Part shown: positions 1 through 64,000 of the stretch, one piece after another | Layout of the letters: every line of letters begins with the position of its first letter | How positions within the stretch are numbered: position 1 is the stretch's first letter | The notes under the pieces: model-generated | What the model was told of the DNA's origin: nothing | Databases searched by the model: none | What the model saw: only the letters and a program-made list of their open reading frames with translations | Assembly: GCF_900009145.1 (NCBI RefSeq) | Contig: NZ_LN889796.1 | Location: 217,609-281,608, forward strand | Source: Planktothrix tepida PCC 9214 | Lineage (GTDB): Bacteria > Cyanobacteriota > Cyanobacteriia > Cyanobacteriales > Microcoleaceae | Length of the DNA stretch: 64,000 nucleotides | Direction of reading: 5' to 3' | Program-made: the position numbers and the translations under genes

Positions 1-2
1 AA

Positions 3-974
3 AGAAGACCTCGATGGGATGACAAGATGAAGTCACGATTAATTGAGTCATTCCTAATTAATATCCCTGTTCCACCCATTATTCTGTTTGAAATAGATTA
101 CAATTCTTATGAAGTCATGGATGGTCAACAGAGAATTACAGCAATTAAAGAGTTCTATGAAAACAAACTCAAACTAACAGGACTCGAACTTTGGCCAGAA
201 ATCAATGGACGTACTTATGATCAACTTCCAATTAAAGTTAAAGCAGGAATTGATCGTCGATCCATCTCATCTATTGTTATTATTGCAGAATCAACTTCTG
301 ATCCTGAAACAGCTTTGTTCCTCAAACAGAAAAGTTTTGAACGTTTTAATACCGGAGGCGTAGATTTAAGTCAGCAGGAAGTACGGAATTGTTTGTATCA
401 TGGGAAGTTTAATTCATTATTACTAGAATTATCTCGTAATCCTATCTTTACTCAATCTTGGGGAATTCCTATCGATGAAAATGACCCTGATTTATTAAAC
501 AATAATCTTTATAAAAAAATGGAAGATGCAGAATTAGTGCTTCGTTTCTTTGCCTTGAGAAATGTAGACCATTTTCAACGAGGAATGGAAGGATTTCTTG
601 ATCTTTATATGATCAAAAGTTCAAATTTTTCTGATGAGGATATTTTAATCCTAAAGGAAGTATTTTTAAAAACAATTAATCTAGCTTACCAAATTTATAA
701 CGATAATTTATTCAAACCCTTTGATCCAAAATCTAGGACTTGGAAGAAAGATTCCTATAAAGCTTATTATGATGCGGTCATGGTTGGATTTAATCGACAT
801 TTGGATAAAACTAAAATTTTAATTGATCAAAAAACAAAAATTATTGAAGAAACCCAGAAACTCTTTGAACGGGAAGAATCACGTCTTTTAACAGGAGGTG
901 GAAAAAGTAAAGCAGAAATTCAACAACGAATCCAAATCTTTGATGATATGCTATCGCAGGTTATTGGAGAATAG
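3..974 (+). CDS. DUF262 domain protein (GmrSD N-terminal-like), 5' end outside the window
   Basis: The frame is open from base 3 and the residues before the first ATG (27) read RRPRWDD, normal DUF262 sequence, so the true start lies upstream and this entry is partial. The ParB-like DUF262 motif DGQQR lies about 32 residues after the ATG at 27, followed by an ITAIKEFY helix; RFNTGGVDLSQQEVRNC further on is also typical. In GmrSD enzymes this fold couples NTP hydrolysis to DNA cleavage; many stand-alone DUF262 proteins sit beside HEPN nucleases. The stop is 6 bp before a HEPN gene, so the two probably form one operon. Role in phage or plasmid defence is inferred. Confidence 0.85.
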   Translation, partial: RRPRWDDKMKSRLIESFLINIPVPPIILFEIDYNSYEVMDGQQRITAIKEFYENKLKLTGLELWPEINGRTYDQLPIKVKAGIDRRSISSIVIIAESTSDPETALFLKQKSFERFNTGGVDLSQQEVRNCLYHGKFNSLLLELSRNPIFTQSWGIPIDENDPDLLNNNLYKKMEDAELVLRFFALRNVDHFQRGMEGFLDLYMIKSSNFSDEDILILKEVFLKTINLAYQIYNDNLFKPFDPKSRTWKKDSYKAYYDAVMVGFNRHLDKTKILIDQKTKIIEETQKLFEREESRLLTGGGKSKAEIQQRIQIFDDMLSQVIGE

Positions 975-980
975 CTTGCA

Positions 981-2045
981 ATGTTTGAGAATCTTTTAGA
1001 AACATCCAGTATAAAAATTGCAACTGTTCGTGCAATGCTCCAGACTAATGATAGACTTAGGGCAATTGTTTTTGGAAAACAAAGTTTAAATAAAGATCCA
1101 TTGCCGGAAAATAATGATTTTCTGGAATTGGCTCAAGAATTTCCTGGAGAAATTGAATGGAAAATCTATGACCACTGTGCTACTGTAATGCGATTGTACG
1201 CCATTTATGAACGATTTGTTGAAGATTTAATCTCCGAATGGTTACAACTTTTACCTGAGTTAATTTCCAGTTATTCCGATTTAGATGAAACAATTCAAAA
1301 TACCCATCGAGAGGGAATAGGACGATTATTAATATACCCGAAAAAGATACGATTTGAAGACCCTGAAAACCAAAATCTATCTATTTATTATAAAAAAGTG
1401 GTTCAAGGGTTTTTGGCTGCCCTTAGTGATCATGAAAAATACGAGTTACTTCCTGAAATTTTTATATTCCATGAACAAAATTTAAGAAAGGATGCGTTAG
1501 TGGAATTATTCACTAAAGCGGGAATTGAAAAGGCTTGGGAATGGATTATTCACCATCGACAGATTAAATATTTTATAGAGCAAGTCCGAGGAAATCAAAA
1601 TACCGCCGAAGCAGAACTTAAACAATTTATTCACTATCGGAATAAAGCAGCACATGGATCAATTAATGAAATTTTAGGAATTCAAGAATTGCTATATTTA
1701 GCAGATTTTGTCGAAGCATTATGCCAAGCTTTAGCTGAATTAGTAACTTATCAAATCCTTTTAAAAAAAGTATCCATTGGACAAGCTCAAAAAGTTGGAC
1801 GAGTTACGGAGTGGTTTAAAAAGCAAAAAGCAGCCATCGTAATAGTAGAGAATATAACTTTATCTGTAGGAGATAAGTTATTTCTAGTAAATGAAGAATC
1901 CTCTTATTGTTCTTTGACGAGAATTGAGAGTATTCAAATAGACAGTCAACCTAGAAATGAAGTTAAAATATCTTCTCCTACAGAAGTGGGATTAAAGTTT
2001 AATATTGATACTCGAAAAGGATTTAGCCTGTATCTAATCAATTAA
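981..2045 (+). CDS. HEPN-domain nuclease, MAE_28990/MAE_18760-like
   Basis: 354 residues. The HEPN signature R-x4-H is visible as RNKAAHG (R220, H225), the expected RNase site of the family. The N-terminal two thirds is helical and rich in aromatic residues; the last ~90 residues are beta-rich (VVENITLSVGDKLFLV) and may be a small binding domain. It follows the DUF262 gene by 6 bp, a pairing known for HEPN nucleases, and its last 8 bp overlap the convergent ABC ATPase gene. Probable toxin or abortive-infection effector with the DUF262 protein as partner; the exact RNA target cannot be read from sequence. Confidence 0.72.
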   Translation: MFENLLETSSIKIATVRAMLQTNDRLRAIVFGKQSLNKDPLPENNDFLELAQEFPGEIEWKIYDHCATVMRLYAIYERFVEDLISEWLQLLPELISSYSDLDETIQNTHREGIGRLLIYPKKIRFEDPENQNLSIYYKKVVQGFLAALSDHEKYELLPEIFIFHEQNLRKDALVELFTKAGIEKAWEWIIHHRQIKYFIEQVRGNQNTAEAELKQFIHYRNKAAHGSINEILGIQELLYLADFVEALCQALAELVTYQILLKKVSIGQAQKVGRVTEWFKKQKAAIVIVENITLSVGDKLFLVNEESSYCSLTRIESIQIDSQPRNEVKISSPTEVGLKFNIDTRKGFSLYLIN

Positions 2046-4011
2046 AGTTACTACTTCTAATATTTCCTGAAGGAATAGAAGCAATTAATTGACGAGTATA
2101 AGCTTGTTTGGGATGGCGATAAATTTCCTCGGCGGTTCCCATTTCTTCAATTTTTCCTTGATTCATTACAATCATGCGATCACTCATAAATTTAACCACA
2201 CTTAAATCATGGGAAATAAAAATATAAGTGAGATTAAATTCCGCTTGTAACTCTTTCAATAAGTTCAATACTTGCGCCTGTACCGACACATCTAACGCAG
2301 AAACAGATTCATCGCAAATAATAAATTTAGGGTTCAATGCTAACGCTCTGGCGATACAAATTCGTTGGCGTTGTCCGCCAGAAAATTCATGGGGATAACG
2401 TCGCATTAAATCAGGATTTAACCCCACTCGTTCTAATAAGTAAGCGACGCGATCGCGTTTTTCTTGAAACGTTTGTCCTACTGAATGAATAATTAACGGT
2501 TCCATGACCGCATCCCCAATGCTGATTCTAGGGTCAAGGGAACTAAAGGGATCTTGAAAAATAATTTGCAGATTCCGTCTGACCCAACGCATTTTTTGAT
2601 TAAATTGTTGTTGATTTTGGTAATTTTTAAACCCACTAAATATCGAGGTTTCTAACGGAGGAGCCGTAATATCCTGACCTTCAAAAAAGACTTGACCACT
2701 CAAAGGTCTAATCAGTTGTAAAATCGCTCTGGATAAGGTACTTTTTCCGCAGCCTGACTCTCCTACTAATCCTAATGTTTCCCCCGAATAGACATCAAAT
2801 GAAACATCATTAACCGCCATTAATAATCGTTTGGTTTTTCCTAATATTCCTGGGATTTTAAACGCAACTCTTAAATTTTTAACCGATAAAAGAGGTTGAT
2901 CTGAGGGTAAACTAGATAAAAATGCCTTAGATTTTAAAGCAATATTATTATAACTTTTAACAGGTTCTACTAAAGTCTTTTCTCGGATTTCTACCTCTCC
3001 ATTATCCAGCGTAATAATATCCATAAAATCAGCCACCGTTGGTAAACGTTCAGCCGGAGTATCTAACGTTGGACGACAAGCTAATAATCCTTTTGTATAG
3101 GGATTTTGAGGGGTTGTAAAAATTTGCTGAATTGTTCCAGATTCAACTATTTTCCCTTGGAACATCACCGCCACTTGATCCGCAATTTGAGCTACAATTC
3201 CCAAATCATGGGTAATAAAAATCATCGCCATCCCTCGGCGTTCTTGTAATTCTTGAAGTAAATCTAATATTGTTGCTTGTACCGTCACATCTAACGCCGT
3301 TGTCGGTTCATCTGCAATTAATAATATCGGGTTACAAGAAATTGCCATTGCAATCATCACCCGTTGCAATTGTCCCCCCGATAATTCATGGGGATATCGA
3401 TCTAACATGGCTCGTTTTTGAGCATTAATTTGTTGAATCACTTCCCGTTTTCGGCTCCGTTTATCTTGTAATTCCTGGGGAGAACGAGAGATTGATTGAT
3501 GTTTTTGTGCTTCTAACGCTTGCTGCATTAATTCATCATCACTGGGGAGTAATTTCACTTCCTGTAATAATGATGCGGCTTTCCACATCGCCTGTTTTGG
3601 AGAAACCTGTTCATGCTGCATAATGGCTTCTGTTAATTGAAACCCAATGGTAAAAACGGGGTTTAAAGAGGTCATGGGTTCCTGAAAAATCATGGAAATT
3701 TGACCGCCTCGATAGGTTTGTTTTTGAGTCGGTGAAAGTTGCAATAAATTAACAGGTTGGGAATAGGGACTATAATCTTCAGATTCAGGAATTTGAAACT
3801 CAATTTCTCCCTCTACTTTCGCGGTGGCGGTGGAAAGTAACCCCATAATTGCCAAGGCGGTCACGGATTTTCCTGAACCGGACTCTCCCACAATTCCTAA
3901 CGTTTCTCCCCGTCCCACCTGAAAGGAAATTCCATCAACGGCGGTAACAGTCCGTTCATCGGTGTCAAACTCAACCCGCAGATCATTCACATTCAGAACA
4001 ACATATTGCAT
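2038..4011 (-). CDS. Dipeptide/oligopeptide ABC transporter, fused double ATP-binding protein
   Basis: 657 residues with two complete ABC ATPase modules in one chain (DppD-DppF type fusion, as in GsiA/YejF). Module 1: Walker A GESGSGKS near residue 40, signature LSGGQLQRV, Walker B LLIADEPTTALD. Module 2: Walker A GESGCGKS near 415, signature FSGGQRQRI, Walker B FIICDESVSALD, each followed by the oligopeptide C-terminal extension (YTKGLLACRPTL; YTRQLIASIPSG). It would energise import of small peptides, glutathione or nickel-like ligands through DppB/DppC permeases, which are not in this window. No cognate binding protein is adjacent, so the substrate is unknown. Confidence 0.93.
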   Translation of the reverse strand: MQYVVLNVNDLRVEFDTDERTVTAVDGISFQVGRGETLGIVGESGSGKSVTALAIMGLLSTATAKVEGEIEFQIPESEDYSPYSQPVNLLQLSPTQKQTYRGGQISMIFQEPMTSLNPVFTIGFQLTEAIMQHEQVSPKQAMWKAASLLQEVKLLPSDDELMQQALEAQKHQSISRSPQELQDKRSRKREVIQQINAQKRAMLDRYPHELSGGQLQRVMIAMAISCNPILLIADEPTTALDVTVQATILDLLQELQERRGMAMIFITHDLGIVAQIADQVAVMFQGKIVESGTIQQIFTTPQNPYTKGLLACRPTLDTPAERLPTVADFMDIITLDNGEVEIREKTLVEPVKSYNNIALKSKAFLSSLPSDQPLLSVKNLRVAFKIPGILGKTKRLLMAVNDVSFDVYSGETLGLVGESGCGKSTLSRAILQLIRPLSGQVFFEGQDITAPPLETSIFSGFKNYQNQQQFNQKMRWVRRNLQIIFQDPFSSLDPRISIGDAVMEPLIIHSVGQTFQEKRDRVAYLLERVGLNPDLMRRYPHEFSGGQRQRICIARALALNPKFIICDESVSALDVSVQAQVLNLLKELQAEFNLTYIFISHDLSVVKFMSDRMIVMNQGKIEEMGTAEEIYRHPKQAYTRQLIASIPSGNIRSSNFN

Positions 4012-4159
4012 GGAAGTTACCGCCTCTATACATTTCTATATCTTGAATCAATTTAACAGAAGATCGGGGAATAGGGGATAGAATGGCGTTGGACAAACCC
4101 GAAAGGATTGCATCAATGCTAAAATCCGAAAATAGAAAAAATAGCGACTTTACTCAATT

Positions 4160-4363
4160 ATGAATATTAAAGCTATTGTTCACGAAGCTGAAGAGGGAGG
4201 GTATTGGGCAGAAGTTCCTGCACTCCCTGGATGTGTGACCCAAGGAGAAACTTGGGAAGAAGTGATGAAAAATCTGCAAGAAGCGATACAAGGTTGGTTA
4301 GAGGTGGCAAATGAAAGTCTAAAGGAAAAAGAAACTGACCGCATTGTGGAAATTGCAGTATGA
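4160..4363 (+). CDS. HicB-family antitoxin, short form
   Basis: 67 residues of the partial-RNase-H HicB fold: MNIKAIVHEAEEGGYWAEVP, then LPGCVTQGETWEEVMKNLQEAI. HicB antitoxins bind and neutralise the HicA mRNA interferase; this short form lacks an obvious C-terminal DNA-binding domain. Its stop codon overlaps the ATG of a hicA remnant (ATGA), the normal hicB-hicA arrangement, but that toxin is destroyed. It therefore seems to be an antitoxin without its toxin, unless it cross-neutralises the intact HicA at 4710. Confidence 0.88.
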   Translation: MNIKAIVHEAEEGGYWAEVPALPGCVTQGETWEEVMKNLQEAIQGWLEVANESLKEKETDRIVEIAV

Positions 4364-4464
4364 AATCAATTTCTGGGAAAAAATTTTGTAAAATCTTGGT
4401 TAGAAAAGGCTGGATTTTAAAAGAATCAAAGGTTGAGTTTAACTTATTCTTAAGGAAACTTTAA
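4360..4464 (+). pseudogene. hicA toxin remnant (34 codons)
   Basis: An ATG overlapping the hicB stop opens MKSISGKKFCKILVRKGW, the canonical HicA N-terminus. After ILK the frame slips: a one-base-longer A run would give RIKG, the residues that normally precede the catalytic SHH of HicA. The following bases do not encode SHH, so both a frameshift and a deletion have occurred. The product (34 aa, versus ~60-80 for an intact HicA) lacks the catalytic histidine. It ends immediately before the next hicB start, consistent with recombination between two neighbouring HicBA modules. Confidence 0.8.
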
Positions 4465-4710
4465 ATGATGTTAACAGATTATATTTATGCAGCCATGAAT
4501 CGAGCAAAATATGAGATCTTAGAGGATGGGATATTTTATGGAGAAATACCTGACTGTCAGGGTGTTTGGAGTAGTGGCAAAACCTTAGAAGAATGTCGGG
4601 AAAATTTACAAGATGCGTTAGAAGGATGGATCATTTTAGGGTTACGTTTAGGTCATCAATTACCGATTTTAGATCAGATTAACTTAAATTTTGAAAACGA
4701 GGTTGCTTAA
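4465..4710 (+). CDS. HicB-family antitoxin (partner of the intact HicA)
   Basis: 81 residues, HicB fold: YEILEDGIFYGEIPDCQGVW, then SSGKTLEECRENLQDALEGWIILGL. An AAGGAA ribosome-binding site lies about 7 bases before the first of two adjacent ATGs. The stop overlaps the ATG of hicA by one base (TAATG), so the pair is translationally coupled. Predicted to bind HicA and repress its own promoter. It is diverged from the HicB 100 bp upstream, so the two modules are probably independent acquisitions rather than a recent duplication. Confidence 0.88.
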   Translation: MMLTDYIYAAMNRAKYEILEDGIFYGEIPDCQGVWSSGKTLEECRENLQDALEGWIILGLRLGHQLPILDQINLNFENEVA

Positions 4711-4928
4711 TGCCACCATTTTCTGCAATTAAATGGAAAGATTTTGTGCGTTATTTGAAACTAGCTGGTTTTCAAGGGCCATATCCTGGGGGAAAACATC
4801 AATATATGATTAAGGATGAAGTCAGGTTAACTATTCCTAATCCTCATCAAGGTGATATTAGTAAAAATTTACTGAGTCGGCTGTTACGTCAGGCGAATAT
4901 TAGCCGAGATGAATGGGAAAAACTATAA
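4710..4928 (+). CDS. hicA: HicA-family mRNA interferase toxin
   Basis: 72 residues with a dsRBD-like HicA fold: WKDFVRYLKLAGFQGP, then the conserved GGKHQYM segment carrying the catalytic histidine, then LTIPNPHQGDISKNLLSRLLRQANIS. HicA cleaves mRNA independently of ribosomes when unbound. Full length for the family and coupled to the preceding hicB by a one-base overlap. This is the one clearly complete toxin-antitoxin module in the window. Confidence 0.9.
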   Translation: MPPFSAIKWKDFVRYLKLAGFQGPYPGGKHQYMIKDEVRLTIPNPHQGDISKNLLSRLLRQANISRDEWEKL

Positions 4929-5018
4929 TAAATTGCCCTAGATAGTCAGTGAGTGAGGACGCGGATACTGGATTATCATTCAAGGTTAAGCGATCACTTT
5001 CTATTATATCTTAATTCC

Positions 5019-8000
5019 CTAATCTGTTATCCCCTCAACTATTTTGATTTCTGCTTCTGTTAATCCATATAATTGATAAACCAGTTGATCAATTTTTGTT
5101 TCAAAATTCTTAACATCTTCCTCTTGAGGATTAAGACATTTTTCAACAAGGTTTGTTATGGCTTGACACTCTGATTGGCTGGAGGTGGGAATAGGGAAAT
5201 CTTTCATAAATATTGAGCTTGGTTCGTAGAAATCCCCCTGTAATTTTGATAGTAAATTCTGAAACAAAAACCCCACAACCCTAGAGTTAAGAACTGCGAG
5301 TAGAAATTTATCATTGGTAGGAATAATAAATGCTTTCTGATTTGTGTAATAGCCTAATTCATCCCAAGCAAATTCATTAATCTTACAAATATTTGGATAA
5401 ATAATTTTAGATTCTTCAAATTCTTTCCAGTAAATACAAGATCGCAATTCCCAAAAGAATTTACCTTGATCGCATCTTTTAATTAAGGCTTCCTTAAATT
5501 GATTAAAATATTGATAAATCGCAGGGTATGTGTTATAAAAAATCTTTTCTGCTTCTTTTTCTGGTTGATCAGACCAAGGATGTTTTTTATTTTCAGAAGA
5601 CTCAATTTTGATCAAATATTGATCAGCAAAATCTACTCGCCATCTTTTAACATCACGACCACGCAGCAAAGGTTTAATAACTTCCGCAGATGAAGAATGT
5701 TCAGCGATTAATTTATCTCTTGTTTGGCGATCAATGATAAAAGCCTCGTTAAATCCTGTTTTAATACCATAATAAAATCTACCATTTACATATTCTCCTA
5801 ACGGTGTACCAGTATTTTGCAGTTTCGCCAGCAAGTCCAATACCTGAGAAGATTCTAGTCGCCAGCCATCAGATTTTAAGTTTCTCTGAGGAATTATCAA
5901 ACTATCCTGCTCTAAAACCGTCACAAATTGTGCAATATTTTGTTTTTTTGTTAGATCCCATGATAAAGCTTTTAATTCATTCGCGTCAGATTTAAATTTA
6001 CTTAAAGAGATAATGCTAGGATAAGCGATCGCTTCTTCAAAAACCGGAAAATCACCGAAATCGATTAAATGATAAATCGTTGTTTTATCTGTCAAAAGTT
6101 GACGTAACTTTTCACCATAACCTGCTCTCAAATATTTATTAGAGGAGATATAAATTAAATTACCTTTTGCTTTTAATATATGCAAACCTAATTCATAAAA
6201 GTAAACAAATATATCACTAATACCTGTATAACATTGATAATTTTTCTGTAAAATTGCCTTAAATTCCTTAATCTCTTCTTGTCTAATATAAGGCGGATTA
6301 CCTATCACAACATCAAACCCAATAAACTTTCCTGTATCATCCAAAACTTCAGGAAACTCAAACCGCCATTCAAACGCATTTTCATAAATCTTACCGCTTT
6401 CGATTTCCTCAATTTCCACTCTTAACTTATCAATCTCATTATTTAACTTAGCAATTTTCCTTTCCCGTGCTTTCTGTTCCGCTTTAGTTTCCTCAAATAA
6501 TAAAAGTTGATTCTCTAATTTATCAATTTCTCCCTCTAACTGTCTTAACTTCGTTTTCTTGGGGTCAGTTCCTTGAAGGGTGGTTTTAAAATTACCTTTA
6601 ATGGTATTCATAAACTTTTCCATCTCTCGCTTTTGCTGTTTATTCTCAGCATGACGATAGGTTTCAACCGCATTTTGATAAGTTTCAATATCAATTTTAT
6701 TTTTCTTTAATGCTGGTTTTAAATCCGCATCCAAAGGAAACCGACTAATTAACGAGTTACCGCATTTTATATTAATATCAATATTCGGTAAAGTTTCCAA
6801 TTCCGTGTAATTACTCTCCACTTTATAATAGGCATTTTTTAACAATTCTATCCATAACCTTAACCGACAAATTTTAACCGAGTTCGGGTTAATATCTACC
6901 CCAAATAAACAATTTTCGATAATCGTTTGTTTTTCGTGAAATAAAGTTTCTTGGATACGTTGACTTTCTTTATTTTGAGGGGTATATTTAAACGGTTGAT
7001 TATCTTCGTCGGTAATGATTAATTCATCATTTTCTACCGTAATTTGATATTCTTTTAATCGCTTTCCCTCTTGATCTTGTAAAATCTTCAAATCATGCTT
7101 AATGGCGATCAGTTCGTTTAACGCTGACACTAAAAAATGTCCTGACCCCACCGCCGGATCACAAATTTTAAGACGGTTGATAATTTGATTTGCTTCGGTT
7201 CTATCTTCAATTTTATCATACAAATCATCCAATGTTTGACAATTCCAACCTTTAATTTCATTAAATTTCTGAACAACCGCTTTCCGCAGAGTTTCTCGAC
7301 ACATATACATGGTAATAAAACCTGGGGTAAAATATGACCCATCTTTATAACCGTTAATTTTCTCGAAAATTAATCCTAAAACCGACGCATTAATTAAGGT
7401 TTTTTGTTCCTCTTGAATTCCTTCTGACCCTTCGCTACTAAAATCATAAGCATCCAGAAACTCAAATAAATAGTGTAGGGTGTTGAGTTCTCCCGTCCGT
7501 TTATTTCCGTTAGCATCTTTTAAAACCGTTGATGAAAAAATCGGGAGTTTTTCTTCTCTAAGATTACTAATAACAATAGTTTGATGTTCAAGTTCAGTGG
7601 GTTCAAACAGGGAACTATTCAAATAAGGAACCTGAGAAAATATTCCTGTTAAATCCGGTTTTCGTTCACTGGATTTAACCGCTAAGACTTGGAAAAATAA
7701 CCGATCTAAATCACCCAAATCATGAATTTTATTTGTATTTAAAAAAGCAAAATCACGATTTCCTTTATGGTAAGTGATTAATTGAGATTCTAATAATTTT
7801 AAGAATAAAATCCGGTTGACCCAAGTAATCGATAATTCTAACGCAATATTAAAAAGTTTTTCGGGTTCAGTTTCTCCAAATTGTTCGGGGTTTTCCAGTC
7901 GAGAAATTTTATCTAAACTATCGAGTTGTAAAATAGCATTTTCAATCAGTGAACCCGGATTTTGTTTATCTTTGGGTAGACGTTGGATTAGTTTTTTATT

Positions 8001-8801
8001 CTTTTCTTTGGTTTCAGTTAAACCAATAATATACAGTAATTCACTATAAAACCCTTTATCTAAAGTATTACTATCATTCGCAATGGGTAATTTTAATAAA
8101 TGTTGAGGAGACAGTAACTTAAATAAAGCAATCAATTTTTCATCATCTTCAGGGTTATTATTTCTAACAAATTGTTCATAATCTCGAATATCAAAATAAG
8201 TAAATATTATTTCATCTTTAATAGCTTCAATGGCAGGTTTAGCAATTTCTTTATAGAAAAAATCCGTTGTTTTACCCGTTAAGCGTCCGGCTTCAAAATC
8301 TTCAAATTGTTGAATTAATGGTTTATTTTCACAAAAATATTTTTCAAAACTCTGAGCATCAAAAATAAACCATTCATAAATATTAGTAATAATTAAATAT
8401 TTAATTTCTAGGTTTTTATTGTTAATTCGTTCTCTTAAAAAATATAAAACTAACTCTTGTAAAGCTTTAGCATTAAGGTTTTCAACCTTCACCATTTCAG
8501 CTTTATTTTTGGGTTTTTTAACTTCTAAAATAATACCGACACTGCTTTTAGACTCTTTTTGATTGTGAATAACCAGATCATTTCGTTCTTTAGTATTAAT
8601 AAAATAGTTAGGACTATAATAGGTATTTTTCAGGAAATCAGCCATGAGATTTTTATGAAATTCTTCTGACTCCTTTTCATTAATGTGATCAAGGAGATTA
8701 ATCAAATTAGCTTTAAATTGTTCAATATCGCTCCTGCTGACTTTAACTTTCAGAAACGCTTTATTTAATGCTTCTCTGGGTTGTCTGGGGTGATTGTTCA
8801 T
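5019..8801 (-). CDS. Type IIG / Eco57I-family restriction endonuclease-methyltransferase
   Basis: About 1260 residues. N-terminus: PD-(D/E)XK-like nuclease (NDLVIH, then GIILEVKKPK). Middle: N6-adenine methyltransferase with SAM motif I DPAVGSGHF (D548) and catalytic motif IV NPPY (N835), with a charged coiled-coil segment between them. C-terminus: target-recognition region (YYGIKTGFNEAFIID, LLRGRDVKRW). One chain would cut and methylate the same site. I start it at the ATG at 8801, which has a GAGG 8 bases upstream; an in-frame TTG at 8822 is also open. No separate specificity gene is adjacent. A stand-alone methylase such as BREX PglX is the alternative, but the N-terminal nuclease motif argues against it. 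Confidence 0.88.
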   Translation of the reverse strand: MNNHPRQPREALNKAFLKVKVSRSDIEQFKANLINLLDHINEKESEEFHKNLMADFLKNTYYSPNYFINTKERNDLVIHNQKESKSSVGIILEVKKPKNKAEMVKVENLNAKALQELVLYFLRERINNKNLEIKYLIITNIYEWFIFDAQSFEKYFCENKPLIQQFEDFEAGRLTGKTTDFFYKEIAKPAIEAIKDEIIFTYFDIRDYEQFVRNNNPEDDEKLIALFKLLSPQHLLKLPIANDSNTLDKGFYSELLYIIGLTETKEKNKKLIQRLPKDKQNPGSLIENAILQLDSLDKISRLENPEQFGETEPEKLFNIALELSITWVNRILFLKLLESQLITYHKGNRDFAFLNTNKIHDLGDLDRLFFQVLAVKSSERKPDLTGIFSQVPYLNSSLFEPTELEHQTIVISNLREEKLPIFSSTVLKDANGNKRTGELNTLHYLFEFLDAYDFSSEGSEGIQEEQKTLINASVLGLIFEKINGYKDGSYFTPGFITMYMCRETLRKAVVQKFNEIKGWNCQTLDDLYDKIEDRTEANQIINRLKICDPAVGSGHFLVSALNELIAIKHDLKILQDQEGKRLKEYQITVENDELIITDEDNQPFKYTPQNKESQRIQETLFHEKQTIIENCLFGVDINPNSVKICRLRLWIELLKNAYYKVESNYTELETLPNIDINIKCGNSLISRFPLDADLKPALKKNKIDIETYQNAVETYRHAENKQQKREMEKFMNTIKGNFKTTLQGTDPKKTKLRQLEGEIDKLENQLLLFEETKAEQKARERKIAKLNNEIDKLRVEIEEIESGKIYENAFEWRFEFPEVLDDTGKFIGFDVVIGNPPYIRQEEIKEFKAILQKNYQCYTGISDIFVYFYELGLHILKAKGNLIYISSNKYLRAGYGEKLRQLLTDKTTIYHLIDFGDFPVFEEAIAYPSIISLSKFKSDANELKALSWDLTKKQNIAQFVTVLEQDSLIIPQRNLKSDGWRLESSQVLDLLAKLQNTGTPLGEYVNGRFYYGIKTGFNEAFIIDRQTRDKLIAEHSSSAEVIKPLLRGRDVKRWRVDFADQYLIKIESSENKKHPWSDQPEKEAEKIFYNTYPAIYQYFNQFKEALIKRCDQGKFFWELRSCIYWKEFEESKIIYPNICKINEFAWDELGYYTNQKAFIIPTNDKFLLAVLNSRVVGFLFQNLLSKLQGDFYEPSSIFMKDFPIPTSSQSECQAITNLVEKCLNPQEEDVKNFETKIDQLVYQLYGLTEAEIKIVEGITD

Positions 8802-8833
8802 GCTCAAAACCTCAAGAAACAAGACTGATCATC

Positions 8834-8948
8834 GTTCCCAGGCTAAAGCTTGGGAATGGTTCAGGGGATTCTACCTCCAAATTAATTCTATTGTATGGGA
8901 GGCAGAGCCTCCTGATGAGCATTTCTAGGTCGAACCTAGAAACGAGGG
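8834..8948. repeat. Nested-palindrome interspersed repeat, copy 1
   Basis: Three consecutive palindromes: GTTCCCAGGCT/AGCTTGGGAAT, then GGAGGCAGAGCCTCC, then TTTCTAGGTCGAACCTAGAA followed by CGAGGG. The same order of modules occurs at 25163-25268. It lies just upstream of the type IIG gene and could fold into a multi-hairpin RNA. Confidence 0.8.
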
Positions 8949-8965
8949 AAACATCTACATCCCAG

Positions 8966-9030
8966 AGAAACCGGGTTTCTGCGTTGATATGGCTAACCTA
9001 CCCAGAAACCTGTTGAGAAACCCGGTTTCT
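8966..9030. repeat. Paired AGAAACCCGGTTTCT palindromes
   Basis: AGAAACCGGGTTTCT at 8966-8980 and AGAAACCCGGTTTCT at 9016-9030, plus a partial AGAAACCTG between them. Each unit is a near-perfect palindrome and the two can also pair with each other. Same family as the pairs near 19.8, 22.9, 29.2, 39.2 and 59.3 kb. Confidence 0.85.
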
Positions 9031-9098
9031 GAATATATAGAGTCAATTCCACAATGTAACGAAATATTACAATAATGCCGTCATAGAGGTATAGCGTC

Positions 9099-9127
9099 TT
9101 GACATCTGAGAAGGGGTTCGTTATCTT
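9099..9127 (+). promoter_or_regulatory. Sigma-70-type promoter for the RHH-ycf46 cluster
   Basis: TTGACA at 9099-9104 and TATCTT at 9122-9127 with a 17-bp spacer, the ideal bacterial housekeeping spacing. Transcription would begin about 30 bases before the ATG at 9163. Confidence 0.65.
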
Positions 9128-9162
9128 GAAATACATACCCGGGTACACAAGTTCACTGTCCT

Positions 9163-9513
9163 ATGCAAAATAAGCAAAAGGTAACTCTCTATCTCCCGCC
9201 TGAACTGCACCGCAAATTAAAAATTAAAGCGGCAGTTGAATCAGAACCGATGTCATCCATTGCTGAACGAGCCATTGTTTTCTACCTGACTAATCCCGAA
9301 TTGGTAGACGAAGTGGAGACATCCTACGGACAAACCCATCGGGTTTACTCCTGTCCAGATTGTTCCAGTTCCATTGTCATGAAGGAAGGGGAATTGACCT
9401 CATTAAGAGAACAACCCAGTGTCCTATCCGATGATGAACTCCCCGTCCAATCCGTCAGAGATGTTGAATCGACAACGGCCCAATCGGGAGAAGAAGAACT
9501 GGTTCCCTGCTAA
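9163..9513 (+). CDS. Ribbon-helix-helix (CopG-like) protein with CPDC motif
   Basis: 116 residues. The N-terminus is a ribbon-helix-helix fold: KVTLYLPPELHRKLKIKAAV, then SSIAERAIVFYL. A CxxC (SCPDCSS) follows near residue 64, then an acidic tail. RHH proteins bind DNA as dimers; the single CPDC could bind metal only if shared between subunits. It precedes ycf46 by ~100 bp in the same direction behind a good promoter and probably belongs to the same transcription unit. Regulator versus structural role is undecided. Confidence 0.75.
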   Translation: MQNKQKVTLYLPPELHRKLKIKAAVESEPMSSIAERAIVFYLTNPELVDEVETSYGQTHRVYSCPDCSSSIVMKEGELTSLREQPSVLSDDELPVQSVRDVESTTAQSGEEELVPC

Positions 9514-9611
9514 ATCCCTGGCTTCGATGCTGGCGCGAGTTGTGTTCAGAATCGGACGTTAGGAATCGGAAATTCTGTAAACGTTACACCGTCTCTATTG
9601 GATCGAGGACT

Positions 9612-11132
9612 ATGCAAGAAGAACTTAGTATCTTAATTGAAGCCCGATATCCTCTGATCTACCTCGTCACCTCTGAGGAAGAGCGGTCTGAGCAGGCTAT
9701 CGCCAAAATCGCGCAAGCCAAACGCCAGAGAGAGGTTTATGTGTGGACAGTTACTCGTGGCTTAGTCAAATATGATCAAGCACGAACAGCAGTTCAGTCC
9801 AACACCGTTTCCCCTCAAGCGGCGATTGAATGGGTGATTCGACATAGAGAGCCTAACGTAAGCGGAGGTATCTATATTTTTAAAGATTTGCATCCCTTCA
9901 AAGATTCTCCTGAAGTGACCCGGTGTTTACGGGATGCGATCGCAAGCTTCAAAGGCACAAACAAGACGATCATCTTGATGTCGCCGATTCAATCCATTCC
10001 CATCGAGCTAGAGAAAGAAGTTGTGGTTCTGGACTTCGCTCTGCCCGATATGAAGGAACTCAATCAAGTGTTAACGGCCCAACTCGAACAAGCCCGGTCT
10101 CGACGTTTAACCACCGAAGGACGCGAAAAACTGCTCAAAGCAGCATTAGGCTTAACCCGGGATGAGGCTGAGAAAGTCTACCGGAAAGCTCAAGTCACCG
10201 CCGGACATCTCACTGAAGAAGAAGTTGATGTTGTTCTCACTGAGAAAAAGCAACTGATTCGACGCAATGGAATTTTAGAATACATTGATGTCGATGAAAC
10301 TATCGATTCAGTGGGCGGTTTAGAAGAACTCAAGCGGTGGCTGCACCAACGTTCCAACGCTTTCACTGAACGGGCACGGGAATACGGTCTGCCTCAACCC
10401 AAAGGAATGTTAATCTTAGGGATACCCGGATGCGGAAAGTCCCTGATTGCCAAAACCACTTCTCGATTATGGGGATTACCCTTACTCCGATTAGATATGG
10501 GTCGGGTGTATGACGGTTCAATGGTGGGACGTTCCGAAGCCAACCTGAGAAACGCTTTAAAAACGGCTGAATCTATTTCCCCGGTGATTCTATTTATCGA
10601 TGAATTAGATAAATCCTTTGCCGGAAGTGCCGGAAGTGCGGACTCAGATGGCGGAACTTCTAGCCGGATCTTTGGATCATTCCTCACCTGGATGCAGGAA
10701 AAAAGCTCTCCTGTATTTGTGATGGCAACGGCGAACCGCGTTGAACGTTTACCCGGAGAATTCCTCAGAAAAGGCCGATTTGATGAAATCTTCTTTGTAG
10801 ATCTCCCCACCAAAGAAGAACGCCAAGATATTTTTAGAATTCATCTGTCCAAACGCCGTCGGGAAATTGAACGCTTCGATTTAGAACAACTTTCTACCGT
10901 TTCCGAAGGCTTTTCTGGAGCAGAAATTGAGCAAGCCGTAATCGCTTCGATGTACGAGGCTTTTGCTCAAGACCGCGAGTTTACGCAGCTTGATATCATT
11001 GCCGCGATTAAGTCCACTTTGCCCTTGTCCAAGACCATGAACGAACAGGTCACCGCACTACGAGATTGGGCAAGACAGCGTGCACGTCCGGCTGCGTCCT
11101 CCGTCGCTGAATATCAGCGCATGGAGTTCTAA
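9612..11132 (+). CDS. ycf46: Ycf46-like AAA+ ATPase
   Basis: A frame opens at 9540, but Ycf46 proteins begin with a segment like MQEELSILIEARYPLIYLVT, which matches the ATG at 9612 (506 codons). The N-terminal ~230 residues form the Ycf46-specific domain (TSEEERSEQAI, VWTVTRGL). The AAA module follows: Walker A GIPGCGKS, Walker B ILFIDELD, arginine-finger region LRKGRFDEIF, then the C-terminal helical lid (GFSGAEIEQAV). The family is conserved in cyanobacteria and red-algal plastids and is linked to photosynthesis or CO2-dependent growth, biochemical role unsettled. It lies between an RHH gene and ycf35. Confidence 0.92.
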   Translation: MQEELSILIEARYPLIYLVTSEEERSEQAIAKIAQAKRQREVYVWTVTRGLVKYDQARTAVQSNTVSPQAAIEWVIRHREPNVSGGIYIFKDLHPFKDSPEVTRCLRDAIASFKGTNKTIILMSPIQSIPIELEKEVVVLDFALPDMKELNQVLTAQLEQARSRRLTTEGREKLLKAALGLTRDEAEKVYRKAQVTAGHLTEEEVDVVLTEKKQLIRRNGILEYIDVDETIDSVGGLEELKRWLHQRSNAFTERAREYGLPQPKGMLILGIPGCGKSLIAKTTSRLWGLPLLRLDMGRVYDGSMVGRSEANLRNALKTAESISPVILFIDELDKSFAGSAGSADSDGGTSSRIFGSFLTWMQEKSSPVFVMATANRVERLPGEFLRKGRFDEIFFVDLPTKEERQDIFRIHLSKRRREIERFDLEQLSTVSEGFSGAEIEQAVIASMYEAFAQDREFTQLDIIAAIKSTLPLSKTMNEQVTALRDWARQRARPAASSVAEYQRMEF

Positions 11133-11280
11133 AAGCTTACTCCTAGTCCAAATAGGAGGTAAGGCTAGTCCCCAAAATAGGCTAGCAGTTCCCAAAAAAA
11201 AAGCCGTCCCCTGATAAAGGCGGCATTGATTCTAACCAAACCGTTGTTGTTTCGTTTTCAGTTCCACGGAGGATACCTAA

Positions 11281-11634
11281 ATGTCTCACTTTAGCACACT
11301 GCGTACCAAAATCACCGATTCCGAAATCCTGAAAGCTTCTCTGCGTGATCTGGGCATTAGCACCAAAACCAGTGCTGATGTTCGGGGTTACAATGGCCAA
11401 CGGGTTCGTGCCGACTTGGTTGCAGTCCTTGAAGGCGAATATGATCTGGGCTGGTCTCGCAACAGCGATGGTACCTACGATTTAATTGCTGATCTGTGGG
11501 GTGTTGCTAAAAAACACAACCAGACCGAACTGATCAACTCCATTAATCAAAAGTACGCCGTTAACAAGACCTTAGCTGATGTCAAACAGCGCGGTCTGCA
11601 AAATGCCAACGTGAAATTGGTCGTCCAAAAATAG
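11281..11634 (+). CDS. ycf35: Ycf35 / DUF1257 protein
   Basis: 117 residues, full length for DUF1257. The sequence matches the plastid/cyanobacterial family from its first residues: MSHFSTLRTKITDSEIL, the conserved LRDLGI, the Gly-rich RGYNGQRV, and DLGWSRNSDGTYDLIADLWG. No catalytic residues are known. It sits 149 bp after ycf46, which is typical in cyanobacteria and suggests a shared pathway. Codon use here is richer in C-ending codons than the surroundings, as expected of a well-expressed gene. Confidence 0.93.
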   Translation: MSHFSTLRTKITDSEILKASLRDLGISTKTSADVRGYNGQRVRADLVAVLEGEYDLGWSRNSDGTYDLIADLWGVAKKHNQTELINSINQKYAVNKTLADVKQRGLQNANVKLVVQK

Positions 11635-11658
11635 TTGGTCAAAGCGTTCCCAAGCTGG

Positions 11659-11695
11659 CGGGTTAACCAAATTTACACGGGTTAACCCGTTTTTC
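11659..11695 (+). terminator. Intrinsic terminator after ycf35
   Basis: CGGGTTAACC (11659-11668) pairs perfectly with GGTTAACCCG (11680-11689), followed by a TTTTT run. It ends the ycf46/ycf35 unit. Confidence 0.85.
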
Positions 11696-11786
11696 TATTT
11701 GCAACTGGATCAATTTATGAGATATCTTAGTAATATTCATCATAGTGGATCGGTAATCTACTACTTAAAAAACGTAGCGAATTCTC

Positions 11787-12467
11787 ATGCAAACTGAAGC
11801 TTTTAGCGAGCTTTTTCCACTATTCAAGGGGGCCAATCCTGAAACATTAGAATGGCTACTATCCGTTGCTGTCAAACATGAATATCCCGCCGACCGGGCT
11901 GTTGTCATGGAAGATGCTTGGGGAAATGCCGTTTATTTTGTCGTTTCTGGATGGGTGAAAGTCCGTCGCTTATCTGGAGATGAAGTGGTGACATTAGCCA
12001 TTTTAGGACACGGAGATTTTTTTGGAGAAATGGCGATTTTAGATGAATCCCCCCGTGCCAATGATGTTATCGCCCTATCATCAGTCCGATTAATTAGTGT
12101 TTCTGCCCAACGCTTTATCCAGACGTTGTTTAAAGATCCCCAACTTCATCATCGAATGTTGCAATTGATGGTGCGTCGTTTGCGCCAAACCAACCAACGC
12201 TATCAAATTCGTCACCGACCTCCAGCCGTAAAACTCGCCAATACCCTCGTAGAATTAGCTGAAAATTACGGTCAGCCCACTGAAAAAGGGGCAGATATTT
12301 TTAATATTCCCTTCCAAGATTTAGCGGATGTTACAGATATTTCTTTGGAAGAAACAAGCAAAATAATGGATAAAATTATGAGTAAAGGCTGGATGACTAT
12401 TGATGAAGAACGGCAAGTGATTCATTTGCTCAATCTCAAACATTTAAACCATCTTGCCAGTCAATAA
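11787..12467 (+). CDS. Crp/Fnr-family transcriptional regulator
   Basis: 226 residues. Residues ~10-125 form a cyclic-nucleotide-binding beta-roll (VVSGWVKVRRLSGDEVVTLAIL, GDFFGEMAILDESPRAN), then a dimer helix and a winged helix-turn-helix near 175-215 (FQDLADVTDISLEETSKIMDKI). The phosphate-cassette segment EMAILDESPRAN resembles the cAMP pocket (the usual RSA appears as RAN), so cAMP binding is possible but not assured. The recognition helix differs from that of NtcA. Monocistronic between two terminator-like structures; targets unknown. Confidence 0.88.
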   Translation: MQTEAFSELFPLFKGANPETLEWLLSVAVKHEYPADRAVVMEDAWGNAVYFVVSGWVKVRRLSGDEVVTLAILGHGDFFGEMAILDESPRANDVIALSSVRLISVSAQRFIQTLFKDPQLHHRMLQLMVRRLRQTNQRYQIRHRPPAVKLANTLVELAENYGQPTEKGADIFNIPFQDLADVTDISLEETSKIMDKIMSKGWMTIDEERQVIHLLNLKHLNHLASQ

Positions 12468-12490
12468 AGCCGAAACTATTTTAATAGATA

Positions 12491-12552
12491 GGGAATAGGG
12501 AATAGGGAATAGGGAAAATAGAATGAACTCCCTGTTTTCTATTCCCTATTTC
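12491..12552. repeat. GGGAATA heptamer array with inverted copy
   Basis: About four tandem GGGAATA units, then ACTCCCTGTTTTC and the complementary TATTCCCTATT. The array can fold back on itself and may terminate transcription of the Crp-family gene. Confidence 0.75.
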
Positions 12553-12584
12553 TTGGATAAACTTATTTTTAATCACTCAAAATT

Positions 12585-14372
12585 ATGACTGAAGCAACTC
12601 AAACTCGTCCTGATTCTTTGACTAAGGTTACTCCTGTTTTACAATATTGGGTGGGAATGCCTCAACCCGAATCCCATTTATTTGAAATTAAGTTACAGAT
12701 TCGAGGAGATATTCTTTCATCCTCCCCCTTAGCGTTAAAAATGCCCGTTTGGACTCCAGGGTCTTATTTGGTGCGGGAATATTCCCGACATTTACAAGAT
12801 TGGGGAGTTTGTGATCAGGACGGAAACCCCTTAAAATGGAGAAAAGTTAGTAAAAATCATTGGCAAATTCACTCGAAATCGGCAACAGAAGTTAGAGTTT
12901 CCTATCGCATTTTTGCTAATGAATTAAGTGTTAGAACCAATCATTTAGATTCATCTCATGGTTATTTTAATGGGGCGGCTTTATTTCTGTATGTACCCGG
13001 ATATGAACAACACCCGATTCAAGTTACTATAGAACCCCCTAAAAATTGGATAGTTACCACAATTTTACCAACGGTTTCTCATCAAATTAATACGTTTTAT
13101 GCGGCTGATTTTGATACGTTAGTTGATAGTCCCTTTGAAATTGGAACCCATCGATTATATGAATTTCAAGTTGAAGGAAAATCCCATCAATTAGCAATTT
13201 GGGGCGATGGGAATGTTAATCCTGAAAGGTTACTGACGGATTTTCAAAAAATTATTACCGTAGAATCAGAATTATTTGATGGATTACCCTACGAACGTTA
13301 TTTGTTTTTATTGCATCTTTCTAATCAAGGGTTTGGCGGTTTAGAACATAAAGATTCTTGTTCGTTAATTTATTCTCGGTTTGGGTTTCGCAACACCGAT
13401 AAATATAATCGGTTTATGCAGTTAGTCGCCCATGAATTTTTCCATTTATGGAATGTTAAACGGATTCGTCCAAAAGCGTTGGAAGTCTTTGATTATGAGC
13501 AGGAAAATTATACTTCTTCTTTGTGGTTTTCGGAAGGGACAACCAGTTATTATGATATGGTGATTCCCTACCGGGCGGGAATTTTTGATGTTAAAGGTTT
13601 TCTGAATGCGATCGCTAAAGATATTACTCGGTTACAAACAATTCCAGGGCGGTTAGTTCAACCCTTAAGTGAATCGAGTTGGGATACTTGGATTAAACTT
13701 TATCGCCGAGAATCCCATAGTGATAATAATCAAATCTCTTATTATTTAAAAGGGGAATTAGTATCATTTTTACTGGATTTATTAATCAGAGAAAAACAGG
13801 GAAATCAGCGATCGCTCGATGATGTCATGCGCCAAATGTGGTCAGAATTTGGTCAGCCGGAAATTGGTTTTACTCCTGAACAATTAGAACAGGTAATTGA
13901 ATCTATTGCTGAAACCTCTTTAAACGATTTCTTCCAAAAGTATTTGTATGGACTGGATGAACTTTCCTACAATCAATATTTAGAACCCTTTGGTTTACAA
14001 TTAATTGCTGAAACAACGGATGAAACGCCCTATTTAGGCTGCAAACTTGCATTGGAAAAAGGTCGAGAAATCATTAAATTTGTGGAAATCGGGAGTCCGG
14101 CTGAAGCCGCAGGATTAGATATTCACGATGAACTTTTAGCCATCAATGGATTTAAAGTCACCTCTGACCAATTCCAGGAACGCTTAAAAGATTACAAACC
14201 GGGAGATACAGTAGAATTAACCTTTTTTCATCAAGATTTGTTGCGAACTTGTCAAGCTACGTTGACATCTCCCCGTCCTAATCATTACAAAATCGTTTCT
14301 GTTAGCCAACCCACCCCTCAACAAAAACGAAATTTTGAAGGCTGGTTAGGATGTGCTTATCACAACTTATGA
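12585..14372 (+). CDS. M61-family metallopeptidase with PDZ domain
   Basis: 595 residues. N-terminal beta-rich M61 domain (LALKMPVWTPGSYLVREYSR), then the zinc site HEFFH (H283, E284, H287) followed by LWNVKRIRP, with the third ligand probably E317 in WFSEGTTSYYD. A PDZ domain occupies ~470-560 (IKFVEIGSPAEAAGLDIHDELLAING). The family includes glycyl aminopeptidase. No signal peptide is visible, so it is probably cytoplasmic. All zinc ligands are present and the length is normal. Confidence 0.92.
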   Translation: MTEATQTRPDSLTKVTPVLQYWVGMPQPESHLFEIKLQIRGDILSSSPLALKMPVWTPGSYLVREYSRHLQDWGVCDQDGNPLKWRKVSKNHWQIHSKSATEVRVSYRIFANELSVRTNHLDSSHGYFNGAALFLYVPGYEQHPIQVTIEPPKNWIVTTILPTVSHQINTFYAADFDTLVDSPFEIGTHRLYEFQVEGKSHQLAIWGDGNVNPERLLTDFQKIITVESELFDGLPYERYLFLLHLSNQGFGGLEHKDSCSLIYSRFGFRNTDKYNRFMQLVAHEFFHLWNVKRIRPKALEVFDYEQENYTSSLWFSEGTTSYYDMVIPYRAGIFDVKGFLNAIAKDITRLQTIPGRLVQPLSESSWDTWIKLYRRESHSDNNQISYYLKGELVSFLLDLLIREKQGNQRSLDDVMRQMWSEFGQPEIGFTPEQLEQVIESIAETSLNDFFQKYLYGLDELSYNQYLEPFGLQLIAETTDETPYLGCKLALEKGREIIKFVEIGSPAEAAGLDIHDELLAINGFKVTSDQFQERLKDYKPGDTVELTFFHQDLLRTCQATLTSPRPNHYKIVSVSQPTPQQKRNFEGWLGCAYHNL

Positions 14373-14415
14373 GAATTTATGAGATGATGGGGGAAAATAT
14401 TTCAGAGGTTAAGCG

Positions 14416-14895
14416 ATGGAAGTACCACCCCCTCCTTCAATTACACCCCGTCAAATGAATCTATTGCGGGTTGTAACCTCGATGGCTTGGTCAGATGGAG
14501 AATTAGCAACAGAAGAAGTTGACGTGATGTTGAATCAGTTTAGTCGTTTGTTCGCCAAACAGGAACAACAACAGCAACAACTTCAACAGGAATTAAGGGA
14601 TTATTTAATGCAAAATATCCCCTTAGACGAGTTAATCCCAAAACTAGAAACCCAAGCTGAACGAGAACTGGTACTCGTTTTAGGATATGAAGTAATTAAC
14701 TCTAGTTCTCGTACCCCCGATGAACCTAAAATCAACCCGGAAGAAGCAGCGGCTTATCAAAAATTATTGCAGTTACTGAATCTCCCCCCAGAAGTGGTTC
14801 AACGTCTGGAATCTGAGATGGATAGTCCCTCCCATTCTAAAACAGAATTAATTGAAACTATCACCCGTAAATTAGGAGAGTTTATCCAAAAATAA
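14416..14895 (+). CDS. TerB-like domain protein
   Basis: 159 residues, all helical. RVVTSMAWSDGELATEEVD is the TerB/DjlA-type acidic motif with a metal-binding look (D, E, E); a Q-rich helix (EQQQQQLQQEL) follows, then LVLGYEVINSS. TerB domains occur in tellurite-resistance and envelope-stress systems, but stand-alone cyanobacterial copies have no assigned role. GAGG lies ~9 bases before the ATG. It is 43 bp downstream of the M61 peptidase gene and probably co-transcribed with it. Confidence 0.75.
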   Translation: MEVPPPPSITPRQMNLLRVVTSMAWSDGELATEEVDVMLNQFSRLFAKQEQQQQQLQQELRDYLMQNIPLDELIPKLETQAERELVLVLGYEVINSSSRTPDEPKINPEEAAAYQKLLQLLNLPPEVVQRLESEMDSPSHSKTELIETITRKLGEFIQK

Positions 14896-14963
14896 TCTCT
14901 CATCAGTCATCAGTTTTTAGTTTTTAGCAAACAACTCTTGATATAAACTGTTAAATCTTCCCC

Positions 14964-15012
14964 TGATAACTGATAACTGATAACTGATAACTGATAACTG
15001 ATAACTGATAAC
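14964..15012. repeat. (TGATAAC)x7 heptamer array before a start codon
   Basis: Seven perfect consecutive copies of TGATAAC, ending 4 bases before the ATG at 15017 and occupying the whole ribosome-binding region. The same seven-copy array in the same orientation precedes cbpA (45259-45307). Confidence 0.95.
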
Positions 15013-15016
15013 TGCT

Positions 15017-15859
15017 ATGAATGACATTGCTAAACAAGCCCATAATGGTCGTGTGGCAGCCATCATTCAAGTAATTAATGAACAAATGAGCGATTTAGGG
15101 GTAAGAACTCGTGCTGTTTTTACCCATGATGTTTTGCAATTGCTTTGTGAGGCTCAAAATCCTGAATTATTAGAAAAAACAACCATTGTCACTAAAATTC
15201 GTGGAATTTTGGAGTCTATTTCTCCGCGTAATATTCGTCGAGTCCGAATTAATAGTCGCATCCTGAAAGAACAGCAATTACTCTGGTTAGAAACCATTAC
15301 CCAAGATCCAGAAGAGCAATTACTCTGGTCAGAAGATATTGTTCTCAAAAAACCGATTCTTTTTAAACGGTGGTTTAACCCCATTCCATCTCAAAGTTCT
15401 ACCCCTAATCAACCCATTGTCAACAATTTATCCTCAACTCCCCAGCCAGAAAAACGTCAATTTTCACTGAGTGTAATTTTAGGTATTGGGGTAAGTTTAC
15501 TATTAGGATTAATAGGATTTTGGCTATATAGCGAGTTACAATTTCAATTATTCAACGCCTTACAATATCACCGAAAATACAATGTTGAAGTATCTCCTTC
15601 CCCTCAGCAACCTTTATCTTCCGCAGAACAGTTTACCCAAGGCGTAAAACTTGCAATTGAAGCCGCCGCCGAAGGACAAGTTGCGGATACCCGTCAAGAA
15701 TGGTTAGAAATTGCTCAAAAATGGCAGCAAGCTGCTGATTTAATGGCAGAAGTCTCTCCTGATTTTGAACGCTATGCAACGGCCCAAAATCGCGCCTCCC
15801 TATATCGTCGAAATCAAGAACAAGCCCAACACAAAGCGGATGAATTAAATAATGAATAG
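15017..15859 (+). CDS. Single-pass membrane protein of unknown function
   Basis: 280 residues, not assigned to a named family. Residues 1-110 are a helical cytoplasmic-type domain (HNGRVAAIIQVINEQMS, VTKIRGILESISPRNIRRVRI). One transmembrane helix lies at ~155-175 (LGIGVSLLLGLIGFWLY). The C-terminal ~90 residues are helical and Glu/Gln-rich (DTRQEWLEIAQKWQQAADLMAEV), probably a coiled coil. No Shine-Dalgarno is present because the seven-heptamer array fills the upstream bases. Followed by a heptamer array shared with the convergent znuC. Confidence 0.7.
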   Translation: MNDIAKQAHNGRVAAIIQVINEQMSDLGVRTRAVFTHDVLQLLCEAQNPELLEKTTIVTKIRGILESISPRNIRRVRINSRILKEQQLLWLETITQDPEEQLLWSEDIVLKKPILFKRWFNPIPSQSSTPNQPIVNNLSSTPQPEKRQFSLSVILGIGVSLLLGLIGFWLYSELQFQLFNALQYHRKYNVEVSPSPQQPLSSAEQFTQGVKLAIEAAAEGQVADTRQEWLEIAQKWQQAADLMAEVSPDFERYATAQNRASLYRRNQEQAQHKADELNNE

Positions 15860-15865
15860 AAGTAT

Positions 15866-15920
15866 TATCCCTATTCCCTATTCCCTATTCCCTATTCCCT
15901 ATTCCCTGTTCCCTGTTCCC
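15866..15920. repeat. CCCTATT/CCCTGTT heptamer array overlapping the znuC 3' end
   Basis: About seven tandem CCCTATT or CCCTGTT units (GGGAATA/GGGAACA on the minus strand). The array supplies the last ~12 codons and the TAG stop of the znuC-like gene, which ends at 15885. Confidence 0.92.
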
Positions 15921-16706
15921 TATATTTTGATAAGTTTGTTCTAACATTTTCGGGGTAATCTGTTGTTTTCCGTGATAGTGGAAACGACGATTTAAACATC
16001 CGATGGTTTTGACATACGAAGACATCGTATTAATATCATGAGTAATCATTACAATCGTGATATATTCATTTAATTTTAATAATAACTCATAAATACTACT
16101 GCACATTTTCGGGTCAACGCTGGCGGTGGGTTCATCTAGGAGTAAAATTTGCGGTTCACTGGCTAAGGCTCTCGCAATGTAAACCCGTTGTCGTTGTCCT
16201 CCCGATAATTCTCCAATGGGGCGATTTCGTAAGTCTAACATTTCCACTTTTTCTAAAGCCTGAATCACAATTTCTTCATCTTTTTTTGTATAGGGTCGGA
16301 ATAAAGAACCTTTTCCTAAGCGTCCCATTCTCACTACTTCATCCACCCGGACGGGAAAATTGCGATCAAACTCTAAAATTTGAGGGACATACCCTAAATA
16401 ACGCCGTCCTTGAATTACAGAATGACCCATAATTTTAACCTCTCCTTTTAACGGTTTAAGTAACCCTAAAAGCACTTTAATTAACGTGGTTTTCCCGCCT
16501 CCATTAGGGCCGATTAATCCTAAAAAATCTAATTCATGAACCGTTAAGTTAATCTCTTCTAAAATCGGTTCATGGGGATCATAACCCGCCCAAACTTGGT
16601 TTAAACGAATCACTTCGTTTTTTCGATAAGGGTTTGGGGATAAATCGTGAGAATTTGACACGGGTATAAAGGTAAATTTAGGAAGTAAAATCATGGCTAA
16701 ATCCAA
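15885..16706 (-). CDS. znuC: Metal (Zn/Mn) ABC transporter ATP-binding protein
   Basis: 273 residues, metal-type ABC ATPase. Walker A GPNGGGKTT near residue 67, signature LSGGQRQRV, Walker B ILLLDEPTASVD, and the H-loop MITHD. It follows the binding-protein gene by 6 bp, so it is the ATPase of a zinc (less likely manganese) importer. The C-terminus NIGNREQGIGNRE is encoded by the GGGAACA/GGGAATA heptamer array and is not part of the family fold. The permease gene (znuB) is absent beside it. The true start may be the internal ATG four residues in. Confidence 0.88.
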   Translation of the reverse strand: MDLAMILLPKFTFIPVSNSHDLSPNPYRKNEVIRLNQVWAGYDPHEPILEEINLTVHELDFLGLIGPNGGGKTTLIKVLLGLLKPLKGEVKIMGHSVIQGRRYLGYVPQILEFDRNFPVRVDEVVRMGRLGKGSLFRPYTKKDEEIVIQALEKVEMLDLRNRPIGELSGGQRQRVYIARALASEPQILLLDEPTASVDPKMCSSIYELLLKLNEYITIVMITHDINTMSSYVKTIGCLNRRFHYHGKQQITPKMLEQTYQNIGNREQGIGNRE

Positions 16707-16712
16707 AATAAA

Positions 16713-17663
16713 TTAGGGGTTTAAACTTTGAGATAAATTTTCTGAAACTTTTAATAAATTATCAGACCAATTTTCATCTAAATCACTAATCATAACGACT
16801 TTACCCCCGATTTCTTTAGCTAATGTTTCCGCAGAACGAGGGCTAAATTCAGGTTGGGTAAAAATAATCTTAATGTTTTCTTTTTTAGCCTCAGAAATTA
16901 AATCTGCTAACTCCGCAGCACTCGGTTCTTGTCCTCCCACTTCAATGGCTTCCTGTTCTAAGTTATAATCCTTAGCAAAATAACCCCAAGCGGGATGAAA
17001 GACCATAAACTTTCGATTTTTGAGGGGAGTTAAGTTTTGGCTAATTTGTTGATTCAGTTGATCAATTTCTGTGAGAAACTGATTTAAGTTGGCTTGATAT
17101 TCAGCTTGATGTTTAGGATCAATTTTAACTAATCCATTATAAATATTTTGAGCTTGAATTTTAACTAATTGAGGAGATAACCACACATGAGGATCTAAGG
17201 TTTCTTCTACTGAAGACTTATTTTTTTCATCGTGCTGATGTTCCACCATTGTAATCCGCTTAATTCCTTGAGTTGAATCAACGATTAACATTGTTTGATT
17301 AGCGGCTTTAATTCGATCCATCCAAGCTGTTTCAAAGGAAACACCAATGGTTATATAAGCTTCGGCATCATTTAATGCTTGTAATTGTTGAGGTTTGGGT
17401 TCATAATTATGTAAATCCACCCCTGGCGGAATCATCACATTCACTCGAACATTCTTACCGCCAATTTTTTCTACAAAATATTTTTGGGGCATAATACTAA
17501 CCGTAATATCCATTACAGAATTAGCGGTTTCCGTTGATGTTTTGGTTGCGGGTGAAGGGTTATTTTCAGCCAAATCTTTAGGTGTAGAAATCCTGTTACA
17601 CCCACTGATTAAACCGATGCCTAATAATAGAATTACTATTGGGGGATAAACCCACAACCTCAT
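16713..17663 (-). CDS. znuA: Zinc ABC transporter substrate-binding lipoprotein
   Basis: 316 residues. Lipoprotein signal with lipobox near residues 19-22 (ISGC). Cluster A-I metal-binding fold: DLHNYEPKP (first His ligand), a short His/acid-rich loop EHQHDEKNK, LDPHVWLSP (second His), FHPAWGYFA (third His), FTQPEFSP, ending in a typical DLDEN segment. The His-rich loop favours zinc over manganese. Located in the periplasm, delivering metal to the membrane permease. Divergent from a P1B-4 efflux ATPase, with a Zur/Fur-like box between. Confidence 0.9.
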   Translation of the reverse strand: MRLWVYPPIVILLLGIGLISGCNRISTPKDLAENNPSPATKTSTETANSVMDITVSIMPQKYFVEKIGGKNVRVNVMIPPGVDLHNYEPKPQQLQALNDAEAYITIGVSFETAWMDRIKAANQTMLIVDSTQGIKRITMVEHQHDEKNKSSVEETLDPHVWLSPQLVKIQAQNIYNGLVKIDPKHQAEYQANLNQFLTEIDQLNQQISQNLTPLKNRKFMVFHPAWGYFAKDYNLEQEAIEVGGQEPSAAELADLISEAKKENIKIIFTQPEFSPRSAETLAKEIGGKVVMISDLDENWSDNLLKVSENLSQSLNP

Positions 17664-17752
17664 GTTGATGTCCTCAATGTACCTTCTTGCTCAGTTTGCC
17701 AACAACCAGCCGTGAATCAATATTCTGGGGATGGGACTTGGCTTAACTATAA

Positions 17753-17767
17753 TGATAATCGTTTTCA
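17753..17767. promoter_or_regulatory. Zur/Fur-like operator between znuA and the efflux ATPase
   Basis: TGATAATCGTTTTCA resembles the cyanobacterial Zur 7-1-7 box TGATAATNATTATCA: the left arm is perfect and the right arm has 5 of 7 matches. It lies 90 bp upstream of the znuA start, where zinc-dependent repression of import would act. Confidence 0.6.
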
Positions 17768-17883
17768 AATTGTTTGGGAAGAGGGTTTCCCCTATCCCCA
17801 GGAGTAACTTGCACTCAAAAATCTAAAATTCAAAATTCCTGGTCACGGTTTATCCTAAGAACAGCAGTCTTTATTCTCCTGTG

Positions 17884-19812
17884 ATGAATCAACGTTCTAA
17901 TTCCCTAGTCTCTGTGCGGGACTTTTTCCAGCACTATCCTGAAGCGATTGCGGCGATAGTTTGCGCCATTTTGGTCTTCATGGGTTGGGTCTGCTTACAA
18001 TTCGGCTGGGTCGGATTTGCATTTTTAGTGTTACCCATTGCCTATGTAATTGGGGGTTATGAAAGTGCCAAAGATGGGTTAACAACCCTGCTTAAAGAAA
18101 AACAATTTGATGTCGATTTATTAATGATTGTTGCTGCTTTAGGAGCCGCTATTTTAGGAGTTTGGAAAAAAGATTATTTCTTAATGATTGATGGGGGAAT
18201 TTTAATCTTAATTTTTGCGATTAGTGGTGCCTTAGAAAGTATTGCAATGCAGCAAACAGAACGCAATATCCATAAATTGATGGAATTAACACCGGATACC
18301 GCTACCGTTATTGAGGATCAAAAAGAACAAAAAATCCCCATTAATAAATTAAAAATTGGAGATATTATTTTAGTAAAACCGGGAGAACGAATTCCCACCG
18401 ATGCTGTTATTATATCTGGAAATAGTACCCTTAATCAAGCACCCATTACCGGAGAATCTATTCCCGTTGATAAAACCGTTGGAGATGAAGTGTTTGCGGG
18501 AACTTTAAATGGAAATGGAGCACTACAATTAAAGGTTCATCAACCTCCTGAAAGCAGTTTAATTCAACGGGTGATTCAGTTAGTAGAACAAGCCCAAACC
18601 GATGCTCCTCCCTCTCAGCAATGGATGGAAAAATTTGAACGAAGTTATGCTAAAATTATTGTTTTAATGGGTCTAGCATTAGGAATTTTACCTCCTTTAT
18701 TCCTGGGATGGGATTGGGAAACCACGATTTATCGCGCCTTAATTTTTTTAGTTGTGGCTTCTCCCTGTGCCTTAATGGCTTCTATTATGCCCGCCTTATT
18801 ATCAGGAATTGCTACGGGGGCAAGACATGGAATTTTATTTAAAAATGGGGCGCAATTAGAAAAAATTGGACGAATAAAAGCCATCGCCTTTGATAAAACC
18901 GGAACCTTAACAACTGGAAAATTAACGGTTGTCGATATTATTCCAGTTACAGGGATTTTAGAAAGTGAATTATTGCAATTAGCAGTAGCAGTAGAATCCG
19001 TTTCAGAACATCCCATCGGACAAGCCATTGCTAAATTTGCCTTGGCAAAAAATATTCCTCGAATTACCGCCGTTAATGTCGCCACTCAAATCGGGGAAGG
19101 GATTATTGGAAAAGTGGATGATGACCAGATTTTTATCGGCAAATTAGAATGGATTGATCAACATAATATTGAAGTTAATCCTGAGTTAATAGAAATTAGT
19201 GATCATTTAGAAACCGATGGAAAAACAGTGGTTTGGATTGCTAAAAACCAGCAAACTTTAGGGTTAATTGCGGTAGCTGATACCGTGCGCTTAGAGGCAA
19301 AAACCTTAATTAAAAATTTGAAAAAATTTGGTATTGAACAAGTTGTTATGCTGACAGGAGATCATCAAAGAACCGCAGATAGTGTGGCAAAACAATTGAA
19401 TATTGATTTGGTTTATGCTAACTTATTACCAGAGGATAAATTAACCATTGTTCGACAATTAAAAACCCGTTATCAAGGGGTGGCAATGGTGGGAGATGGC
19501 ATTAATGATGCTCCAGCATTAGCCTTAGCAGATGTGGGCATTGCGATGGGGGGGGCGGGAAATGATGTAGCCTTAGAAACGGCCGATATTGTGTTAATGA
19601 CAGATCAATTGGGTAAAATATTAAAAGCGATTAAACTGGGTCGTCGGGCTAACCGTATTATTAAACAAAATATTGCCTTTGCACTTTCATTTATTGTAAT
19701 TTTATTAATTTCTAACTTTTTCGGTTCTATTAATATGCCAATTGGGGTGATTGGACATGAAGGATCAACGGTATTAGTCACATTAAGTGGTTTACGGTTA
19801 TTAAAAAGTTAA
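17884..19812 (+). CDS. coaT: P1B-4-type heavy-metal (Co/Zn) efflux ATPase
   Basis: About 642 residues. The metal-site motif in TM4 is SPCAL rather than CPC, and the last helix carries HEGST; these are the marks of P1B-4 (CoaT/CtpD-like) cobalt/zinc exporters. Also present are TGES (actuator), DKTGTLT (phosphorylated Asp), SEHPIG, MLTGD and GDGINDAPAL. No N-terminal CxxC metal-binding domain is visible, as usual for this subclass. A GTG immediately precedes the chosen ATG. It is divergent from znuA; exporter and importer share a 220-bp control region. Co versus Zn preference is not decided by sequence. Confidence 0.88.
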   Translation: MNQRSNSLVSVRDFFQHYPEAIAAIVCAILVFMGWVCLQFGWVGFAFLVLPIAYVIGGYESAKDGLTTLLKEKQFDVDLLMIVAALGAAILGVWKKDYFLMIDGGILILIFAISGALESIAMQQTERNIHKLMELTPDTATVIEDQKEQKIPINKLKIGDIILVKPGERIPTDAVIISGNSTLNQAPITGESIPVDKTVGDEVFAGTLNGNGALQLKVHQPPESSLIQRVIQLVEQAQTDAPPSQQWMEKFERSYAKIIVLMGLALGILPPLFLGWDWETTIYRALIFLVVASPCALMASIMPALLSGIATGARHGILFKNGAQLEKIGRIKAIAFDKTGTLTTGKLTVVDIIPVTGILESELLQLAVAVESVSEHPIGQAIAKFALAKNIPRITAVNVATQIGEGIIGKVDDDQIFIGKLEWIDQHNIEVNPELIEISDHLETDGKTVVWIAKNQQTLGLIAVADTVRLEAKTLIKNLKKFGIEQVVMLTGDHQRTADSVAKQLNIDLVYANLLPEDKLTIVRQLKTRYQGVAMVGDGINDAPALALADVGIAMGGAGNDVALETADIVLMTDQLGKILKAIKLGRRANRIIKQNIAFALSFIVILLISNFFGSINMPIGVIGHEGSTVLVTLSGLRLLKS

Positions 19813-19824
19813 TTCAGAAATCTT

Positions 19825-19857
19825 AGAAACCCGGTTTTTTGAAGAAACTGGGTTTCT
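19825..19857. terminator. Bidirectional terminator hairpin between convergent genes
   Basis: AGAAACCCGGTTT and AAACTGGGTTTCT pair across a short loop. This is the AGAAACCCGGTTTCT repeat used between the P1B ATPase and the convergent Uma2 gene, with T-rich tracts at the hairpin. Confidence 0.7.
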
Positions 19858-20530
19858 AAGAGGGATTTTGTAAATTAGAAATTTGTTGAGAAAACCAGAA
19901 TGCGGCGTTAAAATTATTGGTTTTTTCTAATTGTTCTAAGGTTAATTCTAATAAAGCAATGGGTAAACCGTTTAAAGCAATGGACGTGGTAATTTCCTGG
20001 TATTTACCATTGTCTTGTAAGCGAAACGCAATCACCCGTTTTCCGCGAATATCAATCACCCAATATTCAGGAATTCCTAATGCTGCATAAAGTTGTTTTT
20101 TCTCATCTAAATCCATCGCTAAAGTCGTATCTGAAATTTCCCCAACTAAATCAGGAACTCGCCACTTTTCTAAATTAATTCTGCGTAGTTCTCCTTCTTG
20201 CCATTTGGGAGAATTTTCACCAATATATAACACTTTATCCGGTGAAGCAGCCCGTTGGTTGGGTTTTTCGATCACACAACCACTAAAGGAATTTGCTAAT
20301 ACCCCAGGTTCCCGCGAAAACCAAACATAAAATAAAAAACTCAATAAATCGTTCACATTAGAGTGATTAATTCCTTCATTTCCCATATCAATCCACAAAT
20401 ATCCTTGATCAAAAGTAATATTAACGGTTTCTAAATAACGATTATTAACATAACTTAAATAATCTTCCCAAGTGGCAGGTTGCCATTGAGGAGTTTGAGC
20501 CAATTCAGGAATAGAAACTAGAGTTGTCAT
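19856..20530 (-). CDS. Uma2-family (DUF820) putative endonuclease
   Basis: 224 residues of the PD-(D/E)XK-like DUF820 family expanded in cyanobacteria. Features: WEDYLSYV near the N-terminus, SPDKVLYI (nuclease Asp), WRVPDLVGEISDTT and DLDEKKQLYAALGIPEYWVIDIRGKRVIAF (Glu and catalytic Lys region). Function is unproven for the family; it is classed as a nuclease from its fold, and many copies probably derive from mobile DNA. Single gene, sharing a terminator hairpin with the efflux ATPase. Confidence 0.85.
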   Translation of the reverse strand: MTTLVSIPELAQTPQWQPATWEDYLSYVNNRYLETVNITFDQGYLWIDMGNEGINHSNVNDLLSFLFYVWFSREPGVLANSFSGCVIEKPNQRAASPDKVLYIGENSPKWQEGELRRINLEKWRVPDLVGEISDTTLAMDLDEKKQLYAALGIPEYWVIDIRGKRVIAFRLQDNGKYQEITTSIALNGLPIALLELTLEQLEKTNNFNAAFWFSQQISNLQNPS

Positions 20531-20587
20531 GGTTTCATCCTAATTTTAAGAGAACGTATATTTTATTTTAACATTAAGTTGAGGAGT

Positions 20588-20612
20588 GGTGCGTACACTA
20601 GACTGACGCACC
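20588..20612. repeat. GGTGCGT hairpin repeat, copy 1
   Basis: GGTGCGT (20588-20594) pairs with ACGCACC (20606-20612), followed by CTAC. A related unit, GTGCGTTTGTCACTGACGCACC followed by CTAC with the run split here by a 22-base limit into GTGCGT...ACGCACC, lies near 61370. It sits just after the Tab2 gene. Confidence 0.55.
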
Positions 20613-20619
20613 CTACGGA

Positions 20620-21483
20620 TTAGAATTTTAGTTCTTGTAATAGCCAAAATCCGGCGAAGGATTCCGAATTGGGATCAGATTGAACGGCTAGAAAATGTAC
20701 ATTTTTTGCCTTTTCTTTGGTGAGTTCAAAATTTTTAGCTTCCTCTTGGGTTTTAGCATCGGGTAAATTAGCTAAAATCCAGCTTTCACTTTCCCCTGTT
20801 TCTAATAATAAACTCGGACGAGAACCGCTATCTAATCGTAAATATGCTAATTCTAATCCTGACATCCAAGCAGCTAAAGGAGTCGCCCTAGAGGAGTAAA
20901 TAATGAACCCTGGAATCAAGGTTTCTGGTGCTAAACCCACCATCGATAATCCGAAGGCTTCCCCAAAACTAATATCCCATTCTGACATATCAGAAAAAGC
21001 ACTAGCTTCTAAGGTTACAAATGCCCATTTATCCCCCCGCAAAGCATCAGGAAGGGGTTGAGGTTGAGATGGAACAAACTGAACGGAAGGATTAGCACCT
21101 TCTTGATAATTTTCTAAAGTCGGATACAATTTTTCCATCCGTTCCTGTAACCATTGATAAAGGGCATAGGTACGCCGACTCGCATAGGCAGGAATGGCTA
21201 ATTCTTTACAAGATTTGGAAATCATATTCGCCATGGGACGGCGGAAAAAGCGAATGCGAGAGGGGGAGGTAGGGGCTTGGGCGATCGCCGTTTCAAGTGC
21301 TTCTTTTAACCAAATTGAGTTAACTTGGTTACTGGGACAAAACTGGGTGTAGCGAAACATGGTTTCAGCGCGATCTTCAATATTGACCGGGGTTTCACAG
21401 ATTAAGACTTCCCAAACTTTTTTACCTTCTTCGTCCCGCAGGGGGCGACTATAAAAATCGAGTTCCCAAATAGTTGATTTCAT
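20620..21483 (-). CDS. Tab2/Atab2-family RNA-binding protein
   Basis: 287 residues, DUF1092. Begins WELDFYSRPLRDEEGKKVWE and continues with FRYTQFCPSNQVNS, then the conserved RFFRRPM and YALYQWLQER; ends GFWLLQELKF. Arabidopsis ATAB2 and Chlamydomonas Tab2 bind the psaB mRNA 5' region and promote translation of photosystem I reaction-centre proteins. The cyanobacterial homologue probably supports PSI biogenesis. Single gene, normal length. Confidence 0.92.
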   Translation of the reverse strand: MKSTIWELDFYSRPLRDEEGKKVWEVLICETPVNIEDRAETMFRYTQFCPSNQVNSIWLKEALETAIAQAPTSPSRIRFFRRPMANMISKSCKELAIPAYASRRTYALYQWLQERMEKLYPTLENYQEGANPSVQFVPSQPQPLPDALRGDKWAFVTLEASAFSDMSEWDISFGEAFGLSMVGLAPETLIPGFIIYSSRATPLAAWMSGLELAYLRLDSGSRPSLLLETGESESWILANLPDAKTQEEAKNFELTKEKAKNVHFLAVQSDPNSESFAGFWLLQELKF

Positions 21484-21616
21484 TGATGGTTAGATTCTGC
21501 TGCATAAGTTTACCCTGTTGTTAATGCTAGAGTGATTCGGTTGTTGTGATCAATGCTTCCGGGTATCCAAGCTCAAAATTAAGATAGGGTCAACGCGGAC
21601 ACACCCTACCCCTGTT

Positions 21617-22876
21617 TTAATTCATCATTTGTTTAAAAAATGCGATCGCATCTTTTAACGCCACAATAAACGCATCAATTTCGGCTTTTGTATTGTAGAA
21701 ATACAAACTCGCTCTGGCGGTAGCATTAACCCCTAAATAACGATGTAAAGGTTGGGTACAATGATGTCCTGAACGAATGGCAACCCCCGCATCATCTAAC
21801 ATGGTTGATAAATCATTGGCATGAATTCCATCCACACTAAAAGACGCTAAGGCGGCTCTTCCTTCTCCCTGAGTATTGGGGAGGGGGCCATAGAGTTTTA
21901 ACTCAGGAATTTCTCGCAATCTTTCATACAAATAAGCCGTTAATTCATGTTCATAATCAGCGATTTTATCCATGCCAATTGACATTAAATAATCAATAGC
22001 AGCCCCTAAAGCGATCGCTTCTCCAATGGCTGGAGTTCCAGCTTCAAATTTATGGGGTAATTCTCCGACGGTAAAATGATCTAAATACACCTCAGCAATC
22101 ATTTCTCCCCCTCCAAAAAAGGGTGGCATGGCTTCTAATACTTCTAATTTGCCGTATAAAAAGCCTATCCCCGTTGGAGCACACATTTTATGACCGGATG
22201 CCACTAACCAATCACAATCAATTTTCTGCACGTCTAAGGGGGTATGGGGCGCACTTTGGCAACCATCAATTAATACTTTTGCACCGTATTCATGGGCAAT
22301 TTGAGTAATTTCTTCAATGGGATTAATGCAACCTAAAGTATTAGAAATATGCACAACAGACACTAATTTTGTTCGGTCTGAGATTAAGGTTTTAAACTGT
22401 TCTAAGTCGAATTCTTGAGTTTCTGTTAATTCCACAAATTTGATCACAGCCCCGGTTTTTTGGGCAACCATTTGCCAAGGAACTAAATTACTATGATGTT
22501 CCATGACGCTGAGAATAATTTCATCCCCGGCTTGTAAGGTATTTAAACCCCAAGAATAGGCAACTAAATTAATGGCTTCACTGGCATTGCGGGTATAGAC
22601 AATTTCTTGATAGGATTTAGCATTAATAAATTGAGCAACTTTAACCCGTGCAGCTTCATAGGCATCCGTTGCTTTTGCACTTAAGACATGAACTCCCCGA
22701 TGCACATTAGAATTATAATTTTGATAATACTCTTGAATAGCATTTAAGACCGCTAAGGGTTTTTGAGATGTAGCGGCATTATCTAAATAAACTAAGGGTT
22801 GACCGTTGATTTCCTGATGCAAAATTGGGAAATCTTGACGAACAATTTCAGCAAGTGTTTTTTCTTGAGTTAGCAT
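21617..22876 (-). CDS. sufS: Cysteine desulfurase SufS
   Basis: 419 residues, class V aminotransferase fold. The PLP lysine is in [13 protein letters not shown] and the active cysteine in [14 protein letters not shown], the SufS (group II) arrangement. N-terminal [20 protein letters not shown] is typical. It makes persulfide from cysteine for iron-sulfur assembly on SufBCD. Last gene of sufBCDS, about 90 bp after sufD. No SufE-like gene is present here. Confidence 0.97.
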
Positions 22877-22914
22877 TATTTTGAAGATCCTTAAATTTAA
22901 TTTTAGGCTCCTAT

Positions 22915-22962
22915 AGAAACCAGGTTTCTGAACTAAAAATTTTGATGAGAAACCCGGTTTTT
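22915..22962. repeat. Paired AGAAACCCGG palindromes between sufS and sufD
   Basis: AGAAACCAGGTTTCT at 22915-22929 and AGAAACCCGGTTTTT at 22948-22962. They lie inside the suf operon, so they could attenuate sufS relative to sufBCD. Confidence 0.8.
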
Positions 22963-22966
22963 GGAG

Positions 22967-24346
22967 TTAACTAAACTCAGTGCGACAAGAAACGCAACGG
23001 GATAAGACCTGTTTTAACGTTTCGGATGGTAATTTGCCTAGAATTTCTGCCGCGAAAGCATCAATTAACAGATGACGACTCATCAGTTCACTTAACCCCC
23101 GACTGCGTAAATAGAAGACTTCATCTTCTTCTAATTGACTGACGGTTGCACCATGGGAACATTTGACATTATCTGCCACAATTTCTAACTGAGGTTTGGT
23201 GTCTATTCTTCCTTTTGAAGATAGCAATAAATTCCGACTCAGTTGATTAGCATTGGTGAACTGTGCCGTTTGTGGCACAAAGACTTTACCATTAAAAACG
23301 CCATGTGCTTTGTGATCTATAATACATTTATGGACTTGATTAAATGTCCCATGTTGATGATTAAGCATCATGGCACTGTGGGTATCAGCCAACTGTTCAC
23401 TGCCAATTAATGTTAATCCGTTGAGCGTCGTTTCCGTTGCTTCTCCCCGTTGATAAATCTCTAAATTATGGCGGGATAGTTTAGCACCTAAACTCACAGC
23501 ATGGCAAGTATAGCGACTATTTCGACCTTGGAAAACAACATTTTTACCAATATGAAATGCTGTGCCTGCTCCCCGTTGTAGCCTTGTATGGTTGACTTCG
23601 GCATTTTCTTCGAGGTAAATTTCAGTTACGGCATTGGTAAAATAGGGTTGAACTTTTACCTGATCAGAACATCCGAATACTTCGGCGGTTGCATAATGTT
23701 CAATAACAGTAGATGAACTTCCTGTTTCTGCTACAATTAATGCTCTGGGTTGATTGATCACCGGGCGGTTATCCGGTAAGGCGATGAATAATAAATGAAT
23801 CGGGGTTTCAATTGTTTTATTCTTTTCAACCCAAACAACAGCAACATCCTTAAACCCAGTGGTATTAAGAGTAGCAAAAACGTCTTGGTTTCCTTGTTGT
23901 TGGCTGAGATAATGGGGAAGATTTTCTTGTAATTTTTCAGGAAGTTGTGCTAAATTTCCAATAAAAACCCCGTCGGGAATGTCTTGAAGATCGGAAAGAT
24001 GGGGAGCATAAATCCCATTAATAAAGACAATCCGTTTGTGTTCGGCTTCCGGTACAATTAAAGAGGCGATCGCTTCGGGTTGTAATTGAACAAAAGGAGC
24101 GACTTGAAATTGATATTCTAATAACGAAGATAAATCGGTAAACCGCCATTCTTCATCTTGTCTGGTAGGGATTTCTAATTCTTTAACCCAAGTTAAGGCA
24201 TGATCCCGAATATTTTGCAATTGAAGGGTAACTTCCGATGCCAAGGAGCTTTGAAGAGACGGTTGAGAGACTTCGCTTTGAATTTGTTCTAACAGATGGT
24301 TTAAATAGGACACTTCCTGTTTTTCTGTGATTGTACTATTGTTCAT
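22967..24346 (-). CDS. sufD: Fe-S cluster assembly protein SufD
   Basis: 459 residues. SufD scaffold with N-terminal helical region (PTRQDEEWRFTDLSSLL) and the beta-helix core (VSLGAKLSRHNLEIYQRGE, DTHSAMMLNHQHGTFNQVHKCI). The late segment DNVKCSHGATVSQLEEDEVFYLRSRGLS carries the conserved Cys-His. Forms SufBC2D with SufB and SufC. Its start overlaps the sufC stop by one base, so translation is coupled. Confidence 0.96.
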   Translation of the reverse strand: MNNSTITEKQEVSYLNHLLEQIQSEVSQPSLQSSLASEVTLQLQNIRDHALTWVKELEIPTRQDEEWRFTDLSSLLEYQFQVAPFVQLQPEAIASLIVPEAEHKRIVFINGIYAPHLSDLQDIPDGVFIGNLAQLPEKLQENLPHYLSQQQGNQDVFATLNTTGFKDVAVVWVEKNKTIETPIHLLFIALPDNRPVINQPRALIVAETGSSSTVIEHYATAEVFGCSDQVKVQPYFTNAVTEIYLEENAEVNHTRLQRGAGTAFHIGKNVVFQGRNSRYTCHAVSLGAKLSRHNLEIYQRGEATETTLNGLTLIGSEQLADTHSAMMLNHQHGTFNQVHKCIIDHKAHGVFNGKVFVPQTAQFTNANQLSRNLLLSSKGRIDTKPQLEIVADNVKCSHGATVSQLEEDEVFYLRSRGLSELMSRHLLIDAFAAEILGKLPSETLKQVLSRCVSCRTEFS

Positions 24347-25128
24347 TAAACCCCCACCATTGCCGAAGCAACAACATCATCATAGCCTTTTTCTTCCAGT
24401 TCTAAGGCGAGTTCTTTTGTCCCCGTTTTAATAATGCGTCCATCGGACACAACATGAACATAATCCGGCACAATATAATCGAGTAACCGTTGATAATGGG
24501 TAATCACTAACAAGGCGTTATTTTCGTTGGCTAACTGATTAACACCATTGGCAACAATTCGCAACGCATCAATATCTAAACCCGAATCTGTTTCATCTAA
24601 AACGGCTAATTTGGGTTCTAATAACGCCATTTGTAAAATTTCATTGCGTTTTTTCTCTCCCCCAGAGAATCCTTCATTAACGCTGCGTTCTAAAAATTCA
24701 TCGCGCATTTTAACAATGTCTAATTTTTCCCGCACTAATTCATCAAAATCAAAGGCATCTAATTCTTCTAATCCTTTATATTTTTGATGAGCATTATAAG
24801 CAACTCTCAGAAAGTCTAAATTACTCACTCCCGGAATTTCAATGGGATATTGAAACGCCAAGAAAATTCCGGCTAAGGCGCGTTCTTCAGGTTCTAATTC
24901 TAATAAATTTTGACCTAAAAAGGTAATTTCCCCTCCAGTGACTTCGTAGCTCGGATGTCCGCTTAAAACTTTAGAAAAGGTACTTTTCCCTGAACCATTT
25001 AAACCCATAATAGCGTGGATTTCTCCGGCTTTGATTTCTAAATTAAACCCCTTAAGGATTTGTTTGTCGTCAATATTAGCCGTTAAATTTTTAACGGATA
25101 GAATAATTTCACTGTTCTCTTTAATCAT
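24346..25128 (-). CDS. sufC: Fe-S cluster assembly ATPase SufC
   Basis: 260 residues, soluble ABC-type ATPase. Walker [10 protein letters not shown] near residue 43, the Q-loop [12 protein letters not shown], signature [11 protein letters not shown] (SufC type), Walker [13 protein letters not shown] and H-loop VITHYQ. It powers the conformational change of the SufBCD scaffold. About 150 bp separate it from sufB, occupied by a nested-palindrome repeat. Confidence 0.97.
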
Positions 25129-25162
25129 GGTTGTCCGTTGTGAGATTTTTTCTAGTTTTCTA

Positions 25163-25268
25163 GTTCCCTGGTTCTACCAGGGAATGTAGTCGGGAGGCTC
25201 CGCCTCCTTTTTTACTAGAGGCAGAGCCTCTATTTCTCATTTCTAGGTAGAACCTAGAAACGAGGGGG
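25163..25268. repeat. Nested-palindrome interspersed repeat, copy 2
   Basis: Same module order as 8834-8948: GTTCCCTGG/CCAGGGAAT, then GGAGGCTCCGCCTCC and AGAGGCAGAGCCTCT, then TTTCTAGGTAGAACCTAGAA and CGAGGGGG. Located between sufB and sufC inside the operon. Confidence 0.8.
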
Positions 25269-25281
25269 GGTCGGGGAATGA

Positions 25282-26718
25282 TTAACCAACGGTTCCTTCT
25301 AATTTCAAGCTCAATAATTTATCGGCTTCAACGGCAAATTCCATCGGCAATTTATTGAACACATCTTTGCAGAAACCGCTAATCATCATGGAGACAGCAT
25401 CTTCAGCAGAAATTCCCCGTTGTGCAAAATAGAAAAGCTGGTCTTCTCCAATTTTAGACGTAGAGGCTTCATGCTCGACTTTAGCGCTATTATTTTCCAC
25501 TTGAATATAGGGAAACGTATTCGCCTGGGCTCGATCTCCGATTAACATAGAATCACATTGAGAATAATTTCTCGCGCCTTCGGCTTTCGGCCCCATTTTC
25601 ACTAACCCGCGATAACTATTAGCGGATTTTCCAGCAGAAATTCCTTTAGAAATAATCGTGCTGCGGGTATTTTTCCCAATATGGATCATTTTGGTTCCGG
25701 TGTCCGCTTGTTGTTTATTATTCGTCAGCGCAACGGAATAAAATTCACCCACTGAATTATCCCCAGCTAACACACAACTGGGATATTTCCAAGTAATAGC
25801 AGACCCCGTTTCTACCTGTGTCCAAGAAATCTTAGAATTCACTCCTTTGCATAATCCCCGTTTGGTGACAAAGTTGTAAATTCCGCCTTTGCCTTCTTCA
25901 TCTCCAGCGTACCAATTTTGCACCGTAGAATATTTAATTTCCGCATTATCTAACGCGACTAATTCTACAACGGCGGCGTGCAGTTGATTGGTATCAAACA
26001 TGGGGGCGGTACAGCCTTCTAAATAGGTGACAGAACTTTCTTCTTCTGCAATAATTAAAGTCCGTTCAAACTGTCCAGAATCACCGTTATTAATCCGAAA
26101 ATAGGTAGACAAATCCATCGGACATTGGACACCTTTGGGAATATAAACAAATGATCCATCACTAAAAACGGCAGAATTCAATGCAGCAAAGAAATTATCG
26201 CCAACGGGAACGACACTTCCTAAATATTTTTCCACCAGTTCAGGATGTTCCTTAACGGCTTCGGAAATGGAACAGAAAATTACCCCGTCTTCAGCTAATT
26301 TTTCTTTAAAAGTTGTGGCAATGGAAACACTATCAAAAACCGCATCAACGGCTACATTAGAAAGACGCTTCTGTTCGCTTAAAGGAATACCTAATTTCTC
26401 AAAGGTTTCTAATAAAGTGGGGTCAACTTCTTCTAAACTTGCTTTTTTGTTTTCAACTTTGGGAGCGGAATAGTAGATAATAGATTGATAGTCAATGGGC
26501 GGATAGTTGACGTGGGGCCAAGTGGGTTCTGCCATCTTCAGCCATTGTCGATAGGCTCGTAGACGGAAGTTAAGCATAAATTCCGGTTCATTTTTTTTAG
26601 CCGAAATCAGGCGGACAACATCCTCACTGAGTCCACGGGGAATGGTGTCTGACTCAATATCGGTAACAAAACCGTATTTATACGGCTGGTTGACTAGGGT
26701 TTTAACGGAAGCACTCAT
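25282..26718 (-). CDS. sufB: Fe-S cluster assembly scaffold SufB
   Basis: 478 residues, full length. N-terminus includes [20 protein letters not shown]; the beta-helix core holds [18 protein letters not shown], then [20 protein letters not shown] and the late [20 protein letters not shown] with the conserved cysteine. SufB carries the nascent cluster. First gene of the operon, divergent from sufR across 154 bp that hold two SufR-type palindromes. Confidence 0.97.
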
Positions 26719-26777
26719 AACCTTAAATTTAGTGTTCGATAGTTCTCAAAGGATGGCAGACGGGTGGTAGGCTGTTG

Positions 26778-26805
26778 ACTTAAGCAACAGATTTGTTACT
26801 TAAGT
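26778..26805. promoter_or_regulatory. SufR operator 1 (long palindrome)
   Basis: ACTTAAGCAAC, six bases, then GTTACTTAAGT: 10 of 11 arm positions pair. The core is CAAC-N6-GTTA, close to the CAAC-N6-GTTG SufR site described in Synechocystis. It lies ~60 bp upstream of sufB and ~70 bp upstream of sufR. Confidence 0.8.
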
Positions 26806-26824
26806 CTATTTTAAGCTACATTAA

Positions 26825-26838
26825 CAACAAGTGCATTG
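26825..26838. promoter_or_regulatory. SufR operator 2
   Basis: CAAC-N6-ATTG, one mismatch from CAAC-N6-GTTG, closer to sufR than operator 1. Two sites in the shared region fit SufR control of both directions. Confidence 0.6.
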
Positions 26839-26872
26839 TCAAAGTCCAAATTTATAAATTTTTGTTAAGACG

Positions 26873-27601
26873 ATGGCCACCACTCAGCAGCAGTCCACAA
26901 AACACGATATTCTGCAACTCCTTCTCAAACAGGGACAGGCGACGGCCCAGGAGTTAGCGGAAACCCTTGAGATTAGTCCCCAAGCCATTCGTCGTCATCT
27001 CAAAGATTTGGAACTGGAGGGGTTAATTGCCTATAACTCGGTTCAGGTGGGGATGGGGCGACCTCAGCACGTTTATGAATTGACGACTCAAGGACGGGAA
27101 CGTTTTCCGAACCGTTATGATGAGTTTGCGATTTCCTTTTTGGATACTTTAGCGCAAACCGTCGGACATGAACAGGTTAGTCAAATTTTACAGAAACAAT
27201 GGCAGCGTAAAGCTATTGAATATCGACAAAAAGTTGGGAAGGGTTCGCTCAAAGAACGAGTGGAAAAATTAGTGGAATTGCGGAAAGCCGAAGGATATAT
27301 GGCGGAGTGGTATTTGGTGGAGTCAGAACAACTGGATACTCCGCGAGAACGTTATATTTTAACGGAACATAATTGTGCCATTTCTAATGTGGCGGAATCA
27401 TTTCCCAGTGTTTGTGGTCATGAATTAGAAATGTTTGGGGCAATTTTAGAAGATTGTACCGTAGAAAGAACCCATTGGATTGTGAATGGGGAACATCGGT
27501 GTGGGTATTTAATTATAGGAGAGAACAGGGAACAGGGAACAGGGAACAGGGAGGAAAAGACAGACATAATATCTGGTTTTCTGCAACAATCTTTGTCCTA
27601 A
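26873..27601 (+). CDS. sufR: Iron-sulfur cluster biosynthesis repressor SufR
   Basis: 242 residues. N-terminal DeoR-like winged helix (QATAQELAETLEISPQAIRR), then the Fe-S binding part with the conserved cysteines in ILTEHNCAISNVAESFPSVCGHELEMF, ILEDCTVER and EHRCGYL. SufR is a cluster-bearing homodimeric repressor of sufBCDS. The natural C-terminus should end near RCGYLII; the extra tail ENREQGTGNREE comes from a GGGAACA heptamer array inside the gene and is followed by ~14 residues of read-through. Function is probably retained because all cysteines precede the insertion. Confidence 0.95.
   Translation: MATTQQQSTKHDILQLLLKQGQATAQELAETLEISPQAIRRHLKDLELEGLIAYNSVQVGMGRPQHVYELTTQGRERFPNRYDEFAISFLDTLAQTVGHEQVSQILQKQWQRKAIEYRQKVGKGSLKERVEKLVELRKAEGYMAEWYLVESEQLDTPRERYILTEHNCAISNVAESFPSVCGHELEMFGAILEDCTVERTHWIVNGEHRCGYLIIGENREQGTGNREEKTDIISGFLQQSLS
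27522..27553. repeat. GGGAACA heptamer array inside the sufR 3' end
   Basis: About four tandem GGGAACA units. In this frame they encode REQGTGN-type heptapeptides. Confidence 0.9.
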
Positions 27602-27607
27602 CCCTAC

Positions 27608-28015
27608 TTGAGCGACTCCTATATTCAATTATTACATAAAGCTATGGAATTTTTAACTCAGGATGAAGCCATTCAAGTGGATGCGGCGTTATTATCCTCT
27701 AAGGATAAGTTCTCAACGCGGTTAGCGATTTATGCGTTACGCTGTTTGAAACAAATTTCTCAAAGCGAAGATATTATTATTGAAGATATTAAACCCGAAC
27801 AAGTCCAGAATTGGGTTAGAAATGATTCTAGTTTTCAAGAAAATATTGAATTTGATGCCAATTTCGATAGTTTCTTTACTCAGTTATTAATGGCTTCATT
27901 AAATCCTTTAAAAAAAGCTTCAGAAGCCGAAAATATTCCAATTCAAAATTTAACGGTTAAACAGTTAATTCATTGGTTTGAACAGGAATCTAAGCAGAAT
28001 TTAGAGCAAGATTGA
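27608..28015 (+). CDS. Small helical protein of unknown function downstream of sufR
   Basis: 135 residues from a TTG at 27608; an ATG at 27644 (MEFLTQDEAIQVD) is the alternative start. All-helical, acidic and without Cys: DKFSTRLAIYALRCLKQI, then VRNDSSFQENIEFDANFDSF. No family recognised. It begins 6 bp after the sufR stop, so it may be co-transcribed and under SufR control. The heptamer array in sufR may have altered the spacing between the two. Confidence 0.65.
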   Translation: MSDSYIQLLHKAMEFLTQDEAIQVDAALLSSKDKFSTRLAIYALRCLKQISQSEDIIIEDIKPEQVQNWVRNDSSFQENIEFDANFDSFFTQLLMASLNPLKKASEAENIPIQNLTVKQLIHWFEQESKQNLEQD

Positions 28016-28185
28016 AAACTATATGAGACAACCAATAAATAAGAGAAAATTAACACATATGATTAACCTAGATACTATCCAGCAAGACATAATATCATCG
28101 TAGCTGGCAACAGTTAAAGATGAGTGATACAATTTAATCAAATTTGCATTTGGTGTTTCAAAATCAGAAGCAATAGGCTAATCCT

Positions 28186-28413
28186 ATGAATACCCTTGAC
28201 CAAGTATTAGAAACTGCTTTACAACTACCCTACGAACAGCAGGAAATGCTGATCAAAATTCTGCAAAACCGCCACCAAGAAAGTCGCCGCGCAGAAATGG
28301 CTGTGGATGCAAAAAAAAGTTTGGCTGATTTCCATGCCGGAAAATTTAGATACCAGTCAGCCCACGATATTGTTCTAACATTGCGCCAGTCTTTGCAGGA
28401 GCCAGAAGCATGA
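28186..28413 (+). CDS. Antitoxin of a RelE/ParE-type pair
   Basis: 75 residues. MNTLDQVLETALQLPYEQQE resembles the short antitoxins that cyanobacteria pair with RelE/YafQ-like toxins; the C-terminal half KKSLADFHAGKF and SAHDIVLTLRQSL is the toxin-wrapping segment. The stop overlaps the next ATG (ATGA). Its toxin is truncated, so this is another antitoxin without an intact partner. Confidence 0.65.
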   Translation: MNTLDQVLETALQLPYEQQEMLIKILQNRHQESRRAEMAVDAKKSLADFHAGKFRYQSAHDIVLTLRQSLQEPEA

Positions 28414-28553
28414 GAATGCTGGTTCTAACCCCAAAATTCAAACGGGCATTCCGCAAATTTGTAAAGCGAAACGCTGAACTCCAGCAACGCATTGAAGAAA
28501 CCCTTGAGCAAATTAGAGAACGAGAAATTTATCACAACTTGGTGTGTAGTTAA
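28410..28553 (+). pseudogene. Truncated RelE/ParE/YafQ-like toxin
   Basis: 47 codons: LVLTPKFKRAFRKFVKRN then LQQRIEETLEQI are the first two helices of RelE-superfamily toxins (usual length 85-95). The frame stops after YHNLVCS. In a shifted frame just beyond, KLRGDLYTVIS resembles the next conserved strand (typically HKL-G-L), so the gene suffered a frameshift with a small deletion. The beta-sheet and catalytic residues are missing. Confidence 0.75.
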
Positions 28554-28644
28554 ATTACGAGGCGACCTGTACACAGTCATCAGTCACCCGTGTGAATATT
28601 ATTATTTAAACTTTTGATAGACTATGCCCATCAAAACTTTATTC

Positions 28645-29106
28645 TTAAATTTTTTCAAGTCTTGTAATCTTATAAACTTGATGAGGCGGTTCAGAATGTA
28701 ATTCGATATAGAGCTTTCCATTATCCCAAGTGCTAATTGGGACAAGCAAAAAATTGAGCTTCACATCAAGTTCAATAACACCTTTGCAACAATCTGAAGT
28801 ATTTTCTGACAATCTATATACTTTAATTATAAGTTTTAATTGGCATAGATCAGGAACTTTTTTAAAAATTAAATCAAATGTTTTTAACAATTCTTCTCGG
28901 TTGCTAGTATAAAAAAAATTTCCTGAATAAGAGGTTGAAATCAGCTTTCCTATTTCCTCCAAATCCTTACTTTCATAAGCTTTTTTAAATCCTTGAAAAA
29001 ATGCTAAAGTATCACCACTAAGACCGTCAGGATTATTATCTTTGTTAAGAAATACATAGATATCTTTAGCGACTTGAATCAGAATAGAAATAGGAATATC
29101 AATCAT
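28645..29106 (-). CDS. Hypothetical NTF2-like protein
   Basis: 153 residues. The segment FQGFKKAYESKDLEEIGKLI, then SYSGNFFYTSNREELLKTFD resembles the NTF2/SnoaL-like start (helix, then strands), and the C-terminal half is strand-rich. Not confidently assigned. No signal peptide. It stands alone between the broken toxin and the abrB-vapC pair. Confidence 0.55.
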   Translation of the reverse strand: MIDIPISILIQVAKDIYVFLNKDNNPDGLSGDTLAFFQGFKKAYESKDLEEIGKLISTSYSGNFFYTSNREELLKTFDLIFKKVPDLCQLKLIIKVYRLSENTSDCCKGVIELDVKLNFLLVPISTWDNGKLYIELHSEPPHQVYKITRLEKI

Positions 29107-29215
29107 ATCTTCGCTAGTTAGATAGGTGGTATAAAAGTTAGAGTTTGCTTTGTGAGATATTATACCATGTTCTGTATTACAGCGATTTTCATACGGATGA
29201 AGTTCAGTAGGGACT

Positions 29216-29282
29216 AAAAAACCCGGTTTCTCAAAAAGCTTTTGTCTCCCAACTGAGATTGTTGTTAAGAAACCCGGTTTCT
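29216..29282. repeat. Paired AAACCCGGTTTCT palindromes
   Basis: AAAACCCGGTTTCTC near 29217-29231 and AGAAACCCGGTTTCT at 29268-29282, about 50 bp apart, upstream of the abrB-vapC pair. A GCGATCGC (HIP1) site follows at ~29342. Confidence 0.8.
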
Positions 29283-29394
29283 CAGCATTGAGTATACCTA
29301 AAAAGAGTGTTTTGGGGCTCGCTTTTAATCATGGTCAAGAGAGCGATCGCTTAAGATATAATCAAAACAACCCATCTCAGAAAATAGCTCAATC

Positions 29395-29643
29395 ATGAAA
29401 ACACAACTTAATCAAGAGGGACAGATTACTATACCTTCTAAAATTCGTGAGCGTTTAGAACTGAAACAGGGAGATGAATTCCTATTAATTGTTACCGGAA
29501 ATGAAATTAGGTTACAACCCATTAAAAGAAAACGGCTGAGTGAATTCCGAGGAGTTTTACCCGCCACTCAAGCTTATCCGGGTAAGACAACTATACGCCA
29601 AGCTGTAGCTCAATCTTTAGCTCAGAAATCTAATCAGTTATAA
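29395..29643 (+). CDS. AbrB/MazE-type antitoxin
   Basis: 82 residues with a swapped-hairpin SpoVT-AbrB domain: LNQEGQITIPSKIRERLELKQGDEFLL split as GQITIPSKIRERLEL and GDEFLLIVTGNEIRL. The C-terminal tail binds the toxin. Two bases separate its stop from the PIN toxin start. Likely autorepressor. Confidence 0.85.
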   Translation: MKTQLNQEGQITIPSKIRERLELKQGDEFLLIVTGNEIRLQPIKRKRLSEFRGVLPATQAYPGKTTIRQAVAQSLAQKSNQL

Positions 29644-29645
29644 TC

Positions 29646-30041
29646 ATGAGTAATTATTGGGTAGATGCCAATATTTTATTAAGGTTCATTACTAATGATC
29701 CTCTCGCTCTCGCTGAACGAGCTGCTAAATTTTTACAGAAAGCTGAACAAGGAGAAATTACACTCAAGGTATCTTCAATTGTTGTGGCTGAAGTGGTTTG
29801 GGTATTAATTTCTTTTTATGGTTATTCTCGACAACAAGTTGCAGATGTTTTGATAGGTTTGTTAACATCAGAGGGTATTATTCTTGAATCTAGTGAGCAA
29901 GTAATAACAGCCCTTGATAGTATGGCAACAGCAAATGTTGATTTTGTTGATGCTTATCTTGCAGAAGTAGCTCGTAAAGAAAATGAATTTATTGCTTCTT
30001 TTGATCGAGATTTCAAACGTTTAGATATACCTTATATATAG
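29646..30041 (+). CDS. vapC: PIN-domain toxin (VapC), 3' end clipped by IS630
   Basis: 131 residues, PIN fold with acidic residues in YWVDANILLRF (Asp), VVAEVVWVL (Glu), VDFVDAYLAEVA (Asp) and SFDRDFKRL (Asp). VapC toxins cleave tRNA or other structured RNA. The stop TAG at 30039-30041 is formed by the insertion junction of the IS630 element. Removing the element plus one TA restores YIEPD followed by TAA, a normal ending for this family, so about three residues were lost. Activity may survive because all acidic residues remain. Confidence 0.85.
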   Translation: MSNYWVDANILLRFITNDPLALAERAAKFLQKAEQGEITLKVSSIVVAEVVWVLISFYGYSRQQVADVLIGLLTSEGIILESSEQVITALDSMATANVDFVDAYLAEVARKENEFIASFDRDFKRLDIPYI

Positions 30042-31187
30042 CAGTCCTAAATCATTATCAAGAGCATGATATAATGATATACACTACTTGATTATAACAA
30101 TAAAAATTATGAATGGCTTACAACAGGCAGAAAAAGAGGGGAACAAAGAAATAGCTGAATTAGAAATTTTAATTGAGAGTAATCTTTCGGCAAGAGAACT
30201 AAAACGAGCAATAGCTGTCAGGATGGCACTCACCGGTAAAATTTACCGTGAAATCAGCCAAATTTTAGGCGTAAGCGAATTTTTTATTGGGTATTGGAAA
30301 AAAGTTTTTAAAGTCAAAGGAATCGCCGGGTTAAAACTAGGATATAAAGGCTCAAAAGGGTATTTAAGTATTCAACAAAAAACAGAAGTAATTGAGTGGT
30401 TAAAGAATAAAAAGTATTGGGATTTAGATGAGTTAGTTATTTATGTGGAGCAAGAATTTGGGGTAATATATAAATCCAAACAAAGCTACTATAAACTGTT
30501 TGAGCAGGCAAATATTAGTTGGAAGAAGTCTCAGAAAGTGAATCCCAAATTTAGCGAAGAGCAGGTAAAAAAAAAGAGAGAAGAAATTAATGAGATGTTA
30601 TCGAAACAAAAGACTGGCATAGAATCGGGGGAAGTAATAGTATTTTTTTTAGATGAATGTCATCTACTTCATGGAGATGTTAAGGGCTACGTTTGGGGTC
30701 AATCAAATCTAAGAATTGAAGTTCCAATTACCAATGAAAAAGAGCGACAAACTTATTTTGGAGCACTGAATTATCAAAGTAAAAGATTCCACGTTCAAAG
30801 TTACCCATCTGGGGATGGAAAATCAACAGTTGAATTTATAAAATACTTACAAAACCAATATAAAAACAAGAAAATTATCTTAATTTGGGATGGAGCCACC
30901 TATCATAGATTTGGAGAATTTAGAAAATTTTTATCAGAAATAAATGGGGATAAAGAACCTGATGATTTTTTAATTACTTGTATTTTATTTGCTCCTAATG
31001 CTCCGCAACAAAATCCGGTTGAAGATATTTGGTTACAAGCGAAAAACTTTTTGAGGAAGTATTGGTATTTATGCAAGTCGTTTAAGATTATCAAATTTTT
31101 GTTTGAGTTCTTTACCAAAGAACATAAATTTGATTTTCCCAAAATTCATCAGTATACTTATACATAGAAAATCATTTAGGATTGCTA
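30039..31187 (+). mobile_element. IS630-family insertion sequence
   Basis: TAGCAGTCCTAAATCATT at the left and the inverse of TAGCAATCCTAAATGATT at the right (16 of 18 match), flanked by TA dinucleotides as expected for IS630/Tc1-mariner TA targets. About 1.15 kb with one transposase gene. The exact boundary is ambiguous by 2 bp because both ends read TATA. Confidence 0.88.
30109..31167 (+). CDS. IS630-family transposase
   Basis: About 352 residues from the ATG at 30109 (an in-frame TTG at 30088 is unlikely). N-terminal helix-turn-helix (IYREISQILGVSEFFIGYWK), second winged helix (VEQEFGVIYKSKQSYYKLF), then the DDE core: FFLDECHLLHGD, ILIWDGATYHRF, and APQQNPVEDIWLQAK with the third acidic residue. 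All catalytic positions are intact and TIRs are present, so the element may still be mobile. Confidence 0.93.
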   Translation: MNGLQQAEKEGNKEIAELEILIESNLSARELKRAIAVRMALTGKIYREISQILGVSEFFIGYWKKVFKVKGIAGLKLGYKGSKGYLSIQQKTEVIEWLKNKKYWDLDELVIYVEQEFGVIYKSKQSYYKLFEQANISWKKSQKVNPKFSEEQVKKKREEINEMLSKQKTGIESGEVIVFFLDECHLLHGDVKGYVWGQSNLRIEVPITNEKERQTYFGALNYQSKRFHVQSYPSGDGKSTVEFIKYLQNQYKNKKIILIWDGATYHRFGEFRKFLSEINGDKEPDDFLITCILFAPNAPQQNPVEDIWLQAKNFLRKYWYLCKSFKIIKFLFEFFTKEHKFDFPKIHQYTYT

Positions 31188-31302
31188 TAGAGCCAGATTA
31201 ATTAATTTTTGGTTGGTTCATTGGAATCAATTAATCTATTATACTAGACTACCAATTTCTATCATGACAACGTGATAATTTTAGGAAAAGGGATAGTATA
31301 AA

Positions 31303-31335
31303 ACCCCAGTTTCTCAGGGAGGCTGGGGTATTTTA
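31303..31335. terminator. Hairpin terminator downstream of the amylase remnant
   Basis: ACCCCAG (31303-31309) pairs with CTGGGGT (31323-31329), with ATTTTA on one side and TTTTATAC on the other strand. Confidence 0.7.
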
Positions 31336-31350
31336 ATAAGGTTGATAAGA

Positions 31351-32277
31351 TTACGCTAGAATTACCATTCCCGCCGGGGGTAAGTTCACATGAACGGCGG
31401 TTCGATTTTGATACAGTTCAACGGTATCAATACGGAATCCATCACAATCACTTAAGGCAATCCAATATTGATAAACCTTAATAATAGCGGATAAAACTTC
31501 ATCTTTTGAAAGGCAAAGATCTTTTAAATCAAAAAAGTCACCCCGGCGGAATTCAACATCTGGGTGCATGACATTTTCCCAAGCAGCTGCGTCCCAATGT
31601 TCAATTTTTCCGGCGCGAGTATACCAGTCCCAATTTTGAAATTCTTGCGGCCAAACGCCATCTTCAATAGACTGGGGTTTATCAATACAGTCTCCAGTTT
31701 GAGAACGCCATCCAGCAACCGGATGAGCCGGAGAATAGCGATAGGAAAGGGTATCTTTGTGTTCACCGTTTTCGTCTTGATAAAACCAGTTATTTCCGGT
31801 GTGATTATAAATAATATCGAGTAAAACGTACATTCCCCGTTCATGGGCCGCATCAACTAAATCTCTTAAATCTTGACGAGTTCCAAACCGAGGATCTATT
31901 TCTAAAAAGTTTTGAATTCCATAGCCATGATAGGTTTGTAAATCACACCGTTGTTTCCAAATTGGGCCGATCCAAAGGGTAGTTATACCGAGTTCTTTTA
32001 AGTAATCTAATTTACTTTCAATTCCTTTTAATGTTCCCCCTGAAAACTTGGTTCCAGCTTTCATCCAAGCTGCTTTATCTAGGGTTTTCCAGTCTTCGGG
32101 ATGATGGCGATCGAACAGGGGGCGTTTGGATTCTTCCCCATCACTGAAGCGATCTGGTAACAGAAAATACAAGATTTGATCGCGCCAGTCGTCAGGGCTG
32201 GGATAAACTTTACCACGAGGTTTTAAATTAACTTCTGATAAGTTTGTTGGGGCTGAAAATTCCACAGGTGTTGTCAT
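31351..32277 (-). pseudogene. GH13 alpha-amylase-family gene with internal deletion
   Basis: 308 codons remain. The N-terminal (beta/alpha)8 part is clear: ILYFLLPDRFSDG, then GITTLWIGPIW, LLDIIYNHTGN (region I) and DGFRIDTVE (region II, nucleophile Asp). Directly after DTVE the sequence jumps to NRTAVHVNLPPAGMVILA, which reads like the last strand of domain C. About half the usual length is gone in frame, including the acid/base Glu and third catalytic Asp. The open frame looks healthy, but the product cannot be an active amylase. Confidence 0.8.
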
Positions 32278-32521
32278 GGTGAGTCCCTTGATAGTAATAA
32301 ATTTTGCTCAACAGGTAGAAATGAAAATAACAACTTAAAGAACATTCCCTCAAGAGGATTTTCACCCCTAAGTTGTGATTTCCTTTCGTTGATTCAAGGG
32401 GTTTTATACCCATTCAGAACAAAATACTAAATTGAACTCACAAGACTTGACACCCCCAGAGGCATAGCCTGTTTTTAACTAACGAGAACCCCGATTTTGA
32501 TCTAACGCTTGATACCCTGAT

Positions 32522-33853
32522 CTATTGGGGTTTTTGAATAATCATTTCTACAACTCGCCGTTTAGCAATGGGGTCAATTCCCAGTAAGCGAATATAATCT
32601 TGGGGATGTTCCGTTAAACAAGTTTCAATTCCTCGAAGAATATCTCCTTCTGATTGATTACCATTTAACCCGCAGCTATTCCAAGATCCGGTTTTAAACC
32701 GTCGTTTATCGGCGTATTCTAATCCAACCCGATAGCCACTGGATATAATCTGATCAATTTGTTCTAAGACTTCAATCCCTAAATTTGTACTAACGAATTT
32801 TCCCCCACTCACTAATGTACTGCCACTGGCATCTCCTTGCATTACGGTTGCCCCTGTACTATTAATACTATGGGGAGGCATAATGGGATTATAGGGGTTA
32901 TGAGGAATGGGATTTAACGATTGTTGACGATTTTCTTGGGGAATGGGGGAAGCTCCAAATTGACTATTAAACGTGCGAAATTGATTATATTCTTCGACTA
33001 ATCGCATTTCTTGAATCCGTTTTTGTTCCGCAACCATCAGTTGACCCATTTCAATTAAATGGGGTAGTTTAAAGTTGGGTTTCTGGAATTCAGGAGCTTT
33101 TTCCGCACTATTCACAATCCGTTTAGAAATACGTTCAACTCCCTGTTTATGAATAAAATCTCGAATTTGTTCATCATAAATTCGCGATCGCACAGCACTA
33201 AAAAAGTCAATGGATTGTTCAGGGAAAGTATCAACTAATTGAGTAATATCTTGTTGGGATAATTCATCGGTTTGGAAAATTCCCCGTAACACGCCAATGC
33301 GTTCCTCCCTTGTAGGTTCCCAATAAAATTTTTCCATGCGTCCATCCCGAATTAAGGGCGCGTATAATGTGGAAAAATCATTTCCGGTGACAATAATGGG
33401 AATCCGATGTAAGGGGGTTTCATCATAACTTCCCGGTAATTGAACATTAGTGGGATTATCCGCAATATTCATTAATGTAGCGTTCACTAATTGCGTATTC
33501 ACGGTATATTGAGTACCCGAATCAAACCGTCCAGCACCCGCATCTAAATCATTAATAAATAAAGCACACATTTGTCCCCGAACTTTCACTTGTTCCGAGG
33601 CTTCCCGATATCTTAATCGAATTAATCGCGCCGGATCTCCCGCATCAGGACTTTCTAATTCCCCACCGGATATCATCACGGGTTCAAATCCCATTTTCTC
33701 AAAAACTAATTCACATTGAAAGGTTTTTCCTTCTCCCTTGCGTCCGTGAATTCCTAATATTAGAGGAACCCGGACACCAGGTAATTGTAAGAAATTTTTG
33801 GTGATATGAACAGCCAGTTTATCGAGAAAGCGAGGTGAAATATAATAAGACAT
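32522..33853 (-). CDS. rca: Rubisco activase with C-terminal SSUL domain
   Basis: 443 residues. AAA+ core: LGIHGRKGEGKT (Walker A, ~36-43), LFINDLDAGAGRFD (Walker B), IIVTGNDFSTLYAPLIRDGRMEKFYW (sensor and Arg region, here given across two motifs NDFSTLYAPLIRDGR and MEKFYW). A Pro/Asn/Gln-rich linker (~290-345) leads to a Rubisco-small-subunit-like domain (~355-443: YADKRRFKTGSWNSC, YIRLLGIDP). SSUL domains dock Rca to Rubisco in carboxysomes. Cys394 and Cys412 are spaced 18 residues apart, as the redox pair of CcmM SSUL1. No rbc genes are adjacent. Confidence 0.95.
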   Translation of the reverse strand: MSYYISPRFLDKLAVHITKNFLQLPGVRVPLILGIHGRKGEGKTFQCELVFEKMGFEPVMISGGELESPDAGDPARLIRLRYREASEQVKVRGQMCALFINDLDAGAGRFDSGTQYTVNTQLVNATLMNIADNPTNVQLPGSYDETPLHRIPIIVTGNDFSTLYAPLIRDGRMEKFYWEPTREERIGVLRGIFQTDELSQQDITQLVDTFPEQSIDFFSAVRSRIYDEQIRDFIHKQGVERISKRIVNSAEKAPEFQKPNFKLPHLIEMGQLMVAEQKRIQEMRLVEEYNQFRTFNSQFGASPIPQENRQQSLNPIPHNPYNPIMPPHSINSTGATVMQGDASGSTLVSGGKFVSTNLGIEVLEQIDQIISSGYRVGLEYADKRRFKTGSWNSCGLNGNQSEGDILRGIETCLTEHPQDYIRLLGIDPIAKRRVVEMIIQKPQ

Positions 33854-33971
33854 ATTGAAAATGACACAACAGTTTAAATTCGGTGCCCTAGTTTGATTTT
33901 ACGATGAAAGGAACCTAAAATTAACCGTTATTAACATCTATCTTTAGAAATAGATTTAAGAAAAAATGTGG

Positions 33972-33990
33972 AACAGGCATCTTGCCTGTT
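33972..33990. repeat. AACAGGCATCTTGCCTGTT hairpin repeat, copy 1
   Basis: AACAGGC/GCCTGTT with a 5-base loop; identical 19 bases occur at 54110-54128. Confidence 0.85.
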
Positions 33991-34015
33991 AACCCTGTTA
34001 ACCTGTGATCAGGGT

Positions 34016-34165
34016 TTAGCGGATCAGTTCATTAGACTTTTTTTCGGGGGTTTCTTGCTTATCTAGCCAATCTAATAAGCGTTTTGACACTTTCAATTGA
34101 TTATTGAGAATTTCATCTGTCGCTACAATTACACCTAAGAGTATGGTTAAAGAAATAATATCCAT
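34016..34165 (-). CDS. Small hypothetical protein (49 aa)
   Basis: ATG at 34165 with a GAGGG site 8 bases upstream, 49 codons and stop at 34016. The first ~17 residues are hydrophobic (ISLTILLGVIVAT), then a charged helix (SKRLLDWLDKQETPEKKS). Too short to place in a family. The good ribosome-binding site and the two operator-like palindromes directly upstream argue that it is a real gene, perhaps a small membrane-associated protein controlled by a TetR-type repressor. Confidence 0.5.
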   Translation of the reverse strand: MDIISLTILLGVIVATDEILNNQLKVSKRLLDWLDKQETPEKKSNELIR

Positions 34166-34190
34166 GAGTAAACCCTCACGCTAATTAACT

Positions 34191-34236
34191 AGACCGTATA
34201 GTCTTTTCCTAAAATTAGGATAGACTGTACCGTCTA
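34191..34236. promoter_or_regulatory. Two TetR-type palindromes 30 bp apart
   Basis: AGAC-CGTATA-GTCT at 34191-34204 and TAGAC-TGTACC-GTCTA at 34221-34236, with CCTAAAATTAGG, a third palindrome, between them. The half-site AGAC/GTCT with 6-bp spacer is typical of TetR-family operators. They lie 26-71 bp upstream of the 49-aa gene. Confidence 0.65.
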
Positions 34237-34298
34237 GTTTTGTCAAGCCTTGAAATATAGCTTAACTTCAAATATACTACATCAGAGAGGACATTCGG

Positions 34299-34973
34299 TC
34301 ATAGTCGGAGTTGGGGGGCGATTTGATGAACCAGAATGCTAGTTAATCCACTTGTAATAAATTGCACCCCAATAGAAGCAACCAGTAAGCCTAAAATCCG
34401 AGTCGCAATACTTAACCCCACATTACCTAATATTCGTTGCAACCATTGTCCTGAAAGCAAAATGGCACAGACAATAGATGAAATAAAGACACAAACAGCA
34501 GCCAATTCAACAATCTGAAATCCATCTTTGTTAGCCTGAATTTCATTGGCATAGAGAATCACATTGGCAATTACACCTGGCCCCACCAGCAGGGGCATTG
34601 CCAAGGGAATCACAATCTTTCTATAAACAGACTTCGCTTCTTCCAAATCACTTTGATTGTCCTGTTCAGCAACATCTTGCACCTTACCTTTCATATTACC
34701 TGTTACCAAGTTAATCCCAATTAGTAACAGCAAAATACCCCCAGCAATTCGGAATGAATCTAAGGTAATGCCAAAGAACTGAAGGAGAGACGATCCCGTC
34801 AATAAAAACAGCAGAAGCAAGCCTAATACAGTGAGTGAAAGTAAGACTGCGAGCCATTTTTGTACCCCTTTGTTTTCTTTAGCGGTGTAACTGATAAAAA
34901 CGGGCAAAACCCCCAAAGGATTGAGCAGTGCAAATAAACTAGCTGCAAATGTACTGAGAAGTTGTGTATCCAT
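34299..34973 (-). CDS. MarC-family integral membrane protein
   Basis: 224 residues with six predicted transmembrane helices. Typical MarC segments: LFALLNPLGVLPVFISYT, FRIAGGILLLLIGINL, VIPLAMPLLVGPGVIANVIL, and IATRILGLLVASIGVQFI. The family was once tied to multiple antibiotic resistance, but its transport substrate is unknown. Downstream of the sugar transporter and glucosidase genes on the same strand, possibly the tail of that operon, though a heptamer array separates it from the MFS gene. Confidence 0.9.
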   Translation of the reverse strand: MDTQLLSTFAASLFALLNPLGVLPVFISYTAKENKGVQKWLAVLLSLTVLGLLLLFLLTGSSLLQFFGITLDSFRIAGGILLLLIGINLVTGNMKGKVQDVAEQDNQSDLEEAKSVYRKIVIPLAMPLLVGPGVIANVILYANEIQANKDGFQIVELAAVCVFISSIVCAILLSGQWLQRILGNVGLSIATRILGLLVASIGVQFITSGLTSILVHQIAPQLRL

Positions 34974-34989
34974 TAATGGTATTTCTTAC

Positions 34990-35032
34990 TGTTCCCTGTT
35001 CCCTGTTCCCTCTTCCCTGTTCCCTGTTCCCT
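34990..35032. repeat. GTTCCCT heptamer array
   Basis: Six tandem units of GTTCCCT (one reading CTTCCCT) between the MFS and marC genes. Confidence 0.92.
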
Positions 35033-35047
35033 TAGTTTCAGAATCCG

Positions 35048-36445
35048 CTATTTGAGATGATGGGTTTTCAATTCTTCTTGAATTTGCTCCAGCGTCCGAC
35101 CTTTGGTTTCTGGAACCAGTAAGTAGGTAAAGACTACCGAGCAAAGGGTAAGTACAGCATAGAGCCAGAAGGCACCCGGACGCCCCAAGGCGTTGACAAT
35201 AGAGAGGAACGTCATCGCCACGATTAGGTTTGCGCCCCAGTTGGCAACCGTCGCCACACTCATAGCTTTAGAGCGAATATTAAGCGGATAAATCTCAGAA
35301 ATTAACAGCCAGAACACAGGGCCTAAACCAATGGCAAACGATGCCACATACAGCATTAGAATTATAACAACCGCAACACCCAGAGACGAAGCTAGTTGGG
35401 GCAATTGAAAGGAAACTGCCAATAAAGCCAGAGAAATTGCCATCCCAATCAAACTGGTTAACAGCAAGGGTCGCCGTCCGGCTCGATCAACAAACCAAGA
35501 GCCAACAATAGTAAACAGCACGTTAATCACCCCGACCCCCGTTGTTGCTAGAATTGAAGCCCCAGCCGATTTTAAACCGGAAAATTCCATAATCGTCGGT
35601 GCGTAGTAAATCACGGTATTAATTCCGGTGACTTGCTGGAAGATTGCCAACCCAATGCCAATCATCAACGGTAATCGTAATGCGGGTTTAAGCAAATCAG
35701 ACCATTGCGATGAACCTTCCGTTGCCAAACTACTGTGAATCTCCTCCAGTTCTGCATCGACATTTTGAGTACCGCGAATCTGATGTAACACCTTGCGCGC
35801 CTGTCCGCCCCGATTTCGCATGATCAACCAACGGGGACTATCGGGCATTTTTGCCATCCCCAAAGCCAGTGCTAAAGCGGGAACAATTGCCAACCCTAGC
35901 ATCAGACGCCAACCCTCTGACACATTAGTAAACAGGTAATCGACCCAATAAGACAGCAAAATTCCCAGGGTTAAGGCTAATTGATTCAGGAAAACCAGTG
36001 TTCCCCGAATACTCTTAGGTGCAACTTCCGAAATGTACATTGGAGAAATAAAAGACGCGATCCCAATTCCAACCCCAACAATAACCCGTCCGATCACCAA
36101 AATCGTTAGGTTAGGGGTAAAGGCTGTTAACAACGCACCCAAACCAAAAATGATGCCAGCGAGAATAATCATGTGTCGCCGTCCAAAGCGATCGCCCAGC
36201 AGTCCACCTAAAGCCGCTCCGGTCACTGAACCCACCAGCACCGAACTGACGACAAATTCCTGCATGGTGGAATCTAAGCGAAATTGCTCTTTAATGAACA
36301 AAATTGCTCCTGAAATGACCCCCGTATCGTAGCCAAACAGCAGTCCGCCAATAGCTGCGATCGCCGAAACAATAATGACAAACCGAGAGACCTGATGATG
36401 GGTTCCAGATGGAACAGGTTGAGAGGTTGATGATGTTTGCGCCAT
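35048..36445 (-). CDS. Sugar porter family MFS transporter
   Basis: 465 residues, 12 transmembrane helices. Sugar-porter marks: GYDTGVISGAILFIKEQF, DRFGRRHMI (loop 2-3), PDSPRWL (loop 6-7), QQVTGINTVIYYAPTI (helix 7), DRAGRRPLLL and PETKGRTLEQIQ at the end. Related to proton/hexose symporters such as GalP and XylE. It follows the GH63-like glucosidase gene on the same strand (71 bp), so it may import the glucose or disaccharide that enzyme handles. Codons use more C/G than the flanking chromosomal genes, compatible with transfer. Confidence 0.92.
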   Translation of the reverse strand: MAQTSSTSQPVPSGTHHQVSRFVIIVSAIAAIGGLLFGYDTGVISGAILFIKEQFRLDSTMQEFVVSSVLVGSVTGAALGGLLGDRFGRRHMIILAGIIFGLGALLTAFTPNLTILVIGRVIVGVGIGIASFISPMYISEVAPKSIRGTLVFLNQLALTLGILLSYWVDYLFTNVSEGWRLMLGLAIVPALALALGMAKMPDSPRWLIMRNRGGQARKVLHQIRGTQNVDAELEEIHSSLATEGSSQWSDLLKPALRLPLMIGIGLAIFQQVTGINTVIYYAPTIMEFSGLKSAGASILATTGVGVINVLFTIVGSWFVDRAGRRPLLLTSLIGMAISLALLAVSFQLPQLASSLGVAVVIILMLYVASFAIGLGPVFWLLISEIYPLNIRSKAMSVATVANWGANLIVAMTFLSIVNALGRPGAFWLYAVLTLCSVVFTYLLVPETKGRTLEQIQEELKTHHLK

Positions 36446-36516
36446 AATAACAATCCTGATAATCGTGGGATTTCAATGGTTAATCTGCTGAAAATTGAGT
36501 GATGAAATCAGGGGAG

Positions 36517-39186
36517 CTAAAACAAAAGCATTTGCCCAAGCTGGTCATAAAAGGCTTTATCATTCACCTCCTGAATCAGTTTGGCGACCAGTGCCGTCCA
36601 TCCCGCTTGTTGACTGGCTCCCAATCCGACGCCATTGTCGCCCTGAAAATATTCATGAAACCGAAGTAAATCTCGCCAGTGGGGATCTTGTTGGAATTTG
36701 GTGATATCACCGTATATCGGACGACCTTCTGCGCCCTTACGAAACAAGTTAATCAGCCGTTGCGATAGTTCTTCGGCGACTTCCTTCAACGTCATCAGAT
36801 TGCCTGATCCCGTCGGGCATTCCACGCGAAAATCATCCCCCAGATAGCGGTAATATCGCTGCATGGATTCAATCAGTAAATAATTCATCGGAAACCAGAT
36901 CGGGCCACGCCAGTTAGAATTTCCTCCAAATTCCCCTGTGGTGGATTCGGCGGGTTCATAGTCGATTACATAGTCATGTCCCTGGTTATTTAAGTGATAG
37001 GGATGCTGTCGGTGATATTGTGATACCGATCGAATCCCATAGGAAGACAGAAACTCCGATTCATCCAATAAATGTTTGAGGATTCGTTTCAGTTCTTCCG
37101 GTGTAGCAATGGCACACAACCGTCGTTCTGATTTGCCTTTGAGCTTCAGGGAAGCAATATGTTGCATTAAATCGGGACGACGTTGGATCAATTTTTCCAT
37201 CCCGGCTTGAAAGTCGGGAAATTGTTCGAGAACTTCCGGTTCCAGGGTACAAACCGCCAGTAACGGAGCTAACCCGACTAGGGAATAGATTTTGAGGGAG
37301 ATTTCTTGCCCATCGGGTAGAGTTAAGGCACTAAAGAAAAAGCCTGCGGTTTCGTCCCAGAGGCTAAGATGATGATCGTCTCCGACCCGATCCATCGCTT
37401 GGGCAATATTCAGGAAGTGACGCAAAAAACTCAGGGCTGTTTGCCGATAAACGCCATCGCTACGGCCTAACTCCAGGGCAATTATCATCATGTTGAGGGA
37501 AAACATTCCCATCCAGGCAGTCCCATCGGACTGTTGCAGATAACCGCCCGTGGGTAACGCGGCACTGCGGTTAAAGATGGTGATGTTATCTAACCCCAGG
37601 AAACCACCCTGAAATAGATTTTTTTGATCTTTGTCTTCCCGATTTAGCCACCAATAGTAATTGGCTTGTAATGTCTGAAAGATCTGTTCGAGAAAGTTGC
37701 GATCGCCTTGTCCAGTTTTCTGTTTTTCATATTGATAAATCTTCCAAGCTGCCCAAGCTTGTACAGGGGGATTGACATCACTAAAACACCATTCATAAGC
37801 CGGAATTTGCCCCTGTAAATTGATACATTCCTCACTGCATAATAGGAGTAATTGTTGTTTAGCAAACCCAGGATCAATTAAGGCAAAGACAACGCAGTGA
37901 AACGACCAATCCCAAGCGGCAAACCAAGGATATTCCCATTTATCCGGCATCGAAATCACGGCTTTGGTATAGAGCGTTTGCCATTCTTTGTTTCGTCCCG
38001 TCAAGCGTTCGGTCGGAGGAGGAGGCTGCCCAGGATCACCCTGTAACCAGGTATGTACGTCATAGTCATAAAACTGTTTACTCCACAGCAATGCTGCAAA
38101 GGCTTGTCGCTGAATCGTGCGATCATCCTCATTTAACCCCGGAAATAAGTTTGTATAAAACTGATCTGCTTCCTGTTGCCGTTGGTTAAATAGGGCTGCA
38201 AATTCAGAGCCGAATGCTGCCTCAACGGGTTGATGGGTGAATCGCAATTGCAGCGTTACGCGCTCTCCCGCCGTGAGGGTGAGATGATAGTGGGCTGCCG
38301 ATTTAGTGCCAATTTGGTTAGGGTTTATAGCTTCTGACTGACCCTGAATCAGATAGGTGTGAAAAGCATCTTTGACATAAGAGGTCGGATTTTCGCTCCC
38401 AAACAAGCGTTTAAAATTTGTCTCATTTTCGGTAAATAAGAGCGAGGGGCTATTGCCAAAAACGTGATCGCAATACAGCCAATAGTCCCCATAGTCGGGA
38501 TGATAAAGTTTAATGCCCCCATCCGTTGCTGTCAGTTGTTGGGTCGGTTTACGACCTGTCCATGACCAAGTATTGCGAAACCAGAGGGTGGGTAAAACAT
38601 CAATTTCGGCAGTTTCTGGGCTTCGATTGACAATATGAATTCGGATACAAATATCGTCTGGAGTCGCTTTTGCATATTCTGCCGTAATATCAAAATAGCG
38701 ATTATCCTTAAAGATGCCTGTATCGATTAATTCATATTCTCCTTGTTGTCGGGTTCGGGCTGCATTAACATTAACTAATTCGGTATAAGGATAAGCTTGT
38801 TGTGGATATTTATAAACCCAGCGCATATAAGAATGACTGGGAGTATTATCTACATAATAGTAATACTCTTTGACATCCTCACCATGATTGCCTTGAGCAT
38901 TCGTTAGCCCAAACAACCGTTCTTTTAAAATAGAATCCTGTCCGTTCCAAAACGCTAAGGCAAAGCAGATTTCGCCCGCAGCGTCGCAAAATCCCCCTAA
39001 CCCGTCTTCACCCCAACGGTAAACCCTGGAACGAGCATGGTCATGGGGAAAGTAATCCCAGGCATTACCATGAGGTGAATAATCTTCTCGTACCGTTCCC
39101 CACTGGCGCTCGCTTAAATAAGGGCCCCATTGACTCCAGACTTGTGATTCACTATTTTCTTGAACTCGCTTTTGTTCAGCGTTCAT
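36517..39186 (-). CDS. GH63-like (MGH1-type) glucosidase
   Basis: 889 residues. N-terminal beta-sandwich (WGPYLSERQWGTVREDYS, RWGEDGLGGFCDAAGEICFA) and an (alpha/alpha)6 barrel (EYPWFAAWDWSFHCVVFALI, WAAWKIYQYEK, GGNSNWRGPIWFPMNYLLIE). The Asp of AAWDWSFH and the Glu in TTGEFGGNSNWRGP are probable catalytic residues. GH63 enzymes remove glucose from alpha-linked glucosides; bacterial relatives act on glucosylglycerate, mannosylglycerate or short glucans. No signal peptide, so cytoplasmic. Operon with the MFS sugar transporter suggests use of imported or stored compatible-solute glucosides. Confidence 0.88.
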   Translation of the reverse strand: MNAEQKRVQENSESQVWSQWGPYLSERQWGTVREDYSPHGNAWDYFPHDHARSRVYRWGEDGLGGFCDAAGEICFALAFWNGQDSILKERLFGLTNAQGNHGEDVKEYYYYVDNTPSHSYMRWVYKYPQQAYPYTELVNVNAARTRQQGEYELIDTGIFKDNRYFDITAEYAKATPDDICIRIHIVNRSPETAEIDVLPTLWFRNTWSWTGRKPTQQLTATDGGIKLYHPDYGDYWLYCDHVFGNSPSLLFTENETNFKRLFGSENPTSYVKDAFHTYLIQGQSEAINPNQIGTKSAAHYHLTLTAGERVTLQLRFTHQPVEAAFGSEFAALFNQRQQEADQFYTNLFPGLNEDDRTIQRQAFAALLWSKQFYDYDVHTWLQGDPGQPPPPTERLTGRNKEWQTLYTKAVISMPDKWEYPWFAAWDWSFHCVVFALIDPGFAKQQLLLLCSEECINLQGQIPAYEWCFSDVNPPVQAWAAWKIYQYEKQKTGQGDRNFLEQIFQTLQANYYWWLNREDKDQKNLFQGGFLGLDNITIFNRSAALPTGGYLQQSDGTAWMGMFSLNMMIIALELGRSDGVYRQTALSFLRHFLNIAQAMDRVGDDHHLSLWDETAGFFFSALTLPDGQEISLKIYSLVGLAPLLAVCTLEPEVLEQFPDFQAGMEKLIQRRPDLMQHIASLKLKGKSERRLCAIATPEELKRILKHLLDESEFLSSYGIRSVSQYHRQHPYHLNNQGHDYVIDYEPAESTTGEFGGNSNWRGPIWFPMNYLLIESMQRYYRYLGDDFRVECPTGSGNLMTLKEVAEELSQRLINLFRKGAEGRPIYGDITKFQQDPHWRDLLRFHEYFQGDNGVGLGASQQAGWTALVAKLIQEVNDKAFYDQLGQMLLF

Positions 39187-39208
39187 ATCGTTAAATATTC
39201 GTTAAAAC

Positions 39209-39276
39209 AGAAACCGGGTTTCTGACGAAAAAATCTCGATTGTATTGATAAAATCTGAACTAGAAACCCGGTTTTT
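39209..39276. repeat. Paired AGAAACCCGGTTTCT palindromes
   Basis: AGAAACCGGGTTTCT at 39209-39223 and AGAAACCCGGTTTTT at 39262-39276, between the glucosidase and DUF1269 genes. Confidence 0.85.
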
Positions 39277-39311
39277 GTAGTCTAAAAACTAGCTAATAAT
39301 ATTTGCCCGAA

Positions 39312-39806
39312 CTATTCCTCGACGCCAAAATCTTGGCGCAGTTTGGCTTCCTGCTCGTGGGTGAGGTTAGATTGAATTAATTCGCCTCGTTCTTCAGGTG
39401 TAAAAGCGTCTTCCACCTTATCAATTGTGACTTGACCCGTCAGCAAGAAAAGGGCAGAAGTTCCTTCTGTAACCTTGCTTTTGACATCATTGATAAAGTC
39501 GTCATTAATTCCATAGTCTGTAAAATGACCTGAAAGCGCACCAATGGCGGCTCCCATTGCCATTCCCAGAAAGGGCATAAAGAAGATGAGTCCAAACAGC
39601 ATTCCCCAGAATGCTCCCCCTAATGCTCCTGCTCCTGTTGTGTCCATCGCCTGATAGGTTTTAGGACGTTTGCGACCCTCTGGCCAAGAGACAATTGCCG
39701 CATCAAGAACTTGAATTAGTTGCTGTTTTTGCAGGTCTTGTAATTTGTTGAGGGCGTTATCTGCACCATCAGCCGTATTAAATTTCCAGACCGTCAATGC
39801 TGCCAT
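39312..39806 (-). CDS. DUF1269 membrane-associated protein
   Basis: 164 residues. ALTVWKFNTADGADNALNKL opens the DUF1269 fold; a glycine-zipper membrane segment (GALGGAFWGMLFGLIFFMPF, then GMAMGAAIGALSG) spans ~55-90; the C-terminus is EERGELIQSNLTHEQEAKLR. The family is common in stress islands of bacteria and has no proven activity. Upstream of the glucosidase on the same strand, separated by a palindrome pair. Confidence 0.88.
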   Translation of the reverse strand: MAALTVWKFNTADGADNALNKLQDLQKQQLIQVLDAAIVSWPEGRKRPKTYQAMDTTGAGALGGAFWGMLFGLIFFMPFLGMAMGAAIGALSGHFTDYGINDDFINDVKSKVTEGTSALFLLTGQVTIDKVEDAFTPEERGELIQSNLTHEQEAKLRQDFGVEE

Positions 39807-40176
39807 AATTTAAGTTTTCCTTTGTTGAACGTTGAGACAAAACTGATATTTTCAATGATTTGGACATATCTTCTAAAAGCACTTGCAACTCTAACAAAGA
39901 AAAGTGACAAACTCAGGTCAATTTCACTCCTAAGTCAATTTTTTTCAAGAACTGCCTACCTTATACTTAACGCTACATTATCTAATCCTTATAACTTCAG
40001 CCACGACATCTTTTTATTGCACGGGTTTGACACTTTTGTTCTGTAAACTTTTCCGGGGTTGTCCATTAATTGTTTAGCTTCTTCCGCACTCGTGCCCCAC
40101 GTCTGACCCGTTAGGGCAGCGTGGGATGAATTGCGGTTGGGTTTTATGATTGTAAAATAGATTATAATAATTAACA

Positions 40177-40190
40177 AAAGGAGGTGATCC
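40177..40190 (+). promoter_or_regulatory. Perfect 14-base Shine-Dalgarno of tnpB
   Basis: AAAGGAGGTGATCC equals the complete complement of the bacterial 16S rRNA 3' end. It lies 3 bases before the GTG at 40194. Confidence 0.85.
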
Positions 40191-40193
40191 AAA

Positions 40194-41367
40194 GTGCTGA
40201 AGGCAACAAAAGTTAGGCTATATCCAACAACAGAACAGGCATTAGCATTGGCTAAGTCATTGGGTTGTGCAAGATCGCAAAAGGAATTTTGCCTTAAACG
40301 CCTGTATTCAGCACTATCAAGAAACTGGCAAAAGCCTAAAATTAGCATCTTATAAGGGAATGTTACCTCAACTTAAAAAAGAGTATCCTTGGCTTAAAGA
40401 GGATTGCTACTCATCGGTTCTCCAGTGTATCGCAATCAACCTAGACAGAGCTTACAAAAACTTTTTTGAGGGACGAGCTAAATTTCCTAATTTCAAATCT
40501 AAACATCACAAGCAATCAATTCAGTATCCTCAAAGTGTTACTGTTAACGGTGAATATCTAAAAGTTCCCAAGATTGGTGAAATCAAAGCAATATTTCACC
40601 GAGAGATTACAGGAAAAATTAAAACAGTAACAATTTCCAAGACTTCAAGTAATAAATACTTTGCTTCTATTCTGTGTGAAGTAGAATCAAATGGAGTCAA
40701 GGAATCGGGAAATAAAGTTATTGGAATTGATTTAGGGCTAAAGGATTTCGCAATTGTTCATGATGGACAAAAAGTAACCAAATACGCTAATCCAAAACAT
40801 TTAAAGCGTCATCAGAAAAATCTAGCCCGGAAACAGAAAAAACTCTCCCGAAAAACCAAAGGTAGTAAATCGAGAGAGAAATTCAGAAAAATTATTGCTA
40901 AGGTTCACGAGAAAATAACCAACTCCCGCCAAGATTTCTTGCATAAATTATCAAGAGAATTGGTAAACGAAAGCCAAGTGATTGTCGTTGAAAACCTCAA
41001 CGTCAAGGGAATGGTTAAGAACCGAAAGTTATCTAAGTCGATATCTGATGTGGGTTGGGGAAAATTTGTCAACTTTGTTGATTATAAGCTGAAGCAAAAA
41101 AACGGCGAATTTATAGAAATTGATCGCTTTTTCCCTAGCTCTAAAACTTGTTCGAGTTGCGGTCATATACTAAGTGAGTTGCCTCTGGATATCAGAGAAT
41201 GGGATTGCCCAAATTGCCAAACTCACCATGACCGTGATGAAAACGCTGCACTTAATATCAGGAATGAAGGCATCAGAATATTAACTGAAGGCGGAGGGAA
41301 CCCCGTTTTTGCTGATGGAGGCTGTGTAAGACCACCTACTTTTCAAGTAAGGGGCATCGGTCTGTGA
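40194..41367 (+). pseudogene. tnpB: tnpB (RNA-guided nuclease family), frameshifted near codon 26
   Basis: The true start is the GTG at 40194 (LKATKVRLYPTTEQALALAK, then SLGCAR); that frame then fails, and the rest continues in another frame from about 40275 (NFALNACIQHYQETGKSL). Normal relatives read GCARWVWNFALN here, so a few bases changed at 40269-40277. The remainder is intact: RuvC Asp in VIGIDLGLKDF, Glu in VVENLNVKGM, zinc finger CSSCGH and CPNC, final Asp in HDRDENAALNI. As read it would not be made full length unless by frameshifting. A guide (omega) RNA would be expected across the 3' end and right hairpin. Confidence 0.82.
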
Positions 41368-41376
41368 ATTCAGAAG

Positions 41377-41406
41377 CCAACACCGACCCGATTAGGGCGG
41401 TGTTGG
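41377..41406 (+). other. Right-end hairpin, candidate omega-RNA scaffold end
   Basis: Nine-base stem CCAACACCG / CGGTGTTGG with an inner CCC/GGG pair, 10 bases after the tnpB stop. In TnpB elements the right end forms the guide-RNA scaffold; that a transcript exists here is inference. Confidence 0.5.
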
Positions 41407-41483
41407 TAGTTCACCAAAATTGATTCCATCGGAACCCATCCCCATTCACCCTTGAACGGAACATTTCAGTTATTCCTGCGGCT

Positions 41484-42830
41484 ATGGAATCTAAACCTAA
41501 TCCTCAAAATATCAACCTACTTCACTCAATTTTCCGATCCACAGCTTTCAAAGCTATCCTGGGAAAACTCAACCCGATTCTGTTTTGGGCGGCTCTAGCC
41601 GGATTGATGACCGGATTGATTGGGGGTAGCTTTCGGTTTCTAGTCTCAGTAATCCTAGATAACCGGGTGCGTTGGATTCATTCTTTAGATCAGATGCCTG
41701 GAAAAGGGGCGATTATCTCGATTGTTGTATCAAGTGTCATGGTCTATCTGGGATTTGGCTTGATGCGACGCTTTGCTCCAGATACCTCCGGTAGTGGCAT
41801 TCCCCAAATTGAAGGGATGCTATCAGGGCATTTACCCCTAGTTTGGCAACGGGTACTGCCGATTAAGTTCGCTACGGGTCTTCTCATCCTGGGTAGTGGC
41901 ATGGTGATGGGACGGGAAGGGCCAACGATTCAGATGGGAGGCAGTATCGGCAAGATGGTCGGTACTTGGTTTCGGGCTTCTCACGAACAAACGAGAGTGT
42001 TGGTTGCAGCTAACGCCGGAGCGGGACTAGCAACGGCTTTCAACGCGCCTTTGGCGGGAATTCTGTTTGTGTTTGAAGAAATGAAACCCGTGTTTGAGGA
42101 TCAAGTTCATGCGTATCGAGCCATAACATTATCGTGTATTACCGCAACGATTGGACAGCAACTCATCTTGGGGACTGGGCCTGTTTTAAAACTGACTCAA
42201 TTTGAAACGCCACCCCTCGCCTCGTTGTGGATTTTTGCCCTTTTAGGAGTTGCCTTTGGGATAATTGGGTATTATTTTAATGCTTTCTTAGTGAAAAGTT
42301 TAGATTTTTTTTCAAGTTTGCGCGGCATTCCCTATCAACTAACGGGGCTATTTGTGGGGGGTTTTATTGGGTTAATGAGTTGGCTTTATGCCCCGACGAC
42401 TGGCGGTGGGGAAGAGATGATCATCTGGTCGTTTAATAATGTAGAACCTACTGATTTTCTCTTATTATTATTTATGGTTCGATTTGGAATGACTATTCTG
42501 TGCTATGGGTCTGGTGCTCCGGGCGGAATTTTTGCGCCCATGCTTTCAATTGCAACTTTATTCTCGTTAGGTGTTGCTAAACAAATTTATCTTTGGTTTC
42601 CGAGTATTTTACCCGTACCTCAAGTCTTAACAATTACTGGGATGGGAGCATTGGTTTCTGCCACCGTCCGCGCTCCCCTAACGGCAATTTTATTAACCTT
42701 AGAAATGACGGCTAATTATCAGTTAATTTTGCCAATTTTAGTCAGTTGTTTTATGGCTAGTGCTACGGCTGAGGGATTGGGAGGAAGACCGATTTACTCA
42801 GTGCTTTTGGAACGAAGATTAAAAAAGTAA
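41484..42830 (+). CDS. clcA: ClC-family H+/Cl- antiporter
   Basis: 448 residues, 10-12 helices. Selectivity motifs GSGIPQIEG, GREGPTIQMGG (gating Glu) and GAGLATAFNAPLAGILFVFEE, then GAPGGIFAPML. The proton-path glutamate follows in FEEMKPVFED, so it should be a 2Cl-/H+ exchanger rather than a channel. No CBS domain is present. In bacteria ClcA supports extreme-acid resistance. Part of the 34-46 kb stress-like island. Confidence 0.94.
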   Translation: MESKPNPQNINLLHSIFRSTAFKAILGKLNPILFWAALAGLMTGLIGGSFRFLVSVILDNRVRWIHSLDQMPGKGAIISIVVSSVMVYLGFGLMRRFAPDTSGSGIPQIEGMLSGHLPLVWQRVLPIKFATGLLILGSGMVMGREGPTIQMGGSIGKMVGTWFRASHEQTRVLVAANAGAGLATAFNAPLAGILFVFEEMKPVFEDQVHAYRAITLSCITATIGQQLILGTGPVLKLTQFETPPLASLWIFALLGVAFGIIGYYFNAFLVKSLDFFSSLRGIPYQLTGLFVGGFIGLMSWLYAPTTGGGEEMIIWSFNNVEPTDFLLLLFMVRFGMTILCYGSGAPGGIFAPMLSIATLFSLGVAKQIYLWFPSILPVPQVLTITGMGALVSATVRAPLTAILLTLEMTANYQLILPILVSCFMASATAEGLGGRPIYSVLLERRLKK

Positions 42831-43150
42831 AGTAATATGAAATCTTGAAAAGAATGCTATAAAAGGGAACAGGGAACAGGGGGGAAAAGAAAATCGGGAA
42901 TAGGGGAGCGGAAAAAGTGATGAGTTATCCGATTAGTTATTTGTAGCAAATATTTAAAGATTTCATATAACCAGCACCAACGAAAAAAGCTTTTAGTTTG
43001 GTGCGGTTCTTCTGGCTCCCATTGTCTGAATGTACTCCATTAATCATCGTATTTTTTAAATGAAGTTGAATGATCATCCTAATGATAAATTTCACAAAGA
43101 TCATCATTCAAATTTTCTGGCTTCCTATTAATTAGTAATTCACCCAAATC
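42831..43150. other. Intergenic region with repeats and hairpins
   Basis: 320 bp without a convincing gene. Two GGGAACA units near 42867, a GCACCAA/TTGGTGC hairpin near 42973-43002, and a TTGAATGAT/ATCATTCAA inverted repeat near 43064-43110 (possible terminator for the secreted-protein gene's far side). Nothing else seen. Confidence 0.5.
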
Positions 43151-43549
43151 TTAGTGACAAATTCCGGTAAAGGTTTGACCACTATGCTGAATTTGAATTA
43201 CACTATAGTTACCCAATAAACTAAAACTAATAGGACTTCCAGCTTGAGATTTTCCACTATAAGTATCGTTCCCTTGATAGGTTGTAGAGGCTAATCCAGC
43301 CGGCTGCATTTGTCCATTTATAGATTCATTTATGGTGACTGAAACAGGTTGTTTTTTCTCCATGCTATTGTTATCGATGACAGAGGTATAAAAGTAAATT
43401 TTATGACCTTGATTTGTCCTACCTTTGGCAACACAGATAATTCCATCACCTAAACTGGGAGCGGCTGACGCTATTTGAACTGGAAGGCTAGGAAAGAGTA
43501 ACACTGTTCCTATCGCTACAAAACTCAATTTGTTAAAAAAATTAAACAT
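43151..43549 (-). CDS. Small secreted protein of unknown function
   Basis: 132 residues. Signal peptide of ~29 residues (FVAIGTVLLFPSLPVQ, cleavage after ASA). The mature part is strand-rich with two cysteines (IICVAKG and the C-terminal TGICH), probably one disulfide. No family recognised. Periplasmic or exported. Single gene between clcA and the VIT fragment. Confidence 0.65.
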   Translation of the reverse strand: MFNFFNKLSFVAIGTVLLFPSLPVQIASAAPSLGDGIICVAKGRTNQGHKIYFYTSVIDNNSMEKKQPVSVTINESINGQMQPAGLASTTYQGNDTYSGKSQAGSPISFSLLGNYSVIQIQHSGQTFTGICH

Positions 43550-43688
43550 GATTTTGCTAGTCCATTCGATAGATAGACAAAATTAGGAGAATCATCACCA
43601 TAATTGACTGGAGTTTATTGCAAAAAAGTGACAAAACCGTGCAAAATCCTATTAATTTATAGCGGTTTTCAGTCCTGTGAGGTATTGA

Positions 43689-43895
43689 TCAAAAGTGCAG
43701 ATCAATCAGTTTCCCGATTAGAACACCTGCGATCGCTGCTAATCCAGCAATCCCGACGGTTTGTAGAACCGTTGGTAACACTGCACGCATCCCAATTCGA
43801 GCGCGACCATATCCCAACAGGATCAACAGCAACAAGGTCATGAGCAACGAAACCCATCGTGCTTCTGCTAGGGGTAAGAATACAAACGCTAACAC
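43689..43895 (-). pseudogene. C-terminal fragment of a VIT1/CCC1-family transporter
   Basis: The frame reads FVFLPLAEARWVSLLMTL, then LLGYGRARIG and LPTVLQTVGIAGLAAIAGVLIGKLI, i.e. the last two helices of VIT/CCC1 iron-manganese transporters (usual length ~230-370). The rest of the gene is missing; 20 bp upstream lies the end of cbpM. No start with a ribosome site is evident. Probably left after a deletion. Confidence 0.6.
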
Positions 43896-43916
43896 CGGAG
43901 AGGGAAGTTTTCGTCA

Positions 43917-44246
43917 TCATTTCTCAAAATTGTTACGGGCACTGTGGGATTCATAGGCTTGCAAAAGCGCCTTGAGGCGAGCTATTTCCTGGCTCATATC
44001 GAGAACCATTTGAGCCCCAATCCAATTAACGCTTAGATCCCGTCGCAGCCGTAAAATTTGGGTCAGGCGAGTAATTTCTCTGGCGGGTAACTGATCCTGT
44101 TCCGCTTCAATCACATTCAAAGCCACTAACCGACGTACCAAAGTCACAGAAACCGCCGTCAGGGTGGCTACCTGTTCAACGGTATAGCAACGCTCCTCCC
44201 CAGTGGCGGATTCGGAGGAGACTAAATCAATCATGTCTTCGTTCAT
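43917..44246 (-). CDS. cbpM: CbpM-type chaperone modulator (MerR-like)
   Basis: 109 residues. N-terminal winged-helix/MerR-like part (CYTVEQVATLTAVSVTLVRR, then LVALNVIEAE) and a helical C-terminus (EITRLTQILRLRRDL, MVLDMSQEIARL). CbpM binds the J domain of CbpA and inhibits it. Start overlaps the cbpA stop by four bases (ATGA), as in typical cbpAM operons. Confidence 0.88.
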   Translation of the reverse strand: MNEDMIDLVSSESATGEERCYTVEQVATLTAVSVTLVRRLVALNVIEAEQDQLPAREITRLTQILRLRRDLSVNWIGAQMVLDMSQEIARLKALLQAYESHSARNNFEK

Positions 44247-45253
44247 AGGGTGATATTCTCCAGATTGGCATGGGGGTTAAACATCCGATGGGCGCGAATC
44301 GTTTCATAGCTGGTGCGTTCAATCTCACTCAACTCATTTTCCTTGGGAGCCACAATCATCAGTTTGACCAGTTGATCGGTACGCTCCCCTTTAAGTAATT
44401 TCCATCCCTTACCCCGCAACCTTAAGACCTGTCCTGATTTTACACCGGGGGGAATTTTCATCGTCACCAGTCCATCGGGTGTCGGAACCTGAAGGTCAGT
44501 TCCTAATACCGCTTCATCGGGCGCGAGGTTAATTTCACAGGTAATATTCGTTTGGTCGTCCAGCTTAAAGAAGGGATGGGGAGCGAGATCAATCGTCACA
44601 TATAGATCGCCGTGTTCTTTGGTAAAGGGATTCATTCGCCCTTTTCCCTTAATGCGAATCCGGCTACCTGGTTTAGCACCAGGGGGAACCCGGACTTTAA
44701 ACGACGGTTCTCCTTCGAGTTGCAACTGTTTAACCACACCTTGAAAGGCTTCTGCCATCGTCAGAACAATCGCCGCTTCAACGTCAGGTTGGGGCGCATA
44801 GCTATGATAGGGGGAACGATACCCCGGATCAAATTCGTCTGTCTCTTCTGGGTAGCCATCGCTGGTGTAATAACGATAAGCGCGACGACCCTGGCGATCG
44901 CCCTGACCATAACGATTCAACAGTTGATTAATAAAGTCATTGAAATCCCCATATTGTCCAAAGTCCGTATCTTCATACTGGGTCGCGCCTGTCCCTGGCG
45001 GTGGCATTCCCTCCTGGGCATATTTCCAATATTGTCCGTACTGGTCATACTTCTTGCGGTTTTCTTCATTAGATAGAACTTCGTAGGCTTCGTTAATTTC
45101 CTTAAACCGTTCTTCTGCCTTTTTATCATTAGGATTGAGATCAGGATGATATTGACGAGCCAGTTTTCGATAGGCTTTCTTAATAGCATCCTGATCAACT
45201 GCTTTATCAACACCTAAGATGGCGTAGTAATCTTTAAAATCTTGAGCAGCCAT
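44243..45253 (-). CDS. cbpA: CbpA/DnaJ-family co-chaperone
   Basis: 336 residues. J domain with HPD (residues 5-70: DYYAILGVDKAVDQDAIKKA, YHPDLNPNDKKAEERF), a Gly/Tyr/Asp-rich linker (~80-150), then two C-terminal DnaJ beta domains (VRVPPGAKPGSRIRIKGKGR, DLAPHPFFKLDDQTN). It lacks the zinc-finger cysteines, which marks it as class II/CbpA. Works with DnaK, restrained by CbpM. Start lies 5 bases after seven TGATAAC heptamers, so no ordinary Shine-Dalgarno is present. Confidence 0.93.
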   Translation of the reverse strand: MAAQDFKDYYAILGVDKAVDQDAIKKAYRKLARQYHPDLNPNDKKAEERFKEINEAYEVLSNEENRKKYDQYGQYWKYAQEGMPPPGTGATQYEDTDFGQYGDFNDFINQLLNRYGQGDRQGRRAYRYYTSDGYPEETDEFDPGYRSPYHSYAPQPDVEAAIVLTMAEAFQGVVKQLQLEGEPSFKVRVPPGAKPGSRIRIKGKGRMNPFTKEHGDLYVTIDLAPHPFFKLDDQTNITCEINLAPDEAVLGTDLQVPTPDGLVTMKIPPGVKSGQVLRLRGKGWKLLKGERTDQLVKLMIVAPKENELSEIERTSYETIRAHRMFNPHANLENITL

Positions 45254-45258
45254 AATCA

Positions 45259-45307
45259 GTTATCAGTTATCAGTTATCAGTTATCAGTTATCAGTTATCA
45301 GTTATCA
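45259..45307. repeat. (GTTATCA)x7 heptamer array before cbpA
   Basis: Seven perfect GTTATCA copies, i.e. TGATAAC x7 on the cbpA strand, ending 5 bases from the ATG. Twin of the array at 14964-15012. Confidence 0.95.
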
Positions 45308-45425
45308 AAAAAAGTGGGGACGGGAGGCTTTTAGTCACCCGTTATTAGTTTGAAGACAAGCAAAAATTGTCTGCTCCCCCTTCTCCCTCTGCCTCCCCTG
45401 CTCTCCCTGCGCCCCCTGTTTCTAA

Positions 45426-45707
45426 CTAGAGCATTCTTCCCCGTTTAAATTGAGCAATACCATTGTTTAAAGCACTTTTTAAGGGGGAAGCTAACGTGGC
45501 GATTAGCTGTTCCGACTGATTAAAGGTTGGGTTTTCCTCAATTAATGGATTGAGGGCGGTTTTAAGGACATCATTCTGACTCTGTAGTGTTTCATAGATT
45601 GCCTTACATTCATCAAATTCGAGGGTAAAACCATCCATATTATCCCAGGTGAGATCCCCCAATACTTTACCACAGTTCGATTGCAGTCTCCCTAGGCGCA
45701 ATATCAT
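45426..45707 (-). CDS. Hypothetical protein downstream of the 83-aa gene
   Basis: 93 residues from 45707; an internal ATG (MDGFTLEFDECKAIYETLQ) at 45638 is an alternative that would avoid the 41-bp overlap with the upstream gene. Helical (SEQLIATLASPLKSALNNGI), basic end. No family recognised. Likely co-transcribed with 45667-45918; both lie upstream of cbpA and may belong to its stress unit. Confidence 0.55.
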   Translation of the reverse strand: MILRLGRLQSNCGKVLGDLTWDNMDGFTLEFDECKAIYETLQSQNDVLKTALNPLIEENPTFNQSEQLIATLASPLKSALNNGIAQFKRGRML

Positions 45708-45918
45708 GGGGAATGCGGCTGCGTAATAGCTTTTCCGTTTCGTTACAAAGGAAGTTGACGTGATCCTGTAGGGCTAAATGTTCGTCATCGGTTAACTCCT
45801 GCTGCAATTGACTACGGATGGCATGAATCAATTCATCTTTCGTATTCCCTTCATACCAGACTCGGCGAACGGTATGTTCAATAAAGTGAAATCGCAGTTG
45901 TTCAAAGGCATAAGGCAT
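45667..45918 (-). CDS. Hypothetical acidic helical protein (83 aa)
   Basis: 83 residues: FEQLRFHFIEHTVRRVWYEG, then KDELIHAIRSQLQQEL and LALQDHVNFLCNETEKLL. All helical with His-rich N-terminus; no family recognised. First gene of a two-gene unit with 45426-45707. Confidence 0.55.
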   Translation of the reverse strand: MPYAFEQLRFHFIEHTVRRVWYEGNTKDELIHAIRSQLQQELTDDEHLALQDHVNFLCNETEKLLRSRIPHDIAPRETAIELW

Positions 45919-46185
45919 AACAAAATCCTCGTAGTAATTCTAATGTTATTGTCATCTTCAGGTGCATTATTGATTTCTATTGTGCCAGTAATGTTGTGTC
46001 TTGTTGATCAGCTAAACTCAAAGAAAAGACCCCTTGAATTGTCACCACTTTGTTACTTTTGCAGGATAGAATATAGGATCTGGTTACAGATTAGTTTAAA
46101 AAAGTAAATTTCTTCTAGGAAAATTTACTGTTTAGACCCCGATTTGAACAAAAGACCTATCTAAAATTCATGAGGTTATAAGCTA

Positions 46186-46404
46186 ATGTCTACTTCTAGT
46201 CATCCTCAACCCAATGTAGATCCCAATACAGAGCCTTATAGCAATCCCCATCCTGAAGAAGTCGAAGATCCAAATATCGATCCCTATACTAATCCTGATC
46301 CCAATTCTAATACAGACCCTAACTTAGAACCCTATACTAATCCTCATCCTGAACCCGTGAAAGACCCCAATATTGATCCCTATACCAATCCTGAATCTGA
46401 ATAG
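46186..46404 (+). CDS. Asp/Asn/Pro/Tyr tandem-repeat protein (72 aa)
   Basis: 72 residues built from five copies of a 12-residue unit, consensus DPN-x-(D/E)-P-Y-(T/S)-NP-(H/D/E), joined by short linkers (PHPEEVE, PHPEPVK). Strongly acidic, with no Leu-rich core, no Cys, no signal peptide and no membrane segment, so it is probably disordered or a metal or calcium-binding ribbon. A GAGG lies ~13 bases upstream. About 50 bp precede the response-regulator gene on the same strand. No family recognised; function unknown. Confidence 0.65.
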   Translation: MSTSSHPQPNVDPNTEPYSNPHPEEVEDPNIDPYTNPDPNSNTDPNLEPYTNPHPEPVKDPNIDPYTNPESE

Positions 46405-46452
46405 GAAATTTTTATTAATTCCTATTTAATCAAAGTGAAGCATTGGGAAAAT

Positions 46453-47934
46453 ATGCGAATTCTACTGGTTGAAGATGACCATAATTTAGCTCAAGCATTG
46501 AGTGCCGTTCTCAGTAAACACAATTATATTTTGGATGTTTCAACTGACGGTGAAATGGGTTGGGAGATGATGAATATCATTTCTTATGATTTAGTATTAC
46601 TCGATATTATATTGCCGAAGTTGGATGGCATTAGTTTATGTCGTCGCTTACGAGAACACAATCTACAAGTTCCGGTTATGCTGATCACAGCAAAGGATTC
46701 CTTGACCGATAAACTAATGGGATTGGATAGCGGAGCCGATGATTACTTAATAAAACCCTTTGATATTCAAGAGTTGCTGGCTCGAATTCGAGTGTTCTCT
46801 CGTCGATTAACAGAACAATCAACAATCATTTTTTCCTGTGGAGATATTCGGCTCAATCCCGAAATGCGACAAATTACTTATCAGGGGCAAGTTATACCTT
46901 TTAGTCGCAAAGAATATTTATTAATAGAATTATTTATACGTCATCCTTGTCGTGTTTTTAGCCGAATGGATATTGTTGATCATCTTTGGTCATTGGATAA
47001 ACTGCCTACGGAAGATACTGTAAAATCCCATATCCGTCGCATTCGCAACAAATTAAAAGCTGTGGGAGCAGAAGATTTAATTGAAACTTTGTATGGACAT
47101 GGTTATCGAATTAATCCAAGTTTTTTACAGGATTCCTCCTCTCGTTCTCCTTTGTCTGCGGAGCCAGGAAAAGAATTAGAGAATGCGATTGCTCAAATTT
47201 GGCAAAATATTCGAGAAGGAGTGTTTAATCATCTTAAAACGTTAGAACAAGCTGTCACAAGTTTGCAATCTCAAATATTAGATCAAAATCAGCTACAAAC
47301 AGCCCAAAAAAGTGCTCATCAGCTTGCAGGTACAGTTGCTACCTTTGGTTTTGAAGCCGCTGCTTATATCGCTAAGGCAATAGAAATCCTATTACAAAAT
47401 CAGGCTATACACCTAAAAACGACACATTCACTCACTCAATTAGTCAAAACTTTACGGCTAGAGTTAGAACAGCAACCCATTAATTCTATTCATGAAGAAA
47501 ATTCTTTGATTCAACTTAATTCTTCCCAGGATTTCCCTTTTGATACTCAGCCGATCCGGATCATGGCAGTCGATGATGATGCCATAATTCTTATCTTAGT
47601 TAAACAAATTCTGGAAAATGAGGGAATTCAAGTGACTACATTAGAAAAACCAACACAAATTTGGGAAACCTTAGAAAATGTTCAGCCCAATTTGTTAATT
47701 TTAGATATTAATATGCCTGAGATGAATGGATTAGAGATCTGCCAACTCATTCGAGAAACAGCACAATGGAGTTGGTTACCCATTCTAATTCTTACCGTTC
47801 AAACGGATCGCCAGACGGTACAACAGGTGTTTGCCTGTGGTGCAGATGACTATTTAGCCAAGCCAATTGTACCCGAAGAACTATCGACTCAAGTTTGCAA
47901 TCGCATTCGACGTAGCCAAAGACTGAAGCAGTAA
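46453..47934 (+). CDS. Hybrid response regulator REC-wHTH-Hpt-REC
   Basis: 493 residues from the ATG at 46453 (a GTG opens at 46435). Order: receiver 1 (VEDDHNLAQAL; phospho-Asp in DLVLLDIILP; KPF), OmpR-type winged helix (LIELFIRHPCRVFSRMDIV, DTVKSHIRRIRNKL), histidine phosphotransfer domain (SAHQLAGTVATFGF), receiver 2 (VDDDAIILIL; LLILDINMPEMNG; KPIVP). It could pass phosphate between its own Hpt and receivers and act as transcription factor. The sensor kinase is not adjacent; the kinase at 49848 is a candidate partner. Confidence 0.9.
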   Translation: MRILLVEDDHNLAQALSAVLSKHNYILDVSTDGEMGWEMMNIISYDLVLLDIILPKLDGISLCRRLREHNLQVPVMLITAKDSLTDKLMGLDSGADDYLIKPFDIQELLARIRVFSRRLTEQSTIIFSCGDIRLNPEMRQITYQGQVIPFSRKEYLLIELFIRHPCRVFSRMDIVDHLWSLDKLPTEDTVKSHIRRIRNKLKAVGAEDLIETLYGHGYRINPSFLQDSSSRSPLSAEPGKELENAIAQIWQNIREGVFNHLKTLEQAVTSLQSQILDQNQLQTAQKSAHQLAGTVATFGFEAAAYIAKAIEILLQNQAIHLKTTHSLTQLVKTLRLELEQQPINSIHEENSLIQLNSSQDFPFDTQPIRIMAVDDDAIILILVKQILENEGIQVTTLEKPTQIWETLENVQPNLLILDINMPEMNGLEICQLIRETAQWSWLPILILTVQTDRQTVQQVFACGADDYLAKPIVPEELSTQVCNRIRRSQRLKQ

Positions 47935-47974
47935 TCAGTCATGTTATTGCTATTACATACATTAAAATTAAAGC

Positions 47975-48113
47975 CTAATCTTCTTCAGCATCAGATACTA
48001 TAATTTTTTTACCTTTATCAACCTCTTTTTTTTCTAATAAGACTAATTGAATTGATTCTAGTTCTTCATCTGTTACTTCCCATAACTTTGCTGTAAGCTG
48101 ATCAATTTTTTTT
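47975..48113 (-). pseudogene. 3' fragment of an unknown gene cut by ISL3
   Basis: The minus strand reads KKIDQLTAKLWEVTDEELES, then IQLVLLEKKEVDKG and a terminal SDAEED stop. Upstream it runs into a nine-A tract and the ISL3 end. The other side of the element holds a different gene (vapC), so the 5' part was deleted. No family recognised. Confidence 0.5.
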
Positions 48114-48114
48114 T

Positions 48115-49122
48115 GGTTCTTCAGTATCTAGTATGCTAAAATTATAGTTAATAAAATCAAGAAAGACAAAAAATATATCTACCCCTAGCTGAAAAGCTTT
48201 TTCCGGTTGACAGTTAAGCCATCTGTGTTGTTAACTAAAATCAGAAAAATGGTAAATTCAGGGTAAATCAGTAACAATGACTTCCTCAAGGGAAATTAAA
48301 ATGCTCACAGAACTTCTGGAGCTAGAAGGAGTAAAAGTAGTCTCACGTCATCAGCATAAAGGGATTGGAATAATTTTAGAGATAGAGCCAATCCATCAGG
48401 AAAGTATTTGTCCTCGTTGTGGGGAAAAAAGTCATAAATTACATCAAAACCATCGATATATAATTAAAGATTTACCTTGGGGAGAATCGCCAGTATTTTT
48501 GGAAATAAATAGACGACAGTTCAAATGTAAGAAATGTAAAAGGCCGTTTAGTGAGGAGTTAGATTTCGTGGAAAAAAGAAGGACTTATACAAAAAGATTG
48601 GCTAATAGAATCGTACAAGAAGTTTTAGAAAAGGATATAAACAGTGTTGCCAAAAAAGGATTAGTGACAACAGAAGAAATAGAAAGGATGTTAAAAGACG
48701 CATCATCAGAATTAGCTGAGTTCAAACCCACCGATTTAAAAAGATTAGGAATAGATGAAATAGCATTGATTAAAGGAAAAGGAAATTATTGTGCAGTTTT
48801 AATAGATTTAGACAAGTCGAAGTTAATTGCAATTCTCCAAAAAAGAACACAAGAAGAAATCAAAAAAGTGTTGCTGGGATGGGGAACAGAGGTGCTAGAA
48901 AAGGTAGAAGAAGTCAGCATAGATCTGTGGAAAGGATACAGAAGCTTATATTGCTTACTTTGATCACAGAACAACCAGTGGGGTAGTGGAGGGAATTAAT
49001 AACAAGCTGAAACTGATTAAACGCTCGGCTTATGGATTCAGGAATTTCAAAAACTTTCAATCAAGATGTTTACTGAATTGGCATTTTAACTAAATCTTTA
49101 GCATACTAAATACTGAAGAACC
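48115..49122 (+). mobile_element. ISL3-family element, internally deleted
   Basis: 26-bp terminal inverted repeats, GGTTCTTCAGTAT then (C/T)TAGTATGCTAAA, 25 of 26 matching, at 48115-48140 and 49097-49122. About 1.0 kb, shorter than intact ISL3 members. No 8-bp target duplication is visible (left flank is a T run, right flank ATAAATAA), which fits a deletion next to the element. Confidence 0.85.
48277..49093 (+). pseudogene. ISL3 transposase with internal deletion and frameshift
   Basis: N-terminal part intact to 48963: zinc motifs CPRCGEKSH and CKKCKRPF, helix-turn-helix, then first catalytic region (RLGIDEIALIKGKGNY) and VSIDLWKGYRSL with the second Asp. The frame then ends, while another frame at 48956-49093 gives FDHRTTSGVVEGINNKLKLI, RSAYGFRNFKNF and CLLNWHFN, the normal C-terminus with the third acidic residue. 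The central ~150 residues are missing. Inactive. Confidence 0.88.
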
Positions 49123-49275
49123 ATAAATAATTTCAACAATAGTAATTATAGAAAATCCTACCCAATCACCATTAGCCGCAAGATTATCAATTGTTGAGCG
49201 CGCTGTTTGTGAAAGACGAGAATCAGCGAAAATATACCAAATAATAGTATGAGTATCAGCGATCGCCTTTAACAT
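49090..49275 (-). pseudogene. vapC: VapC toxin truncated by ISL3
   Basis: The PIN start is clear: MLKAIADTHTIIWYIFADSR, then VGFSIITIVEIIY. The frame then runs into the ISL3 terminal repeat, and the last residues GSSVFSMLKI are IS-encoded. About half of the ~130-residue PIN domain and two of its acidic residues are gone. Start overlaps the vapB stop by one base. Confidence 0.88.
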
Positions 49276-49505
49276 TATATATCCTCTCTCTCAAAGCCTA
49301 ACCCTATCTCCTGACGAACTTGATCAATATCTTCTGCTGAGGGAGCTTGTCCTAAATCAGCACAAATTCCCCATAAAGAACGGCGAGGTTTAATTTCAGT
49401 TGGAATTAATTCTTTTTCAACATCGGGTGCGATCGCTTGAATTAAACGCATTTTTTCCAAAGCGGAAAGTTGTTTTGCTTGTTGAATTACTTGTTCTAAA
49501 GTCAT
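49275..49505 (-). CDS. Antitoxin of the truncated vapC
   Basis: 76 residues. MTLEQVIQQAKQLSALEKMR opens a short Phd/VapB-like antitoxin common in cyanobacteria; the C-terminal EDIDQVRQEIGL is the toxin-binding helix. Intact, coupled to the broken vapC by a one-base overlap. Confidence 0.72.
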   Translation of the reverse strand: MTLEQVIQQAKQLSALEKMRLIQAIAPDVEKELIPTEIKPRRSLWGICADLGQAPSAEDIDQVRQEIGLGFEREDI

Positions 49506-49619
49506 GCCTAATATTTGATTACCTCAAATAGCTTATTTTAAGGTTATAACTCCCTCTATTATATCGTTTTAAGGGAGTAAGCGCAAGTGCTAAATAATAA
49601 AGCTATTTTTGGAGATTTT

Positions 49620-49790
49620 TTAGAGCGAGTATCCCAGAGATAAACTAAAAGTATAAGCTAAACGAGTTTCTACTTCCACAACAGAAATCACAGAGATTTC
49701 TAATCCCTTTTCAGCTTTGCCAGTTATACTATTAAAAAAGTAATCTTTAACCGCTAACCCTGTTCTAATTGCCAGGTGGATCAAATTAGT
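49620..49790 (-). pseudogene. Possible 3' fragment of a lost gene
   Basis: The minus strand reads LAIRTGLAVKDYFFNSITGK, then EKGLEISVISVVEVETRLAY and a terminal LGYSL, plausible coding sequence with no upstream half: beyond ~49790 the frame runs antisense into the kinase gene. Family not recognised. It may be the remainder of a gene lost in rearrangement, or chance. Confidence 0.3.
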
Positions 49791-49847
49791 CAAGGTATCA
49801 GTCCTAAACCCCTTAAAATTGATAGGGATACAAAGGAGAACGTCAGG

Positions 49848-52289
49848 ATGGACGATGATGCCAAGACCAAAACCGAATTGATTGAAGAGTTGCAAGCCCT
49901 GAGAGCCGAGGTTGCGATGCTGAAGCAAAAGTCCGGGGTCTTGCCGTCATCTGAACAACCCGATCAAGAGTTTCTTCAATCAGAGCAATTGTTTGCAGGC
50001 TTTTTTAATGCGGCAACTCAGTCCAACGTGGGATTATTTATTGTTGACAAAAACCTACGATTCCTCCATATTAATCAAGTCTTAGCAGACATCAACGGGT
50101 ATTCTATTCAGGAGCATTTAGGTCAATTATTAGCCAATTTGTTACCCGAACTTGCCCCGACCCTAACACCTTTACTGCAAACTCTCATTGAAACCAGACA
50201 GCCGATCTCAAATTTAGAAATATCGGGTTATGTACCCAGTCAACCCGGAGTTTTACGACATTGCATCAACTCTTTTTTTCCCATTTCCAGCACTACGGGT
50301 GATGTCATTGCTGTCGGTGGTATCGTCCTAGAAATCACTGAGTATAAACAAGTCATCGAAGCATTACAACAGAGTGAATTTAATCTGCGTACAGCCCAAA
50401 GAATTGCTCATGTCGGAAGTTGGCATTGGGATCAAATTACAAACACCGTCATCTGGTCAGAAGAAATGTATCAGATTCATGGGTGCGATCTTAACCAATC
50501 TCCGCCTCAAGGCAAAGAACTTGAACCTTACATCCATCCAGACGACTTTGCTGATTATCAACAGTTAATTGAGCGAGCGCTGGCTGGGCACTCCTTTGAA
50601 GTGGATTTACGCATCATTCGCCCTAACGGGGAAATTCGCTATATTGAAGCACGAGGAGAACCTGGAATTTTCAATGCTCAGGGAGAATTATTACACTTGT
50701 ATGGCACGGTGCTGGATGTCACGGAGCGTAAGCGGGTAGAACAGGCACTCCGTCAAAGTGAATTTGCCCTACGAGAAGCCCAACGGATTGCCCATGTAGG
50801 CAGTTGGCAATGGGAACAAGACAATGAAAAGATTATCTGGTCTGAGGAAATCTATCGCATTCACGGACTTGATCCCAATAGTGCTGTACCGGATGCCCAA
50901 AAGCGGGATAAATATATCCATCCTGATGATTTAGACATTCATCAAGCTATGTTTAACGCATCAGTCAGAGGGGAGGCTTATGAATTTGATCTGCGAATTA
51001 TCCGTCCTGATGGAGAGGTACGCTACATCGAAGCCAGAGCAGAACCGGGAATTTTTAATGAGCGAGGAGAACTGATTTGGTTATTTGGTACGGTATTGGA
51101 TGTGACTGATCGCAAACGAGTCGAAGCCACCTTGCAAGAATCAAATCGGAGATGGCGAAGTCTGTTAGATCAGGTACAACTGATGGTGGTGGGATTAGAT
51201 ACTCAAGGGGTGGTGGAGTATGTTAACCCTTTTTTCTTGCAAGTTACGGGTTACACCGAGCCAGAAGTGATGGGTCAAGAGTGGTTTAAAACGTTTGTGG
51301 TTGCTGAAGAATGGCAAGTGTCACGAACCCATTTTGTTGATTTGCTGGAGCAGCACGTTCCTTATTCCCATTATCAGAATAGAATTATCACGAAATCTGG
51401 GGAAGAACGAATCATTGTCTGGAATAATACCGTTTTGCAAGATACGACTGGAAATCCAATAGGTTCTCCCGTACAGACTAGCGTAATCGGTATTATTGGG
51501 ATTGGTAAAGATATTACCGAACAGCATAAATTGGAACGACTCAAAAGTGAGTTTGTTTCTATTGTTAGTCATGAACTGCGGACTCCCCTAACTTCTATGC
51601 AAGTTGCTTTGAGTTTGCTCGATCAAAAATGGGTTGATCCGACATCGGAAGAGGGACAAGGGATGATTCATGTAACGGCCGAAGGAGTTGATCGCTTGGT
51701 GCGTTTGGTGAATGATATCCTCGATTTAGAACGGCTCGACTCCGGTAAGGTTCACCTTGAAAAACAGTCTTGTTACCCTAACGATCTGATTCAGACTGCC
51801 ATCAACCAAATGAAGGACTTGGCAAATCAATCCGATATTCAGTTTGAGGTGTCTGTGGTCTCCTATCCAATTCAGGCTGATCCCGATCGTCTTATCCAAG
51901 TTCTAACTAATTTACTGAGTAATGCGATTCGTTTCTCTCCTTGCGATTCGATTATTAAAATTCAGGTAGAGAAGTTTTCTTCACTGTCTGTGGAGGATTT
52001 ATCTCCTGTCACCTGTTTACAGTTTATGATTCAGGATCAAGGGCGTGGCATTCCCAGTCATCAGCTAGAAAGCATTTTTGAACGGTTTCAGCAATTGGAT
52101 GCTTCTGATTCGCGCTCAAAAGGCGGAACAGGCTTAGGATTAGCAATTTGCCGAAGTATCATTGAACAACATGGAGGACGAATCTGGGCAGAAAGCAACT
52201 TACAAATCAGAAAAGGGAGTTGTTTTTATTTCACTTTACCAATTTTAGAGGGTGATCAAGATGGTAAAGAAACGGATTTTATTGATTGA
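49848..52289 (+). CDS. Multi-PAS sensor histidine kinase
   Basis: About 813 residues from the ATG at 49848, which has AGGAG ~10 bases upstream (the frame opens at 49776). Four PAS domains; the middle two (about residues 170-290 and 300-420) are tandem duplicates, both reading AQRIAHVGSW and DLRIIRP. HisKA with VSHELRTP (phospho-His), then HATPase: LLSNAIRFSP (N box), DQGRGIP, GTGLGLAI. No transmembrane segment, so cytoplasmic, and the ligand is unknown. Its 3' end overlaps the response regulator gene, its probable partner. Confidence 0.92.
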   Translation: MDDDAKTKTELIEELQALRAEVAMLKQKSGVLPSSEQPDQEFLQSEQLFAGFFNAATQSNVGLFIVDKNLRFLHINQVLADINGYSIQEHLGQLLANLLPELAPTLTPLLQTLIETRQPISNLEISGYVPSQPGVLRHCINSFFPISSTTGDVIAVGGIVLEITEYKQVIEALQQSEFNLRTAQRIAHVGSWHWDQITNTVIWSEEMYQIHGCDLNQSPPQGKELEPYIHPDDFADYQQLIERALAGHSFEVDLRIIRPNGEIRYIEARGEPGIFNAQGELLHLYGTVLDVTERKRVEQALRQSEFALREAQRIAHVGSWQWEQDNEKIIWSEEIYRIHGLDPNSAVPDAQKRDKYIHPDDLDIHQAMFNASVRGEAYEFDLRIIRPDGEVRYIEARAEPGIFNERGELIWLFGTVLDVTDRKRVEATLQESNRRWRSLLDQVQLMVVGLDTQGVVEYVNPFFLQVTGYTEPEVMGQEWFKTFVVAEEWQVSRTHFVDLLEQHVPYSHYQNRIITKSGEERIIVWNNTVLQDTTGNPIGSPVQTSVIGIIGIGKDITEQHKLERLKSEFVSIVSHELRTPLTSMQVALSLLDQKWVDPTSEEGQGMIHVTAEGVDRLVRLVNDILDLERLDSGKVHLEKQSCYPNDLIQTAINQMKDLANQSDIQFEVSVVSYPIQADPDRLIQVLTNLLSNAIRFSPCDSIIKIQVEKFSSLSVEDLSPVTCLQFMIQDQGRGIPSHQLESIFERFQQLDASDSRSKGGTGLGLAICRSIIEQHGGRIWAESNLQIRKGSCFYFTLPILEGDQDGKETDFID

Positions 52290-52644
52290 TGATGAACCTG
52301 GAATTCGTCAAGTCCTCCCTGTTGCATTTCGAGTGATTGCTTCCTGGGAAACAGTTGTTGCAGATTCTTGTCAAGCTGGTATTGCTCTTGCTGAAACTGA
52401 ACCACTAGATGCGATTTTGCTGGATGTTATGATGCCTGAAATGGATGGGATTACGGCTTTTAATAAAATGCAATCTAATCCTATAAGTAGGTCAATTCCT
52501 ACTATTTTGCTGACGGCTAAAGCACAAGCAAGTGATCGAAATCGGTTTGCTCAATTAGCGATCGCTGGCATTATTACTAAACCTTTTAAAGCACCAGATG
52601 TAGTGAGTCAAATCCGATTAATTTTGAACTGGCATGACTCATAA
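52261..52644 (+). CDS. Single-domain response regulator
   Basis: 127 residues from the ATG at 52261, overlapping the kinase gene by 29 bp. One receiver: ILLIDDEPGIRQVL, phospho-Asp in AILLDVMMPEMDG, TAKAQASDR, KPF near the end. No output domain, so it is a CheY-type relay, probably phosphorylated by the preceding kinase. Confidence 0.92.
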   Translation: MVKKRILLIDDEPGIRQVLPVAFRVIASWETVVADSCQAGIALAETEPLDAILLDVMMPEMDGITAFNKMQSNPISRSIPTILLTAKAQASDRNRFAQLAIAGIITKPFKAPDVVSQIRLILNWHDS

Positions 52645-52738
52645 GATACTCTTTCCCAACACTTAAACTAATCTCTAATAGAGCGCTACGCCTGACGGTT
52701 AGGACATTTTTAAACCCTGAAACCCTTTCACTTCTTAC

Positions 52739-52763
52739 TGTTCCCTGTTCCCTGTTCCCTCTT
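52739..52763. repeat. GTTCCCT heptamer array
   Basis: Three to four tandem GTTCCCT units between the response regulator and pdxJ. Confidence 0.85.
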
Positions 52764-52842
52764 CAAGTAGCGCTATAGACTTGACCTGAGTTGAATTTTT
52801 TGGCAAGGTGAAAGACGGTATAGCAGCAAGGAGAAAAGACAA

Positions 52843-53562
52843 TTGCCGACTTTAGGAGTCAATATTGATCATATTGCCACCATTCGCCAAGCCCGTCGCA
52901 CCGTTGAACCTGATCCCGTTGCGGCGGCTATCATTGCTGAATTAGCAGGTGCTGATGGTATTACGGTGCATTTACGCGAAGATCGACGCCATATTCAAGA
53001 TCGAGATGTGCGACTGTTGCGACAAACGGTAAGAACCCATCTGAATTTAGAAATGGCGGCGACTGATGAAATGGTGGCCATCGCATTGGACATCAAGCCC
53101 GACTATATTACCTTAGTTCCTGAACACCGGGAGGAAATTACCACCGAAGGGGGGTTAGATATTGCGGGACAAATTCCTCGGATGACTGATGTAGTCAACA
53201 CTCTACAGGGTGCTGGAATTCCGGTGAGTTTGTTTATTGATGCCAACCCCCAACAAATTGAAGCCTCGGCGCAAGTTAAGGCAAAATTTATTGAACTGCA
53301 TACGGGATGTTATGCGGAGGCGAAAGGGGAAGACCAAACCAGAGAATTAGAGATTTTAGCGACAGGTTGCAAGTTAGCCTTAGAAGCGGGACTGCGGGTG
53401 AATGCAGGTCACGGGTTAACTTATTGGAATGTTTACCCCGTTGCGGCGATAGAAGGGATGGAAGAACTCAACATTGGTCATACAATAATAAGTCGGGCAG
53501 TTCTCGTCGGTTTAGATCAAGCCGTTCGAGAAATGAAACAAGCGATTAACGGGAAACTCTAA
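52843..53562 (+). CDS. pdxJ: Pyridoxine 5'-phosphate synthase PdxJ
   Basis: 239 residues, TIM barrel. Starts with TTG ([16 protein letters not shown]); AGGAG lies 9 bases upstream, which supports this start. Conserved: [36 protein letters not shown] and [10 protein letters not shown]. It joins 1-deoxyxylulose 5-phosphate and 3-amino-2-oxopropyl phosphate to make pyridoxine 5'-phosphate. Followed by ycf54 at 40 bp. Confidence 0.97.
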
Positions 53563-53602
53563 CCCCCAAATCGTCCCATTGCAGCATTTACAATGATTCA
53601 CC

Positions 53603-53932
53603 ATGCAGACTTATTACTACGTTTTAGGCAGTCGCAAATTTTTGATTGAGGAAGAACCCTTAGAAGAAGTGTTACGGGAACGCACCCGCAACTATCAGGA
53701 AAATGAAAAGGAACTTGATTTTTGGTTAGTGCAGCAACCTGCCTTTTTGGAAGCACCTTCCATGGCAGACGTTAAAGCTCAATGCCCTCAACCTGCGGTC
53801 GCCATTGTTTCTACCAATAAACAAGTGGTGACTTGGTTGAAATTACGTTTAGAGTATGTGCTCACCGGAGAATTTCAAGCCCCAACTGCTGGTATTCCTG
53901 ATGCTTTAGCCTCGTTAGCAACAGCCTCTTAA
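53603..53932 (+). CDS. ycf54: Ycf54 (Mg-protoporphyrin ester cyclase subunit)
   Basis: 109 residues, DUF2488. TYYYVLGSRKFLIEEEP, VLRERTRNYQENEKELDFWL and QPAFLEAPSMADVKAQC, then WLKLRLEYVLTGEF are all family signatures. Ycf54 is needed for the aerobic (AcsF) cyclase that forms ring E of chlorophyll. Two genes of cofactor synthesis (pdxJ, ycf54) lie together but no cyclase gene is in the window. Confidence 0.95.
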   Translation: MQTYYYVLGSRKFLIEEEPLEEVLRERTRNYQENEKELDFWLVQQPAFLEAPSMADVKAQCPQPAVAIVSTNKQVVTWLKLRLEYVLTGEFQAPTAGIPDALASLATAS

Positions 53933-54063
53933 AAATCAAGGGTTCAATAGTTGTACCCTGAGTCAGGACAATGAAAGCTGTTGCTTTATTCTTTAAAATC
54001 TGCCCCCTTGGAGAACAGCAGTTAAACTAAGTCAGAAAGATGACTCTCTGGCTAGTCTGATAA

Positions 54064-54105
54064 ACCGGATGTGAACGTTTCCCTGCATCCGGCTCCTCAA
54101 TTTTT
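54064..54105 (+). terminator. Hairpin with T run in the ycf54-mod gap
   Basis: ACCGGATG pairs with CATCCGG, followed by CTCCTCAATTTTT. It lies in the 345-bp gap 53933-54277, whose other content is one AACAGGCATCTTGCCTGTT repeat (54110-54128); no gene seen there. The 130-base distance to ycf54 leaves room for a short transcript of its own. Confidence 0.6.
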
Positions 54106-54109
54106 GTAG

Positions 54110-54128
54110 AACAGGCATCTTGCCTGTT
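54110..54128. repeat. AACAGGCATCTTGCCTGTT hairpin repeat, copy 2
   Basis: Identical to 33972-33990. Confidence 0.85.
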
Positions 54129-54277
54129 AATAAGTACATCAGTGATTTCCTGTGGAATCAAATGATCAGTAAAATAGTTGTGATCTTGAAAAATTAAAAT
54201 AAGGTTCCCTATTGATATAACACAGGGTTAGCTCACAGCTTTTAGCGGTAACACAGAAATAGTAGTTACTACAAAAT

Positions 54278-55534
54278 ATGAGTCAGAAGCAAAGATTAGA
54301 ATTAACCTGGATTGGTAAAGAAATTCGCCCCAAATTGGAGCCTCGAATTTTGCTTGAAGATCCAGATAAATCCTATCATGCTGACCATCGGATGAGTGAA
54401 AATGATAGTTTTGATAACCGCTTGATTTTTGGGGATAATTTGTTAGCTCTTAAGGCGTTAGAGTCAGAGTTTGCAGGAAAAATTAAATGTGTTTTTATTG
54501 ATCCGCCCTACAATACAGGATCAGCTTTTGAACATTATGATGATGGGGTTGAACATTCAATTTGGTTGTCTTTAATGCGCGATCGCTTAGAAATTATTCG
54601 TCGTTTATTATCAGAAGATGGATCTCTGTGGATTACGATTGATGATCATGAAGCCCATTATTTGAAAGTGATGTGTGATGAAATTTTTGAAAGACATAAT
54701 TTTATCTCAAATATTATATGGGAAAAAGCCGATAGTCCTAGGATGGATGCACATTTTTTTTCTACAAGACATGACCATATTTTAGTTTTTGCCAAAAACA
54801 AAAAAAAGTTTGTCATTAATAAAATATCAGTGAATGAAGAAGGTTTAGCTAAACATTATGATAAAGTTGATGATGCAGGAAGACCTTATTATTTAAAACC
54901 TCTTAGAGCAATGGGAGGAGATGATTCAAGAGAAGCTAGACCGACCTTATTTTTTCCACTGACTGCACCAGACGCTTCTGATGTCTTCCCTATTAGAAAA
55001 GATGGGAGTGAGGGGAGATGGCGATGGAGTCAAGAGAGAACTGAATCTGATCAACATTTAATTGAGTGGATTAAAAGTAGAAAGGGTTGGTCTCCTTATT
55101 ATCGTATTTATGGAGATGTTCAATCCTTTCGCCCTCCAGAAACGATTTGGAATCATACAGATGTGGGCAGTAATCGAACATCAAAAGCAGAAATAAAAAC
55201 TATATTTAATGACATTAAGGCGTTTGATACCCCTAAACCAGAAAAATTAATTCACCGTATTATTTTTTTAGCAACTAATCCTAATGATATTGTTCTTGAT
55301 TCCTTTGCAGGCTCAGGAACTACAGGCGCAGTCGCGCACAAAATGGGAAGACGTTGGATTATGATTGAACTAGGAGAACATTGCCATACCCATATTATTC
55401 CCCGACTTAAAAAAGTCATTGATGGTGAAGATCAAGGGGGAATTAGTAAAGCAGTAAACTGGAAAGGAGGCGGTGGATTTCGATACTATCGTCTTGCACC
55501 CTCTCTACTGGAAAAAGATAAATGGGGAAAGTAG
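54278..55534 (+). CDS. Type III-like (beta-class) DNA methyltransferase, orphaned
   Basis: 418 residues. Motif IV DPPYNTGS near residue 75 comes before the SAM motif FAGSGTTG near residue 345, the beta-class order of type III Mod subunits. GDNLLALKAL and WITIDDHE are typical. It probably methylates adenine N6 in a non-palindromic site. The restriction partner is reduced to a 33-residue remnant directly behind it, so it now acts alone. The central target-recognition region (residues ~130-280) is the most divergent part, as expected. Confidence 0.9.
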   Translation: MSQKQRLELTWIGKEIRPKLEPRILLEDPDKSYHADHRMSENDSFDNRLIFGDNLLALKALESEFAGKIKCVFIDPPYNTGSAFEHYDDGVEHSIWLSLMRDRLEIIRRLLSEDGSLWITIDDHEAHYLKVMCDEIFERHNFISNIIWEKADSPRMDAHFFSTRHDHILVFAKNKKKFVINKISVNEEGLAKHYDKVDDAGRPYYLKPLRAMGGDDSREARPTLFFPLTAPDASDVFPIRKDGSEGRWRWSQERTESDQHLIEWIKSRKGWSPYYRIYGDVQSFRPPETIWNHTDVGSNRTSKAEIKTIFNDIKAFDTPKPEKLIHRIIFLATNPNDIVLDSFAGSGTTGAVAHKMGRRWIMIELGEHCHTHIIPRLKKVIDGEDQGGISKAVNWKGGGGFRYYRLAPSLLEKDKWGK

Positions 55535-55623
55535 AACATCCCGATGAACCGACAGAAATAGTTATTCATGTCAATATGTTAAAAGAAGGTTGGGATGTGA
55601 CGAATCTTTATACATTAAACTAG
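55522..55623 (+). pseudogene. Res subunit remnant of the type III system
   Basis: 33 codons overlapping the mod stop: HPDEPTEIVIHVNMLKEGWD then VTNLYTLN. In complete Res helicase subunits this segment sits in the second helicase domain and continues as VTNLYTIVPLR. Everything before and after is deleted. It is not expected to be functional. Confidence 0.85.
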
Positions 55624-55696
55624 AATAACTACAATAAAGCCTAAGTAGAACTTACGGGCTTTAAACCTAATTAATTTTTTGGTAGACCTCCTGTTT

Positions 55697-56386
55697 ATGC
55701 GTCAAAATGGTGTTCAAGGGTTGTCCACAATACTCGTTTTTAGTCTTCTAACGATCAGCAGTTGGAGTCTAGCAGCCCGAAGCAGTTTAGCTCAGGAAAC
55801 GTGTGTAGCACCAAAACCGGGAGAATATCTGTTATTGATTGTCAGTAACACTCCAGAGGAACAGAAATTGGTGCAGCGCACGTTACCGAATGATATCAAG
55901 AGTGAAGTGTGTCGCTATTTGAGTAATTTAGTGACTAGGGTAGGGGGGTTTGATGATCAACTGGTTGCTGAAGATTGGGCGGCGTACCTGCAAGATAAAG
56001 TCAAGTTACCTGCCTATGTTGTTAAACAGGAAGCTACCCCGGTATCTCGTCCCAGTTCTAACTCAACCCCGGTTGTTCGAGAAACCCCTCCCTCCTCCGC
56101 CTCTAAGCCAGAATCAACAAGATATAATCCTCAACCTTTGGGGTCAGGTTATGCAGTTTTAGTGGATTATTTTAATCAACCGGAATTAGCCCTACAATTA
56201 CGAACAGTTATTGGCGGAGATGTGGGTTTAGTTTCCTATGGTCAACGACCTTATTTATTAGTAGAATATACCACAAATTCTGACAAAGCAACAGCAACCT
56301 TAAAACAATTAAGTAGTCGTGGCTTTTGGTCAATGTTAGTCGATAGTAATCGGGTAACAGTAATTAGTCCTGCAATTAAACCTTAA
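55697..56386 (+). CDS. Secreted protein with SPOR-like C-terminus
   Basis: About 229 residues from the ATG at 55697 (the frame opens at a TTG 18 bases earlier). Signal peptide of ~30 residues (LSTILVFSLLTISSWSLAAR, cleavage after LAQ). Mature part: a small domain (PGEYLLLIVSNTPEEQKLVQ), a Pro/Ser/Thr linker, then ~80 residues (GYAVLVDYFNQPELALQL, GQRPYLLVEY, LSSRGFWSMLV) with the beta-alpha-beta look of SPOR repeats. Cell-wall association is possible. No named family. Confidence 0.7.
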   Translation: MRQNGVQGLSTILVFSLLTISSWSLAARSSLAQETCVAPKPGEYLLLIVSNTPEEQKLVQRTLPNDIKSEVCRYLSNLVTRVGGFDDQLVAEDWAAYLQDKVKLPAYVVKQEATPVSRPSSNSTPVVRETPPSSASKPESTRYNPQPLGSGYAVLVDYFNQPELALQLRTVIGGDVGLVSYGQRPYLLVEYTTNSDKATATLKQLSSRGFWSMLVDSNRVTVISPAIKP

Positions 56387-56430
56387 GCGCATAGGCTTCT
56401 AAATTGCATCTGGAAACTCCAACTCTTGAC

Positions 56431-56476
56431 TGTTCCCTGTTCCCTGTTCCCTGTTCCCTGTTCCCTGTTCCCTGTT
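56431..56476. repeat. TGTTCCC heptamer array
   Basis: Six to seven tandem TGTTCCC units ending 2 bp from the PAP2 gene stop. Lies between convergent genes. Confidence 0.92.
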
Positions 56477-56477
56477 T

Positions 56478-56960
56478 CTACAATGAAGCTTGGATAAAAT
56501 GCAAAGGCCAATTTAATTCGGCAAGCGAACCAATGACAATGCCTAATCCTAAACCGACAATCACTTGAAATGGGGTATGACCTAATAATTCAATTAATCG
56601 TTCTTCACTTAACTGTTTATGTTCTTCAAAAACTTCATCAATGATTTGATTTAAAATTCGTGCTTGTTTTCCCGCCGCTTGACGAACTCCGGCGGCATCA
56701 TACATGACAATCACTGCGAAAACAACAGCAATGGCAAAATCAGGACTTCCCCATCCCATTGTTTTGCCTACTCCCGTTGCTAAAGCCCCGACAAAAGCGG
56801 AGTGGGAACTGGGCATCCCTCCTGTTGTCACTAACACCCGCAAATTAATTTTGCCATGTTGGACTAACTCAACCGCTAATTTAGACAGTTGAGCTAGAAT
56901 ACAGGCTAACAGGGCAACCCATAACACTTGGTTATCGAGGATTTGAGCAAAATCTTGCAT
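56478..56960 (-). CDS. Divergent PAP2-family phosphatase-like protein (DUF212)
   Basis: 160 residues with ~4 membrane helices. GGMPSSHSAFVGALATGVG is the catalytic P-S-S-H segment and MYDAAGVRQAAGKQARILN is the family mark; HTPFQVIVGLGLGIVIGSLA follows. Related to acid phosphatase/vanadium-haloperoxidase proteins; it probably dephosphorylates lipid or prenyl phosphate. It follows crtE by 18 bp, so isoprenoid phosphate is a plausible substrate. Confidence 0.88.
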   Translation of the reverse strand: MQDFAQILDNQVLWVALLACILAQLSKLAVELVQHGKINLRVLVTTGGMPSSHSAFVGALATGVGKTMGWGSPDFAIAVVFAVIVMYDAAGVRQAAGKQARILNQIIDEVFEEHKQLSEERLIELLGHTPFQVIVGLGLGIVIGSLAELNWPLHFIQASL

Positions 56961-56978
56961 AAACTAGAAAAAATAGCT

Positions 56979-57905
56979 TTAGTGAGTGCGATTAGTGATA
57001 AAATCGGCGATCGCTAACAAGGGAATTGCCCGGTCTCCATAGTGAGATAATTCCGCTTTTGCGTCTGCAATTAACTGATGGGCTTGACGTTTGGATTCTT
57101 CTATTCCCCATAAACTGGGATAGGTCACTTTTTGGGCGGTTAAATCCTTCCCGGCGGTTTTTCCGAGTTCCTCCTGAGTTGCGGTAATATCGAGAATATC
57201 ATCGACAATCTGAAACGCCAAACCAATATTACGCGCATACCGAGATAAGCGTTCAATATCGGTTTCACTCGCACCTGCTAAAATTGCGCCACAGACGACA
57301 CAAGCTTCTAATAACGCCCCGGTTTTATGGGTATGAATAAACGTCAGGGTTTCTTCGGAAACATCCGTTAATCCTTCAGAGTCTAAATCCACGACCTGTC
57401 CCCCCACTAAGCCTGCGGCCCCCACCGCCCGACCTAAACGGGCAATTACCTGTAATACTTGATTGGCAGGAACGTTAGGAGTTTGGGTGGCAACAAATTC
57501 AAAGGAATAACTCAATAAACCATCCCCGGCTAAAATCGCAATATCCTCTCCATAAACCTTATGGTTCGTCAGTTTTCCCCGACGATAATCATCATTATCC
57601 ATAGCCGGAAGATCATCATGAATCAAGGACATGGTATGAATCATTTCTAAGGCGCAAGCGGTCGGCATCGCCATCTCTACAGTCCCACCGACTAACTCAC
57701 AAGTGGCAAGGCACAAAATCGGTCGTAGACGTTTTCCTCCAGCCAGCAAGGAATAACGCATTGCCTCATAGATTTTTTCAGGGTAGGTTAGAGGAAGAGA
57801 CGCATCTAAAGCCTGTTCTACCAGGGTCTGCCGTTGGGTCAGATACGCCGATAAATCAAACTGAGAGTTCTCCAACGGCGAGTTAATTTCGCTTGCCAAT
57901 ACCAT
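56979..57905 (-). CDS. crtE: Geranylgeranyl diphosphate synthase
   Basis: 308 residues from the ATG at 57905 (an upstream start at 57938 is possible). First Asp-rich motif [10 protein letters not shown], second FQIVDDILD, with GGKRLRP and [11 protein letters not shown]. Makes C20 diphosphate for carotenoids, chlorophyll phytyl and quinones. Operon with a PAP2-like gene, as common in cyanobacteria. Confidence 0.95.
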
Positions 57906-58212
57906 GATGCAGCTTGTGTATAGGGGTGATGTTAACAAAAGTTCACTCCTGGGGACTGAATTTTACCCAAATTGCAGGAGCAAAGTCTTAACTTCACTAT
58001 TTTACGAGTCTTGGGGTACAGAAGTGATCATGAATTTATCAACAGGGGACAAAGACAGGCAGAAAAGCCAAGACTGTCAACTCTTTGGATGTTTACCAAA
58101 ATTTTACAATAGCTTTCCTTAAACTTTACAAAACCCCCGTGATATTACGGAGGAACAAGCGCATAGAATGTTAGTTAAACATTAGACCAGGCTATCTGAG
58201 GTGTAAGCTACG

Positions 58213-59238
58213 ATGATGAATATTTCTACTGCTAGTCGTTTATTCGCTGTTTCCGTTGGGGGAAGTATTGCATTTACAATTACGGGTGTCAATACTGCAC
58301 AAGCCGCAACATTTAGCAGTATTAACATTTTTGGGGATAGTTTAAGTGACCCCGGTAATATGTTTAATCTGACGGGTGGGTTAATTCCTGCTCCTCCAGC
58401 AGCTTATTATCAAGGACATTTTTCTAATGGTGATATTTGGACAGAGTATTTAGCAGAGGATTTAGAACTTAACCCCACTCCTTATACCAGTGGAATTACC
58501 TCAAGCCAAGGGGTTAACTATGCCTTTGGTGGAGCAACTACAGGAAGTACAAACATTATTAATAAGCTGAAACCTGGTCTTCCTCCATTACCCGGTGTAC
58601 AGCAAGAAATCGGAGCCTTTATTCAACCCTTATTACAACAAGGTCAAACTGCTGACCCCAATGGTTTGTATGTTCTTTGGGCTGGAGGGAATGATTATAC
58701 CTATGACGGTAATAAGAATACTACAGAAGTTGTTAGTAATTTATCTTGGGCAATCAATAGTTTATATAGTGTCGGTGCCAGAAATTTCTTAATTGGCAAT
58801 TTACCCGATTTAAGCAAAACTCCTTTAGGAAGTAGTGGTGTATTAGTTCCAGCCGATGAATTACAACAGACAGTTAAAGCTCATAATGCTTTACTCAAAA
58901 AAGAAATCAAAGACTTAAATCAATCATTATTTAATTCTAATATTGCCCTGTTTGATGTTAATAACGTGTTCAAAGATGTGATCAAAAAACCTTCTAAGTA
59001 CGGGTTGACAAATGTTACTAATGGATGTTTGTTAGTCGGTTGTACTAATCCTAATGAATACTTATTCTGGGATGATTTCCACCCGACAACGGCAGGTCAC
59101 AAATTAATAGCGGATGCTGCTTATGCAACTATTGAAAAAGAATTCAATTCTAAGTCTGTTCCTGAACCCAGTACCGTATTTGCTTTAACCGGATTAGGGT
59201 TAGGATTACTGTTGAAAAAGAACAAAAGTCTAAAATAA
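58213..59238 (+). CDS. SGNH/GDSL hydrolase with PEP-CTERM anchor
   Basis: 341 residues. Signal peptide (FAVSVGGSIAFTITGV, cleavage near AQAA), then GDSLSD (Ser nucleophile, ~residue 43), WAGGNDY (Asn/Gly block) and DDFHPTTAGH (Asp-His). The C-terminus VPEPSTVFALTGLGLGLLLK followed by KKNKS is a PEP-CTERM sorting signal. Exported esterase/lipase, probably cut and attached by an exosortase. Catalytic Ser, Asp and His all present. Single gene. Confidence 0.93.
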   Translation: MMNISTASRLFAVSVGGSIAFTITGVNTAQAATFSSINIFGDSLSDPGNMFNLTGGLIPAPPAAYYQGHFSNGDIWTEYLAEDLELNPTPYTSGITSSQGVNYAFGGATTGSTNIINKLKPGLPPLPGVQQEIGAFIQPLLQQGQTADPNGLYVLWAGGNDYTYDGNKNTTEVVSNLSWAINSLYSVGARNFLIGNLPDLSKTPLGSSGVLVPADELQQTVKAHNALLKKEIKDLNQSLFNSNIALFDVNNVFKDVIKKPSKYGLTNVTNGCLLVGCTNPNEYLFWDDFHPTTAGHKLIADAAYATIEKEFNSKSVPEPSTVFALTGLGLGLLLKKNKSLK

Positions 59239-59265
59239 GACATATAGCCATTTTATCCCTAGACA

Positions 59266-59298
59266 GAAGAACCGGGTTTCTTGAAGAAATCCGGTTTG
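59266..59298. terminator. AGAACCGGGTTTCT / AGAAATCCGG hairpin
   Basis: AGAACCGGGTTTCT and GAAATCCGGTTTG pair around TGAA, between two convergent genes. Same repeat family as 19825-19857 and in the same kind of place. Confidence 0.65.
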
Positions 59299-59327
59299 TC
59301 GGTAAAATTCTAGCTGATTAAAAAAAA

Positions 59328-60086
59328 TTAAAAAATAGCACTGTGTAAATCATTGGGCTTAAGATGGGAATGAATTACTTCCCCATCTTTAAACCAAACA
59401 ATGCGATGAGTTTGACGGGCAACATCGGGTTCATGAGTTACCATTACAACGGTCATTCCACTGGCATTTAATTCTGTAAAAATATCCATGACTTCTTGAG
59501 TCGTTTGAGAATCTAACGCCCCGGTGGGTTCATCTGCTAATAATAACACCGGACGATTAACAATTGCACGAGCGATGGCGACCCGTTGTTGTTGACCCCC
59601 TGAGAGTTGATTGGGTTTATTATTTAACCGATTTTCTAACCCAACTCGAATTAACGCTTCTTTAGCGCGTTCTCGACGTTCTGTGGCGGGAATTCCTGCA
59701 TACATCATCGGTAAAATCACATTGTCTAAGGCACTCAGTTGCGGTAAAAGATGGAATTGTTGGAACACAAATCCTAATTTAATATTTCTAATTTTGGCTA
59801 AATTATTTTCTGACATTTTCGCTACATTCACCCCATCCAAATAATAGGAACCTGTGGAGGGACGATCCAAACAACCAATAATATTCATCGCCGTTGATTT
59901 TCCCGAACCCGATGCCCCCATAATAGAACAATATTCTCCTTGTTCTACGGTTAAAGTTACCCCTTTTAACGCCTGAACTTGAATATCACCCATGCCATAA
60001 ACTTTGGTAACATTTTCTAAATGAATAATAACAGGTTTGGGTTGTAAATCTTGATTTTCTGGTTGGGTGGAAATTGATGTTTTCAT
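59328..60086 (-). CDS. MacB/LolD-type ABC transporter ATP-binding protein
   Basis: 252 residues. Walker A GASGSGKSTAM, signature LSGGQQQRVAIARAI, Walker B LLADEPTGALD, H-loop MVTHEPD. N-terminal GMGDIQVQALKGVTLTVE is typical of the MacB/LolD/DevA subfamily. Seventeen bp after the permease gene on the same strand; both form one export or lipoprotein-handling unit. Confidence 0.92.
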   Translation of the reverse strand: MKTSISTQPENQDLQPKPVIIHLENVTKVYGMGDIQVQALKGVTLTVEQGEYCSIMGASGSGKSTAMNIIGCLDRPSTGSYYLDGVNVAKMSENNLAKIRNIKLGFVFQQFHLLPQLSALDNVILPMMYAGIPATERRERAKEALIRVGLENRLNNKPNQLSGGQQQRVAIARAIVNRPVLLLADEPTGALDSQTTQEVMDIFTELNASGMTVVMVTHEPDVARQTHRIVWFKDGEVIHSHLKPNDLHSAIF

Positions 60087-60103
60087 AATTTAATGTTGAC
60101 AGC

Positions 60104-61321
60104 TTAAACACTTCTTAAAGCAACAATAGGGTCAAGTTGAGCCGCTTGTTTGGCGGGAACAACACCAAAAAATAATCCAATTCCCCCAGAGATGCTAACG
60201 GCTGTTACAATCGCAACGGTAGAAATTCCGGCTTCTAAAGGAGTGAACGCACCTACTAATAAAATACCACCCACCCCAATCAAGGTTCCAATTAAACCCC
60301 CGGCGGCGGATAAAATTACAGATTCAATCATAAACTGAATTAAAATATCAGATTGGGTGGCTCCAATCGCTTTTCTTAAGCCAATTTCTTGGGTTCTTTC
60401 CGTCACCGAAACCAACATAATATTCATAATTCCAATCCCACCCACTAACAAAGAAATGGCGGCGGTTGCTGCTAACAAAATGGTTAAAGCTCCGGCAATA
60501 CTTCCCAAAATATTCATTAAATCTTTTTGGTTACGAACGGTAAAATCATCTTCATCAATCACTTTATGACGTAACCGCAGTAAATTTTCTATTTGGAATT
60601 GAGCCGCAGCCATATTATCTTGGCTATCAATGGCAATGGAAATAAACGTTACTTGAGTTCCATAAGGTGATTTATTCCCGATAATTCGATTCGCCATTGT
60701 AGTTAAGGGGACAAAGGCATTCATATCTTCATTACTGCCAAAACTGGAGCCTTTTGGCTGCATGACTCCCACCACTTGTAAGCTCATATTTCGCAGTCGA
60801 ACAGATTTACCAATGGGGTCTTCATTGCCAAATAATTGTTGAGCTAATTCCGATCCTAATGCTACAACTTGTTCATTACGTTTTAAGTCTAAATCCGTAA
60901 TAAATCGACCTTTAGCAATATCAAAATTCCGCACCGATAAATATTCCGGTGTTGTTCCGACGACCGCAGCCGAGGCATTATTACTGCGATAAGTCATTAA
61001 TTCACTGCCATTCAAAGAGGGAGCAACTTGTTCAACAGATGGGACTTGTTCTGCGATCGCTCTTGCATCTTCTAAGACTAAATTTTGGGGGGGAAATACC
61101 GGACGACGTTGAGATTCTGGACTTCCAGGTAACACAAATAAAACATTTGGCCCCAAAGAATTCACTTGATTATTGACAAATTTCTGAGCTCCTTCTCCAA
61201 TACCAATCATGGCAATAACAGAGGCATTCCCAATAATAATTCCTAACATGGTTAAACTACTTCGCATTTTATTGGCTAATAGCGTTGTAGTCGCCATTTT
61301 GATACTCTCTAGGAAATTCAT
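60104..61321 (-). CDS. MacB-like ABC transporter permease
   Basis: 405 residues, four membrane helices. MacB core: helix 1 with NKMRSSLTMLGIIIGNASVI, a large periplasmic domain (~50-270: NSLGPNVLFVLPG, VVGTTPEYLSVR), then three helices with GGIGIMNIMLVSVTERTQEI and IGLRKAIGAT, the FtsX signature. No adaptor (HlyD/DevB) gene is beside it, so cargo is unknown (antibiotic, peptide, glycolipid or lipoprotein). It ends ~540 bp from the pentapeptide gene. Confidence 0.92.
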   Translation of the reverse strand: MNFLESIKMATTTLLANKMRSSLTMLGIIIGNASVIAMIGIGEGAQKFVNNQVNSLGPNVLFVLPGSPESQRRPVFPPQNLVLEDARAIAEQVPSVEQVAPSLNGSELMTYRSNNASAAVVGTTPEYLSVRNFDIAKGRFITDLDLKRNEQVVALGSELAQQLFGNEDPIGKSVRLRNMSLQVVGVMQPKGSSFGSNEDMNAFVPLTTMANRIIGNKSPYGTQVTFISIAIDSQDNMAAAQFQIENLLRLRHKVIDEDDFTVRNQKDLMNILGSIAGALTILLAATAAISLLVGGIGIMNIMLVSVTERTQEIGLRKAIGATQSDILIQFMIESVILSAAGGLIGTLIGVGGILLVGAFTPLEAGISTVAIVTAVSISGGIGLFFGVVPAKQAAQLDPIVALRSV

Positions 61322-61862
61322 AATCTGGTTGTCAGGGGTTGGAGGTTGGGTGTTGAGAAATGGTGTGTGCGTTTGTCACTGACGCACCCTACATTCCAGA
61401 AGGGTTGAACCTTTTCTCATTATATTATAGCTGATATAGAATCAAGTTTCATCGCAGCCAGAAGACTTGATTTTGATTCAGAATCTTAATCCAGTTTGAA
61501 CAATTTAGGAGGGACAACCGGGTAAATATTGACCGGGGATCAGGAAAAGAGTTACTGCGGGAAGACGTTACTATTTCTATTAAAAAATCTTTTCAAAAAT
61601 TCTTAAGTTTTGATAGGGCGTTTTAAAATGAGTGAAGATAATGTTATATTAAAAAAAACACAAACTATAAACAAAGGACAGTCAAACGGGTAAACACCCT
61701 CAACACTATCAAAGAAAAGCTTGGTGTTTCCAGCTAAAACAGAGAAGAGCTTCTCTTTCCTCAACTCTCACTCCTAATCTTGCTCGGTATGATAACAATG
61801 AATTCTACTATATTAATGATTGATAAAATCAAATCTAACTCAAAAATAATGGAGTTTTAGCC
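61322..61862. other. Gene-free intergenic region (540 bp)
   Basis: No gene seen. It holds one GGTGCGT-type hairpin repeat near 61366-61395, related to 20588-20612, an AGAGAAG/CTTCTCT hairpin near 61741-61757, and an A-rich tract near 61650. It must contain the promoter of the pentapeptide gene (and that of the ABC permease on the other strand). Confidence 0.4.
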
Positions 61863-62840
61863 ATGAATGACAAACAGCTTCAAGAAGAAGCAAAAAGCTA
61901 TATTAAGACCCTTTTTAATGCCAACACAGATAGTTTATTAGAATTAGCAAAACTCATCGGAATTGACCTGACAAAAGATTTAGTGGGTATTGATTTAAAG
62001 GGTCTTAATTTGGCAAAAACTGACTTAAGAAATGTTAACCTGAGTCAAGCCAACTTAAGTCGCGTTAACCTAACTGAAGCCAACCTCAGTCAAGCCAACT
62101 TAAGCCAAGCGAATTTAAGTGGTGTTAACTTAATGGGAGCCAACTTAGAGAATGCAAATTTAAGTGGAGCCAACCTCAGTAACTCTAATCTCATTCACAC
62201 CAATTTAAAAGCAGCAAACCTCAGAGAAGCAGACTTGAGTGAAGCTTATCTCAGCTACACAAATCTGAGTGGCGCAGACTTAAGTAAAGCTTACCTCAGT
62301 GGAGTCTATTTAGGAAATGCCAATTTAATCGAAACTGACCTGAATCAAGTTTATTTAAGTCAAGCCAACTTAAAAGGAGTCAACCTAAGTGGACTTAATC
62401 TCAGTGAAGCTTATTTTATGGGAGCAAATCTCAGTGAAGCTGATTTAAGTTATGCGGATTTAAGTGGAGCCAACCTCAGTCGAGCCAACTTAAATAAAAC
62501 AAATTTGATGGGAGCGAACTTAAGCGGAACTAACTTGATGGGAGCGAATTTAAGTGAAGCCAACTTAACGAAAATAAATTTAGTGGAAAGTAATATTAGC
62601 CGAGCAAACTTAACGAGAGCAAATTTGTTTCAAGCGAATTTAAGTTTGGCTAATTTGTGTTTTGCCTCTCTAAATCTCGCTAATTTAAGTCTCACGAACT
62701 TGAGTGGAGCTATTGTTAAAAAGACTCAATTTAGATCGAACCTAGGGATTTCACCAGAAGCCAAGAATGATCTCATTAGTAGGGGTGCAATTTTTGATGA
62801 TTATATTGGCAATAGCTTCAACACTTTAAACCCTCGGTAA
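61863..62840 (+). CDS. Pentapeptide-repeat protein
   Basis: 325 residues. After ~40 helical residues (LQEEAKSYIKTLFNANTDSL), about fifty A(N/D)LSx pentapeptides run to residue ~295 (ANLSQANLSGVNLMGANLEN and similar), predicted to form a right-handed quadrilateral beta-helix. The C-terminus (DLISRGAIFDDYIGN) is a cap. Some repeats carry Tyr or Phe instead of Asn at the second position (AYLS, VYLG). Some family members mimic DNA, but most, like this, have no known role. No membrane segment. Confidence 0.92.
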   Translation: MNDKQLQEEAKSYIKTLFNANTDSLLELAKLIGIDLTKDLVGIDLKGLNLAKTDLRNVNLSQANLSRVNLTEANLSQANLSQANLSGVNLMGANLENANLSGANLSNSNLIHTNLKAANLREADLSEAYLSYTNLSGADLSKAYLSGVYLGNANLIETDLNQVYLSQANLKGVNLSGLNLSEAYFMGANLSEADLSYADLSGANLSRANLNKTNLMGANLSGTNLMGANLSEANLTKINLVESNISRANLTRANLFQANLSLANLCFASLNLANLSLTNLSGAIVKKTQFRSNLGISPEAKNDLISRGAIFDDYIGNSFNTLNPR

Positions 62841-63084
62841 GAGTTGTAATTTTCTATCCAAACTATTTATTAAAGCTTAAAGGAAATCCTACAATTACTT
62901 ATTTCTAAAGATAGAACACGGCTATTGCAGGGGAAAATTAAAATCGGGCTGAAACCTTTAGTCTGAAAGAATTTCTGTTTTTAAATCCCAGAGAAATACG
63001 TTAGAACTCAGAGCAAATTTCAACTTTACCCTTGCAACTTTAAAAACGATGTGTTAACGTCATAGTCAAATATGGCGAAGAAGT

Positions 63085-63218
63085 CAGCCGAGTCTTGCTG
63101 TTGACTACCGATAGTCAGCAAGAGCGGGGGAACCAAATTTTTGGGGCTAATCTCTTTTGATAAATAATAAAGAGAAGGGTATCTCTCAACCCCAGCCCGT
63201 CAGCTAACTCCGTAGGCA
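63085..63218 (+). promoter_or_regulatory. c-di-AMP (ydaO-yuaA) riboswitch
   Basis: The aptamer signature is present in order: GCCGAGTC at the start, a CTTGCTG/CAGCAAG hairpin, AGCGGGGGAACCAAA, a GGGGCTAAT segment with a CTCTTT/AAAGAG stem, GGGTATCTCTCAACCCC, then AGCCCGTCAGCTAAC and TCCGTAGGC, closing the outer stem with GCC. These blocks match the class that senses cyclic di-AMP. It ends ~110 bases before the permease start at 63328, room for an expression platform. Confidence 0.82.
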
Positions 63219-63327
63219 TTGGGAGGAGACTGAAACAGTCAGAATTATTCATAATCTGACGAGATTCAGTGTTCCAGGCCAGTATCTTTTTCTTCGCATT
63301 CACTGACCTAGACTCTGAGGAAAATTA

Positions 63328-64000
63328 ATGTTCTTACAATTGAATCTTGCGACTCTCGCAGTCGCTGGACAGATGGCGTGGAAAAAAACCAAGCCCATCT
63401 TATTTCGGGATACGTTTCTATTACCAACGTTAGGATTTTTAGGGGTAATTTTTCTATGGTGGTTTGCGGCAACATTCCTCACAGACTTAATGCCAACCCC
63501 TTTAGAAGCCTTAATCGATAGCCGAGAATATGCTAATCCTTTTTTCAGAAAAGGGCCGGGTAATTTAGGATTAGGTTGGCTATTAATTGCCAGTTTACGC
63601 CGAGTGATCTTAGGGTTTTTATTAGGGGCTGTGGTGGCAATTCCATTAGGGTTTTTAATTGGAATGTCACGCCCTGCATTTTTAGCGTTAAATCCTTTAG
63701 TTCAAATTTTTAAACCTGTTTCTCCTTTGGCGTGGTTGCCCATTGCGTTAGCCATTTTTAACTTAGCTGAACCCTCCGCCATTTTTGTGATTTTTATTAC
63801 GTCTTTATGGCCGACTATTATCAATACAGCACTAGGAGTTGCCAGCGTTAATCCTGATTATTTAGATGTAGCCAGAGTGTTAGAAATGCCTCAATGGAAA
63901 CGAGTGATTAAAATCATTTTACCCGCCAGTTTACCTTATATTTTTACCGGATTAAGGATTAGTTTAGGGATTGCTTGGTTAGTGATTGTAGCGGTGGAAA
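63328..64000 (+). CDS. NrtB/CmpB/SsuC-type ABC transporter permease, 3' end outside the window
   Basis: About 224 codons are present from the ATG at 63328 (GAGG ~8 bases upstream); the frame is still open at base 64000. It shows NrtB-type sequence: LLPTLGFLGVIFLWWFAATF (helix 1), LIASLRRVILGFLLGAVVAI, FKPVSPLAWLPIALAIF, then DYLDVARVLEMPQWKR and LPASLPYIFTGLRISLGIAW (the EAA loop contacting the ATPase). NrtB-like permeases import nitrate, bicarbonate, cyanate or sulfonates. The c-di-AMP riboswitch upstream could tie it to the carbon or osmotic state. Confidence 0.88.
   Translation, partial: MFLQLNLATLAVAGQMAWKKTKPILFRDTFLLPTLGFLGVIFLWWFAATFLTDLMPTPLEALIDSREYANPFFRKGPGNLGLGWLLIASLRRVILGFLLGAVVAIPLGFLIGMSRPAFLALNPLVQIFKPVSPLAWLPIALAIFNLAEPSAIFVIFITSLWPTIINTALGVASVNPDYLDVARVLEMPQWKRVIKIILPASLPYIFTGLRISLGIAWLVIVAVE

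Follow-up and report, generated by a model that had tools for sequence, protein, structure and literature searches.

A predicted c-di-AMP riboswitch recurs before operons for a distinct clade of NrtABCD/CmpABCD-like ABC importers in cyanobacteria

A c-di-AMP (ydaO/yuaA) riboswitch aptamer lies in the 5′ leader of an ABC importer operon in Planktothrix tepida PCC 9214, and the same pairing of riboswitch and operon recurs in related cyanobacteria. Few c-di-AMP targets have been described in cyanobacteria, and this importer lineage is rarely found without such a riboswitch. The riboswitch itself is ordinary; the identity of the importer is the interesting part. The reading that we favor, to which we give a probability of about three in four, is that the operon encodes a c-di-AMP-regulated ABC importer of a separate NrtABCD/CmpABCD lineage, which carries an anion or osmolyte and belongs to an ion-homeostasis regulon.

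A riboswitch aptamer and conserved leader before a three-gene operon

The window analyzed here is a stretch of 64,000 nt from contig NZ_LN889796.1 (positions 217,609 to 281,608; assembly GCF_900009145.1). When the entire window was searched with cmscan, RF00379 was the sole Rfam 15 model that gave a match over threshold, and this model was covered from end to end (model positions 1–134; Table 1). A first-pass annotation of the sequence had placed the conserved blocks of a ydaO-yuaA aptamer 110 bases before an ABC permease gene. Indeed, the 3′ strand of the P1 stem closes at 63218, 110 bases from the ATG at 63328, whereas the RF00379 model as a whole ends 94 bases before this codon on the same strand.

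Table 1. Features of the leader, the importer operon, and its surroundings, in window coordinates
Feature	Coordinates	Strand	Basis or remark
c-di-AMP (ydaO/yuaA) riboswitch aptamer RF00379	63076..63233	+	82.2 bits vs gathering cut-off 38, E 1.4e-17
Hairpin A:B, presumed expression platform	63225..63274	+	RNAalifold and pair counts, 32 leaders
Second hairpin C:D behind the aptamer	63277..63308	+	Paired in 94.3% of cells, 32 leaders
Shine-Dalgarno-like GAGG before the ATG	63317..63320	+	By eye
NrtB/CmpB-type ABC permease, 280 aa	63328..64170 (past window end 64000; L003:937-1779)	+	
NrtA/CmpA-like SBP, 468 aa	64212-65618 (L003:1821-3227), outside window	+	
ATPase, 282 aa	65636-66484 (L003:3245-4093), outside window	+	
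cdaA	68462-69361 (L003:6071-6970), outside window	-	About 2 kb behind the ATPase gene of the operon

To assess base-pairing through evolution, homologous leaders were compared. We chose 34 that are <85% identical to one another and aligned 32 of them, leaving out L204 and L217. The 26 Rfam base-pairs mapped from the window are occupied by standard pairs in 93.9% of the cells of this alignment. Two-sided changes at these pairs number 57, as compared with 17.4 ± 3.2 in shuffles, none of which (0/500) reached this count, and with 2 to 15 two-sided cells in slid controls. The first-pass annotation had named a lack of covarying stems as the result that would speak against its proposal; because the aptamer pairs covary in the 32 leaders, this objection falls away. 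At the outermost position of P1, 20 of the 25 rows with letters there show no pairing, possibly as a result of poor alignment at the 5′ end. The element resembles the RF00379 class in its sequence, its stems, and its position in a 5′ leader, and no difference in the aptamer was noted. Judged by its sequence, it is a c-di-AMP riboswitch of a known class, for which ligand binding is predicted. Just 5′ of the leader, positions 61863-62840 (+) encode a long protein with pentapeptide-like repeats, the repeat type being assigned by eye.

The region between the aptamer and the start codon also carries conserved structure. Strands A and B are paired in 92.4% of cells among the 32 leaders, and the A:B and C:D hairpins taken together show 24 two-sided changes against 10.3 ± 2.5 in shuffles. 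In most relatives, strand C can alternatively pair with strand B (90.6% of cells), wherein three two-sided changes are found against 1.4 in shuffles (75/500 as high) and the covariation score, equaled in 33 of 500 shuffles, is not clearly above them. In the window itself, just four of the seven B:C pairs are possible as read by eye. We offer competition between B:C and A:B as an idea only. No intrinsic terminator was found on the + strand of the window leader. Among 72 leaders, terminator-like hairpins number 58 versus 45 after mononucleotide shuffling at −6 kcal/mol and 17 versus 25 at −9 kcal/mol, and this slight excess at one threshold and deficit at the other therefore give no clear terminator signal. 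The window leader has an unremarkable folding energy (z −0.46 and −1.43).

A covariance model was built from the 32 leaders. It gives 106 bits for the window, which was part of the training set, and 167.7 bits for a leader from outside that set, which precedes a reduced ABC operon in L105. Its scores on the other eight matches, from 10 sources searched, are at most 49.2 bits. The region behind the aptamer may thus be particular to the ABC operon.

The operon comprises genes for a permease, a periplasmic substrate-binding protein (SBP), and a single ATPase, all in the same orientation and separated by 41 and 17 bases. The permease gene is cut by the end of the window, and the rest of the operon was read from contig L003, to whose coordinates 62391 is added to obtain those of the window. 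Extension past 64000, as the first-pass annotation had proposed, revealed the binding protein and the ATPase 3′ of the permease. The annotation had called the permease anion-type; by its match to TIGR01183 (238 bits, cut-off 209) it is an NrtB-type permease. The ATPase likewise passes TIGR01184 (365.6 bits, cut-off 291.8; residues 45–274 covered), and the SBP is a member of PF13379 (208.9 bits) with an N-terminus that appears by eye to be twin-arginine/lipobox-like. Among PDB entries, the SBP best matches the SBP-like domain of the NrtC and CmpC chains (E about 1e-65), followed by CmpA (7.4e-48) and then NrtA (1.5e-43). Together, the three genes form a predicted ABC importer operon that belongs to the nitrate/bicarbonate superfamily.

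Recurrence of the pairing among cyanobacteria

We sought RF00379 in 386 cyanobacterial genomes; 93 of them contain matches, at 141 places in total, and all but two of these matches exceed the cut-off. A search of the same sample with the SBP (E ≤ 1e-90) gave 57 matches in 56 genomes, which divide into 54 orthologs (≥67% identity) and three paralogs (40–45%). For 49 of the 54 orthologs, a same-strand RF00379 match lies 946 to 1271 bases upstream of the SBP gene, that is, before the permease gene; 48 of these matches are over the cut-off and one (G233, 29.5 bits) is under it. In G039 and G008 the operon is split by contig ends, the riboswitch and permease being on one contig and the SBP gene ending another, and in G070 the contig begins close to the leader. 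The orthologs in G064 and G048 have no RF00379 match upstream. The same is true of the three paralogs, and cmscan of L146 and L151 likewise gave no match. These two contigs carry paralogous permease-SBP-ATPase operons in which a second SBP-like domain stands behind the ATPase or is fused to it.

At the level of genomes, RF00379 is present in all 54 that have the operon and in 39 of the 332 others (Fisher p 6e-41, a value uncorrected for kinship). A second sample, which overlaps with the first, consisted of 80 named loci out of 241 relatives, of which 79 were searchable. By coordinates, the riboswitch is in place in 72 of the 79, at 75 to 146 bases from the permease gene. The contig handles used for this comparison are not tied to accessions, and the 72 loci passed a sequence-motif check; two extra coordinates for L155 belong to other contigs. 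When the eight remaining named loci were examined by cmscan, the riboswitch was found to adjoin the permease gene in L156 and L199 and to precede it by 1.3 kb in L187 and by 2.4 kb in L180. No riboswitch was found in L154, L182, L174, or L194; contig ends truncate L174 and L194, and a single short motif persists before the permease gene in L154. Thus, the comparison with related genomes that the first-pass annotation had suggested reveals a recurrent pairing. In the literature that we found, no c-di-AMP riboswitch is described in front of this importer operon; the association may appear among the genes listed in Nelson 2013 and Block 2010.

Binding-site signature and candidate cargoes

Nitrate is held in NrtA by Trp102, Gln155, His196, Gly240, and Lys269, according to the available portion of PMC13204499, and K269 and H196 are also given in that of PMC8786288. 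After manual transfer of the NrtA numbering (offset +29 to the 2g29 chain), the equivalent positions were compared in 142 distinct rows. The importer SBP has Trp, Asn, Tyr, Ala, and Arg at these positions (WNYAR) in 108 of 108 rows, each representing one locus and at least 420 aa, with some genomes present under two handles. Four of the five nitrate contacts of NrtA are therefore replaced, and identically so in every row. The remaining signatures are WNHGK (24 rows, comprising NrtC/CmpC-type domains and two paralogs), WQHGK (five NrtA rows, two of them the same gene), WNQGE (four CmpA rows, two of them the same gene), and WNGSK (one row, the remaining paralog). A tree of 59 rows, in which one fixed and 24 randomly drawn members of the 108 were combined with the 34 others, unites the WNYAR rows in one clade with support of 100/100 and places the three paralogs as its sister. 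Under midpoint rooting, and with a program warning of long branches elsewhere in the tree, the closer relatives of this clade are the NrtC/CmpC-type domains rather than NrtA or CmpA. The SBP thus forms a separate clade with its own pocket signature.

The importer shares with NrtABCD the permease and ATPase models and the SBP family PF13379. It departs from that system in its pocket (WNYAR rather than WQHGK), its gene order of permease-SBP-ATPase, its c-di-AMP riboswitch leader, and its separate clade, and its single ATPase of 282 aa is unfused, whereas that of NrtC is joined to a regulatory domain of SBP-like type. With CmpABCD (BCT1) it likewise shares the superfamily, the SBP aligning to CmpA (2i48) over residues 35–458. 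In this case the differences include the lack of a CmpC-type fusion and the presence of Arg at the Lys269 position, where CmpA has an acidic residue (Glu in 4/4 rows). CmpA is described as taking bicarbonate together with calcium (available text of PMC8786288). The importer thus falls within the oxyanion superfamily and yet, judged by its pocket and its architecture, is neither of the known importers. This suggests that TIGR01183 and TIGR01184, the nitrate models matched by these genes, bear names that would mislead on its substrate.

The first-pass annotation had proposed a nitrate- or bicarbonate-like importer under c-di-AMP control, with a possible link to carbon uptake through SbtB. Were the operon to encode a nitrate/nitrite or bicarbonate importer, c-di-AMP would gate nitrogen or carbon uptake, and such a function would agree with the two TIGR models passed, with the ranking of NrtC/CmpC chains, CmpA, and NrtA among PDB structures, and with retention of the Trp102 equivalent and of a basic residue (Arg) at the Lys269 position. 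We consider this unlikely, given the four contacts changed in 108/108 rows, the separate SBP clade, and the one ATPase gene in place of NrtC plus NrtD. Moreover, separate operons of the nrt and cmp types are present on contig C26, whereas the only two RF00379 matches of the genome are on C40 and C44 with neither operon nearby. The NrtA-type operon is adjoined by an ORF that we take from its sequence to be nirA-like, and no such ORF is among those listed around the riboswitch operon. Control by NtcA was rejected, as no GTA-N8-TAC box occurs in L001 and NtcA-like boxes are not enriched upstream of the operon (10/72 leaders versus 172/1440 random windows). The superfamily assignment of the first-pass annotation therefore stands and its nitrate or bicarbonate cargo does not find support, and with that cargo the proposed carbon/SbtB link loses its support as well.

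A somewhat better case, although one that we still regard as doubtful, can be made for an organic osmolyte or a taurine-like sulfonate, wherein the usual import of osmolytes under c-di-AMP would be performed by an unusual protein family. Sulfonate and taurine models do match (the SBP to TIGR01728, the permease to TauC/SsuC models), all below cut-off, and NrtT of Xanthomonas is described as binding alkanesulfonates (available text of PMC5623697). In addition, osmoprotectant synthesis and transport are given as cyanobacterial targets of c-di-AMP riboswitches in the available portions of PMC5986932 and PMC4284465, which cite Nelson 2013. Against a sulfonate, the SBP scores far better with the NrtC/CmpC/CmpA/NrtA group than with sulfonate-binding models. 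A further alternative is that riboswitch and operon are neighbors by accident or as a relic, with the importer free of riboswitch control. RF00379 matches do precede apparent remnants of the operon, broken or fused, in G129, G174, G278, and weakly G320 (L074, L088, L105, L018), so aptamers may outlive their genes; among these loci the G129 match (29.9 bits) and the L074 match are under the cut-off, and the L018 piece is weak (tblastn E 2e-4). The in-register spacing in 49/54 orthologs and 72/79 named loci makes such an explanation very improbable.

Companions of the riboswitch and a proposed regulon

The other RF00379 match of the genome (C44:5583-5732, 77.1 bits) lies before the gene for a CPA2-type antiporter that includes a Usp domain; an ArsB/CitMHS-family transporter is encoded two genes further on. 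Among the 386 genomes, we labeled 92 other riboswitches by the longest ORF starting within 900 bases, a rule by which a small gene may be skipped. Usp-like proteins of about 220 aa follow 38 of the 92; a relative from L156 scores 30.7 bits with the Usp model (cut-off 24) and matches all 38 at 42–65% identity. ArsB-family transporters follow another 32, at 63–78% identity to the one in L157. Four riboswitches precede CPA2-like antiporters, two of which are just 23% identical to the one in the Planktothrix genome, and four precede glycosyltransferase-like proteins (L114:2361-3638 (-), L029, L095, and L108; one was tested against Pfam). Smaller groups are SBP/ATPase remnants (3/92), the permease at contig ends (2/92), and proteins that resemble the ExoD family, as judged by comparison with L158 (2/92), and there are seven single cases, one of them without an ORF of 80 aa.

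Similar genes surround the importer operon itself. A second riboswitch follows 16 of the 54 ABC operons, and the neighbors encoded on the operon's strand in the 80 named loci (of 241 relatives) include the permease in at least 76, the ATPase in at least 79, Usp-like proteins in at least 50, and ArsB-family transporters in at least 30, these counts being lower bounds from flanks of at most 4.5 kb. The company of the operon therefore looks ionic or osmotic, which is the usual field of c-di-AMP riboswitches. The ArsB family found here presumably includes the product of slr0753 from Synechocystis. In that organism, a c-di-AMP riboswitch is described as regulating slr0753 as a putative chloride efflux gene (available text of PMC10117731 and PMC9896922). 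The likeness is that of a cyanobacterial c-di-AMP riboswitch placed before an anion-type transporter (PMC10117731, in the portion available), although slr0753 encodes a secondary transporter for putative chloride efflux and the operon described here an ABC importer.

We infer a mechanism for the importer that extends to ligand binding, the direction and level of control, transport, and the kind of substrate. c-di-AMP made by the cell's diadenylate cyclase would be bound by the aptamer, and the conserved two-hairpin region that leads to the start codon would then alter expression of the operon. Precedent in this riboswitch class is that ligand binding probably lowers expression, and thus the cell would produce the importer at low c-di-AMP. 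It would carry a small anion or anionic osmolyte for ion and turgor balance, alongside the Usp-like proteins and ArsB-family transporters; such a cargo is most likely, rather than nitrate or bicarbonate. The same polarity for the switches of an importer and of a putative chloride exporter makes no simple sense. If the substrate is an anion, then osmotic control by c-di-AMP would extend from cations and osmolytes to anion import.

The ArsB-family and Usp-like partners are often encoded beside the operon and often stand under c-di-AMP riboswitches of their own. As a tentative extension of the favored reading, a dedicated anion importer of a third NrtA/CmpA lineage, an ArsB-family transporter (probably of the slr0753 type), and a Usp-like partner might together form a cyanobacterial anion-and-turgor module. 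c-di-AMP would then set potassium and also its counter-anion.

One diadenylate cyclase (DAC) gene was found in the P. tepida genome (Table 1), and DAC genes are also present in 18 of 18 other genomes checked. Proximity of cdaA to the operon is seen again in G465; in the other 17 of the 18 genomes the gene is on a different contig or more than 100 kb away, and linkage as a general rule was rejected.

Two further riboswitch loci (L259:5726-5866 (-) and L260:4503-4643 (-); RF00379, 82 bits) have no ORF of 80 aa close behind; the two genomes share, at 93% likeness, a stretch of 519 bases in which a short ORF is possible. Elsewhere, a gene for a P-type cation ATPase (L027:1969-3147 (+)) is preceded by a c-di-AMP riboswitch.
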